Shown here: positions 1 to 44,636 of the stretch, piece after piece
Numbering within the stretch: the first letter of the stretch is position 1
How the letters are laid out: the number at the start of each line of letters is the position of its first letter
Origin: an uncultured SAR86 cluster bacterium
GTDB taxonomy: Bacteria > Pseudomonadota > Gammaproteobacteria > Magnimaribacterales > AG-339-G14
NCBI GenBank assembly: GCA_902589965.1
Contig: CACIUX010000011.1
Coordinates: forward strand, 1-44,636
Reading direction: 5' to 3'
DNA: 44,636 bases
Translations under genes and position numbers: made by a program
The notes under the pieces: generated by a model
Told to the model about the DNA's origin: nothing
Databases searched by the model: none
The model's input: only the letters and a program-made list of their open reading frames with translations

Positions 1-1980
1 CCTAATTTCAAATCAATAAAAATAGATCATTACTTACCTGCATTTGAGGAAGGCATTAGAGCGCATGAAAAAGAGATAATTACTGTTTCAAACAACAAAG
101 AAAATCCATCATTTGAAAACACGATCGCTGAACTTGAGAGATCTGGAGAGTTATTAACCAAAGTTACAGCTGTTTTCTATAATTTATTATCTGCAGATAC
201 TAACGATGACTTAGATAAACTATCTGAGAAGATTGGTCCCAAACTTTCTGCCCACAGAGATTCATTATTCCTGAATGAGGAAATATTCAAAAGACTTAAA
301 GCTATTAAAACTAATGAGTACTCTTCTTTAAGTTCGGAACAACAAAGATTAACCGATGAGATGATAAGAAACTTTGAGATGAATGGTGCAAACCTTTCTG
401 AACAGAGCAAAGAAAGATTTATTGAAATCAATAAAAAACTCACTGAGCTCTCTATAAAATTTGATCAAAATGTTTTAAAAGATACCAACAATTCTGAATT
501 GTTCATAAGCGATGAAAAAGAATTAGGCGGCCTTACAGAAGAAATTAAAGACCAAGCTCAACGTTTAGCAAAAAATAAAGGTTATTCATCCGGTTGGGTT
601 TTCAATCCAACAAGAATTAGTATGTATCCGTTCTTAATAAGTTCTACAAATAGGGACTTACGTGAGCAACTTTATAAAATGTATATAAACAGAGGAAAAA
701 ACCCTAATGAATTCAATAACGAGGAAATTGTCAGGGAAATGGCTAATTTGAGGTTAGAAAAAGCTCAACTGATGGGTTTTACAAACCACGCCGAACTCTC
801 TTTACAGAAAACCATGGCGAAATCTTCAAACGGAGTTAACGCTCTTCTCAATCAAGTATGGGAGCCTGCAAAAGCAATGGCCCAAGAAGAGATAAAGGAT
901 ATGCAAGACCTTATTCAAGAGGAAGGTAATAATTTTGCTCTTCAAGCTTGGGATTGGATGCATTATTCTGAAAAAGTTAGAAAAAGAAAATACGACTTTG
1001 ATTCAGCGGAGGTTCAACCGTATCTTGAAATGGATGCAATCAGGGATTCAGCCTTTGAGCTTGCTAATAGGCTATTTGGAATAAAATTTATTCAAAAAAA
1101 TGATATTCCTAAATATCATCCAGACGTAGATACCTTTGAGGTACTAGATAAAAATGGAGATCATTTAGGAGTTTTTCTAACCGATTATTTTGCCAGACCA
1201 TCTAAGCAAGGTGGTGCTTGGATGAACACTTTTAGAGATCAAAGCAATTTTGATGGAAGAGTTAGACCTATTGTGTTGAATGTTTGTAATTTTGCAAAAC
1301 CCAATGATGGTGAAAAAGCATTTCTGACATTTGAACATGCCGAGACTCTGTTTCATGAATTCGGTCATGCCTTACATGGATTACTTTCGGATGTGGATTA
1401 CCCTTATTTATCAGGAACAAGTGTTACAAGGGATTATGTCGAGTTTCCATCTCAATTAATGGAAAATTGGATAAGACATTCTGATTTTTTAGCCGAATTT
1501 GCAAAGCATTTTGAAACCGGCAAACCTATTCCAAAAAGTTTGTTAGAAAAAATGTCATCTGCTGGCACTTTTAATCAAGGATTCGCTACCACTGAGTACA
1601 TGATAGCTTCAATGTTGGATCTTGCTTGGCACACAATTGAATCACCAGTAGATAACACTGAAGAATTTGAGCAAACCCTTTTCAAAAAAATCGGAAAGCC
1701 AGTTGAAATTGATAGTAGGTATGGAAGTACCTACTTTGGTCATATTTTTGCTGGAGGCTATGCTGCGGGTTATTACAGTTATATGTGGTCTGAAGTTCTT
1801 GATTCTCATGCTTTTGAGATATTTGATAAAGAAGGATTATATGACAGTGATTATGCTGAAAAACTAGAAGATTTTGTTTATAGTTCAGGTAACTCAGTTG
1901 ATTTGATGAATCAATATAAAAAATTTAGAGGTGAGGAGCCAAACGTGAGTTCTTTACTGAGAAAACGCGGTTTAAATTAA
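1..1980 (+). CDS. dcp: Peptidyl-dipeptidase Dcp (M3 zinc metallopeptidase), 5' truncated
   Basis: The reading frame is open from the first base, so the true start lies outside the window; 659 residues are present (E. coli Dcp is about 680, so only a short N-terminal piece is missing). The zinc-binding HEFGH motif is at partial residues 452-456, and the third ligand is a Glu at about 481 in the context RDYVEFPSQ, a 29-residue spacing typical of M3 peptidases. The N-terminal block with FENTIAELERSGELL and the SGTSVTRDYVEFPSQ block resemble Dcp more than oligopeptidase A. The family removes C-terminal dipeptides from peptides, probably in the cytoplasm or periplasm as part of peptide scavenging. 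The end of the gene is 16 nt before the acyl-CoA synthetase start, so the two are probably co-transcribed. Family assignment is firm; Dcp versus PrlC is less so. Confidence 0.9.
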   Translation, partial: PNFKSIKIDHYLPAFEEGIRAHEKEIITVSNNKENPSFENTIAELERSGELLTKVTAVFYNLLSADTNDDLDKLSEKIGPKLSAHRDSLFLNEEIFKRLKAIKTNEYSSLSSEQQRLTDEMIRNFEMNGANLSEQSKERFIEINKKLTELSIKFDQNVLKDTNNSELFISDEKELGGLTEEIKDQAQRLAKNKGYSSGWVFNPTRISMYPFLISSTNRDLREQLYKMYINRGKNPNEFNNEEIVREMANLRLEKAQLMGFTNHAELSLQKTMAKSSNGVNALLNQVWEPAKAMAQEEIKDMQDLIQEEGNNFALQAWDWMHYSEKVRKRKYDFDSAEVQPYLEMDAIRDSAFELANRLFGIKFIQKNDIPKYHPDVDTFEVLDKNGDHLGVFLTDYFARPSKQGGAWMNTFRDQSNFDGRVRPIVLNVCNFAKPNDGEKAFLTFEHAETLFHEFGHALHGLLSDVDYPYLSGTSVTRDYVEFPSQLMENWIRHSDFLAEFAKHFETGKPIPKSLLEKMSSAGTFNQGFATTEYMIASMLDLAWHTIESPVDNTEEFEQTLFKKIGKPVEIDSRYGSTYFGHIFAGGYAAGYYSYMWSEVLDSHAFEIFDKEGLYDSDYAEKLEDFVYSSGNSVDLMNQYKKFRGEEPNVSSLLRKRGLN

Positions 1981-1996
1981 AGATTAGGGGATAAAA

Positions 1997-3763
1997 ATGG
2001 AGAACTTATACTGGAAATTTCATGGAATATTTGAAGATATTTACTATTACGTAACTGCCCTTCCTCGCTTCATACTTTATTGGGGTGAAAAATCTCCACT
2101 TAATCTTTACACGTTTGTTAAATGGAACATTAAAAAGTATCCAAACGAAAATGCATTTCTATTCAATGAGGAAGTTCTTACTTGGAAGCAGGCTTCAGAC
2201 AAAATCGATAATTACTCTGGAGTGATTAGATCACTGGGCTTAAACAAAGGAGATTCTTTTGCTCTATTAATGGATAACCGAATTGAGTATCTTTTATTGA
2301 TTTTAGCTGCCGTTAAGTCAGGATCTATAGCTGCTTTAATTAATACGACTGTCAGAGGTGAAGGTTTAAGACACGTTTTGAATGTGGCAAATGCTAAGGC
2401 TATATTCATCGGTGCTTCACACCTCGATAAATTTAATTCATCTCTCTCTGATGAAGAAAGGGGAAATTTAATTATTGTGGGAATAGACGATCAAGAACAA
2501 GTTCCATCAGATATCCAAGATTTAACGAGCTTAGAAAAAAATTCTATTCCTTGCGATGAAGTAACTACGACGTTTAAAGAAGCATGCATGTATATGTATA
2601 CATCTGGGACAACCGGCTTACCAAAAGCAGCCCTGATCACAAATGAAAGAGCTGTTCGAATGACATATTTTGGTCAATTTTTAGGTTTTAATTTTAAACA
2701 GAGCGATGTTCTCTACAATACCCTGCCGCTCTATCACGCAACCGGTCTTCTGTATTGTTGGGCAGCATCTTTAAGAGCAGGAAATGCTATTGTGATTAAA
2801 GAAAAATTCTCAGCGTCTGATTTTTGGTCAGATATACAGAAATACGAAGCTACAATTTTTCCTTATGTGGGTGAACTTTGCAGATATCTCTTGAACTCTA
2901 AAGAAGTACCTGAGGAAAAAGGTCATAAAATAAGAAGAATTTCTGGAAATGGTCTAAGACCTGATATTTGGGAAAAATTCCAAGAAAGATTTCAGATTCC
3001 TGAAATAAGAGAAATTTATGGTGCTACTGAAGGAGTAACTGGCTTTATAAATAGAGCTGGCAGGCCTGGCATGATCGGCAGACATAGATCAGCTGACAAG
3101 ATCGTTAAATGTGATTTAGAAAGTGGTGAATTAATAAGAAATGAAGAAGGTAAATGTGAAAAGGTTAACGTTGGAGAAACTGGTCTTTATATTAGTGAAA
3201 TTTCAAAATTAGCAACTTTTGACGGTTACCTGGATTCGCAAGCTTCTCAAAAGAAAATTTTGACGGATTGCTTTAAGGATGGAGACAGATATTTCAACAG
3301 TGGAGATTTGTTAACTCTCCATGAAAACAATTGGTTGTCTTTTGCCGATAGAGTTGGCGATACTTTTAGATGGAAAGGAGAAAATGTTTCAACCATGGAG
3401 GTAGCAGCAATAGTTAATAAAGCTGAAGGTGTACTTGATGCTAATGTTTACGGAGTTCAAGTTGATAATACCGAAGGACGAGCTGGCATGGCCCAGATGA
3501 ATGTAAGCGAAAGCTTTAATTTAACTTCGTTTGCTAACCATGTAGAAAAAAATCTTAACGGTTTTCAGAAACCATATTTTTTAAGACTAACAAAAGAAAT
3601 GCAGACGACTGGTACCTTTAAGCATCAAAAAGAAGACTTAAAAAAATTAGGTTTTGATCCATCTAAATCTCAAGATCCAGTGTATTTTTTAAATGGCGAT
3701 AAATACGAAGAAATTAACGAAGAGTTATTCAAAAGCATCCAATCGGGCAATGTAAGATTTTGA
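1997..3763 (+). CDS. FATP/FadD6-type long-chain acyl-CoA synthetase (AMP-forming)
   Basis: A 588-residue member of the ANL adenylating superfamily, preceded by a GGGGATAAAA ribosome-binding region. The AMP-binding P-loop reads YTSGTTGLPKAA (around residue 201), and the second signature reads IYGATEG (around 338). The N-terminal hydrophobic stretch (about residues 10-30), the overall length and a VGDTFRWKGENVSTMEV block match the fatty-acid-transport-protein/very-long-chain acyl-CoA synthetase branch rather than classical FadD. It should activate fatty acids (or a similar carboxylate) with ATP and CoA, probably at the inner membrane. Its stop codon overlaps the start of the downstream DsbA-like gene (TGATG), indicating translational coupling. 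The exact chain length or substrate cannot be read from the sequence. Confidence 0.88.
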   Translation: MENLYWKFHGIFEDIYYYVTALPRFILYWGEKSPLNLYTFVKWNIKKYPNENAFLFNEEVLTWKQASDKIDNYSGVIRSLGLNKGDSFALLMDNRIEYLLLILAAVKSGSIAALINTTVRGEGLRHVLNVANAKAIFIGASHLDKFNSSLSDEERGNLIIVGIDDQEQVPSDIQDLTSLEKNSIPCDEVTTTFKEACMYMYTSGTTGLPKAALITNERAVRMTYFGQFLGFNFKQSDVLYNTLPLYHATGLLYCWAASLRAGNAIVIKEKFSASDFWSDIQKYEATIFPYVGELCRYLLNSKEVPEEKGHKIRRISGNGLRPDIWEKFQERFQIPEIREIYGATEGVTGFINRAGRPGMIGRHRSADKIVKCDLESGELIRNEEGKCEKVNVGETGLYISEISKLATFDGYLDSQASQKKILTDCFKDGDRYFNSGDLLTLHENNWLSFADRVGDTFRWKGENVSTMEVAAIVNKAEGVLDANVYGVQVDNTEGRAGMAQMNVSESFNLTSFANHVEKNLNGFQKPYFLRLTKEMQTTGTFKHQKEDLKKLGFDPSKSQDPVYFLNGDKYEEINEELFKSIQSGNVRF

Positions 3764-5103
3764 TGTTAAAAACCCTTTTGAAATTTTTTAACAGATCGAC
3801 TATCGCAGCTCCAGTGCGAAATCGCAATATGATGGGTTTTGCAGATAAACAGGCTTTTCTTGATCAAAGACTAAAAGCAGAGGAAACAAGAGCTAAAGAG
3901 AATCGTCCTCATGAAGTTTTATATTTTCATAAAGTAGATGATCCCTATTCGTATTTAACTGCATCTTATGCAGGAGAAATAAGCAATAGATTTAACGTTG
4001 AAGTTACCCCAATATTAGTTGGTGATGATGTCTCTGAGACAGTTCATGAACCCAGCATGTATGATGTTCATTGTTTAAATGACGCAAAAAGAATTGGGCC
4101 ATATTACGACGTGAATTATCACAAAGATACGTATCCAGATAATAAACTCGTTCAGCAGGCAAATTCTGTTCTAATCAAAAGCGACAAAAAAGAATTTATC
4201 CGGAATGCTCTAGAAATTGCCAAAGTTATATGGGGGGATAAAAATGAAATGTCCAACGAACTTTCAAATGATGAACTAACGGATACAGAAATCCAAAAAG
4301 CTCTTAAAGAAGGAAACATGGTTCGAGATAAAGTCGGCTATTATTTTGGCTCAGCTTTTCATTATGAAGGAGAAAATTATTGGGGCCTCGATAGGCTTAA
4401 TCATCTAGAAGATAGGCTGACAGATCTTAAATTAAATAAAGAAAATTTTAACGACTACATTATTTCACCTGCTTTAACTGCCCCTGCAAACATTACTTCA
4501 GAAAAAAAATTAAATTTACATTTTTTTCCTTCTTTAAATAGTCCCTACACGTATGTGAGTATTAATAGAACAAGGGATTTTGCGGCTAAATATAATTTAA
4601 ATCTCATTACGCGCCCTGTCCTTCCTATGCTGATGAGAGAAATGTATATTCCCTTATATAAAGCAAAATACATAATTTCTGATGCGGCTAGAGAAGGAAG
4701 AAGGTACGAGCAAGAGATTGGTAAAATTTATTCACCTCTGGGTCAACCTGCCAGAAGAGCTTATTCTCTTTTTCCGGTTATTGATTCTTTAGGAAAAGGT
4801 TTTGAGTATATTGCTTTGTTGATGGATGCTTCTTTTAATCAGGGAAATAACATAGGTGAGATTGATAAATTAAAAGCTATAGCTAAAAAGTTAAATATCA
4901 GCTGGGATGAGTTAGAGCCTCATCTTGATAAAGAAGTATGGAAAAAAGTTTTATCGGATAATCTCGAAGATATGTATTCAGGTAACTGTTGGGGAGTGCC
5001 AAGTTATAAATTAACCAATGAAGATGGCTCAAATCCATTTTATGTTTGGGGGCAAGATAGAATCTGGCTTCTAAAAGAAGAAGCCTACAAGCGTCTTTCA
5101 TAA
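3763..5103 (+). CDS. Tandem DsbA-like (HCCA isomerase / GST-kappa-like) protein
   Basis: A 446-residue protein starting at the ATG that overlaps the previous stop codon (a TTG just upstream is possible but less attractive). It holds two related DsbA-like thioredoxin folds: an N-terminal copy (about residues 45-225, opening with YFHKVDDPYSYLT and ending GENYWGLDRLNHLEDRL) and a C-terminal copy (about 245-446, opening with FFPSLNSPYTYVS, with the cis-Pro motif WGVPSY and ending WGQDRIWLL). Neither copy has a CxxC pair, as expected for the 2-hydroxychromene-2-carboxylate isomerase/GST-kappa branch, which uses glutathione or isomerises ring-cleavage products. The actual substrate is unknown. Coupling to an acyl-CoA synthetase suggests a catabolic role. 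Confidence is high for the fold, low for the reaction. Confidence 0.75.
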   Translation: MLKTLLKFFNRSTIAAPVRNRNMMGFADKQAFLDQRLKAEETRAKENRPHEVLYFHKVDDPYSYLTASYAGEISNRFNVEVTPILVGDDVSETVHEPSMYDVHCLNDAKRIGPYYDVNYHKDTYPDNKLVQQANSVLIKSDKKEFIRNALEIAKVIWGDKNEMSNELSNDELTDTEIQKALKEGNMVRDKVGYYFGSAFHYEGENYWGLDRLNHLEDRLTDLKLNKENFNDYIISPALTAPANITSEKKLNLHFFPSLNSPYTYVSINRTRDFAAKYNLNLITRPVLPMLMREMYIPLYKAKYIISDAAREGRRYEQEIGKIYSPLGQPARRAYSLFPVIDSLGKGFEYIALLMDASFNQGNNIGEIDKLKAIAKKLNISWDELEPHLDKEVWKKVLSDNLEDMYSGNCWGVPSYKLTNEDGSNPFYVWGQDRIWLLKEEAYKRLS

Positions 5104-5107
5104 AGTC

Positions 5108-5245
5108 GTGCCAACAGAAAAGAAAAAATCCAAAAAAAACCCAGTCGCAAAAAATCTCTATAAATTTAATAAACCAAAGGTTTTTAAAGATAAAAGTAAA
5201 TACAATAGAAAAAAAACTATCAAGGAAGATGAATCTACACAATGA
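5108..5245 (+). CDS. Small Lys-rich conserved-looking protein (45 aa, GTG start)
   Basis: A short reading frame starts with GTG 5 nt after the upstream stop codon and ends 17 nt inside the cysteine synthase-like gene in a different frame. The product is 45 residues, about one third Lys, with the pattern NPVAKN..KFNKPKVFKD.SKY.RKK. This resembles very small basic proteins of unknown function in other proteobacteria that share an NPVAK...FNKP..F.D core; that resemblance is from memory and unverified. There is no other start codon in the open stretch after the preceding in-frame stop (5072). Tight spacing on both sides is consistent with translational re-initiation from the DsbA-like gene. A basic, RNA-binding or ribosome-associated role is possible but is only inference. 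It could also be a chance AT-rich ORF. Confidence 0.5.
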   Translation: MPTEKKKSKKNPVAKNLYKFNKPKVFKDKSKYNRKKTIKEDESTQ

Positions 5246-6197
5246 TATATTAGAAAGCATAGGAAACACTCCTATGGTTAAGGTTAATAATATTGATACT
5301 GGAAAATGTGACCTTTTTTTAAAATTGGAAAACCTTAATCCAGGAGGCTCTATCAAGGATAGAGTTGGGAAAAGCATAATAGAATCTGCTGAAGAGAATG
5401 GTCTTTTAAAACCCGGAGGAACAATTATTGAATGTACTGCGGGTAATACAGGCTTGGGATTGGCTCTTCCAGCAATTTTGAAGGGATATAAACTGATTTT
5501 AGTTATCCCAGATAAGATGAGCGAAGAAAAATTAGCTCATCTAGAAGCAATGGGAATTGAGATCATTCTAACCCGCTCAGATGTTCAAAAAGGAGATCCA
5601 GAGTATTACACTGAGGTTGCAGCAAAATTAGTTGAAGATACGCCTAATTCTTTTTTTGCAAACCAATTTTCTAATCCTGCAAATCCATACATACACGAAA
5701 CAACTACAGGTCCAGAAATATGGGATCAAACAAATCAGAGGGTAGATGCATTTGTTGCTGGCGTTGGCACAGGTGGAACCATCAGTGGGATAGGAAGATA
5801 TTTAAAAAGTCAGAATCCAGAGATAGATATTATTGTCGCTGATCCAGAAGGTTCTGTTGTTGCAGATGCTGTAAATCATGGAACCTTCGAATATTCCGGT
5901 GGACAGTGGCTTGTTGAAGGAATTGGTGAGGATTACATTCCGGATAACCTGGACTTAAGTGTAATTGATGAAGGGATCTATGTTTCAGACAAAGAAGCTT
6001 TTGAAATGGTTAATCTTCTTTTAAAAAAGGAAGGTATACTAGCCGGCTCTTCTTGCGGGACTCTAGTTAAAGCTGCGGTGGATTACTGCAAGAGACAAAA
6101 AAGTCACAAAACTGTAGTTTCTTTGATTTGTGATACTGGAAATAAATATTTATCTAAGGCTTTTAATAATGCTTGGTTAAGTGAGAATTTAAAATGA
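5229..6197 (+). CDS. Cystathionine beta-synthase-like / cysteine synthase family PLP enzyme
   Basis: A 322-residue fold-type II PLP enzyme. The PLP-binding Lys is K43 in the motif PGGSIKDR, and the phosphate/substrate loop is ECTAGNTG at about residues 68-75. The glycine-rich PLP phosphate loop reads GVGTGGTISG at about 177. There is no C-terminal CBS-domain pair, so the length fits O-acetylserine sulfhydrylase or the short bacterial cystathionine beta-synthases. The MPDKM-like block (VIPDKMSEEKLAHLEAMG) and direct coupling to a cystathionine gamma-lyase/synthase-like gene (4-nt ATGA overlap) favour a reverse transsulfuration role, making cystathionine from homocysteine and serine. Direct cysteine synthesis from O-acetylserine is the alternative. 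Confidence 0.85.
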   Translation: MNLHNDILESIGNTPMVKVNNIDTGKCDLFLKLENLNPGGSIKDRVGKSIIESAEENGLLKPGGTIIECTAGNTGLGLALPAILKGYKLILVIPDKMSEEKLAHLEAMGIEIILTRSDVQKGDPEYYTEVAAKLVEDTPNSFFANQFSNPANPYIHETTTGPEIWDQTNQRVDAFVAGVGTGGTISGIGRYLKSQNPEIDIIVADPEGSVVADAVNHGTFEYSGGQWLVEGIGEDYIPDNLDLSVIDEGIYVSDKEAFEMVNLLLKKEGILAGSSCGTLVKAAVDYCKRQKSHKTVVSLICDTGNKYLSKAFNNAWLSENLK

Positions 6198-7354
6198 AAA
6201 ATAAAGATTTAGATTTTGAGACAAAGGCTATTCATGTTGGTCAGGATCCTGATCCTGTAACAGGTGCAGTAATTCCACCAATATATACAACCTCTACTTA
6301 TGCTCAGGAAAGTCCCGGTGAACACAAAGGATATGATTACTCTAGAACTTCTAATCCAACCCGTCATGCCTTTGAGGTTTGCGTAGCTAGTTTAGAAGAA
6401 GGAGAAAAGGCACATGCTTTTTCTTCTGGAGTTGCTGCAATTTCAGCATGTGTAGAATTATTGCAACCTGGTGATCATATTATTGCGATGGATGATCTCT
6501 ATGGAGGAACCGTAAGACTCTTTAATGAAATTAAAAGCATTTCTCAAGGAATTGAGATTTCGTACGTAGATATGTCAAAAGAGGAAAATATCGAAGCCTC
6601 CATTAAGTCTAATACAAAAATGCTGTTTGCGGAGACACCTACAAATCCACTATTAAAAATTATTGATCTTGAAAAATTAGCTGATTTTGCAAGATCTAAA
6701 AATATCATTACCGTTGCTGACAATACGTTTTGTTCGCCCTACATACAAAGACCTCTTACCAAAGGTTTCGATTATGTAATCCATTCAGCAACAAAATACT
6801 TATGTGGTCATTCGGATGTGATCATGGGTGTTTTGGTTATGAAGGATGCTGAGACAGATAATTCCAAAAGACTTTCGAACATACATAACTCTTTGGGACC
6901 TATAAGCAGCCCTTTTGACAGTTACCTTGCATTAAGGAGCCTTAAAACTCTTGCCCTTAGAATGGAAAGACATTCTTCAAATGCCGAAAAAATTGCTGCT
7001 TTTTTAGAATCTCATCCTAAGATCTCAAAAGTTATTTATCCGGGCTTAGAAAGTCATCCTCAGCATTCTGTTGCTAAAAAACAGATGGATTTTTTTGGAG
7101 GAATGATTTCTGTAGAGATAAAAGATGGACTTAAGGCTTCTAAAAACTTTTTAGAAAAGACATCACTTTTTACCCTCGCTGAAAGTCTTGGTGGAGTTGA
7201 GAGTTTAATTGAACATCCTGCTTTAATGACTCATGCATCCATATCAAAAGAAGTTAGAGATCAGATTGGTATTACTGATGGACTAGTTAGATTGTCTGTT
7301 GGAATTGAATCAGCAGATGATTTAATAAACGATTTAGATAAAGCTTTAAATTAA
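6194..7354 (+). CDS. Cystathionine gamma-lyase / gamma-synthase family PLP enzyme
   Basis: A 386-residue member of the Cys/Met metabolism PLP family (fold type I). The N-terminal block IPPIYTTSTYAQ, the YSRTSNPTR motif and the PLP-binding Lys K201 in HSATKYLCGHSD are all present. The C-terminal half has the LAESLGGVESLIEHPA and RLSVGIE blocks used for substrate binding. It starts with an ATGA overlap on the preceding cystathionine beta-synthase-like gene, so the two should be made together. The pair is best read as homocysteine to cysteine conversion. A cystathionine gamma-synthase (metB) or O-succinylhomoserine sulfhydrylase function cannot be excluded from sequence. The 3' end overlaps that of purU (convergent) by 4 nt. 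Confidence 0.87.
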   Translation: MKNKDLDFETKAIHVGQDPDPVTGAVIPPIYTTSTYAQESPGEHKGYDYSRTSNPTRHAFEVCVASLEEGEKAHAFSSGVAAISACVELLQPGDHIIAMDDLYGGTVRLFNEIKSISQGIEISYVDMSKEENIEASIKSNTKMLFAETPTNPLLKIIDLEKLADFARSKNIITVADNTFCSPYIQRPLTKGFDYVIHSATKYLCGHSDVIMGVLVMKDAETDNSKRLSNIHNSLGPISSPFDSYLALRSLKTLALRMERHSSNAEKIAAFLESHPKISKVIYPGLESHPQHSVAKKQMDFFGGMISVEIKDGLKASKNFLEKTSLFTLAESLGGVESLIEHPALMTHASISKEVRDQIGITDGLVRLSVGIESADDLINDLDKALN

Positions 7355-8208
7355 TCAAAGACAACAGTTTTTTTACCGTTTATAAAAACCTTCCCTTCCA
7401 AATGTTTTTTTACGGCTCTTGTAAGAGTAATGGATTCAATATCCTGACCGATAAGCTCAAGTTCTTCTGGACTCTGCGAATGATCAACTCTCTCAACAGT
7501 TTGCTCAATAATAGGTCCAGCATCTAATTCTTCAGTAATGTAATGGGCCGTTGCACCCATTATTTTCACTCCTTTTTCATATGCCTGTTTATAAGGTTTT
7601 GCTCCCTTAAAACTAGGTAAAAAAGAGTGGTGAATATTAATAACTTTACCTGAATATTTTGAACAGAAATCAGGTGAAAAAATTTGCATATACCTTGCCA
7701 AAATCATTAGCTCGATGCTGTTATCATTAATTAATCCTTCAATTGCATCTTCAGCTTTTTCTCTTATTTCTGAATTATTTTTAATATAAAAGAAAGGAAT
7801 TGAATAATTGTCTGCAATGGTTTTTAAATTTTCATGGTTTGAGACAATCCCGCATACGTTCATCTTCAAAGAATCAATGCTATTTTTGTAAAGTAAGTCT
7901 TGCAGACAGTGCCCATATTTAGAAACAAAAATTAATGTATTCGGAGTCGAGGGCTCATTTTCTAAGGTCCACTCCATCATTAGATCGCTACAGGCTTCTT
8001 CAAAAGCATTCGAAAAATTAGAGAATTCAATCTCTCCTTTGCTTGAGAATATTTTTAATCTCATGAAATAGCTTTTCGTTTCAGGATCACTAAAAAAAGA
8101 GGAGTCCATAATGAAAATATTCATATCGTTTAAAGATGTCGAAACTTTGGCAACAATGCCATAAGCATCGGGACATTTGATTCTTAATATGTATGTTGCG
8201 TTTTTCAT
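7351..8208 (-). CDS. purU: Formyltetrahydrofolate deformylase
   Basis: A 285-residue protein with an N-terminal ACT domain (residues about 6-80, starting YILRIKCPDAYGIVAKVS) and a C-terminal formyltransferase-fold domain. The catalytic region shows the NIHHSFLPSFKGAKPY block with the conserved Asn-His, and the LDAGPIIEQ block with the catalytic Asp. The enzyme hydrolyses 10-formyl-THF to formate and THF, balancing one-carbon pools and supplying formate for PurT. Length agrees with E. coli PurU (280). It is divergently oriented from the acyl-CoA dehydrogenase pair, with a 91-nt AT-rich gap between starts, and converges on the cystathionine lyase-like gene. Confidence 0.92.
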   Translation of the reverse strand: MKNATYILRIKCPDAYGIVAKVSTSLNDMNIFIMDSSFFSDPETKSYFMRLKIFSSKGEIEFSNFSNAFEEACSDLMMEWTLENEPSTPNTLIFVSKYGHCLQDLLYKNSIDSLKMNVCGIVSNHENLKTIADNYSIPFFYIKNNSEIREKAEDAIEGLINDNSIELMILARYMQIFSPDFCSKYSGKVINIHHSFLPSFKGAKPYKQAYEKGVKIMGATAHYITEELDAGPIIEQTVERVDHSQSPEELELIGQDIESITLTRAVKKHLEGKVFINGKKTVVFD

Positions 8209-8299
8209 AATCTTTGCAGGCGCATAATATAAAGCAAAAATAATACAAATAAAGACTAAATCTAATTAGAATAATAATTACAAGAAAAAGGAGTTTTAT

Positions 8300-9493
8300 A
8301 TGAATCTTGAATATGGTCCAGAATACGAAGATTTTAGAGCCGAAGTTATAGATTTTTGTAAGGAGTACGAGGGTATCTCTTTTGAAAATACATCAAGTAA
8401 AAATATTTCTAGATCCGAATGGCAGAAGATACTTATTGAGAAAGGCTTCATAGCAAGAGCAATTCCGAAAGAGTATGGTGGCTTTGGAGGCGAAACAGAC
8501 ATTATTAAAAGCAGAATTATTGCTACAGAATTTTCTAAGGCAAAAATTCCCGGAGGTATGGGTGGTCAAGGAATCGATATGCTAGTACCTACCCTGTTGG
8601 AATGGGGAACTGAGGAACAAAAACAACATTACATCCAACCTACATTGCACGGAGAAATGATTTGGTGTCAGGGATATTCTGAACCAAATGCCGGTTCAGA
8701 TTTGGCAAGCTTACAGACTAAAGGTGAGCTTAAAGACGGCAATTGGGTCATAAATGGACAAAAAATTTGGACAAGTACAGCCCAATACTCGCAAATGATG
8801 TTTTGCTTAGTAAGAACTGAACCACAAGCTCCAAAACATTCTGGGATAAGCTTTATTTTAATTCCTATGGATACTCCAGGTATTGAGATCAGACCGTTAG
8901 TAGATATGACTCTAAATGCTGGATTTAATGAGGTTTTCTTTACTGATGTTACGGTTCCCGAGGGAAATATTGTGGGTAAAAGAGGAGATGGCTGGTCGGT
9001 AGCGAATTCTGTTCTAGGACATGAGAGAGGATCTTTAGCGGATCCTAATGCAACGATGAATAGACTCAATACCCTTATCAATATGATGAAAGAAGAGACT
9101 ATCGATGGAAGAAGGTTGATAGATATTCCATCGTATAGAGATCGTCTTATGCAAGTTCAGGGTAAAGTTATGGCTAATCAAGCTCACTCCTTGAGGTTGC
9201 TCTCTTCAAAAATTAATCCTGGTCAGAATGTTAAATTAGGCGGCATGATTCAAAAACTAGTCGGGACAGAACTTAGACATGAAATGGAGGCTTTGGCGAT
9301 TGATGTACTGGGTGAAATAGGAACCTTATATGAAGAGACACCAAGATTAAAAGAAAATGGATCATTTCAATTTCATTACATGTATTTCCTTGGGCTGATA
9401 ATCGGAGGAGGTACTAATCAAATACAGAAAAATATCATTTCTGAAAGAGGGCTTGGAATGCCTAAAGAACCAAAAGTACAAGAGGCTTCATAA
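8300..9493 (+). CDS. Acyl-CoA dehydrogenase, putative catalytic alpha subunit
   Basis: A 397-residue flavoprotein dehydrogenase with a clear AAGGAG ribosome-binding site upstream (8288-8293). The FAD/substrate signatures CQGYSEPNAGSDLASL (about residue 123) and KIWTSTAQ (about 155) are present. At the position where medium-chain enzymes carry the catalytic Glu (YEGT), it reads GGGTNQIQ (369-376), so that Glu is absent. Instead, E242 in LGHERGSL lines up by context with the helix-G Glu used by isovaleryl-CoA dehydrogenase-type enzymes. Its stop codon overlaps the start of a second dehydrogenase gene (TAATG). That layout is the one seen for heteromeric FadE pairs, such as those acting on steroid side-chain acyl-CoAs in actinobacteria. 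The substrate is unknown. Confidence 0.9.
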   Translation: MNLEYGPEYEDFRAEVIDFCKEYEGISFENTSSKNISRSEWQKILIEKGFIARAIPKEYGGFGGETDIIKSRIIATEFSKAKIPGGMGGQGIDMLVPTLLEWGTEEQKQHYIQPTLHGEMIWCQGYSEPNAGSDLASLQTKGELKDGNWVINGQKIWTSTAQYSQMMFCLVRTEPQAPKHSGISFILIPMDTPGIEIRPLVDMTLNAGFNEVFFTDVTVPEGNIVGKRGDGWSVANSVLGHERGSLADPNATMNRLNTLINMMKEETIDGRRLIDIPSYRDRLMQVQGKVMANQAHSLRLLSSKINPGQNVKLGGMIQKLVGTELRHEMEALAIDVLGEIGTLYEETPRLKENGSFQFHYMYFLGLIIGGGTNQIQKNIISERGLGMPKEPKVQEAS

Positions 9494-10587
9494 TGTATTT
9501 CGGACTATCTGAAGAACAAAATCAGTTTCAAGACTACGTAAAAAAATTTTTATCAGATAATGTATCAGTAGATGAGATCCGAAAAATAGCCAACGGAGAT
9601 GATCAAAAACTCCATGATGATATTAAATCTGGCTTAATGAATCTTGGACTAAGTGGCTTATTAATTCCTGAAAATTATGGTGGCTTAGGCGGAGATTTAT
9701 TATCTGCAGTGTCGATTGCACAAGGATTGGGGACCGGAGTAGGACCAATATCTTTTGCTGGATCTTACGTTATGACTCCTATTGCATTAAGTCTTGGTGG
9801 GAATGATGATCAAAAAGATAAATACCTACCGAAAATTGCATCAAATGAAATTAAGTTTGGTGTTGGTCTCAGTGAGTACGTTGCTGCAAGGGAAGATTCA
9901 GGCATTGAACTAAATAAAGGTAAAGCATCAGGTAAAGCCCTTTTTGTGATAGATGGAGATGATGCAGATTTTTTTATTTTATCGGATAAGGGTGGAACCA
10001 TGTTTATCGTTGACAAGAATGATAAAGGTCTTGAAGTCATTCAGCTAACTACAGTAGATAAAACAAGATTATATTTAGAGCTTAATCTTAAAAATGTTAA
10101 GGCAGAGGTGCTTCAAGAAACAGAAAATAATCCTTTTATTATCCAGAAAGTGATAGATGCAGGAAGAATTATTCTCTCAGCAGACTCACTAGGTGCCTCT
10201 GAATCAATGATTGAGAAAGCGGTTTCCTATGCAAAAGAAAGAAAGCAGTTCAATCGTGTAATAGGATCATTTCAAGCCGTAAAGCATATGTGTGCAGAGA
10301 TGGCTGCTGATTTAGAGCCCTGTTACGCAATGCTATGGCAAGCAGCTCATTCTTTTGATCATGATCCTGATGAAGCTCGCTTGCAGGCTTGTCAGGCTAA
10401 ATCACATATTGCTGAGGTAGCAAAAATGGTTTCTAAAAAAGCAACTGAAGTCCATGGAGGTATGGGATTTACTGATCTCTTGGGATTGCATTATTGGTTT
10501 AAGAGAATTGGATTAAACAGACAAATTCTTGGTGGTCCAGAGCTTGTTAGAGAGGAAGCTGCTGAATTACAAGGTTTTAATCAGTAA
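9493..10587 (+). CDS. Acyl-CoA dehydrogenase-like, putative non-catalytic beta subunit
   Basis: A 364-residue acyl-CoA dehydrogenase homologue, shorter and more divergent than its upstream partner. The N-terminal helical domain (PENYGGLGGDLL) and the C-terminal helical domain (YAKERKQFNRVIGSFQAVKH, then ATEVHGGMGFT) are intact. The middle beta domain is degenerate, lacking a clear GSD / KxW(I/V)T pair, and the usual YEGT position reads LGGPELV. The start overlaps the previous stop by 1 nt. I infer a heteromeric alpha2-beta2 enzyme in which this subunit contributes FAD-binding surface but not the catalytic base. An independent enzyme on another substrate is the alternative. It converges on the amidohydrolase gene with a 3-nt gap. 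Confidence 0.85.
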   Translation: MYFGLSEEQNQFQDYVKKFLSDNVSVDEIRKIANGDDQKLHDDIKSGLMNLGLSGLLIPENYGGLGGDLLSAVSIAQGLGTGVGPISFAGSYVMTPIALSLGGNDDQKDKYLPKIASNEIKFGVGLSEYVAAREDSGIELNKGKASGKALFVIDGDDADFFILSDKGGTMFIVDKNDKGLEVIQLTTVDKTRLYLELNLKNVKAEVLQETENNPFIIQKVIDAGRIILSADSLGASESMIEKAVSYAKERKQFNRVIGSFQAVKHMCAEMAADLEPCYAMLWQAAHSFDHDPDEARLQACQAKSHIAEVAKMVSKKATEVHGGMGFTDLLGLHYWFKRIGLNRQILGGPELVREEAAELQGFNQ

Positions 10588-10590
10588 ACA

Positions 10591-11595
10591 TCAGATTGAA
10601 TAAGCCTTTTTAGCGCAACCATAAAACATACTGTTTTTTTCATCATCGCTAAAATTTTCTGAGATTTTTTTAAAAAAATTCCATAAGACATGATAGGAAA
10701 CAGATTGCTTATCAACTGGAAAATTACTCTCAAACATACATCTTGATGGCTCAAAAGATTCTATACATTCAAGATAATAGCGTTTTTGTCGTTCTATCAT
10801 TTGGTCTGAAGTTGCCGGTATTTCTTGCTCATGAAATTTGAAGCCATTTACCGGCATGGCAAGCCCACCTAGCTTAGCTAGAACATTTGGCCTTTTAGAA
10901 AGCTCTTTTATATCTTTTTGCCAAACTTTAAAAATATCATCTTCCTTGCCCTCGTAAGGTCCTATTCCTATCGGCCCGCTAAAATGATTGAGAATGATTG
11001 TGAGGTTCTCATTTCTATCAGCAATTTCTGCAACCTGATTAATCTGATGATGATACTGCCACGCCTCAAAAACTAGGTCTTTCTCTCCAAGAATCTTAAG
11101 AGATTGATCAAAAACATCGCTTAAATACATGTCTTTTGATGGGCTATGATGTGAATTTCTCATGTTTTCATGCGGATCCCAGCCTCCCGCATGACGAATA
11201 CCTTTGAATAAAGATTCTCCATATTGAAAATGTAAATCTAAAACTTCATTAATACCCTCTCCTAAAGTCATATCAGCGTGAGAAACTATTCCTGATATTT
11301 GTGATTTGGATGGTTCTTTTTTTGCCTCATCAGCAATTTTTTTAACAAAAATTGTTTCCCCAACAGGTTTTAAATGCTCAGGACCGGAGGTAAGAAATTC
11401 TTGAGTACACTCTATGAATACCGTGTGCTTTATATTGTGTCCCGATGAAGTATCGTCCCAAAGATCTTCTAATAAATATTGAGATTCTCCAGGCCATAAA
11501 TGATGATGAGGATCTATTATTGGCCTTTCAGCATCAATGATCTCTTCCGTATGTTGATTCAGCCATTCTGAATGGCCATCAAACGGATTACTCAT
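10591..11595 (-). CDS. Amidohydrolase-2 family metal-dependent hydrolase
   Basis: A 334-residue TIM-barrel hydrolase of the amidohydrolase-2 type. The first metal motif is IIDPHHHLWPGE (residues about 26-37). Later conserved blocks include GIRHAGGWDPH, ILNHFSGPIG (about 197), AKLGGLAMP and MFESNFPVDK, where the Asp completes the site. Enzymes of this family act on lactones, carboxylated aromatics and similar compounds; the substrate here is not evident. The start overlaps the malate synthase stop (TAATG), so the two are one operon with malate synthase first. This could tie the enzyme to a pathway yielding glyoxylate, which is an inference from context only. Confidence 0.85.
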   Translation of the reverse strand: MSNPFDGHSEWLNQHTEEIIDAERPIIDPHHHLWPGESQYLLEDLWDDTSSGHNIKHTVFIECTQEFLTSGPEHLKPVGETIFVKKIADEAKKEPSKSQISGIVSHADMTLGEGINEVLDLHFQYGESLFKGIRHAGGWDPHENMRNSHHSPSKDMYLSDVFDQSLKILGEKDLVFEAWQYHHQINQVAEIADRNENLTIILNHFSGPIGIGPYEGKEDDIFKVWQKDIKELSKRPNVLAKLGGLAMPVNGFKFHEQEIPATSDQMIERQKRYYLECIESFEPSRCMFESNFPVDKQSVSYHVLWNFFKKISENFSDDEKNSMFYGCAKKAYSI

Positions 11596-13754
11596 TAGCC
11601 GCCTAAAAACTCTTGTCTTTTTTCATGAAGAATAGGTTCTGTGTAACCGCTAGGCTGGACTCTTCCTTTAATAACAAGGTCGCATGCAGCTTTAAATGCT
11701 ACGCCATCGAAACTAGGTGCCATATTTACATATTCTGGATCACCAGCATTCTGCTCATCGACCACCAAGGCCATTTTTTTCATAGTCTCTATAACTTGTT
11801 CTTCAGAACAAAGTCCATGATGAAGCCAATTTGCCATGTGTTGACTGGATATTCTGCAAGTTGCCCTATCCTCCATTAAACCTATGTTGTTAATATCAGG
11901 AACTTTAGAGCATCCAATCCCTTGATCAATCCATCTGACAACGTAGCCTAATATCCCTTGAGCATTATTGTCTAATTCTGCCTGTATTTCATCAGCTGAA
12001 AGTGACGATGCATCCTCCAATAAAGGAATTGTTAAAATATCGTCTAGACTTGCCCTCTCTCTTTTTAATAGATCTGATTGTTCAGAGGAAACACTTATTT
12101 GATGATAATGCATTGCGTGCAAAGTAGCTGCAGTAGGTGAAGGTACCCAAGCACAATTTGCTCCTGCTTTAGGATGCATGGTTTTGGTATTAAACATATC
12201 CAACATCATATCGGGCATAGGCCACATACCTTTTCCAATTTGAGCTTTTCCCTTAAAGCCTGAAGATAAACCATTATCTACGTTCCAGTCCTCATAAGAT
12301 AAGATCCAAGGTTGCTGTTTCATTTCTGCCTTTCTTATCATTGGCCCAGCTTCCATGCTTGTGTGAATCTCGTCACCTGTTCTATCTAAAAATCCAGTAT
12401 TGATAAAAATAACTCTTTCTTTTGCAACTCTGATGCATTCTTTTAAATTTACCGTTGTCCTTCTCTCTTCATCCATTATCCCTATCTTCACGGTATTTTT
12501 TTCTAAACCAAGAGCGCTTTCAACATCGGAAAATAAATCGCAAGTAAACTGAACCTCTTCAGGGCCATGCATCTTAGGTTTTACGATATATATACTGCCT
12601 GTTTTAGAATTCTGGACAGATCCTGTTTGATCTAAATCATGCTTACCTATCGCGATTGTGAACATTGCATCTATTATTCCTTCGGGTATTTCTTTACCGT
12701 CAAGTAAAACAGCTGGATTAGTCATCAAGTGACCAACATTTCTAACGAGCATTAGACTTCTAGCTGCAATAGTAATCGGTTTTCCATCTGGAGATAAAAA
12801 AGATAAATCTTCATTTAGACTTCTTGTAAGAGTTGACCCGCCCTTTTCGAAAGTTTCTGCAAGGGTTCCTTTCATTAGACCAAGCCAATTTTTATAAACA
12901 TCAGTTTTATCTTCACCATTCACAGCAGCAACAGAATCTTCTAGATCCTGAATAGTGGTTACGGCAGATTCTAGAAAAACGTCTTTAATACCTGCAGGAT
13001 CTGAGGAACCAACTGAGTCATTTCTATCAATTTTGATTTCTACATGTAAATCATTATTTTTCAATAATATACTTTCAGGATTTGATTCATCACCTTTAAA
13101 ACCTACGAATGCTGAATCATTTTTTAGAGAGGTTTTAGATTGATCTGATAAAGAAATTTCTAAGTCTCCATTGTATATTTGGAACGAAACAACGTCTTGA
13201 TATTTTCCTTCAGCCAAAGGAAGGTGATCGTTTAAGAAGTTTTTTGAAAAATCGATGACTTTATCCCCTCTAACAGGATTATAAGCTCCACCTCTTTCAG
13301 CACCACCATCTTCAGGAATCATATCGGTTCCATAAAGAGCATCATACAAACTGCCCCACCTAGCATTAGCAGCGTTCAAAGAAAATCGAGCATTCATAAC
13401 AGGAACTACTAATTGAGGGCCGGCGATTTTAGCTATTTCTGCATCCACATTTGCAGTAGAAATTTCAAAATCATCTCCTTCCTCGACCAAATATCCTATT
13501 TCTCTTAAAAAGGATTTATATGAATCGAAATCAAAATCTTTATTAGATAAATGCCATTCGTCTATTTTTTTTTGTAACTCTTCTCTTTTCTTCAATAACT
13601 CTTCATTGATTGAAATATATTTCTCGGAAATTTTTTGAAAATCTTGCCAAAATTTTGCAGTGTCAAGGTTCAGATCGGGAGCAATTTCTTGCTCTAATAA
13701 AGCATGCAATGATGTGCTGATACTTAATTTACCTTCGTTAACTCTTTCAGTCAT
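11595..13754 (-). CDS. glcB: Malate synthase G
   Basis: A 719-residue protein, close to E. coli GlcB (723). It condenses glyoxylate and acetyl-CoA to malate in the cytoplasm. Recognisable blocks are the N-terminal [19 protein letters not shown], the catalytic [11 protein letters not shown] (Glu magnesium ligand) and [15 protein letters not shown] (Asp ligand), the [20 protein letters not shown] region, and [21 protein letters not shown]-like C-terminal block that holds the catalytic Asp. The ribosome-binding site AGAGGAG lies directly upstream. Isocitrate lyase is not in the window, so glyoxylate may come from glycolate or from the neighbouring amidohydrolase's pathway. It is divergent from dapE. 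Confidence 0.95.
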
Positions 13755-13817
13755 ATGCTCCTCTTTTTTAGATAGAAAAATTTCAGATTGTATTTTTTTA
13801 CAATAAAATGTGCCTGT

Positions 13818-14939
13818 ATGAACTTAATTGAATTTACACAAAAATTATTACGAATACAATCTATTACTCCCAGAGATATGGGATGTTTTGATTTAATCGA
13901 ACCAGAGCTAAAAGAGTTAGGCTTCTCAACTAAAAGAATTAACTACCTAAACGTTGAAAACCTCTATGCCGAAATTGGTTCTGGAGAGAATTTTTGTTTT
14001 CTCGGTCATACCGATGTAGTACCTACTGGACCAGTTGAATCATGGTCTTGTGACCCGTTTGCAGCAGAAATTAAGGAAAATGTTATTACTGCAAGAGGTG
14101 CTGCGGACATGAAAAGTAGTATCTCAGCTTTTTTATTTGCCCTAAAAGATATTGATCTTAGTAAAAATAGAAAAAAAATATCCATATTGCTTACTTCCAA
14201 TGAAGAAGGAGATGCTAAAGATGGAACCATTGAAAAAGTTTTGGATGAGTTAAAACAGAATAACAATGCAATTAATTATTGTTTGGCGGGAGAGCCTTCT
14301 TCAAAGAATGAACTTGGAGATACGGTGAGAATTGGCAGGAGAGGATCATTATCAGGATCACTAACGATAATTGGTAAACAAGGTCACGTGGCCTACCCTA
14401 GCGATGTTATAAACCCTATTATGCTCTCGGGTGGAATCATAAAAGAACTTTCAGAAAAACAGTGGGATCAAGGAAATGAAAATTTTCCTCCAACATCCTT
14501 CCAGATATCAAATATAAATGCAGGAACTGGAGCCAAAAACGTTGTTCCGGGAGATTTAAACATTGAATTCAATTTTAGATTTTCTCCCGAAATAACAGAA
14601 GATGAGATCAAAGCAGAAGTAGTTAAAGTTATTGAAGAAAATATCAAAAACTACGAGTTAGATTGGGAGCTCAATGCAAAACCCTTTTACACAGACAAGC
14701 CTTTTTTAAGAAATATTGTTACAAAATCTATTAAAAAGATTACCGGTATCAACACTATTGAAGACACCGGCGGTGGCACATCCGATGGAAGATTCATGCA
14801 TCCTCATGGAGCTGAAGTAGTTGAGCTAGGACCCATCAATGCCTCAATACATAAAATAGATGAGCACATTAAAATTGATCATCTTGAAGTTCTCAAGGAC
14901 ATATACCGAGATATTTTAATTAGCTACTTAGAGAGTTAA
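13818..14939 (+). CDS. dapE: Succinyl-diaminopimelate desuccinylase
   Basis: The ATG at 13818 gives a 373-residue protein beginning [18 protein letters not shown], matching DapE family N-termini and length (E. coli 375); the frame is open 30 nt further upstream but that extension looks unrelated. Metal and catalytic motifs are [12 protein letters not shown] (His and Asp), GAADMKSS (bridging Asp), TSNEEGDA (Glu pair) and a C-terminal His in [11 protein letters not shown]. It hydrolyses N-succinyl-LL-diaminopimelate to give LL-DAP for lysine and peptidoglycan. No strong Shine-Dalgarno is visible. It is followed by an 85-nt AT-rich gap and the alternative oxidase gene. Confidence 0.94.
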
Positions 14940-14960
14940 TTATTCCTTATTCTCTTAAGG

Positions 14961-15014
14961 TATATATATCTAATTTATAGGATAAATATTTTATCTATAA
15001 CTTAAAGATATATA
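14961..15014. promoter_or_regulatory. Nested palindromes in the alternative oxidase leader
   Basis: The 85-nt gap before the oxidase gene contains a perfect inverted repeat GATAAA-TAT-TTTATC at 14981-14995. It is flanked symmetrically by a second inverted pair, TATATATCT at 14963-14971 and AGATATATA at 15006-15014. This could be an operator for a redox- or NO-responsive regulator, or could include the promoter -10 region. No exact FNR (TTGAT-N4-ATCAA) or canonical NsrR site is seen, so the regulator cannot be named. Confidence 0.45.
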
Positions 15015-15024
15015 TTATGGGTGC

Positions 15025-15666
15025 ATGAAAAACGCTCCATTCGAAAAAACTATCGGATTAACTGATCAGAATAGTACGCACAAATATCCCCACGGATTAA
15101 GCGATAGATCGGCTTATTTGATTACTAGGAGTTTAAGAATTGCTGCAGACCTCTTCTTTAGACAAAGATACGGACACAGGGCCGTTGTTTTAGAGACTGT
15201 AGCTGCTGTACCAGGAATGGTTGCAGGAATGCTTCATCACTTCAAGAGTCTACGCAACATGACTGATGATGACGGAATTATTAAAGAACTCTTAGATGAA
15301 GCTGAAAACGAAAGAATGCATCTAATGACTTTTATAGAAATTTCAAAACCTACATTATTTGAAAGGCTTCTTGTTTTGGGTGCTCAGATTGTTTTCGGAA
15401 CCTTTTATTTTTTCTTATACGTATTCTTCAGAGGAACAGCTCACCGAATGATAGGATATTTTGAAGAGGAAGCAGTTACTTCATACACAGAATTTCTTGA
15501 TGAAATAGATAAAGGAACTATTGAAAACGTAGCAGCTCCTAAAATTGCCATTGATTACTGGAATCTTGGTAGTAAAGCCACCCTAAGAGATGTTGTCGTG
15601 GCTGTTAGAAACGATGAAGCTGGTCATCGTGATAAGAACCACGAAATAGCTGATAATTTATTGTAA
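15025..15666 (+). CDS. aox: Alternative oxidase (cyanide-insensitive ubiquinol oxidase)
   Basis: A 213-residue di-iron carboxylate oxidase. All iron-ligand motifs are present: LETVAAVPGMV (E57), NERMHL (E96, H99), EEEAVTSY (a Glu at about 147-149) and NDEAGHRD (E198, H201). Two hydrophobic helices (about 58-75 and 112-137) form the membrane-facing face. It oxidises ubiquinol and reduces oxygen to water without pumping protons, so it works as an overflow or stress branch of respiration on the inner membrane. Bacterial versions lack the plant regulatory N-terminus, as here. Next to it lie palindromes upstream and a tRNA-Gly gene whose 3' end abuts its stop codon on the opposite strand. A LysR gene follows. 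Uncommon among gammaproteobacteria. Confidence 0.93.
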   Translation: MKNAPFEKTIGLTDQNSTHKYPHGLSDRSAYLITRSLRIAADLFFRQRYGHRAVVLETVAAVPGMVAGMLHHFKSLRNMTDDDGIIKELLDEAENERMHLMTFIEISKPTLFERLLVLGAQIVFGTFYFFLYVFFRGTAHRMIGYFEEEAVTSYTEFLDEIDKGTIENVAAPKIAIDYWNLGSKATLRDVVVAVRNDEAGHRDKNHEIADNLL

Positions 15667-15742
15667 TGGAGCGAGTAACGGGGTTCGAACCCGTGGCCTC
15701 GACCTTGGCAAGGTCGCGCTCTACCAGCTGAGCTATACTCGC
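15667..15742 (-). tRNA. tRNA-Gly(GCC)
   Basis: A 76-nt cloverleaf with encoded CCA end. The acceptor stem GCGAGTA pairs with TACTCGC, the D arm has AGCTCAGCTGGTAGAGC, the anticodon loop CTTGCCAA gives GCC, and the T arm has GGTTCGAACC. The CCA end directly abuts the alternative oxidase stop on the other strand. Confidence 0.97.
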
Positions 15743-15754
15743 AAAAGATATTTC

Positions 15755-15783
15755 AATTTACCTATTAAATTTTACCTTTTCAA
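15755..15783 (-). promoter_or_regulatory. Sigma-70-like promoter of tRNA-Gly
   Basis: On the minus strand TTGAAA (15783-15778) and TAAATT (15760-15755) are separated by exactly 17 nt and lie just upstream of the tRNA 5' end. Confidence 0.5.
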
Positions 15784-15888
15784 GCTATATCATTAGCTAA
15801 TTAATTCCAGTTATTTAAATTGAATCTATAGTAGTTTTACTTATAATTAAATTTCCTAATTTTCATTATTAATCTTACTTATAAATAG

Positions 15889-16806
15889 ATGAGCAGCATT
15901 AAATTATTCAAATCAGCGCAAGCTTTAATTAAGCATGAATCTTTTGGAAAGGCCTCAAAAAGCATTGGTCTAACCCAATCTGCTCTGAGCCAAAACATAA
16001 AAAAATTAGAAAATCATTATGGAGTAAAGTTCTTTCAAAGAGAAAATGGAAAGACAAAGCCTACTGTGTACGGTGAGATGCTTCTTTCTCTGACAGATGA
16101 GATTGTCGATATCGAAGAAAAAATCGTCAATCAAATAAGTTTGATTAATAATTCAGATGCGGGATTATTGAAGATTGGATTAGATCCTTACCTATCTGGA
16201 ACCATCCTTGAACCTATAATTTCTGAAATGATGGGAATATATCCAGATATAAAATATAGATTTTTTTACCTCTCAACCTATTCCGGTGTTGCCCAGTTAA
16301 AAGCAAATAAATTCGATATATTAATCAGTTTTGACGAGCGTGAATATCGTCTTAATTCAAATAAGAATTTAGATACTTTGGATGTGATTCCTATAAAAAT
16401 TAATCCACCGAAATTTTATGCCAAAGAAGATCACGAGATTTTCAATCAAAATGAAATATCAATCGAAAATATTTTTAATCACAATATTTATACCACCCTT
16501 CCACCTGCATGGTTCCACAATTTTTATGAAAAGGAAGTAGGAGAAGATGTGCCCTATTCTCACATTGTTGATAAAGTCTCTTTGGTTTCAGCTGATCAAA
16601 ATCTGCACCTGAGAATGGTTGAAAAAGGAAATGGTATTGGAATTTTTTATGAATTTGATTTACTAAATTCAAAAGAAGAACTCAAAACTATCCCTATAAT
16701 AAACTATCCAGAAAAACTTAACGCAATGATTGCAATAAATAAAAAGTGGGTTAAACCACAAATAGCAAAAATTTTCTTAGAAATGGTCTCAGGAAGATTC
16801 AGTTAA
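15889..16806 (+). CDS. LysR-family transcriptional regulator
   Basis: A 305-residue protein with an N-terminal winged helix-turn-helix (residues about 5-62, core FGKASKSIGLTQSALSQNIKKLE) followed by a periplasmic-binding-protein-like effector domain (about 90-300, beginning GLLKIGLDPYLSG). Length and layout are typical of LysR regulators. The effector cannot be read. It is 48 nt upstream of the metallo-beta-lactamase-fold gene, which may be co-transcribed, and its upstream region of 146 nt is AT-rich without an evident palindrome. LysR genes usually control adjacent genes, so the oxidase or the hydrolase-like gene are candidates, but this is only inference. Confidence 0.9.
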   Translation: MSSIKLFKSAQALIKHESFGKASKSIGLTQSALSQNIKKLENHYGVKFFQRENGKTKPTVYGEMLLSLTDEIVDIEEKIVNQISLINNSDAGLLKIGLDPYLSGTILEPIISEMMGIYPDIKYRFFYLSTYSGVAQLKANKFDILISFDEREYRLNSNKNLDTLDVIPIKINPPKFYAKEDHEIFNQNEISIENIFNHNIYTTLPPAWFHNFYEKEVGEDVPYSHIVDKVSLVSADQNLHLRMVEKGNGIGIFYEFDLLNSKEELKTIPIINYPEKLNAMIAINKKWVKPQIAKIFLEMVSGRFS

Positions 16807-16854
16807 ATAGTTGTTTTACCCTAATTTATTGATATTCATAAATTACCCATCTAA

Positions 16855-17592
16855 ATGAAAATAACTAAAATTGATGATTATCAGTCTTGGTACATAGAGT
16901 CTAATGATGTAGCAATAATTATCGATCCGTGGCTCGATAAGGTAATGCAACCTAAATCAAATCTCTTCATAAATCGTGCTAGAGATGAAAATGCTCTTAT
17001 CACTGGTGAGATGATCAGTAAGATATCGTGCATCTTAATAAGCGCTCCTTTTGAAGATCATTTTCATGAAAAAAGTTTGATGAAATTTGATCGGGACACA
17101 CTTGTCTTAACAAGCAAACCTTCAGAAAAAAAATTAAGGAAACTGGGATTTAATAATATTGAAACGTTAAGAGCTGGGACTCAAAAAAATATAGGCGATC
17201 TTTCAATCAAGGCTCATGATGCTGGCTTTCCATATAATCACCTTTGGACTTTTAGCTTCGAAATAATTCAAGGAGATAAGGTTTTATATTTTGAAAGTCA
17301 TGTCGATAAACCATCTCGTATCAGAGAAAAAGGTTTAAAGGCTGATTGCGCTATTTTAACTACTGAAGAAGTCAAAATTCTTGGCTTATTGCCGCTTTCA
17401 AATTCTTCTGAAACAACTCTAGAAATATTAAAAGAGCTTGAATGTAAAAACATTATGATTCAAGGATCTGATCCTGGAGAAACAAAAGGTCTAATTAGCT
17501 TTTTTTTAAAAATAGGTAAAGAGAATCTTCAACTATTTTCAGATAGTGGAATCAAAGCTTTTAAAGAAGCTGGTTCAGAGGTAACGATATAA
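16855..17592 (+). CDS. Metallo-beta-lactamase-fold protein with degenerate metal motif
   Basis: A 245-residue protein with the UlaG-like beta-lactamase fold order: an N-terminal strand pair (IIIDPWL), then ISAPFEDHFHEKSL where the canonical HxHxDH would be, then HDAGFPYNHLWTF and YFESHVDKPSRI. The first two metal-ligand histidines of HxHxDH are replaced by Ala and Phe, while Asp-His remains. So either it binds a single metal, or it is non-catalytic. No signal peptide is seen. It follows a LysR gene and ends at a strong bidirectional terminator shared with proteorhodopsin. Function unknown. Confidence 0.72.
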   Translation: MKITKIDDYQSWYIESNDVAIIIDPWLDKVMQPKSNLFINRARDENALITGEMISKISCILISAPFEDHFHEKSLMKFDRDTLVLTSKPSEKKLRKLGFNNIETLRAGTQKNIGDLSIKAHDAGFPYNHLWTFSFEIIQGDKVLYFESHVDKPSRIREKGLKADCAILTTEEVKILGLLPLSNSSETTLEILKELECKNIMIQGSDPGETKGLISFFLKIGKENLQLFSDSGIKAFKEAGSEVTI

Positions 17593-17622
17593 AAAAAACC
17601 CCAGCAATGCTGGGGTTTTTTT
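17593..17622. terminator. Bidirectional rho-independent terminator
   Basis: The perfect 7-bp stem CCCCAGC-AAT-GCTGGGG is flanked by an A-run on the left and a T-run on the right, so it can stop both the plus-strand hydrolase-like transcript and the minus-strand proteorhodopsin transcript. Confidence 0.93.
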
Positions 17623-17634
17623 AGCTAACAAATG

Positions 17635-18345
17635 TTAAGCGTGACTGGTGGTGCTTGATTCTTTATCTTTCATAGCAGCAGCCCATATTGCTAAACCGAA
17701 AGCAGCTTTGTTAATCAAGTCTGCAAGGTTATAAACAATGTTAAGAGCATCTTCATTTAGTCCATCTCCGAAATAACCCCAAGCATATCCAATCGGGTAG
17801 ATAGCCCACCCAATAGTCACGATCCACTTGATTGTATTAAAGGCTTGTTGACTAGCAGCATTTCCACTACTCGCATTAGCCTTCGCAGTTTCACCAGCAA
17901 AGATTTCATAAATGATGTATAGCCAAGCAATCATTCCAACAATCCACCACACTACAACGTCTCCTAACCCTGCTTCACCGATGAAACCACCGATAAGCAT
18001 GACTAATGATGCAATGAGGAGTTTCCAGAAAACAGCTGAGCTAATAGCAGTAACCGCAGCGATAATTAAATAAAATTCAATTATTTGTAGCGGTACAGTG
18101 ATTAACCAATCAATGTATCTGAAAACTGTTGGAGTTTCTCCAGCGTAAATCCAAACACCTCTCATATAGAGGTAGTGCCAAAAAGCTACACCCGTAACCA
18201 AACCAGCAACCGTCAGAGATGTTTTCCATTTTACTGGCACGTCTGATCTCTCTACGAAAAAGAAAACAGTCGCAGCTAACATTATTGCGGCAGCTAACCA
18301 AAACGATATACCTACGTAATCGTCAACAGCTAATATTTCTCCCAT
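17635..18345 (-). CDS. Proteorhodopsin, blue-absorbing type
   Basis: A 236-residue seven-helix retinal protein that pumps protons outward on illumination. Key residues: H57 (partner of the proton acceptor) in FWHYLYMRGVW, proton acceptor D79 in RYIDWLITVPLQ, proton donor E90 in QIIEFYLI, and retinal-binding K213 in NLADLINK. Position 87 (105 in standard proteorhodopsin numbering) is Gln rather than Leu, predicting blue absorption. Unlike many family members, it has no N-terminal signal peptide; an in-frame TGA sits one codon upstream of the ATG, and AGGTGA provides the ribosome-binding site. A promoter-like sequence in the 77-nt gap behind the MATE gene suggests independent transcription. No retinal or carotenoid biosynthesis genes are in the window, so retinal must be made elsewhere or acquired. 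Confidence 0.97.
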   Translation of the reverse strand: MGEILAVDDYVGISFWLAAAIMLAATVFFFVERSDVPVKWKTSLTVAGLVTGVAFWHYLYMRGVWIYAGETPTVFRYIDWLITVPLQIIEFYLIIAAVTAISSAVFWKLLIASLVMLIGGFIGEAGLGDVVVWWIVGMIAWLYIIYEIFAGETAKANASSGNAASQQAFNTIKWIVTIGWAIYPIGYAWGYFGDGLNEDALNIVYNLADLINKAAFGLAIWAAAMKDKESSTTSHA

Positions 18346-18376
18346 AATTCACCTATTTAAATAAGTTAAAATTCAT

Positions 18377-18406
18377 ATATAAATTAATATTACTAGATTC
18401 TGCCAA
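18377..18406 (-). promoter_or_regulatory. Candidate proteorhodopsin promoter
   Basis: On the minus strand TTGGCA (18406-18401) is followed after 18 nt by TTATAT (18382-18377), about 30 nt upstream of the proteorhodopsin start. Confidence 0.4.
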
Positions 18407-18422
18407 AATAATTTATAAAAAT

Positions 18423-19793
18423 CTAGTTTAGCGCATTTACCCACCTGCCAGATTTAAAGCGCAAAGTAAATAAAATACCCTTTGCCAAGTAATCTGCTAT
18501 CAAAGAAGCAAATACTACCTCAACTGGCATATTGAGGATTAAAAATAAAAATGCGAATACCAACCGGAAGCAAATCAGGCCAATCATAGTGATGATTAAT
18601 GGCGATCTAGTGTCGCCGGCTCCTCTTAAAGCCCCACCTAAAGAAAATTCTATTCCCATAAGGGGTTGGATGAGTGCAAATATCCACAGAAAAATTACTG
18701 TCAGTCTGATAACTTCTTGGTCGTCTATGAAATAACCTGAGATAGGTTTAGAAAATATAGCAATTATTATCCCAACAAGTGTCATTGAATAGACAGTCAA
18801 TCTTGCTGATTTCCACCCGCTCCTTCTAGCTTCCACGGGATTTTCTGCTCCTAGGTATTGTCCAGTCAAAGTAGCTCCAGCTATTGAGAAGCCATGGCCT
18901 ATCATAAAACTAATCATTAAAATATTTATAGCTACATTGTATGCAGCAATTGGCTCGTTTCCATAAATAGATATGATCCAGAAATAAGCAAGAAGACCAA
19001 AATTAAAAACAACCGATTCTAAGCCTGCAGGCACTGAGATAACGATCAACTGCTTAAGTCTTTCAAAGGTATAGAACTTTATCGAAGGCATTGGAATGAC
19101 GATCTTGTTGCTTATCCAAATAGCGATAGACAAAATGGATCCTATTGTAAAAGAAATACCCCATGCATAGGCTGCTCCAATTACGCCCAGTGCCTCAAAG
19201 CCAAATTGACCATTTACCAAGGCTATTAAGAGAAACACATTAATGATATTTACAATTAGGTTTATGATGAGAGGAGTTATGACATCTCCAGCTGCTCTTA
19301 AAGAAGCACCAACTATAAACATAATTGCAAATCCTGGAACGAAAGATAAGGAAATTTGCAGATAATCTACGGCTAATTTACGGCTAAGCTCATCAAGACC
19401 AAAAGCTCCTATTATTTCTTCTCCAAATATCCAAAAAATTAAGGCTGAAGACAAACCAAAGAAAATAGCTACGATTGTTGACAAAAGCGTAACCTCAGCA
19501 GCTTCGTTGGGCTTATTACCACCGATGGCTCGAGCTACTAATGCATGTGTTCCTGTTGCTGTAGCCATGAGAACTGCCTGTAAAAAAAAGAAGATTCTTT
19601 GTCCTGTCCCTACAGCAGCCACTGCCTCAGTGCCCAATGCCCCAACTGCTTTAAGCGCAACAATGCTTACAAAAGCAAAAAGAATATTATTTAGTATTGA
19701 TGGCCAAGCTAAACCCCATACAGATAGTGTCTCGGGACTTGAAGGAGAATCTATAGCTTCTTCATGATCAAGTCTTTCCTCGAGTTCTTTCAA
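18423..19793 (-). CDS. MATE-family multidrug/cation exporter (TTG start)
   Basis: A 456-residue integral membrane protein with about 12 hydrophobic helices in two related halves, as in NorM/MATE carriers that export organic cations or toxic metabolites with Na+ or H+ influx. Diagnostic stretches are the N-terminal LAWPSILNNILFAF, the paired GASLRAAGD (about residue 162) and GGALRGAGDTRSP (about 397) loops. The start is TTG, 3 nt after the stop of the sugar dehydrogenase fusion; AAGGA lies 7 nt upstream and no ATG occurs in the first 90 codons. So it is coupled to that gene. Substrate unknown. Confidence 0.9.
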   Translation of the reverse strand: MKELEERLDHEEAIDSPSSPETLSVWGLAWPSILNNILFAFVSIVALKAVGALGTEAVAAVGTGQRIFFFLQAVLMATATGTHALVARAIGGNKPNEAAEVTLLSTIVAIFFGLSSALIFWIFGEEIIGAFGLDELSRKLAVDYLQISLSFVPGFAIMFIVGASLRAAGDVITPLIINLIVNIINVFLLIALVNGQFGFEALGVIGAAYAWGISFTIGSILSIAIWISNKIVIPMPSIKFYTFERLKQLIVISVPAGLESVVFNFGLLAYFWIISIYGNEPIAAYNVAINILMISFMIGHGFSIAGATLTGQYLGAENPVEARRSGWKSARLTVYSMTLVGIIIAIFSKPISGYFIDDQEVIRLTVIFLWIFALIQPLMGIEFSLGGALRGAGDTRSPLIITMIGLICFRLVFAFLFLILNMPVEVVFASLIADYLAKGILFTLRFKSGRWVNALN

Positions 19794-19796
19794 TTT

Positions 19797-21356
19797 TTAT
19801 CCTTCTAGCCATTTAGATAGATAAAAAGAAAAATCTTCAGGTTTTTTTGCTCTTGCCGTAGTCCAATCGGAAATGAATGGGGTATTCAGCACGTTTTCTC
19901 CTTTGTCTATGATTAGCACCGTTGGAACTCCGTATAACTTCTCAATACCAAACCTCTTTGGAATATGAAGATTTTTATCAAAACGACCTACATCAATGTG
20001 CTCTACTACATAATTATCGTCTAGCAGAGCTTGAACCGAATTATTTTTGAGCATTCCTGCTAAAACTCTGCAGTCCGGACACCAATTCCCGCCCAAAATC
20101 AAAAGGAGTTTCTTTTTGGAAGTCAACTTGGAAAGAGCCTGAGTAATTAATAAATCAGCATCTGCATTCTCATCGTAAGGTTCCCTTGGAACGACTATTG
20201 ATTCAGGATTTTTTAAATAAAAGGAAGTTATTCCATCAGGAGTAACAACTTCAAGATTTTTTATGGGACTAACTTCTATTAACTTGCCGCTAGGACCATC
20301 TGTTAAAAGAATTAAGTTTCCATTTGGACTTTCTATCAAATTTCTAAATCGTAAATTAAGTTCTGCAAAAATATCTTCCTCTAAGATGTTATCTCCAGAT
20401 AAATCAACTCGTGTGACCTTTTTTGCTTTTAACGCTGAAATCAGGAGGGAATTTTTCCACTGGGGAAAAGCTTCACCTCTGTATTCAATCATCCCAGATG
20501 GTGCAATCGATGGAACCCAATATTTGATAGGTTGTTCCATTCCTTCCATTTCAGTAAAGGGTGAAATGATAGCACCAGAATAATCTCTTCCATATGTAAT
20601 GGCTGGCCATCCGTAATTTTTTCCAGGTTTTATTACATTAATCTCATCTCCACCAAAAGGTCCGTGTTCATGTTCAATAATGTTCCCATTAGATCCAACG
20701 ATTAAACCTTGAGGATTTCGATGACCATATGAATAAATTTCATTAAGAGCTTCATCGTTTGAAATGAAAGGATTATCTTCAGGAATGGAACCATCCTTAT
20801 TGATTCGAATCAGTTTTCCAAAGTGGTTATCTAAGTATTGTGCTTCTTCTCTGTGATCGAAACCGTCCCCACTCGAAATTAAAATAGTATCATCGGGTAA
20901 AAATAAAATTTTTGCTCCGTAATGGGCACCGGTTTTTCTATTGGCGACAGCCCTAAAAATCTCGTTTACATCTTCTAGAGCAAAATTTTCTTTATTTAGA
21001 ATTGCTGATGAAATGGCAAGAGTATTAGTTCCATTATTATTCAAAGACGTGAACGAAAAAAAAACTTTGTTATCTTCTTTGAACGATGGGCTTATTTTGA
21101 TATCTGATAGGCCACCTTGGCTACGATAATAAATTTCGGGCAAACCACTAATTTGTTTCAACTCTCTGGATGAAATATTGAAATAATTGAGTTTCCCAAT
21201 TTTTTCAGTGAATAAAATCTCATCGTCGGAAATGAAGTCTATCCCCCAAGGATGACTTAAATCGGTTAATAGTGTTTTTGTTATATAGTTTTCATCCTGC
21301 GAGAAAGTCGTAAAAGAATTTATGAAAATAAAAAAATAAAATAATTTTTTGAGCAT
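19797..21356 (-). CDS. Secreted PQQ-type sugar dehydrogenase fused to a thioredoxin domain
   Basis: A 519-residue protein with a signal peptide (about residues 1-19). Residues about 25-365 form a soluble glucose/sorbosone dehydrogenase-type beta-propeller: HPWGIDF near the start, the putative catalytic His at 145 in AHYGAKI, and GHRNPQGL at 211-218, as in aldose sugar dehydrogenases (YliI-like) that oxidise sugars in the periplasm with PQQ. A linker then leads to a thioredoxin-fold domain (about 405-519) with the redox-active motif WCPDC at 425-429 and a cis-Pro in GVPTVLI. I do not know this fusion as common. The dehydrogenase domain may be redox-coupled to, or protected by, the thioredoxin part. 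It leads an operon with the MATE exporter. Confidence 0.85.
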   Translation of the reverse strand: MLKKLFYFFIFINSFTTFSQDENYITKTLLTDLSHPWGIDFISDDEILFTEKIGKLNYFNISSRELKQISGLPEIYYRSQGGLSDIKISPSFKEDNKVFFSFTSLNNNGTNTLAISSAILNKENFALEDVNEIFRAVANRKTGAHYGAKILFLPDDTILISSGDGFDHREEAQYLDNHFGKLIRINKDGSIPEDNPFISNDEALNEIYSYGHRNPQGLIVGSNGNIIEHEHGPFGGDEINVIKPGKNYGWPAITYGRDYSGAIISPFTEMEGMEQPIKYWVPSIAPSGMIEYRGEAFPQWKNSLLISALKAKKVTRVDLSGDNILEEDIFAELNLRFRNLIESPNGNLILLTDGPSGKLIEVSPIKNLEVVTPDGITSFYLKNPESIVVPREPYDENADADLLITQALSKLTSKKKLLLILGGNWCPDCRVLAGMLKNNSVQALLDDNYVVEHIDVGRFDKNLHIPKRFGIEKLYGVPTVLIIDKGENVLNTPFISDWTTARAKKPEDFSFYLSKWLEG

Positions 21357-21393
21357 ATTGAGGAATAAATATAAAATCGGATTCTCTCACAAA

Positions 21394-21852
21394 ATGCTTC
21401 TGAAAGTGAAAATCTTTTTTAAAAATTTGATCATATATCTAATATCTTTAGCTTTGCTTACGATTCTAATAGTTCCAATTACAAGCACATCAAACCTGAT
21501 TTGGCTAAGTTCTATGGAGATGCCGATTGGATTAAGCGAGGTTTTTTCTGTTTTACTTGCGGACCTTCTAAATCTTGGAATTATTTTATTTTTAATTCTT
21601 CTGCTGCCTTTCGGCTTGGGCCTAATTATTTCTAAATACACAATTAAATTTATCCCCTTACCTGCTAATATTTGGTATTTTTTTATTTCGTCATTGACTA
21701 TGTGGCTGGTATTAATAAGTACAGTTGAATTTCTTTTTCAAACTGAAGTAATCGCTGGTAACAGAACTTCCCTTGGAACATTTCTTCATGTCATGGCAGG
21801 AGGTATAGCAGGTAGTGTTTTTTATAATTTAAGATATAGAATGTTTGTATGA
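21394..21852 (+). CDS. Small membrane protein, unknown function
   Basis: A 152-residue protein with about four hydrophobic segments (about residues 10-30, 50-72, 85-108 and 128-145). I chose the ATG at 21394; an upstream TTG in frame would overlap the divergent sugar dehydrogenase start and adds a non-hydrophobic tail. I do not recognise the family. The C-terminal stretch FLHVMAGGIAGSVFYNLRYR may be characteristic. Its stop overlaps the next start (ATGA), so the two small membrane proteins are produced together. Confidence 0.6.
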   Translation: MLLKVKIFFKNLIIYLISLALLTILIVPITSTSNLIWLSSMEMPIGLSEVFSVLLADLLNLGIILFLILLLPFGLGLIISKYTIKFIPLPANIWYFFISSLTMWLVLISTVEFLFQTEVIAGNRTSLGTFLHVMAGGIAGSVFYNLRYRMFV

Positions 21853-22274
21853 AGAATAAGTTTGTCATTAGATTGCTCTCTTTAGTTCCTTGTATTTTGC
21901 TGGGTCTTGTTGCCTATCAATGGTTTATTGACCCAAGTGGAACTGCTGCAGGCTTCGGAATTAGTTACGATGCTCTTTCAGATCAAGGAAAAAATACAAT
22001 TTACAGGGATTACATTGCCCTTTTTAGCGGCACTTCAGTCTTCTGCTTGTTCTCTTTTTTTAGCTTCAGAGCTTCTTGGTTGGTAGCCAGCGGTCTTATT
22101 TACTCAATAGCTCTTGGACTAAATATTTATCATGTCGTGTATCATGGCAGCGAAGTTACGTCCCAATTATTTGTTGAAGTAGCACTTTCTATTTGGATTC
22201 TTGGTACTGCCATTTTTATGAAAAATGCATCGACACATAAGGTTGTGAAAGAGCCTAAAGTTGATACTGAATAG
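21849..22274 (+). CDS. Small membrane protein, DUF4345-like appearance
   Basis: A 141-residue protein with four predicted membrane helices (about residues 8-26, 58-76, 80-100 and 103-122). The pattern of an N-terminal helix followed by IDPSGTAAGFGISYDAL and a conserved YRDYIALFSG stretch resembles small four-helix proteins of the DUF4345 type; this is recognition by pattern only. It is translationally coupled to the previous membrane protein by ATGA. Its 3' end overlaps the TonB-dependent receptor gene on the other strand by 20 nt. Function unknown. Confidence 0.6.
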   Translation: MKNKFVIRLLSLVPCILLGLVAYQWFIDPSGTAAGFGISYDALSDQGKNTIYRDYIALFSGTSVFCLFSFFSFRASWLVASGLIYSIALGLNIYHVVYHGSEVTSQLFVEVALSIWILGTAIFMKNASTHKVVKEPKVDTE

Positions 22275-24831
22275 AAAAGTTATAAGTTCTGCCGGTTGGA
22301 TCATGCAATCTGGTGTCAAAACTAAAATCGGGCGCATCATATAATCTTGGCGCTTTCTTATTCAATAAGTTAATGATCCCAAATTTCAAATCGAGTTTCC
22401 CTGTTTCTAATAAAAATGATCTAGTGATAGAGATATCATGGACTAAGAATTCATCAACTTCATTTGTGTATCCTAAGGATTTTGCATAATCGCTTATTAC
22501 TCTTTCATTTGAATATCCAGAGACATACCTTGAAGCCCAATCAAGACTGAATTCGTTGTAATTCCAAGATAAGAAAATATTAATCTTATTTTTTGGCAAT
22601 GAATGGGTGTGCGCATCGTAATTAAATTTACCTACCCTATCTATCAATTCTTCCCTGTTATTATTCTCTTCATGATGAAGAGGAGTTAAGAAGTAAAATA
22701 ATGTCGTGGATGAAACTTTAAAGTTTAAACTTCCAAATTTTTCGAAATCGTGAATTACGTTTGCTGAAAAATCTAATCCGTTTATAAAAGATCTTTCCTC
22801 GTTGATGTATGAGGCTGTTACGCCCGTAATCTCTCCAGAAGAATTTCTGGAAATGCTAGGACTAGAAGGATTGTTTAATACCATTGCCTGAGCGCTTTCT
22901 GCTTCAATTCTGTCTTTGTAACGAAAATCAAAAAAATCAAAGCTTATTGACGAAGTATTCGATGGAAAAATCAAAAATCCTAAATTGGTATTTATTGACT
23001 TCGCTGGCTTAAGATTTGGATTTCCAATTTGACCCAGTCTAACAAAAACACTTCCTGTAACATCTCTGACGCTTCCTAGGACAATATCTGATCCATACAT
23101 TTGAGCCATGGATGGCATCGTAAATGAAGAACTTGAGGAAAATCTTAGAGCAAAGACATCGCTCGGTTGATATTTGATAGATATTTTAGGATCCAAAGAT
23201 TCTTGGCTTGAAAAATTTTCATACCTTAAAGCAAATCTCAAATCTAGGTTATTTGAAAAAATTTGGTTGATTTCAACAAAGGCAGCTACTTTTGATCTAC
23301 TTTGTGAAACATTCGTTCCTCCGCCTAGGAAAAATAGATCTGCCTGTTTGGTGATGCTGCCATTTGAATCAATTTCTATTCTTCCTAAATCATTGTACTT
23401 AATATCTAAAACGTCCTTCGCAATTTGAAAACCTGTCGAATAGTTTAGAGAATCCGTAGAAGATAAAAATATTCCATCTAAAGAAGAAAGAGCACCTCCC
23501 TTTTCAGCAATTAAGTTGCCTTTTATATACTCCACTAATTCACTTGAGTTTGTGTCAGAAAATAAATTCCATAGCTTATCTTGAGCTTCACCTCCTTTCC
23601 CTTGGAGAGCATCCAAAAATCTTGAATTTATAATATCGGGTCTAATGGCTAAATTATTATGAGAACTTTGGGAAACTGACAACTCAAAAATTTGACTGTT
23701 TTTAAAAGAAAACTTTAATGTATTGGTTATATGATATTGGGAAATATCTTTTGTTGAATTAGGCGAAGGATAATTGGCTCCTAAAGGTCTACCTCTCCAT
23801 TTTATTTCATTCTTAAATGGGCTACCTCCCTCGTTCGGCAAAATGTTTCTTGAAATAAAAGGTAGTGCTGGATAAGAAGGAGATTGAGGATTATCTAAAA
23901 CATCAACTTTGGCATAAATTAAAATTAATTCATTACTTTCAAGATAGGAATTTTCAATATTGGAAGTCAGATTTAAATATCCCTTGTTATGTCTTTCTTT
24001 ATTTATGATATTGAATCTCTCACCATAGGCAAACTTACAAAAGCCCCCTAGTATTAATCCTCCATTAATCTCACAGTTTGGATCAGGGATCTTTTCATTG
24101 GCACTATAGGAACCTTGGTAGTCACCAGATAAAATCTCTTCAGATTCAGTAGTTATAAATGTTTTGCCAAAGGTACTGATTGAAAGATCTGCTATTCCTT
24201 TGATTTCTTTTGCTGACAAAGGCGATCTAAAAAAACTTTCCAGCCCTAAAACTAGATGATTTTTATCCTCTTTAACGCCGTACAAAAATCCTAATTTGTT
24301 ATCGTTTTGTGAATAAGACTCAACAAATTGGTTATCAGTTCTAAAAAGAAATCCTTCAAAGTCTTTATAAGTAATAACATTAACAACGCCTGCGACAGCA
24401 TCAGATCCATATAGGGAAGTTGCTCCCTCTTTAAAAATTTCAATTTTTTTAACAGCAATATCAGGAATTATATTTGCATCAATGTATCCCTCGCCCTCTC
24501 GTGAAGGTGTTCCTGAAAAGGTTTGTCTCTTTGTATTAATTAAAAGAAGAGTCGAAGCATGACCTAGTCCCCTCAAGGTGATCGACGACAATCCTTGATC
24601 TTCACCATCCATGGCATTAGTTTGAAAGTGAGATCCTGAAACAGAAGGAACATATCTTGAAATCTCAGCCAAGCTGATGGTACTGAGTTTACGATAATCA
24701 TCTATAGAAAAAATTTCAATTGGACTTAAATCGGAATCAGAATTATTTATATACGACCCTGTGACTATTAATTCTTCATCAGCGAATAAGAATTGAGAGA
24801 AAATAAAAGCAATAGAAAATAGAATTTTCAT
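22255..24831 (-). CDS. TonB-dependent outer-membrane receptor
   Basis: An 858-residue outer-membrane protein with a signal peptide (about residues 1-17), a TonB-box-like EELIVTGS just after it, a plug domain (about 35-155, with SSITLRGLGHASTLLLIN and GATSLYGSDAVAGVVNVIT) and a beta-barrel. It imports a substrate too large or scarce for porins using TonB energy. No Fur-box-like palindrome is seen in the short upstream gap (34 nt), and the plug resembles generic oxidising/carbohydrate-type receptors more than siderophore receptors, so the ligand is open. The last residue is Leu (YQL) rather than the usual terminal aromatic. It is downstream of and probably co-transcribed with the PhyH-like dioxygenase. 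Confidence 0.92.
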   Translation of the reverse strand: MKILFSIAFIFSQFLFADEELIVTGSYINNSDSDLSPIEIFSIDDYRKLSTISLAEISRYVPSVSGSHFQTNAMDGEDQGLSSITLRGLGHASTLLLINTKRQTFSGTPSREGEGYIDANIIPDIAVKKIEIFKEGATSLYGSDAVAGVVNVITYKDFEGFLFRTDNQFVESYSQNDNKLGFLYGVKEDKNHLVLGLESFFRSPLSAKEIKGIADLSISTFGKTFITTESEEILSGDYQGSYSANEKIPDPNCEINGGLILGGFCKFAYGERFNIINKERHNKGYLNLTSNIENSYLESNELILIYAKVDVLDNPQSPSYPALPFISRNILPNEGGSPFKNEIKWRGRPLGANYPSPNSTKDISQYHITNTLKFSFKNSQIFELSVSQSSHNNLAIRPDIINSRFLDALQGKGGEAQDKLWNLFSDTNSSELVEYIKGNLIAEKGGALSSLDGIFLSSTDSLNYSTGFQIAKDVLDIKYNDLGRIEIDSNGSITKQADLFFLGGGTNVSQSRSKVAAFVEINQIFSNNLDLRFALRYENFSSQESLDPKISIKYQPSDVFALRFSSSSSFTMPSMAQMYGSDIVLGSVRDVTGSVFVRLGQIGNPNLKPAKSINTNLGFLIFPSNTSSISFDFFDFRYKDRIEAESAQAMVLNNPSSPSISRNSSGEITGVTASYINEERSFINGLDFSANVIHDFEKFGSLNFKVSSTTLFYFLTPLHHEENNNREELIDRVGKFNYDAHTHSLPKNKINIFLSWNYNEFSLDWASRYVSGYSNERVISDYAKSLGYTNEVDEFLVHDISITRSFLLETGKLDLKFGIINLLNKKAPRLYDAPDFSFDTRLHDPTGRTYNFSIQYQL

Positions 24832-24865
24832 GAAATTTTTAAGGGTTCAATACAGTTCTATTATT

Positions 24866-25756
24866 TTATTTTATAGAATCATTTACTAGATCTTTTGGAT
24901 TAGGGATTTCAGAAAATCTATCTTTAGAATCGGAAAACATATTTTCTGGAGATACAGATTCAAACCTTGCTTCATCATCATAAGGATCAGAATAAAAACC
25001 AAGAACATAACCGCCCTTTGAATATCCTATTAAAGATTTTAATTCTGGGCTCAAATGTTTAGCTATGTCTGGCGGACAAGATAGGTATTGATTTTCCTGC
25101 TGCCTTATCCAATTAACTGCATAGTGAAGAAACACTCCGGTTCTAGTGATATTTTTAGTTGTATTTTCTCCTCCGCCATGCAGCACAGTTCCTGTATAAA
25201 TTAATACAGAGCCTGCATCCATTTCAGCGAAAGCAATTTCATTTTCAAGTGGCTGCCTGTTTTTATCCCATTTATGAGAGCCTGGAACTACTTGTGTAGC
25301 TCCATTTGCTTTTGTGAATTCGTTTATTGCCCATATAGTGCTTAAAAGAGGTTCTACTTTTCTGGGTAAATATCCACCCCATATTCCTCTATCCCTGTGA
25401 AGTATTTGAGAAGATTCACCTGGGCCAATGCTCACCGCAGATGTAAAGTGTAATTGATAGCCATCACAATAAGGTTTTAGGTATTGAGTGGCAGTTTCAT
25501 TAATTAATTTATTTAAAGCTAATTCCCTGCATTTCTTTGACCGCGCAATGAGGGCTCCTATTCTATTAGTTTTAAAACCTGTGAATTCATCACGACCCAG
25601 ATTGTCGCTCGATAAGAAAGGGTTTAATTCTTCATTGAGCTCTACTAGAAAATCAGGATTAACAATATTATCAATGATAACTCCTGCATCTTTTTCAAGC
25701 ACTTCTACAATACTATCGACAGATGAAGTTGATGGAAGATGTTTTAATTCAGCCAT
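24866..25756 (-). CDS. Phytanoyl-CoA dioxygenase (PhyH)-like Fe(II)/2-oxoglutarate oxygenase
   Basis: A 296-residue protein of the PhyH family. The iron facial triad is H120 and D122 in LHRDRG and H193 in VLHGGGEN, and R205 is placed to bind 2-oxoglutarate. The SHKW and PGSH blocks also fit. Such enzymes hydroxylate lipids, amino acids or secondary metabolites; substrate unknown. It lies 34 nt upstream of the TonB-dependent receptor on the same strand, so the oxygenase may act on the imported compound. That link is inference from position. Confidence 0.87.
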   Translation of the reverse strand: MAELKHLPSTSSVDSIVEVLEKDAGVIIDNIVNPDFLVELNEELNPFLSSDNLGRDEFTGFKTNRIGALIARSKKCRELALNKLINETATQYLKPYCDGYQLHFTSAVSIGPGESSQILHRDRGIWGGYLPRKVEPLLSTIWAINEFTKANGATQVVPGSHKWDKNRQPLENEIAFAEMDAGSVLIYTGTVLHGGGENTTKNITRTGVFLHYAVNWIRQQENQYLSCPPDIAKHLSPELKSLIGYSKGGYVLGFYSDPYDDEARFESVSPENMFSDSKDRFSEIPNPKDLVNDSIK

Positions 25757-25790
25757 TTTTTGAATTCTACCTTAAATTTATCTAACAAAA

Positions 25791-25816
25791 AAAGGGAGGT
25801 TAAAAAACCCCCCTTT
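25791..25816 (-). terminator. Rho-independent terminator of the YRG-protein transcript
   Basis: On the minus strand a stem of AAAGGGGGG with CCTCCCTTT (one mismatch, A/T-rich loop) is followed by a run of T. It lies 17 nt after the stop of the 53-aa ORF, marking the end of a one-gene unit. Confidence 0.8.
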
Positions 25817-25832
25817 AATTCATAACTTACAG

Positions 25833-25994
25833 TTATGCAGCAGTCTTGACACCACGGTAAATACCAGGTGTTTTTGACGACTTTTTGACAACGTTTGCGT
25901 CGTGCTTAGTTCCTCTGTAGTTCAAGCCAGAAGCCTTTTCAGACTTTGATTTAACATCAGAAGAAACTTCAACGCCTCTATAGTAAGTAGTCAT
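25833..25994 (-). CDS. 53-aa YRG-repeat small protein (DUF4278-like pattern)
   Basis: An overlooked small gene with an excellent ribosome-binding site (GGAGG, 6 nt before the ATG). The 53 residues contain three copies of a YRG motif: MTTYYRGVEV at the N-terminus, LNYRGTKHD in the middle and GIYRGVKTAA at the C-terminus, separated by Lys/Ser-rich linkers. This is the pattern I associate with the DUF4278 family of small proteins common in cyanobacteria; unverified. It has its own promoter (-10 at 26198-26203), a long leader that looks like a glutamine riboswitch, and its own terminator. It lies just downstream of glnK-amtB on the same strand. A role in nitrogen status signalling, perhaps binding PII or a nitrogen enzyme, is inference. 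Confidence 0.85.
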   Translation of the reverse strand: MTTYYRGVEVSSDVKSKSEKASGLNYRGTKHDANVVKKSSKTPGIYRGVKTAA

Positions 25995-26054
25995 ATCGTT
26001 CCTCCAGTTTTCGTTTCAAACGTACATATACCAATCGGTATACACCCTTATCAA

Positions 26055-26191
26055 CGCGTTCCTTCGGTAGATATTCGGTCTCGTTCCCAATTTCTTGGTA
26101 CTTGCTTACCTTTCTTTAAGATCAAAGAAAGAGGTTTTCCTATCTCCCTACTTCCGTTTAGTAAATTTGATGAAAAATACTAAATGAACGT
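26055..26191 (-). promoter_or_regulatory. Glutamine riboswitch-like aptamer (glnA RNA motif)
   Basis: Read on the minus strand, the leader begins with CGUUC (26190-26186), then a 7-bp hairpin UUUAGUA/UACUAAA (26184-26178 with 26163-26157), then the block AACGGAAGUAGG (26158-26147). A variable arm closed by AGAUA/UAUCU (26145-26141 with 26073-26069) follows, then the block CCGAAGGAACGCG (26067-26055). The GAACG of the last block pairs with the opening CGUUC to form P1. The order P1-P2-GGAAGUA-P3-GAAGGAACG and the sequences match what I remember of the glnA glutamine aptamer (Rfam glnA RNA), known mainly from cyanobacteria and marine metagenomes. The P3 arm carries a 67-nt insertion with an 8-bp hairpin (26131-26124/26117-26110). 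The aptamer starts exactly at the predicted transcript start and controls the 53-aa YRG gene. Confidence 0.82.
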
Positions 26192-26197
26192 GAATTT

Positions 26198-26206
26198 ATT
26201 ATACCA
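26198..26206 (-). promoter_or_regulatory. Extended -10 promoter of the riboswitch/YRG unit
   Basis: The minus strand reads TGGTATAAT, a perfect -10 hexamer with an upstream TGN extension. The -35 region lies in the T-rich tail of the amtB terminator and is weak. A start 6-8 nt downstream falls at about 26191, the first base of the aptamer. Confidence 0.75.
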
Positions 26207-26227
26207 TTTTTTAAAAAAAACAAATAA

Positions 26228-26256
26228 AAACAGGCGAGATAAAATCTCGCCTGTTT
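26228..26256 (-). terminator. Terminator of the glnK-amtB operon
   Basis: A 13-bp perfect stem (core CAGGCGAGAT with ATCTCGCCTG, loop AAA on the plus strand) sits 18 nt after the amtB stop and is followed on the minus strand by T-rich sequence. It separates amtB from the downstream riboswitch unit. Confidence 0.92.
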
Positions 26257-26273
26257 GCGGGAGGAAAATAAAC

Positions 26274-27509
26274 TTAGTCGAACTCTGGGTAAGCCTCTAC
26301 TCCAATTTCAGTAGAATCAAGACCTGCCATTTGTTCTTCATCAGTTGCTCTTATTGTTAAGAACATATTGATGACGTAGATAACTATTAAGCTAGCAACA
26401 TAAGTGAATCCTGCGATAGCAAGAACTCCGTAGAACTGCCATAGGAATGAAGCATCCGAAGTGAATGGAACAACCATTACTCCGTAAATACCTACTGTAC
26501 CGTGAGCAGAAATTGCACCAACTGGATCATCCATTTTTAAGGTTTTCTCAAAGAATAAAATTGAGAAGTAGACTAGAACACCACCGATAGCACCGATGAT
26601 GACTGCCTCACCACCTGTAGGTGCGCTTGGACCAGCAGTAATGGCTACCAAACCAGCAATGGCACCGTTGATGGCCATTGTGACATCCGATTTGCCAGTT
26701 AGAATAAGACTTGTAAGTAATGCGGCAACTACACCACCTGCTGCAGACATATTTGTATTCATGAATACTTGACTTACTGCGATTGCACTTGATTCATCAC
26801 TAATAATCAACTCAGATCCACCGTTAAATCCAAACCAACCCAACCAGAGTATCCATGCTCCTAATGCAGCAATCGGAATATTTGAGCCTGGCATCGCATT
26901 TACTGAGCCATCCATACCGTACTTACCTTTTCTAGGACCGAGAACTGTGACTAAAGCTAAAGCTGCAGCCGCTCCACATAGGTGAACTGTTCCTGAACCT
27001 GCGTAGTCTGAATAACCACCTGAACTCAAGAATCCACCACCCCAATTCCAGTAACCTTGAATGGGGTATATGAAACCAGTAAGGATAACAGCGAACAAGA
27101 AGAATGGTAAAAGTTTCATTCTCCCAGCTACGGCTCCTGAAACAATTGACATAGCTGTCGCAACAAAGACTACTTGGAAAAAGAAGTCAGCTTGTTGAGA
27201 ATAGTCCATACCATATTCCATTCCAATTTCTTCTATTGGAAGAGCTGTTGATAGACCCCATGAAGATCCAATACCAGGAATAACTCCATCGATTAGTGAG
27301 GATCCGGGATACATTAAAATAAATCCGCATGCTAGATACATGATGCAAGCAATTGAATATAAACCTAAATTTTTTGTTACGATTTCCGATACGTCTTTCT
27401 TTTGAACCAATCCAGCTTCCAACATTGTGAAACCGGCAGCCATAAACATAACTAAGGCACCAGCCATAATTGCGTAAAAGGTATCTACCGCAAATTTTAT
27501 TTCATCCAT
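26274..27509 (-). CDS. amtB: Ammonium transporter AmtB
   Basis: A 411-residue channel with 11 predicted membrane helices. The twin pore histidines are H176 (GTVHLCGA) and H336 (ISAHGTVGIYG), with the structural Asp168 just before the first (GYSDYAGS). It conducts ammonia/ammonium into the cell and is blocked by PII binding. It follows glnK by 15 nt with an AGGAG ribosome-binding site, the standard glnK-amtB arrangement. The C-terminal cytoplasmic tail (from about 385) is the PII-binding region in the family. It ends at a strong terminator. Confidence 0.96.
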   Translation of the reverse strand: MDEIKFAVDTFYAIMAGALVMFMAAGFTMLEAGLVQKKDVSEIVTKNLGLYSIACIMYLACGFILMYPGSSLIDGVIPGIGSSWGLSTALPIEEIGMEYGMDYSQQADFFFQVVFVATAMSIVSGAVAGRMKLLPFFLFAVILTGFIYPIQGYWNWGGGFLSSGGYSDYAGSGTVHLCGAAAALALVTVLGPRKGKYGMDGSVNAMPGSNIPIAALGAWILWLGWFGFNGGSELIISDESSAIAVSQVFMNTNMSAAGGVVAALLTSLILTGKSDVTMAINGAIAGLVAITAGPSAPTGGEAVIIGAIGGVLVYFSILFFEKTLKMDDPVGAISAHGTVGIYGVMVVPFTSDASFLWQFYGVLAIAGFTYVASLIVIYVINMFLTIRATDEEQMAGLDSTEIGVEAYPEFD

Positions 27510-27524
27510 TAAAATCTCCTAAAA

Positions 27525-27863
27525 TTAAATAGCTTTTGAGCCTGTCTCACCTGTTCTAATTCTTACAACATCAGTGAGTTCAGTTATAAAAATTTTCCCG
27601 TCGCCAATCTTTCCCGTGCCTGCAGCATTTCTTACAGCTTCAATGATTGATGAAGTATCTCCATCATCACAAGCTACTTGAAACATTACTTTAGGATTTG
27701 TATCTGCTCGATACTCAGTTCCACGGTAAGTTTCAGACTGACCTTTTTGTGACCCATAACCTGAAGCTTCTATTATTGTTGCACCACCTATACCTGAAGA
27801 ATGCAAAGCTTCCTTTACTAATTCAGTTTTTGATGGTTTTACAATCAAAGTAAGTAACTTCAT
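27525..27863 (-). CDS. glnK: PII nitrogen regulatory protein
   Basis: A 112-residue PII protein. The T-loop carries the uridylylation site Tyr51 in TYRGTEYR, and the body includes GYGSQKGQ (canonical GFGRQKGH) and the C-terminal nucleotide-binding block GKIGDGKIFITEL followed by VVRIRTGE. PII senses 2-oxoglutarate, ATP/ADP and, by uridylylation, glutamine, and controls AmtB. Position next to amtB makes the name glnK appropriate. It has a palindrome resembling an NtrC site in its upstream region. The residue stretch GATIIEASGYG differs from the usual TVTEVKGFG but keeps the fold spacing. Confidence 0.95.
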   Translation of the reverse strand: MKLLTLIVKPSKTELVKEALHSSGIGGATIIEASGYGSQKGQSETYRGTEYRADTNPKVMFQVACDDGDTSSIIEAVRNAAGTGKIGDGKIFITELTDVVRIRTGETGSKAI

Positions 27864-27915
27864 AAGAGCTCAACAACTAAGCTCTAATAATGTTAAGGAA
27901 ATAATATAAGTAGAT

Positions 27916-27932
27916 TGAACTAAATTAGTGCA
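27916..27932. promoter_or_regulatory. NtrC-like palindrome upstream of glnK-amtB
   Basis: A 17-bp near-palindrome TGAACTA-AAT-TAGTGCA differs in one base of one arm from a perfect TGCACTA inverted repeat. It has the same arm and spacing as the enterobacterial NtrC sites (TGCAC-N7-GTGCA type). A -24/-12 sigma-54 promoter (GG-N10-GC) is not evident between it and glnK, so a sigma-70 promoter or another regulator is possible. Confidence 0.45.
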
Positions 27933-27971
27933 TCAACATTTGTTGTAAAATGGGCGTTTTAGATGAAAATT

Positions 27972-27984
27972 AAGGCATTGCCTT
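27972..27984 (-). terminator. Possible weak terminator after tRNA-Glu
   Basis: A short AAGGC-AAT-GCCTT hairpin on the minus strand followed by AATTTT, 22 nt past the tRNA 3' end. Confidence 0.35.
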
Positions 27985-28005
27985 ATTATTGATCAATATT
28001 TTTAG

Positions 28006-28080
28006 TGGCGTCCCCTAGGGGATTCGAACCCCTGTTGCCGAGATGAAAACCCGGTGTCCTAACCACTAGACGAAGGGGAC
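28006..28080 (-). tRNA. tRNA-Glu(TTC)
   Basis: A 75-nt cloverleaf with encoded CCA. Acceptor GTCCCCT pairs with AGGGGAC, anticodon loop TTTTCAT gives TTC, and the T arm is CAGGGGTTCGAATCCCCT in context. Confidence 0.97.
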
Positions 28081-28094
28081 TTAACAGGTGAGCG

Positions 28095-28122
28095 ATTTTA
28101 ACACGCTTTAGTTATTTGTTAA
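28095..28122 (-). promoter_or_regulatory. Candidate tRNA-Glu promoter
   Basis: TTAACA (28122-28117) and TAAAAT (28100-28095) on the minus strand, 16 nt apart, lie partly inside the 3' end of trmJ and 14 nt before the tRNA. Confidence 0.4.
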
Positions 28123-28834
28123 GCCGATCTTCAAGCTTAGACAAAATTCCTCTAAGGATACCTATTTCAAGTTTGTCTAGTTGCATTCTCTTTATTAATC
28201 TAGTTAATCGAGCAGGGACTTGTTTTGGGTTTTGGTGATCATAAAAATCTATCAACTCCAGAATTAACTCAATATGTTCCATCAGCTTTTCCTTTTGCAT
28301 ACTTGTAGCTAATTCAACCTCTCTTGCTTGGATGGAAGGATCTGACAAAGATTCTTTGTGTATTTCATAAGCAACTATTTGAACTGCATGAGATAAATTT
28401 AAAGAGCTATCTTCCGTGGTAGGAATCTGAAGATGAAAATCACATTTTCCAAGATCTTTATTTTCTAAACCAATAGCTTCGTTGCCAAAAACTATCGATA
28501 CTTTTTCTTTTCTAGTCAAAGATTCATTAATGACTTTTCCTAAGTCATTAATCTCCATCATTGGCCATGGCATGGATCTAGATCGTGCACTTGTTCCAAT
28601 AACCAAGCTGGATGAATTTATTGCCTCATTTAAATTTTCATGAATCTTTGCTTTATCTAAAACTTTCTTCCCTGATTTTGCTCTTGCATCAGATTCTTTA
28701 CTTGGAAACTCCTCAGGATTTACTAACGACAAGTTAAGGATTCCCATCGAGTTCATTGCTCTAGCACACGCACCTATGTTCCCAGGATGAGAAGTATCTA
28801 CAAGAACAAAATTTAAATTTTGAAATATTTTCAT
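28112..28834 (-). CDS. trmJ: tRNA (cytidine/uridine-2'-O-) methyltransferase TrmJ
   Basis: A 240-residue SPOUT methyltransferase. The N-terminal NFVLVDTSHPGNIGACARAMNSMG-type block (shown here by its core HPGNIGACARAM), FGNEAIGLENKDL and the knot block SSLNLSHAVQI mark the TrmJ/TrmH family that methylates ribose 2'-OH at position 32 of tRNA using S-adenosylmethionine. Length matches TrmJ (E. coli 246). It is divergent from suhB, the arrangement seen in Pseudomonas and relatives. A tRNA-Glu gene lies immediately downstream on the same strand. Confidence 0.93.
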   Translation of the reverse strand: MKIFQNLNFVLVDTSHPGNIGACARAMNSMGILNLSLVNPEEFPSKESDARAKSGKKVLDKAKIHENLNEAINSSSLVIGTSARSRSMPWPMMEINDLGKVINESLTRKEKVSIVFGNEAIGLENKDLGKCDFHLQIPTTEDSSLNLSHAVQIVAYEIHKESLSDPSIQAREVELATSMQKEKLMEHIELILELIDFYDHQNPKQVPARLTRLIKRMQLDKLEIGILRGILSKLEDRLNK

Positions 28835-28890
28835 AATAAATTTAGCAATCTAATTATGATTCATCATCGTCTGTTACACTAGCACCCCTA

Positions 28891-29682
28891 ATGGAGCCAA
28901 AAGTAAACATCGCAATTAAAGCTGCTCGTCTTGCTGCTAAAGAAATACACTATTTTTATAAAAGAAGAGACAAGCTGACTATATCCGAGAAAGCTCCAGT
29001 TGATTTTGTAACTCAAGTCGATAAGAAAGTTGAAACAATAATTGTTGATACAATAAGAGAGTCATTTCCTAATCATGCTTTTCAAGGCGAGGAACTGGGG
29101 TTTGTTGGAAATCATAAGGCTGAGTGTAAATGGATAATTGATCCGCTTGATGGAACCACAAACTTCATTCATGGATTTCCATATTTTTCTATATCTATCG
29201 CTTGTTATATCAATGGAAAACCTGAACATGCAATTATCGTAGATGTTTCTAGAAATGATGAGTTCACTGCTAGTAAAGGCAAAGGAGCTTATCTCAATCA
29301 AACCAGAATAAGAGTAAGTAAAATTAAAAGCTTAAGAGGATCCCTTCTCTCTTCTTCGTCTCATTTAGATGAAGATAACGAACCTAAACTAGATCAATTA
29401 ATGGCAATGAGAAATTTATATTCAAACGGTTTAACTATCAGGAGAACTGGATCTACTGCGCTAGATCTTGCTTACGTGGCGGCTGGATATCTAGATGGTT
29501 TTTGGGGTTATGGTTTGAAGCAATGGGATGTTGCTGCTGGAATATTGCTAGTCAAAGAAGCGGGCGGTCTTGTCAGTGATCTTTTAGGAAACCCTGATCC
29601 TTATGACAGTCATCATTTAATTGCGTGCAGTCCTAAATGCATGCCTCAAATGATAAAGGCTTTCAGAGACGCAATCACTTAA
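28891..29682 (+). CDS. suhB: Inositol-1-monophosphatase family protein SuhB
   Basis: A 263-residue phosphatase with the magnesium-binding signature: E67 in QGEELG, D84 and D87 in WIIDPLDGTTNF, and a later Asp in QWDVAAGILLVKEAGG. Length and context (divergent from trmJ, convergent with secF) match gammaproteobacterial suhB. The protein hydrolyses inositol monophosphate; in E. coli it also joins the rRNA antitermination complex with Nus factors. The stop codon overlaps that of secF by 4 nt. Confidence 0.94.
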   Translation: MEPKVNIAIKAARLAAKEIHYFYKRRDKLTISEKAPVDFVTQVDKKVETIIVDTIRESFPNHAFQGEELGFVGNHKAECKWIIDPLDGTTNFIHGFPYFSISIACYINGKPEHAIIVDVSRNDEFTASKGKGAYLNQTRIRVSKIKSLRGSLLSSSSHLDEDNEPKLDQLMAMRNLYSNGLTIRRTGSTALDLAYVAAGYLDGFWGYGLKQWDVAAGILLVKEAGGLVSDLLGNPDPYDSHHLIACSPKCMPQMIKAFRDAIT

Positions 29683-30590
29683 GGCATTCCATCATCAAAA
29701 CTGTCTTTAGTTCTTTCTGCAAGATCTTCAGCGCTAATATTCATCGACATCAAAACATTTGTTAGGACATAGATAGATGAATAAGTTCCAACAACCACAC
29801 CAATCGATAAGGCAATTGCAAAATTTCTAATAATTTCCCCGCCTAAAAATAATAGTGAAAAAAGGACTAATAAAGTTGTCAGTGAGGTGATTAAAGTTCT
29901 ACCTAAAGTATTGTTGAGAGATCTGTTAATGACCTGTTCGCTATTTAGCTTTCTCTTAGCTCTAAAATTTTCTCTGATCCTGTCAGATACGACAATTGTA
30001 TCGTTTAAAGAATATCCAATGACCGCCATAAGTGCTGCTAAAACTGAAAGATCAAATTCCAATCTAATTATCGAGAATATACCCAAAACGATCAACACAT
30101 CATGAAAAAGGGCAACTACTGCTCCAATTGCAAATTTATATTGAAATCTAAACATGATGTATATCATCATTACTAAGAGAGCTGCTAAAAGACCCAAGCC
30201 TCCCTGATCTCTTAATTCGCCACCAACTTGGGGACCAACAAAGCCTGACCTTCTTAATTGAAATGAATATTGCTGCTGCAAAGAATCAATGACAATATTC
30301 GCATTTTCGATATTTTCTGAACTCGGAATTTTAATAAGTAAGTCTTTATCAGAGCCAAAAGCTTGAACTAGTGCATCTATTTGTTTCCCTTCAAGATAAG
30401 TTCTAATCTCCTCTGGATCAACAGTTTCAGTGAATCCTACTTCTACTAGCGTTCCTCCAGTGAAATCTAAACCTAGTTGCAGTTGTTGAATAGAAATCGT
30501 AGCAAGAGATACCAAAATAAAAGAGATCGACGCAATCAGTGCAATGAATCTGAATCTTAGAAAATCTAGATTAAAGTTCATTAGATCCAA
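29679..30590 (-). CDS. secF: Protein translocase subunit SecF
   Basis: A 303-residue inner-membrane RND-type protein with six helices, working with SecD to drive the late step of Sec-dependent export using proton motive force. The periplasmic-domain start LGLDFTGGTLVEVGF (about residue 34) and the membrane block MAVIGYSLNDTIVVSDRIREN, centred on GYSLNDTIVV, are diagnostic. It overlaps the end of secD by 10 nt, the usual coupling. Confidence 0.96.
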   Translation of the reverse strand: MDLMNFNLDFLRFRFIALIASISFILVSLATISIQQLQLGLDFTGGTLVEVGFTETVDPEEIRTYLEGKQIDALVQAFGSDKDLLIKIPSSENIENANIVIDSLQQQYSFQLRRSGFVGPQVGGELRDQGGLGLLAALLVMMIYIMFRFQYKFAIGAVVALFHDVLIVLGIFSIIRLEFDLSVLAALMAVIGYSLNDTIVVSDRIRENFRAKRKLNSEQVINRSLNNTLGRTLITSLTTLLVLFSLLFLGGEIIRNFAIALSIGVVVGTYSSIYVLTNVLMSMNISAEDLAERTKDSFDDGMP

Positions 30591-32410
30591 AGCCTCCTTA
30601 CGTTATTTTTTCGATATATCAATGAAACCATAGCTCTCGTTCCTAAAATTGATGTGAACATCGAGGTAACTATTCCAATACTTAAAGTGATAGCAAAGCC
30701 TTTTATAGGACCTGTGCCAATAGCATAGAGAATAACTGCAACTATTAAAGTAGTGATATTTGCATCAAGAATTGTAACGAAAGCTCTGTCGTAGCCAGCA
30801 ATAATTGCATCTGTAGCTCTTGAGTTATTTTTAAGCTCTTCTCGAATCCTTGAGAAAATTAAAACGTTCGCATCGACAGCCATACCAACGGTTAAAACAA
30901 TTCCTGCAATACCCGGCAAGGTCAGAGTGGCGGATAAAATTGACATGATTGCTGTAATGAGAATTAGGTTAAAAATTACTGCTATGTTGGCAAATAGGCC
31001 AAAGATTTTGTAATAAACGACCATGAATATCAGAACTAAAAAGAGCCCCAGTATTAAAGACTGAACTCCCAATCGAATATTTTCAGCTCCGAGACTTGGG
31101 CCTACTGTGCTTTCCTCAACAAACTCCATTGGAGCTGCTAAAGCACCTGCACGCAGCAATAATGCCAATTCGGATGCCTCATTAGGTGAATCAAGTCCAG
31201 TGATCCTGAATCTGTTAGGCAGTGCAGATTGAATTGTTGCCAGACTTATAACCCTCTTAGTGATTACTGGTTCAATGATCAAATCTAAAGTTCCGTCAGG
31301 CAGAACAACTTCTTTGGCTGCTGACTTTCTTTCTATGAAGAGAACAGCCATTTTTCTGCCGACATTATTTCTTGTCGACCTATGCATTTTGGCTCCGCCC
31401 TCTCCATCTAAAGTAATGTTAACTTGTGGAAATCCGCTTTCATCATATCCAACATTTGCATCAGCTACCTTGTCTCCAGAAATGATAATATTTTTCTCAA
31501 GATCAACGTTAACTCCCCTGAAATCAAAAGGTTCTTTTCTTGATCTCAGCGTTCGATTATTTGCTTCGAGTCTGAATTCTAAATTAGCAGTTTTACCAAT
31601 TATTTTTTTAGCCTCAGCAGTATCTTGTATTCCAGGTAACTGAACAGAAATTCTTTTGGCCCCTTCTCTTTGAACCACAGGTTCAGATACGCCTAACTCA
31701 TTAACTCTATTTCTGAGAGTAGTTAAATTTTGCTGAACTGCATAATCTTGTATTGATGTAATGCCTTCTCTTGAAAATTTTATTTTAAATGAATTAGATT
31801 CCTCGATGATTTCAAAGTCTGTTAAGAAGCCTCTGAGGAATGACAAAGAGTCTGATTTATCTTCATCAGTAGCAAAAAGAAATGTAACTGATTCTTTATC
31901 ACTTTCTATGGATCTAAACTTTAATGATTCCTCTCTGAGTCTTCTTTTAAAATCCTCTGCGTTAGCCTCAAGCCTTGTTTCGATAAGCGAGTCAGTATCT
32001 ACCTCTAATAAAAAATAGATTCCTCCTCTTAAATCTAAACCAAGTTTTAAAGGAGAAGCATTAAGATTTTGGAGCCAATCGGGTGTTGAGTAAGCTAAAT
32101 TCAAAGCAACAACATAATCTGGCCCTAATTCACGTCTTAATTCATCCTTTAATTTGATTTGTTCTTCGTATGAATCTGTTCTTATAAGTAATGATTTCTG
32201 ATTTACCTCGATATTTTCGTCTAAGATACCTTCATTTCTGGCTATATTTTTAACAGACTGAACTAGGCGACTATCAAAAGAATCGCCAGCACTTTGAAGG
32301 GAAACTTGAACAGCTGGATCTGGCGGGCTCAGATTTGGCAAAGCGTAAATAATTCCAAATAAGAACACACCCAAAACAAGGATGTATTTCCACAAAGAGA
32401 AATTATTCAA
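30581..32410 (-). CDS. secD: Protein translocase subunit SecD
   Basis: A 609-residue inner-membrane protein: one N-terminal helix (about 8-25), a large periplasmic P1 domain beginning LGLDLRGGIYFLLEVD (about 117) and five C-terminal helices with VGMAVDANVLIFSRIREEL-type signature (core GMAVDANVLIFSRI). Together with SecF and YajC it assists SecYEG export. It overlaps secF and follows yajC by 2 nt, so the three are one operon. Confidence 0.97.
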   Translation of the reverse strand: MNNFSLWKYILVLGVFLFGIIYALPNLSPPDPAVQVSLQSAGDSFDSRLVQSVKNIARNEGILDENIEVNQKSLLIRTDSYEEQIKLKDELRRELGPDYVVALNLAYSTPDWLQNLNASPLKLGLDLRGGIYFLLEVDTDSLIETRLEANAEDFKRRLREESLKFRSIESDKESVTFLFATDEDKSDSLSFLRGFLTDFEIIEESNSFKIKFSREGITSIQDYAVQQNLTTLRNRVNELGVSEPVVQREGAKRISVQLPGIQDTAEAKKIIGKTANLEFRLEANNRTLRSRKEPFDFRGVNVDLEKNIIISGDKVADANVGYDESGFPQVNITLDGEGGAKMHRSTRNNVGRKMAVLFIERKSAAKEVVLPDGTLDLIIEPVITKRVISLATIQSALPNRFRITGLDSPNEASELALLLRAGALAAPMEFVEESTVGPSLGAENIRLGVQSLILGLFLVLIFMVVYYKIFGLFANIAVIFNLILITAIMSILSATLTLPGIAGIVLTVGMAVDANVLIFSRIREELKNNSRATDAIIAGYDRAFVTILDANITTLIVAVILYAIGTGPIKGFAITLSIGIVTSMFTSILGTRAMVSLIYRKNNVRRLWI

Positions 32411-32412
32411 TT

Positions 32413-32733
32413 TTATTCAAATAAAGATTTTACAGTTCCTTTTGGAAGAACGCTGTTGATCTGCTGACGTTGTAAAACTATTTCTTGATTATTTCCAGTT
32501 CTGGCAGTCACATAAGCATCTGAAAGTTTAACTAGAGTGCATACTATGCCTCCGGAGGTGATGACTTCGTCTCCAATTTCTAAGTTATTTACTAACTCTT
32601 GATGAGCCTTGAGTCTTTTATTTTGTGGTCTGATGAGCAAAAAATAGAGCAACAATATAAACCCAAAAATCATTATGAGTTGCGTTCCAAAAAAACCTGA
32701 TGTTTGGGCAGTTAATATTTCTACTTCTTTCAT
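32413..32733 (-). CDS. yajC: Preprotein translocase accessory subunit YajC
   Basis: A 106-residue protein with a single N-terminal membrane helix (about residues 17-36) and the family motif LIRPQNKRLKAHQELV right after it, then GDEVITSGGIV. A good AGGAATT ribosome-binding region precedes the ATG. It lies just 13 nt downstream of the tRNA-Leu 3' end on the same strand. tgt and queA, which usually precede yajC in gammaproteobacteria, are absent here. Confidence 0.95.
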   Translation of the reverse strand: MKEVEILTAQTSGFFGTQLIMIFGFILLLYFLLIRPQNKRLKAHQELVNNLEIGDEVITSGGIVCTLVKLSDAYVTARTGNNQEIVLQRQQINSVLPKGTVKSLFE

Positions 32734-32746
32734 AATTCCTCACTTT

Positions 32747-32832
32747 TGGTGCCGGAGGAGAGACTCGAACTCTCACGCCTTGTGGGCACTCGATTTTGAA
32801 TCGAGCGCGTCTACCAATTCCGCCACTCCGGC
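32747..32832 (-). tRNA. tRNA-Leu(CAA)
   Basis: An 86-nt class II tRNA with encoded CCA. Acceptor GCCGGAG pairs with CTCCGGC, the anticodon stem-loop is CTCGATTCAAAATCGAG with CAA, a variable arm follows (TGCCCACAAGGCGTG), and the T arm has GTTCGAGTC. Confidence 0.97.
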
Positions 32833-32885
32833 AAATCATGTAAAATCCAGTCGAAATCTGAAATTTACTTAGCGGATTCTATCTA

Positions 32886-35324
32886 ATGGCGAATATTAAC
32901 ATCTTTAACGGATTTCTTAAGGCATTCATTCGCGCTGAAGCTGAATTTGAAAATGACAATATCCCTGAATTACTGAAGGGCGAGTTTATTTTTGCTCTAT
33001 CCAACGACTCTTCTACAAATCTTGCGGCAGTAGATAAGATCTGCAAAAAAATGTGCTTTATAAGGCCCAGTAATAGAAGAGCAATTTCTCCAATCAATAG
33101 AAACTATTTTCAATTGAGGGAACCTAAACAACTTCTTCCCTGGGCCAAATCAAAAAGAAAACACTCTGATGATCTTTATGAAATAAGCAGATATCCAGAT
33201 ATTTCTAAAAAATTAAAAATAATTCCGGTAGATGTTTACTGGGGAAAAGGTGCAGAAAGCCAAGATAATCTTATGAAAAAATTATTTTCTGAATCTTGGG
33301 AAGGAACATCAATTATTAAAAGATACCTTCGGTTACTTATCAACGGCAGACAAGTAAAAGTTAGATTTTTAAATGCATTAGAGATGGAAGATATTTTCGA
33401 AGATAGAGAATCTCCAGAAAAAATTCTTCTTAAGACAGAAAGGTTGTTGCGAGGTCGTTTCAGAAAAAATAAACAAGCTATTCTCGGGTTGGATGTTTCT
33501 CACAGAAGAAATTGGATTAAAACTTTAGTGAATTCAAAAGAAATTAATAAATACATTGAATCTGAGGCTGGGAGCAATAAGAGGAAAGCCATGCTTCTCA
33601 ATAGAAGAGCAATAAAATATGCAGAAGAGATTTGCTCAGACGTGTCCTATACGGTGGTAGGTTCATTATACGATGCTGCTTTATCCTGGTTTTGGAACAA
33701 TAGATATGAGGAGCTTAAGTTCATAGGGTTAGAAAAAGTAAAAAATCTTGCAGTTGATAATTCCTTAATTTTTACTCCCTGTCATAGAAGTCATGTTGAT
33801 TATCTAGCACTTTCTTACATCCTCTATAAAAATGACCTAATGCTGCCTCAAATAGCGGCTGGTATAAATTTAAATTTACCTATTCTTGGCCGAATTCTCA
33901 GAAACGGCGGTGCTTTCTTCATGAGAAGATCTTTTAGTGAAAATAGACTTTATTCGATTGTATTTTTTGAGCACCTAAAAAAACTTTTAATCAGGGGTAA
34001 TTCAATCGAGTTTTTTCCTGAAGGTGCTAGAAGCAGATCAGGCAAGCTGCTTCCACCAAGACCTGGCCTTCTTTCTATGTTGATAAGATCATTTAAGAGC
34101 AGAACAGAAAAACCTGTGAAATTTATACCGGTAAGTATTAATTATGAGAAAGTTCTTGAGGGAAATTCGTATTTATCTGAACTCATGGGTGGGAAAAAAC
34201 GAAAAGAGAGAATTTCAGATATCTTTAGAGTCGCCAGTGATTTTAGAGGTTTTCTAGGTAATGCCTATTTGCAATTTGGAGATCCAATTGATTTAAAAGA
34301 TTTCCTTGATGCTCAAAATCCGGGTTGGGAAAACAATAATTCGCAAACAGATGGATCATCTTCTGACGATAATGCTTGGCTATTTAATGTAACGCCAAAA
34401 TTAGGTGAGAAAATCATGATGAACATAAACGAGAGTACTGTAGTAACTTCTTCAAGTCTGGTTGCAGCAGCCCTTTTGAATTCAAATAATCATAGTCTTC
34501 CAAAAGATAAACTTGAGAGTCGAATAGATCTATATATTTCTCTAATGAATTCATCACGATATTCCAATAAAACAATCCTCCCTAATCAATCGAGCAAAAA
34601 ATTACTTGAACAAGTTAATGCGTTAAAACTAATTCCGAAGCTAGAGAATGGTGAGAAGTCACTTGTTAAATTAGATAAAGCACAAGGAGCAATGATGAGT
34701 TTCTACAGAAATACCATTCTCCATTTGCTGGCATTAGAGTCTTTTATTTGCGGCATTTTTCAGGCAAGAGAAGAAGTTTCTAAGAATGAAATTATAGAAA
34801 TCATAGAAATGCTCTATCCTTATTTGAAGGGAGAGCTGTTTTTAAAATGGAATAACCAGGAGCTAAAACTTGAAATTGATAAGCGGCTAGACGCTTTAGT
34901 AGCTCTAAAATTATTGTCTAATGACAGAGATTTATACAAGAGACCTTCTTTTGATTCTCCTCACTATTTGGAAACAAAATCTCTGGGAAGAATGATCCAA
35001 CCAACAATAGATAGGTTTTATATTCTTATGTTGCAGCTATGGAAAAATCAAAGTGAGCATATTTCCAAGAATCAATTGGAAATAACTTGCAAAGAAATAG
35101 CAATGAATCTTCAAGCTAAGTATGACTGGATGGCACCAGAATTTTCTGATAGATGGACTTTCATGCAATTCTTATCAAAGTTGATAGAGCAACGCTTTGT
35201 TAAAGAAGATGAGCACGGACTTATTTACGCATCAAGAATCACAAAAAAAATGCAAGTTGCTGCCTCTAAATTCATAATGCCTGATTGGCGCGAGGAGTTG
35301 AATCAAACTTCCTATAACTCTTGA
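32886..35324 (+). CDS. plsB: Glycerol-3-phosphate acyltransferase PlsB
   Basis: An 812-residue inner-membrane-associated enzyme (E. coli 807) that makes lysophosphatidic acid, the first step of phospholipid synthesis. The catalytic HX4D motif is H300-D305 in PCHRSHVDYL; the other acyltransferase blocks follow: GGAFFMRRSF (glycerol-phosphate binding), FFPEGARSRSGK and VKFIPVSINYEKVLEG. Divergent from tRNA-Leu with a 53-nt gap. Its stop codon overlaps the -35 element of the downstream hsp20 promoter. Confidence 0.96.
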   Translation: MANINIFNGFLKAFIRAEAEFENDNIPELLKGEFIFALSNDSSTNLAAVDKICKKMCFIRPSNRRAISPINRNYFQLREPKQLLPWAKSKRKHSDDLYEISRYPDISKKLKIIPVDVYWGKGAESQDNLMKKLFSESWEGTSIIKRYLRLLINGRQVKVRFLNALEMEDIFEDRESPEKILLKTERLLRGRFRKNKQAILGLDVSHRRNWIKTLVNSKEINKYIESEAGSNKRKAMLLNRRAIKYAEEICSDVSYTVVGSLYDAALSWFWNNRYEELKFIGLEKVKNLAVDNSLIFTPCHRSHVDYLALSYILYKNDLMLPQIAAGINLNLPILGRILRNGGAFFMRRSFSENRLYSIVFFEHLKKLLIRGNSIEFFPEGARSRSGKLLPPRPGLLSMLIRSFKSRTEKPVKFIPVSINYEKVLEGNSYLSELMGGKKRKERISDIFRVASDFRGFLGNAYLQFGDPIDLKDFLDAQNPGWENNNSQTDGSSSDDNAWLFNVTPKLGEKIMMNINESTVVTSSSLVAAALLNSNNHSLPKDKLESRIDLYISLMNSSRYSNKTILPNQSSKKLLEQVNALKLIPKLENGEKSLVKLDKAQGAMMSFYRNTILHLLALESFICGIFQAREEVSKNEIIEIIEMLYPYLKGELFLKWNNQELKLEIDKRLDALVALKLLSNDRDLYKRPSFDSPHYLETKSLGRMIQPTIDRFYILMLQLWKNQSEHISKNQLEITCKEIAMNLQAKYDWMAPEFSDRWTFMQFLSKLIEQRFVKEDEHGLIYASRITKKMQVAASKFIMPDWREELNQTSYNS

Positions 35325-35347
35325 ATTTACTTATTTAATCCCAATAT
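35320..35347 (+). promoter_or_regulatory. Sigma-32 (heat-shock) type promoter for hsp20
   Basis: CTTGAA (35320-35325) matches the sigma-32 -35 box, then 14 nt, then CCCAATAT (35340-35347) against the -10 consensus CCCCATNT. The predicted start is near 35354. The -35 box overlaps the plsB stop. Confidence 0.72.
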
Positions 35348-35356
35348 AAACATAGA

Positions 35357-35437
35357 GATAGATTGCTTTATGGATCTATCCTTTGGAGGCAGGCTCATTA
35401 GAGGTGCCATTTAAAATTAACTTGCTTTATTAAGGAG
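35357..35437 (+). promoter_or_regulatory. ROSE-like RNA thermometer in the hsp20 leader
   Basis: The leader folds into successive hairpins: GATAGAT/ATCTATC (35357-35363 with 35374-35380), a GGCA/TGCC closed arm (35388-35391 with 35405-35408), and a final hairpin in which UUGCUU (35422-35427) faces the Shine-Dalgarno AAGGAG (35432-35437) across a 4-nt loop. The last pairing has a G-G mismatch opposite the UUGCU motif, the hallmark of ROSE elements that melt on heating. The ATG follows 7 nt later. Confidence 0.68.
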
Positions 35438-35444
35438 TAAAATT

Positions 35445-35906
35445 ATGACTAATAGAAGTTTATTGGATCTTTCTGATCCTTTCTTTTCATCAAGATGGTT
35501 GGGTTTTGAAAACCTTTTCGATTCACTTAGAACTTTCAGCGAATTACCTGAGACAAGGTCTTCTAGTTATCCTCCCTATAATTTAAGAAGGGACGGTAAT
35601 GAGTACACGATTGAAGTTGCTGTTGCTGGTCTTGGTGATAAAGACATCGAAGTAGAAACTAAAGATAATGTTTTATCCATCAAGCACGATAATCAGAAAA
35701 ACGATAAAAGTAATGTTGTGCATAGAGGAATAGCAGCAAGATCTTTCCTGCTTCAATTCACCTTATCTCCTGAAATTCTTGTGAAAGGGGCCGATTTAAA
35801 TAATGGTCTTTTATCCATTAACATGGAAAGGATTGTTCCTGAATCAGAAAAACCTAAGAAGATTGAGATAAATTCCGGGAAAGTTATAAACGGCGAAACA
35901 GCCTAA
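35445..35906 (+). CDS. ibpA: Small heat-shock protein, IbpA-type Hsp20
   Basis: A 153-residue chaperone with an alpha-crystallin domain (about residues 45-140). Recognisable blocks are GFENLFDSL at the N-terminus, YPPYNLRRDGNEYTIEVAVAG, the GIAARSFLLQFTL block and GLLSINMERIVPES, all matching IbpA/IbpB. It holds unfolding proteins for refolding by DnaK/ClpB. Expression seems doubly heat-controlled: a sigma-32-like promoter and a ROSE-like leader lie just upstream, as in ibpAB genes. It ends before a bidirectional terminator shared with rsmJ. Confidence 0.94.
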   Translation: MTNRSLLDLSDPFFSSRWLGFENLFDSLRTFSELPETRSSSYPPYNLRRDGNEYTIEVAVAGLGDKDIEVETKDNVLSIKHDNQKNDKSNVVHRGIAARSFLLQFTLSPEILVKGADLNNGLLSINMERIVPESEKPKKIEINSGKVINGETA

Positions 35907-35919
35907 TATTATTTTCTAC

Positions 35920-35946
35920 AAAGAGGCTGCTGTTGCAGCCTCTTTT
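35920..35946. terminator. Bidirectional terminator between hsp20 and rsmJ
   Basis: An 11-bp stem (AAAGAGGCTGC with GCAGCCTCTTT, loop TGTT) with T-rich sequence on each exit. It closes the plus-strand hsp20 unit and the 11-gene minus-strand operon; its right end contains the rsmJ stop codon. Confidence 0.93.
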
Positions 35947-36652
35947 ATTTTTGATAAACGTCAAAGGCAACAGACTTTCCTATAACAGAAAAAGTAATAA
36001 ATTTTTGAAAAGTTGATTTTTGTTTTTTGTGTCGTTTATAGATTAATCTCTCTGAACAACAGTCTAGAAGTTGTTCAATGCAGTCTTGAGGATTTTTATC
36101 TGATGCTATTGTTCTAAGAAGTTCCATAGGTTGTTTAGCAGTTGCTTTTTTTTTGAGATCAAAGACCGGATCAAAATAAATGACATCGGGCTTCGTTTTT
36201 GCTGCTAATTCAAGAGAGTCTCCATACTGGAGATTAATGTTTTCTAATACAGAGTCTCCTAATTTTGCAAAATCTAGCTCATTTTTCATGACTTCATAAA
36301 GCCATGAGATCTTCTCCACTGCGGTAACTTGGAAACCCATATTAGCAATGTGAACAGAATCATTTAATAAACCGGCCGTAGAGTCAAATACATGTAAATT
36401 TTTATCAAGGGAAAGGAAACATTTTGAAAAATTGGATTTAAAAACTTTATCAACATTCATAGGCTTGAGATCTAAAGAAAAAAAATGTGATTTTTTTCTT
36501 CTGAGATCTTTGAACATAAATTGTTCATTTTTTTCAGTAACCAAATATTTCAATTTCGATGAACCAATATCCGATACTGCAGGTATCTGATGCCTAGCAG
36601 CAAATTCTCTAAGTTTTAAATTATCGTCAAGCTTATCAATTACTAAATCCAC
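35945..36652 (-). CDS. rsmJ: 16S rRNA m2G1516 methyltransferase RsmJ
   Basis: A 235-residue SAM-dependent methyltransferase. Motif I is VFDSTAGLLNDSVHIANMG (about residue 88) and motif IV is DVIYFDPVF (about 155), followed by the RsmJ-specific KKATAKQPMELL stretch. It modifies G1516 of 16S rRNA. It overlaps uppP by 10 nt and is the last gene of the minus-strand operon. The N-terminal 80 residues are divergent from E. coli RsmJ. Confidence 0.87.
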   Translation of the reverse strand: MDLVIDKLDDNLKLREFAARHQIPAVSDIGSSKLKYLVTEKNEQFMFKDLRRKKSHFFSLDLKPMNVDKVFKSNFSKCFLSLDKNLHVFDSTAGLLNDSVHIANMGFQVTAVEKISWLYEVMKNELDFAKLGDSVLENINLQYGDSLELAAKTKPDVIYFDPVFDLKKKATAKQPMELLRTIASDKNPQDCIEQLLDCCSERLIYKRHKKQKSTFQKFITFSVIGKSVAFDVYQK

Positions 36653-37422
36653 AAGATTCCAACTAATGTGATCGATAGGATAATTCTGTACAAAACAAAG
36701 GGAGTGAATCCTATTTTTTGTATGAAAGATAAAAATAAATTAATGCATAAAAGCGATATAGCAAAGGAAATTAATCCACCAAGAATTAAAATAGACCAGT
36801 CAATGGTCTCTTCTGATTGAATTGCTTCCAAAGAGCTTCCTAACAATACTGCCGACAATGTAGGTATTGATAAAAGAAAAGAGAATCTAGCTGCATCTTC
36901 CCTGCTATAACTTAATATCAAAGCTCCGATCATAGTGATGGCCGATCTTGAGACCCCTGGCATGAGAGCAAATATTTGAAACATGCCAACGATAAAAGAA
37001 TCTTTGAGATCAATGGATTCGATTGAATTCGTTTTTCTACCGTATTTATCTGCAATGTATAAAAAAATTGCAAATAAAAAAGTGGTGAGAATTAGAAATT
37101 CCAAAGAACGAAAATTCTGTTCAATAAAATCTCCTCCCAGGAAGCCAACTAATGCAACAGGTAAGGTTGCTACTATTAAACACAAAAATAGATTTTGCTT
37201 GTAAGGGGAAAATGCTCTTTGAATTAATACGCTGACTTCCTTTTTAAAGGCGTAAATTATCGCAAAAAGGCTACCGCCATGGACATATATGTCAAAAAGT
37301 ATTCCTTGATCCTGCCAGCCAAACAACCTTGAAATTAGGATCAAATGAGCTGAACTACTTATAGGAAGAAATTCGGTTATTCCTTGTACTATTGATAAAA
37401 CGACTATCTGAATTAAATCCAT
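36643..37422 (-). CDS. uppP: Undecaprenyl-diphosphatase UppP (BacA)
   Basis: A 259-residue polytopic membrane phosphatase that recycles undecaprenyl pyrophosphate for peptidoglycan and other envelope polymers. The N-terminal motif VQGITEFLPISSSAHLIL (Glu-rich active site) and the PGVSRSAITMIGAL motif (about 155-168) are intact. It starts 6 nt after the tsaB stop and overlaps rsmJ by 10 nt. Confidence 0.95.
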   Translation of the reverse strand: MDLIQIVVLSIVQGITEFLPISSSAHLILISRLFGWQDQGILFDIYVHGGSLFAIIYAFKKEVSVLIQRAFSPYKQNLFLCLIVATLPVALVGFLGGDFIEQNFRSLEFLILTTFLFAIFLYIADKYGRKTNSIESIDLKDSFIVGMFQIFALMPGVSRSAITMIGALILSYSREDAARFSFLLSIPTLSAVLLGSSLEAIQSEETIDWSILILGGLISFAISLLCINLFLSFIQKIGFTPFVLYRIILSITLVGILWI

Positions 37423-37428
37423 GTGGAA

Positions 37429-38085
37429 CTATCTCCAATGATCTTTATTGGATAGGTAATTCGGAACTATAAAGCTATCGCCCTGTGGAGACATTACATC
37501 ACTGATGGTAATAAACTCGAACATACTTTTTGCCTCAGGTTGTATAAAAGAAAAATTTTTACTTTTAAGAATATTCATCATATCTGTATTTTCTGACGAA
37601 GTTATTACATGATAATTTTTATGCTCCTTTAAGAAAGTTGCCAGGTCCTCATTTTGCAAAATAAATTCCTCAGTTTTGTTATCTAAAAGACTTTCTTTGT
37701 CATCAAATTTTGAAGCAGCAAATTCTCCCATACCTAAGCTAATTAAACTGACTACTTTTCCTTTTAATTCATTTTGGTAAGCAGTTGAAGCTAGAACTTT
37801 GAGGCTAGAGATTCCGAAACATTTAATTCTGTGAATTAAATTAAAGGATTGAGCAACTCCACATCCTATTCTCAAGCCCGTAAAAGATCCTGGACCGTAA
37901 CTTATTAAAATTTTATCTAATTGCTCCAGGGATAATTGAGATATGTCCAAAAGCTCATCGATCAATGCAAGAATGACTTTTCCATGCTGACTTTTGTTCG
38001 TATCTTCTTTAAAAAATATTTGCCCATCTTTGAAAACTGCAATTGAGCAATATATTGCAGACGTTTCGATTGCAAGTACGTTCAC
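37429..38085 (-). CDS. tsaB: tRNA threonylcarbamoyladenosine biosynthesis protein TsaB
   Basis: A 218-residue ASKHA-fold protein. The N-terminal [15 protein letters not shown] and the [13 protein letters not shown] block (about residues 64-76) are diagnostic. TsaB dimerises with TsaD to attach threonylcarbamoyl to A37 of ANN-decoding tRNAs. The start overlaps the adk stop by 4 nt (ATGA). Length is close to E. coli TsaB (231). Confidence 0.93.
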
Positions 38086-38732
38086 TTATTTCTGAAGAAA
38101 TTTAGAATAAATTGACTGATTGATTCAACGCTCCCGGAACCATCAACTGTAAGATAATCAAGATCATTATTTGTTTGCTTGGCTTTGTAGAAACTTATTA
38201 ATGGCTCTGTCTGATTTCTGTAGACAACCAATCTCTCTTCAACCACCTCTCTCTTATCATCATCTCTTTGAATTAACTCTTCCCCAGTTAAGTCATCAAA
38301 ACCTTCCTTTTTTGGGGGATTAAATTTAACGTGATAATTCCTGCCAGACGATATGTGAACTCTTCTTCCGGACATTCTTTCAATAATATTTTCATCATCT
38401 AGCTGAATTTCAATAATTAAATCAATTCCTATATTGGCATCATCTAATGCTTGGGCCTGAGGAATTGTTCTTGGAAAACCATCAAATAAGACTCCATTTG
38501 AGCAGTCAGGTTTTTTTAATCTTTCCACTACCAATCCTACAATAATATCATCAGAAACAAGCGCTCCTTTATCCATGACCTTTTTAGCTTCAATTCCTAA
38601 AGGCGACCCCTCCTCAATGGCTTCTCTAAGCATATTTCCGGTGGAGACATGAGGTATATTGAGAGCCTGTATTATGTTTTCAGCTTGAGTTCCTTTTCCA
38701 GCTCCTGGCGGCCCAAGTAAAATAATTCTCAT
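38082..38732 (-). CDS. adk: Adenylate kinase
   Basis: A 216-residue long-type adenylate kinase. P-loop [10 protein letters not shown] at residues 7-16, the NMP-binding [11 protein letters not shown] region, [11 protein letters not shown], and a LID domain (about 123-160) with [13 protein letters not shown] and no zinc cysteines. It interconverts ATP, ADP and AMP. Its start overlaps the acpS stop by 1 nt (TAATG) and its stop overlaps the tsaB start. Confidence 0.97.
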
Positions 38733-39145
38733 TAAGTATCCTCTTTTATGGCGTGAGCAACGGCAACGGCAAGAGAAGCGGTATCACTTAGACTTATGGA
38801 TATTTCAGTTAATTTTATTTTTTTAGCGATATCTTTCGCTTTCCCTTTAAGTTCCACTTCTGGGCCGCCGTAACGTCTGTGAATAATAATATCTCTAGGG
38901 CGAACTCCATTCGTGAACCCATACCCTAAAACTTTTGAAACAGCTTCCTTTCCAGCAAAATTTTTAGCAAGATACCTTGCACCGTTGTAACCTTTTCTTT
39001 TTGAAAAAATATCAATTTCACTTTCATCATAAAGTCTTGTTAGCATTCGCATTCCAAATTTTTCATAAGATTTTTCTAGTCTTTTAATCTCGATGAGATC
39101 TATACCACTTCTCAGCTTTTTATTAATTGAAATATTTTCTTGCAT
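38732..39145 (-). CDS. acpS: Holo-[acyl-carrier-protein] synthase AcpS
   Basis: A 137-residue phosphopantetheinyl transferase that activates acyl carrier protein. Magnesium ligands are D16 in [11 protein letters not shown] and E67 in [12 protein letters not shown]; the C-terminal [15 protein letters not shown] block fits. The start overlaps recO by 23 nt. In most gammaproteobacteria pdxJ lies between recO and acpS; here it is missing. The first 12 residues exceed the E. coli N-terminus. Confidence 0.93.
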
Positions 39146-39815
39146 TCAACTCTTTACCCAGGATCGCTTCCAATGATTCTCTAAAAATAGATTTTATTAC
39201 TTTCTTAGTCATATTATTTGAAAACTTTCCTGACATAAAATCTAATAAATGCTGCCCTTTAAAGGATGATTCTATTTCTCCTTTTTCCAAGGAATATATT
39301 CCTCTTAATGGACTGAATAGATAATCCTGATCGGGTTCAATTGAGCTTCCGATATCATTTTTAGTCAAGTCAAAACCATAACCTAAATCTGTTATTAATC
39401 TATATTCAAAATTTCTTAAAGATAGTTCTAGGATCTCATCTTTATTATCTAATGTCATAAGGCTCATTAATTCAGCATAGTCTTTAAATACGACAGGAAT
39501 ATCATGTTCTTTTTCAAAAATTTTTAAAATCAGTTCATTGAGGTAAATAAGAATTTTAAGATTTTTTGGTACTATTGAAATTTGCTTATTTATTTCACAT
39601 TCGAAGATGGTTTTCAGAGCATTTTTATCAGAGTAACTGATATAAAGTTCTGAGCCTGGCGATAAGATATTTGCAAATTTACTCCCTTTTCGTTTAGCAC
39701 CTTTTAACAAAGCATTGAGGATTCCAAAATCCTCTGTCAAAAAACTTGCTATAACGCTTGTCTCTGAATAATCTCTTGCATGCAGAAGAAAGGCTAGACT
39801 ATTTCTAGTTTTCAT
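39123..39815 (-). CDS. recO: DNA repair protein RecO
   Basis: A 230-residue protein with an N-terminal OB fold (SLAFLLHARDYSETSVIASFLTEDFG-type start; core ARDYSETSVI) and KGAKRKGSKFANIL, then a helical domain. RecO loads RecA onto SSB-coated DNA with RecR. Sequence is divergent, as usual for RecO, and identity rests on the N-terminus and on position between era and acpS. It overlaps era by 11 nt. Confidence 0.88.
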   Translation of the reverse strand: MKTRNSLAFLLHARDYSETSVIASFLTEDFGILNALLKGAKRKGSKFANILSPGSELYISYSDKNALKTIFECEINKQISIVPKNLKILIYLNELILKIFEKEHDIPVVFKDYAELMSLMTLDNKDEILELSLRNFEYRLITDLGYGFDLTKNDIGSSIEPDQDYLFSPLRGIYSLEKGEIESSFKGQHLLDFMSGKFSNNMTKKVIKSIFRESLEAILGKELNARKYFN

Positions 39816-40707
39816 ATTTTTTCAAGTCGTAGCCAAGTTGAGAGATCCAGTTAACATCATCAGTCCATTTTTTTTTGACTTTCACCCATAATTCTAAAAA
39901 TACTTTTTTATCGTACTCAAATTGAATTTCTTTTCTTGCTGCCGTTCCAATAGATTTCATCATATCCCCTTTTTTACCCAGCAATATAGGTTTATGTGAC
40001 TTACTATCCACGTAAATGGTTGCAGAAATACTGAGTAATTTCTTATCTTCTTTTAATGCATCTATGATGATGCTGATGCTGTAAGGTAGTTCATCGCCCA
40101 ACCTATTTATGGCCTTTTCTCTGATTATCTCTGAGATAAAAAATTCCTTAGACAAGTCTGTTACAAAATCTTCCTCGTAATGCGGTTGACCGTGAGGTAG
40201 ATAATTATTAATTACTTCATACAACTCTTTTGGAGCATTTTTATTTTTCAAAGCTGATATTGGGATGATCTCTTCAAAGTCGAACTTTGCTTTTAATTTC
40301 TCTATTGTTGGTAATAAATCTTCTTTATTCTTTATCCTATCTATTTTGTTTATCACCAGAATTACAGGGATTTTAGATCCGTTTAATTGCTTGATAATTC
40401 TTTCTTCTTCCTCGCCCCATCTATCTCGATCGACAATAAACAAAATAAGGTCAACATTCTTTAAAGCATGCATTGCCACCTGATTCATATATTTATTCAG
40501 AGCTTTTTTATGCCCTGTATGAACCCCGGGCGTATCAAGAAATATTGCCTGAATATCTTCATGATTCCATGCTCCAAGAATTCTATTTCTTGTGGTTTGA
40601 GGCTTCCTTGATGTAATCGCTAACTTTCTTTCCAAAATTTTATTGAGCAAGGTAGATTTACCAACATTAGTTTTTCCAACTATTGATATAAATCCAAACT
40701 TACTCAT
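39805..40707 (-). CDS. era: GTPase Era
   Basis: A 300-residue GTPase with G1 GKTNVGKST (residues 11-19), G3 DTPGVHTG, G4 NKID and a C-terminal KH domain (about 200-300) ending with VKVKKKWTDD. Era binds the 3' end of 16S rRNA and supports 30S assembly. It overlaps rnc by 8 nt and recO by 11 nt. Length equals E. coli Era (301). Confidence 0.97.
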   Translation of the reverse strand: MSKFGFISIVGKTNVGKSTLLNKILERKLAITSRKPQTTRNRILGAWNHEDIQAIFLDTPGVHTGHKKALNKYMNQVAMHALKNVDLILFIVDRDRWGEEEERIIKQLNGSKIPVILVINKIDRIKNKEDLLPTIEKLKAKFDFEEIIPISALKNKNAPKELYEVINNYLPHGQPHYEEDFVTDLSKEFFISEIIREKAINRLGDELPYSISIIIDALKEDKKLLSISATIYVDSKSHKPILLGKKGDMMKSIGTAARKEIQFEYDKKVFLELWVKVKKKWTDDVNWISQLGYDLKKYEN

Positions 40708-41365
40708 CTTTCATCAAGTGTTTCAAATAATTTTCAGCAGCATCTTTCTCTGCCTCTTTGATACTCGAGCCTTTACCTAAAAAGTGTTTGTTTTGTTCAG
40801 ATACTATGGAGCTTTCAAATAAACCTTCTTTCGGTGAAGTATTCAGATATTTTGGCAAAGGTAGTTGCCTTTTTTGCAGGAGCTCTTGGAGCTCTGTTTT
40901 TGAGTCTTTTTCTAGAGATAAATCCATCAAATCGCTGTATTTTTCAAAAACTTGAGACAACCAATTAGAAGTATTCTCAAAGTTTGAATCGAAGTAGATG
41001 GCGGCAACTAATGACTCAAAAGTATTCCCTAAAATTTCTGTTTGATGGATTTTTTTTCTACTAATTGAATTTCCCAATATTACAAATTCCTCCAATTTAA
41101 AATTTTTTGCAAGCCTTCCTAGATTTTTTCTGCTAACAATTTTTGATCTTAGAGAACTTAGCTCACCCTCACTTAAATCTTTATTTTTATTCATTAGCCA
41201 GATTGATGCGCACAGATTAATAATTGAGTCGCCTAAAAATTCATAAATTTCATTATTTTCTTGAGAAAAACTCCTATGAGTTAGCGAAAGTTTTAATAAT
41301 TCTCTTTTAGAAAATTTATATGAGAGTAGTTCCTCTAAAGAATCTAAATTATTTGATAAGTCCAT
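40700..41365 (-). CDS. rnc: Ribonuclease III
   Basis: A 221-residue double-strand-specific RNase. The signature reads YEFLGDSIINL with catalytic E42 and D46, and the second acidic cluster is TFESLVAAIYFD (Glu at about 116). A C-terminal dsRNA-binding domain (about 153-220) has KTELQELLQKRQ and KEAEKDAAENYLKHL. It processes rRNA and mRNAs. It overlaps lepB by 17 nt and era by 8 nt. Confidence 0.96.
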   Translation of the reverse strand: MDLSNNLDSLEELLSYKFSKRELLKLSLTHRSFSQENNEIYEFLGDSIINLCASIWLMNKNKDLSEGELSSLRSKIVSRKNLGRLAKNFKLEEFVILGNSISRKKIHQTEILGNTFESLVAAIYFDSNFENTSNWLSQVFEKYSDLMDLSLEKDSKTELQELLQKRQLPLPKYLNTSPKEGLFESSIVSEQNKHFLGKGSSIKEAEKDAAENYLKHLMKDE

Positions 41366-42329
41366 TTCTTGACAATGACGGCAAACACGTAAAACACTCC
41401 CAATGCATCCAGATTAGTGAGGCTTTACCGGTAATTTCTTCTTGTGGAACTAGTCCCCATCTTCTGCTATCAAGGCTGTTATCTCTATTATCTCCAGCAA
41501 GAAAATAATATCCTTCGGGAACATTCCAGGAACCGTTCTCAGGTTTTCTAGAAAGTTTTCGAACAATATATTCCTTGCCTTCGTTTATTTCCTCGATAAA
41601 TTCCTCTTGATCTCTCTTATCAAGAATTTTTTGATCAAGTTTAATGCCGTTAATGATGAATTCTTTATTTCTATAGATAACTTCATCGCCCGGTGCAGCT
41701 ATTACCCTCTTAATATATTTAACACCCTGTGATGAACAATTTTCAGACAAGATGCTCCAGTAATACATTCTCTGATTTTTCTCTCTATCTGATGAATAAG
41801 ATCCTTTGGGATTAGCAATATCAAAATCAGAGCTACATTTTGTGTGTTCTGGAACAAAAATTACCACATCACCTCTTTTTGGTTTTCCGGTAGGAATGAA
41901 AGTTTTTTGATTTACTGGGTTTCTTAATCCATATGTAAATTTCTCTACTAATAAAAAATCTCCTATTTTCAATCCTGGAAACATAGAAGATGAAGGAATT
42001 TGGAAAGGTTCATATAAAAAAGAACGAAAGATCGTTATTGCTAATATGATGATAAAAAAACTTCTACTCTCTTTGCTTGCTCTAGGAATGACTAAATATT
42101 TTGCAAGCAGCCAAATCAATAGGGAGCCAAAAGTCAAAAAAACAAGAACTATGCCAAAGTCTAAATTCAGTCTAAACCAAGCATAAAGAGCAAAAAATGG
42201 AAAAACAAAGGTTATTCTATTAATTAATTTTGAGTGTCGACCTTCGTATTTAGCCTCGGAAACTAACCAGCCAACGATACCTAATAAAGAAATCAGCAAA
42301 GAAAAATAAAGAAGAAAATAATAATTCAT
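41349..42329 (-). CDS. lepB: Signal peptidase I (LepB)
   Basis: A 326-residue inner-membrane protease that removes signal peptides. The catalytic Ser-Lys dyad is S115 in PSSSMFPGL and K207 in VKYIKRVIAAPGDEV; the later block GYYFLAGDNRDNSLDSR is also typical. Three hydrophobic segments occupy about residues 4-24, 40-75 and 90-105. The start overlaps the lepA stop by 1 nt. Confidence 0.96.
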   Translation of the reverse strand: MNYYFLLYFSLLISLLGIVGWLVSEAKYEGRHSKLINRITFVFPFFALYAWFRLNLDFGIVLVFLTFGSLLIWLLAKYLVIPRASKESRSFFIIILAITIFRSFLYEPFQIPSSSMFPGLKIGDFLLVEKFTYGLRNPVNQKTFIPTGKPKRGDVVIFVPEHTKCSSDFDIANPKGSYSSDREKNQRMYYWSILSENCSSQGVKYIKRVIAAPGDEVIYRNKEFIINGIKLDQKILDKRDQEEFIEEINEGKEYIVRKLSRKPENGSWNVPEGYYFLAGDNRDNSLDSRRWGLVPQEEITGKASLIWMHWECFTCLPSLSRNGLIK

Positions 42330-44110
42330 TATTTATTTACTTTCAGGACTGAAAGGAAAGCTTCTTGAGGAACCTCAACCTTTCCAATATGTCTCATTTT
42401 TTTCTTCCCAGCTTTTTGTTTCTCTAAAAGTTTTTTCTTTCTAGTAACATCTCCTCCATAGAGTTTAGCAGTAACATCTTTTCTAAAAGCTTTGACTGTT
42501 TCTCTTGCAAGAATCTTTCCTCCTATTGCAGCTTGGATAGCGACATCATACATCTGACGAGGAATAACTTCTCTTAATGATTTAACGAGTTGCCTTCCTT
42601 TAAAATCAGATTGGGATTTGTGAACCATAGAGCTTAGGGCATCAACTTTTTCTCCATTTAATAAGATATCCATTTTCACCATTTGGCTTTCTTGAAAACG
42701 ATCAAAATCATAATCAAGAGAAGCGTATCCTTTGCTAGTTGATTTTAGCCGATCAAAAAAATCTAAAATTATCTCATTCATAGGTAAGTCATAAACTAAT
42801 TCAATTTGCCCACCGACATACCTTAATGATTTCTGTACGCCCCTTTTTTCAACGCATAATTCGATTACGTTTCCTACATAGGTTTCTGGAGTAAGCACGG
42901 TAGCTTTCGCAATAGGTTCACGAATCTTCTCTATAGAAGCAGGATCAGGAAATTTGCTAGGGTTTTCAACTTCCCCAATCTCTCCTCCCTTGTTTTCAAT
43001 TTCATAAACAACCGTAGGAGCAGTAGCTAGAAGCTCTATGCCATACTCTCTTTTAATTCTCTCAATCACAATTTCCATATGAAGAGTGCCTAAAAACCCA
43101 CATCTAAAACCCGACCCTAAAGCTTGACTCTGCTCTGGGTGAAAAGATAAAGCCGCATCATTAATGGCTAATTTTTCTAAAGATTCTCTAAATGATTCAA
43201 ATTCTCCTGAGTCTAAAGGGTATAAAGCAGCAAAAACCTGAGGATTAATCTTTTTAAATCCAGGAAGTATTTTTGTATCTTTAGGTAAACATATAGTGTC
43301 ACCTACTGGAGCTCCTCTTACCTCTCTTACCCCCGCACAAATAAATCCAACATCTCCTTTGGAGAGTGATTTTCTATCTTCAGGTTTTGGAGTGAATACA
43401 CCAATTTTTTCAACAGTATGAATTTGATTATTTGAACTAATTTTTACTTTTTGACCTAGTTCTATTGATCCAGAAAAAATCCTTATCAGAGACACTACCC
43501 CAAGGTATTGATCAAACCATGAGTCAATTATGAGAGCTTGTAGAGAATCATATGTATCATCTGGAGGCGGAACTTGAACTACTAATTGTTCAAGAAGATT
43601 ATCAATACCCTGTCCATTCTTTGCACTGATTTCAGGGCAATCAGACGCATCTATTCCTATAATTTCTTCAATTTCCTTCCTAACCTTATCTGGATCGGCT
43701 TGAGGAAGATCGATTTTATTCAATACAGGAAAAATATTAACGCCCTGCTCTATCGCTGTATAACAAGTTGAAACTGTCTGAGCTTCAACGCCTTGTGAAG
43801 CATCAACAAGAAGAATTGCTCCTTCGCATGCTGCCAGAGATCTCGAAACTTCGTAAGAAAAGTCTACATGTCCCGGAGTATCAATCAGGTTTAATTGATA
43901 ATTAGTCCCTTCTTTAGTTGAGTATTCAAGAAAAACAGATTGAGCCTTGATTGTTATGCCCCTTTCTCTTTCAAGCTCGAGAGAATCTAAGACTTGCTCT
44001 TTCATCTCTCTAGAAGATAAGCCTCCACAGTGTTCTATGAGCCTATCAGCTAGAGTAGATTTGCCGTGATCGATGTGAGCTATGATCGAAAAATTTCTTA
44101 TGTTGTCCAT
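42329..44110 (-). CDS. lepA: Elongation factor 4 (LepA)
   Basis: A 593-residue translational GTPase (E. coli 599). G1 is [14 protein letters not shown] (about 11-24), G3 is [11 protein letters not shown] and G4 is NKIDLP. The LepA-specific C-terminal domain includes [14 protein letters not shown] and [21 protein letters not shown]-type ending (core [11 protein letters not shown]). It back-translocates or remodels stalled ribosomes. It follows the mucD-like gene by 37 nt and is first in the chain of overlapping genes. Confidence 0.97.
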
Positions 44111-44147
44111 TATTTAGTGCTTTTTAAAAAAGCTGGACAATTATCCC

Positions 44148-44636
44148 TTATTTTTTAATTTTTATCGTAACAAATGCACCATTTTTGTTTCTTACAAACC
44201 TTAAAGGGATAACATTTTCATTATTCAAATCTTCAAGAGCATTTTCATATTCTGTTTTGGACGAAACATTAGTCATGCCGATTCTTGTGATCACATCTCC
44301 TCTTCTAAGCCCTGCATCAAAGGCAGGCCCAGAAACTACCCTGCTTACCACTACGCCTTCTTTAACGCCAAAATTTTCTTTTATCTTTTCAACGTCCGTT
44401 TTTCTTCTCTCTGCTATGTCTTCAAAATCTTCAACCACCATGCCAAGTCTGTTATTTTTTGGTGCTGAAGCAATTGGGTTACTATCCTCTTCAGGTTCTT
44501 CTAGTTCTCCTACAGTCACCCTGATAGATTTTTTTCTACCGTCTCTGTAAACAGTAGCCTTGACTTCCTCTCCAGGAGAGATTCTACCGACAACCATTGG
44601 TAGATCACCTGAATAAATAATTTCATTCCCATCAAA
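44148..44636 (-). CDS. mucD: Periplasmic DegP/MucD-type serine protease, C-terminal part only
   Basis: The frame is open to the window edge, so 162 C-terminal residues of a longer protein are seen; the catalytic domain lies outside. What is present is the end of PDZ1 (GDLPMVVGRISPGEEVKATVYRDG-type, core VVGRISPGEEV, then VGEL) and a full PDZ2 (LGMVVEDFE to FVTIKIKK, with GPAFDAGLRRGDVI). Length, two PDZ domains and position before lepA match mucD/degQ of Pseudomonas-type gammaproteobacteria. It degrades or refolds misfolded envelope proteins. Confidence 0.87.
   Translation of the reverse strand, partial: FDGNEIIYSGDLPMVVGRISPGEEVKATVYRDGRKKSIRVTVGELEEPEEDSNPIASAPKNNRLGMVVEDFEDIAERRKTDVEKIKENFGVKEGVVVSRVVSGPAFDAGLRRGDVITRIGMTNVSSKTEYENALEDLNNENVIPLRFVRNKNGAFVTIKIKK

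Follow-up and report, generated by a model that had tools for sequence, protein, structure and literature searches.

A conserved three-way-junction RNA domain nested in a predicted glutamine-I riboswitch leader of SAR86 bacteria and marine phages

Our analysis demonstrates a conserved RNA module, folded as a three-way junction, in the leader of a small protein gene of an uncultured SAR86 cluster bacterium. SAR86 bacteria are abundant surface-ocean heterotrophs with streamlined genomes. The leader is encoded on the minus strand of the stretch of DNA analysed here (the window; 44,636 nt), and we consider it likely that it represents a glutamine-I leader in which P3 is replaced by the nested module and a third module extends toward the ribosome-binding site, and that it regulates translation of the downstream gene for a triple-YRG protein. 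An earlier note, made from the letters of this DNA alone, had read the leader as a glutamine riboswitch. That reading is right, yet incomplete, in that it covers neither the domain nested in the arm, nor a third module, nor the gene for the small protein. While the riboswitch class is already known, we did not find the nested module, the third module or their distribution in SAR86 and phages described in Rfam or in the literature searched; an earlier mention is not excluded, as the primary riboswitch papers were poorly covered.

Glutamine-I aptamer, transcription unit and YRG protein

A blind Rfam cmscan of the whole window returned one match to the glutamine-I riboswitch family RF01739 (26192-26053, minus strand; 39.4 bits, E 3.3e-5), which lies above the gathering score of 35 bits; the only other gathering-level matches were three tRNAs. 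For the Downstream-peptide family RF01704, which the earlier note had proposed to search alongside glutamine-I, no gathering-level match was found in the window and none at E<=10 between 25500 and 26700. The window has one RF01739 match, and its second RNA domain is nested and matched by no Rfam family; the leader is thus not a tandem riboswitch, in which one complete known aptamer follows another. The motif elements listed in the earlier note are all present on the minus strand and in order, i.e., P1 (CGUUC 26190-26186 paired with GAACG 26061-26057), the 7-bp P2 (UUUAGUA/UACUAAA), the loop-E 5′ half CGGAAGUA, the long closed P3 arm, and GAAGGAACG. The aptamer block CGGAAGUAGG is found at 26156-26147 and the block CCGAAGGAACGCG reaches about 26055. 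In the cmscan alignment all core bases of RF01739 were matched, including the loop-E AGUA/GAA and the CGUUC/GAACG of P1.

Table 1. Features of the leader and its surroundings in the window.
Feature	Position	Strand	Evidence
glnK/PII, upstream neighbour	27525..27863	-	PF00543, 92.5 bits
amtB, ammonium transporter, upstream neighbour	26274..27509	-	PF00909, 314 bits
Intrinsic terminator between amtB and the leader, ending the glnK-amtB unit	26228..26256	-	13-bp stem and T tail
Extended -10 box TGGTATAAT	26198..26206	-	sequence; predicted transcript start near 26191
Glutamine-I aptamer, 134 nt (predicted)	26057..26190	-	RF01739, 39.4 bits; P2 covariation
Nested three-way-junction domain, 77 nt	26069..26145	-	covariance model R1, 80 bits; anchored covariation; RNAalifold
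Loop-E 5′ half AGUA of the nested domain	26099..26102	-	3′ half GAA at 26086-26084; near-invariant in cellular and viral copies
Third conserved module: P7 CGU/ACG, GAUAAGGGUG, hairpin P8, GUACG...GA	26012..26056	-	conserved in A1 and A5; P8 covariation
Shine-Dalgarno GGAGG	26001..26005	-	sequence
53-aa triple-YRG protein, DUF4278-like	25833..25994	-	PF14105, 24.0 bits, E 5e-5
Intrinsic terminator 3′ of the YRG gene	25791..25816	-	terminator prediction

Conservation analysis showed that P2 pairs 1-4 are canonical in 30/30 cellular and 34/34 viral copies, with up to five pair types, and pairs 2-4 occur as two to four pair types in the cellular copies (30/30 canonical). P1 is invariant across copies and is thus not testable by covariation, so that the covariation check suggested in the earlier note was positive for P2 and uninformative for P1. 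The short P3 hairpin of the Rfam consensus is not met in the window, whose P3 carries the nested domain; since the model allows insertions in P3 and the match stays above gathering, we treat the window aptamer as a variant. Its score is modest owing to the 79-nt insertion. A low score of this kind might also come from a degenerate relic or arise by chance in AT-rich DNA, an explanation that we regard as practically ruled out by conservation over many SAR86 genomes and viral contigs, by the covarying P2, and by a compact 68.5-bit aptamer elsewhere in the same genome (G000:C3:105488-105546), located 35 nt upstream of a gene that by its sequence is gltB-like, i.e., for the large subunit of glutamate synthase. 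The match above gathering, the conserved core, the covarying P2, the glnK/amtB neighbours and the association with DUF4278 support a genuine glutamine-I riboswitch by family membership, with glutamine binding inferred and no binding data at hand.

The leader is located downstream of amtB, as the earlier note had it, but not directly, as an intrinsic terminator stands between them. The proposal that transcription starts on the first aptamer base is plausible from the extended -10 box, which lies 7 nt before this base; in a simple search for -35/-10 pairs no complete sigma-70 site turned up. A sigma70-like -10 is present in 25/35 distinct cellular upstream sequences. Based on the terminator before the leader, its own -10 box and the terminator after the ORF, leader and YRG ORF probably form a monocistronic unit.

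The encoded protein carries three YRG motifs (MTTYYRGVEV...NYRGTKHDA...IYRGVKTAA) and is small and basic (11 K/R and 4 D/E by count). Judged by its sequence it is related to DUF4278: the window protein falls 1.3 bits short of the PF14105 gathering score of 25.3, and 11/12 YRG homologues match the family, with a best E of 2.8e-8. No relative with a solved structure was found. In IF17, which inactivates glutamine synthetase in cyanobacteria, DUF4278 covers the N-terminal part; the expression of its gene gifB is activated by a glutamine-I riboswitch in the mRNA, and cyanobacterial glutamine-I aptamers stand mainly before DUF4278 genes (PMC6316151). IF17 and the YRG protein have the DUF4278 part alone in common, and inhibition of glutamine synthetase by the latter is inferred. 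The YRG repeats (YRGTKH) are also similar to the YRGTEY T-loop of the adjacent GlnK; mimicry would be speculation only.

Compared with described glutamine-I riboswitches, the leader shares P1, P2, the CGGAAGUA/GAAG loop-E core, GAACG, the association with nitrogen genes and, with those of cyanobacteria, DUF4278 downstream (PMC6316151, PMC2864571). It differs in the three-way-junction domain on P3 and in the extra module before the ribosome-binding site. Moreover, its hosts, a heterotrophic gammaproteobacterium and phages of the sea, lie outside the cyanobacteria, to which the class is said to be restricted (PMC6316151). Glutamine-II riboswitches (Downstream-peptide, RF01704) likewise precede a small DUF4278-type protein and have a related ligand site (PMC6698751, PMC6316151), but the window leader has no RF01704 match and a three-way junction in place of their pseudoknot.

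A conserved domain nested in P3

The long closed arm seen in the earlier note is present; rather than a plain hairpin, it is a conserved nested domain. In an alignment of 22 long-arm SAR86 leaders, conservation of the arm was above that of an ordinary hairpin. The domain consists of P4 (AGAUA/UAUCU), J4/5 (GAAAACC), P5 (U.G plus CUUUCUUU/AAAGAAAG), J5/6 (UAAGCA), the loop-E AGUA, P6, GAA and J6/4 (CGAGACCGAA).

The stems were derived independently of an alignment by anchoring 27 distinct sequences on invariant blocks. P4 pairs 2-4, P5 pairs 1-6 and P6 pairs 1-2 are always canonical where present, and most of them show two to four pair types. In a MAFFT alignment of the domain 91% of the cells pair, and covariation reaches 0.545 compared to 0.175 for shuffled alignments and at most 0.161 for slid structures; RNAalifold recovers the same three stems unaided. 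The junction strands GAMAACC, AGC(A/U)(A)AGUA and GAAC(A)GAGACCGA are near-invariant, and the AGUA/GAA around P6 forms a loop-E motif that resembles the P3-flanking one of glutamine-I (PMC6698751). No Rfam family matched the domain at the gathering level or at E<=10. A covariance model built for it, R1, separates real copies (66-84 bits) from chance matches (at most 24.5 bits).

About 30 unpaired, nearly invariant junction bases, covarying stems and a loop-E motif are as expected of an aptamer. The nested domain could thus be a second ligand-binding aptamer and the leader a two-input composite riboswitch, a reading that we put forward only tentatively, as the domain has no Rfam relative and no candidate ligand. 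In line with it, the YRG genes of two loci from other SAR86 genera (L058 and L066) instead have two compact glutamine aptamers in tandem before them, so that selection may act on a second input site, and tandem glutamine-I doublets are already known (PMC9481103). The latter, like the window leader, place two conserved RNA domains before one gene; in the window, in contrast, the second domain is nested in the first and is not recognisable as a glutamine aptamer. The extended form of this idea, a new aptamer class within the P3 of glutamine-I that integrates glutamine with a second signal and controls a DUF4278 regulator in SAR86 and phages, is possible and no more than that.

Distribution and gene linkage of the nested domain

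R1 detected the nested domain in 41/151 genomes of the SAR86 order; 33 of these 41 are among the 40 genomes that represent the window's family in the sample. Most contigs with the nested leader in the named genome collection bear the name SAR86 cluster bacterium, in agreement with the SAR86-like host inferred in the earlier note. Outside the order, R1 was absent from the class sample, except for two matches of 21-23 bits at E>0.02, and from 398 genomes of the phylum sample; cyanobacteria were covered by the exact pattern only, without R1. One Halieaceae MAG carries the domain (66 bits with R1) on the same contig as glnK and amtB, and about 100 marine viral leaders carry it as well. A pattern search built from the two most conserved blocks of the domain matched 63 viral contigs, of which 61 proved real on inspection, and 43 genome contigs, of which 36 were real.

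Several candidates were rejected. Pattern matches in Pseudomonas, Nocardiopsaceae, Phyllobacterium, Campylobacterales, Acidovorax and Methylobacterium lack a surrounding aptamer, score at most 24.5 bits with R1 where scored, and are due to chance. A Flavobacteriales match (L173), near-identical to the leader L113 of a phage, was taken for a phage contig within a bin. The cyanophage-like contigs L287 and L351 show a different repeat arrangement instead of nesting. In isolated phages, nothing was found by blastn with the window leader and two viral leaders or by tblastn with the window YRG protein.

Two further features of viral loci were observed. A T4-like late promoter, TATAAATA, lies at most 30 nt from the aptamer in 22/47 distinct viral upstream sequences (e.g., L077, L087 and L094) compared to 0.4% of random 30-mers, suggesting that the phage copies of the nested leader may be late genes. 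Cyanophage-like YRG genes (MAxVTYRGVxYD...; L325-L403 and L287) have another composite leader, GACGCAAGUAAGCCGACUCGGAACG-N3-5-CGUUCA-hairpin-GACGCAAAAGCCGACUGAAGGAACG, composed of interleaved glutamine-aptamer halves and with at least 120 matches in IMG/VR.

A YRG ORF is located downstream of every readable nested leader (22/22 SAR86 loci, 36/36 genome contigs and 98/98 viral copies); the SAR86 and genome-contig sets overlap, as several loci come from genomes present in both, and there are near-duplicates among the viral contigs. Among the copies found, the nested module is linked exclusively to YRG genes. Every checked copy also sits within a glutamine-I aptamer. Because the regular expressions used for the linkage counts required the aptamer core, core conservation is given by construction there, and the latter statement rests on the inspected pattern matches, which did not require it.

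A domain never seen outside a glutamine-I aptamer or before another type of gene counts against a second aptamer, since a general aptamer usually has its own regulon. Strict co-occurrence, together with the direct stacking of the domain on P3, in some phages via a P3 of only 3 bp (GAC/GUC), would fit a peripheral scaffold that stabilises or tunes the glutamine aptamer and has no ligand of its own. We can entertain this reading only with reserve, as compact aptamers without the domain exist in the same order and the near-invariant junction strands exceed the apparent needs of a simple scaffold. Exclusive linkage of leader and gene is also typical of autogenous leaders, in which the domain would bind the small, basic YRG protein, or another protein, and place the YRG mRNA under autogenous feedback; proteins commonly bind at loop-E motifs. 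Such a protein site appears rather unlikely, given that YRG genes also stand behind compact or tandem aptamers without the domain, at 4 SAR86 aptamers and in 34 viral cases.

Compact aptamers are widespread. RF01739 exceeds the cut-off in 59/151 genomes of the SAR86 order and reaches E<=0.01 in 78/151; among 274 gammaproteobacterial genomes only three have a match at E<=1e-4, all members of this order. The compact copies in SAR86 loci adjoin YRG genes in four cases, the tandems of L058 and L066, and other genes in 61, standing before gltB, glnA and others. At three loci (L022, L026 and L059; genera g6 and g9) they precede a conserved 482-483-aa ORF without identity.

GlnE was not detected in any of the 31 SAR86-order genomes examined, with positive controls and with genome incompleteness as a caveat. 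GlnD was over cut-off in 15/31 of them and in 0/8 from the window's family, where five had no match and three had partial matches below cut-off. The failure to find GlnE and GlnD leaves room for RNA-based glutamine sensing; the riboswitch is not simply a replacement for GlnD, as families f2 and f3 keep GlnD yet have the riboswitch. A 258-aa NtrC-like protein in the window's genus (G000:C9:14396-15139) covers no more of TIGR01818 than the receiver (1-154) and a C-terminal part (370-463), and the central AAA+ domain is apparently missing.

Third module, proposed mechanism and significance

Between P1 and the Shine-Dalgarno sequence most leaders share the consensus CGUU-GAGAAGGGUG-P8-UGUACGAAAUCGA-ACG. 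The P8 hairpin covaries, and the P7 strands co-vary as CGU/ACG, CUA/UAG, CUU/AAG and CAU/AUG. The leaders obtained by scanning viral sequences for this third module alone carry the nested domain too, as far as upstream sequence was available, and include the variants AGCUAAGUA/GAACAGAGACCGACA. Eleven viral leaders lack the third module and have another hairpin in its place, which in those folded buries the Shine-Dalgarno sequence. The module looks like an expression-platform element, but folding revealed no visible switching route: with ViennaRNA, accessibility of the Shine-Dalgarno sequence was not consistently altered by constraining the aptamer (mean unpaired 0.37 in the free and 0.38 in the constrained folds), which leaves the expression platform unexplained. 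Occlusion of this site by ACCUC, an invariant stretch in the nested domain, is unsupported (mean pairing probability 0.07), and occlusion through pairing of the P1 5′ strand CGUUC with GGAACG fails in most homologues, which have no GAACG there (e.g., GGCACG).

In the mechanism that we propose, transcription would start at or near the first aptamer base and yield a short mRNA for the YRG protein. The glutamine-I aptamer would fold with its P3 arm replaced by the second conserved three-way-junction module, and the third module would join P1 to the ribosome-binding site. Glutamine, as a signal of nitrogen repletion, is inferred from the conserved core and the family to bind the outer aptamer; it would stabilise P1 and the junction and raise YRG translation, an ON direction adopted from cyanobacteria. 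The YRG protein may then damp glutamine synthetase or another step of nitrogen assimilation, as suggested by DUF4278. The nested module may modulate the switch as a second ligand site, a stabilising scaffold or a protein site.

Glutamine riboswitches, as predicted here, are spread over much of the SAR86 order, where they stand before gltB, glnA and YRG genes. As a conserved RNA domain to which Rfam assigns no family, the nested module is directly testable for a ligand. Contigs of marine T4-like phages carry it as well, and a T4-like late-promoter sequence often precedes it there. A glutamine-I motif is likewise known from the marine T4-like phage Melnitz of OM43, where it is tied to ssrA (PMC9004378), whereas the SAR86 and viral leaders described here combine a YRG gene with the nested domain. 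The phage copies suggest that phages carry the same nitrogen switch, which might provide a possible handle on phages infecting SAR86.
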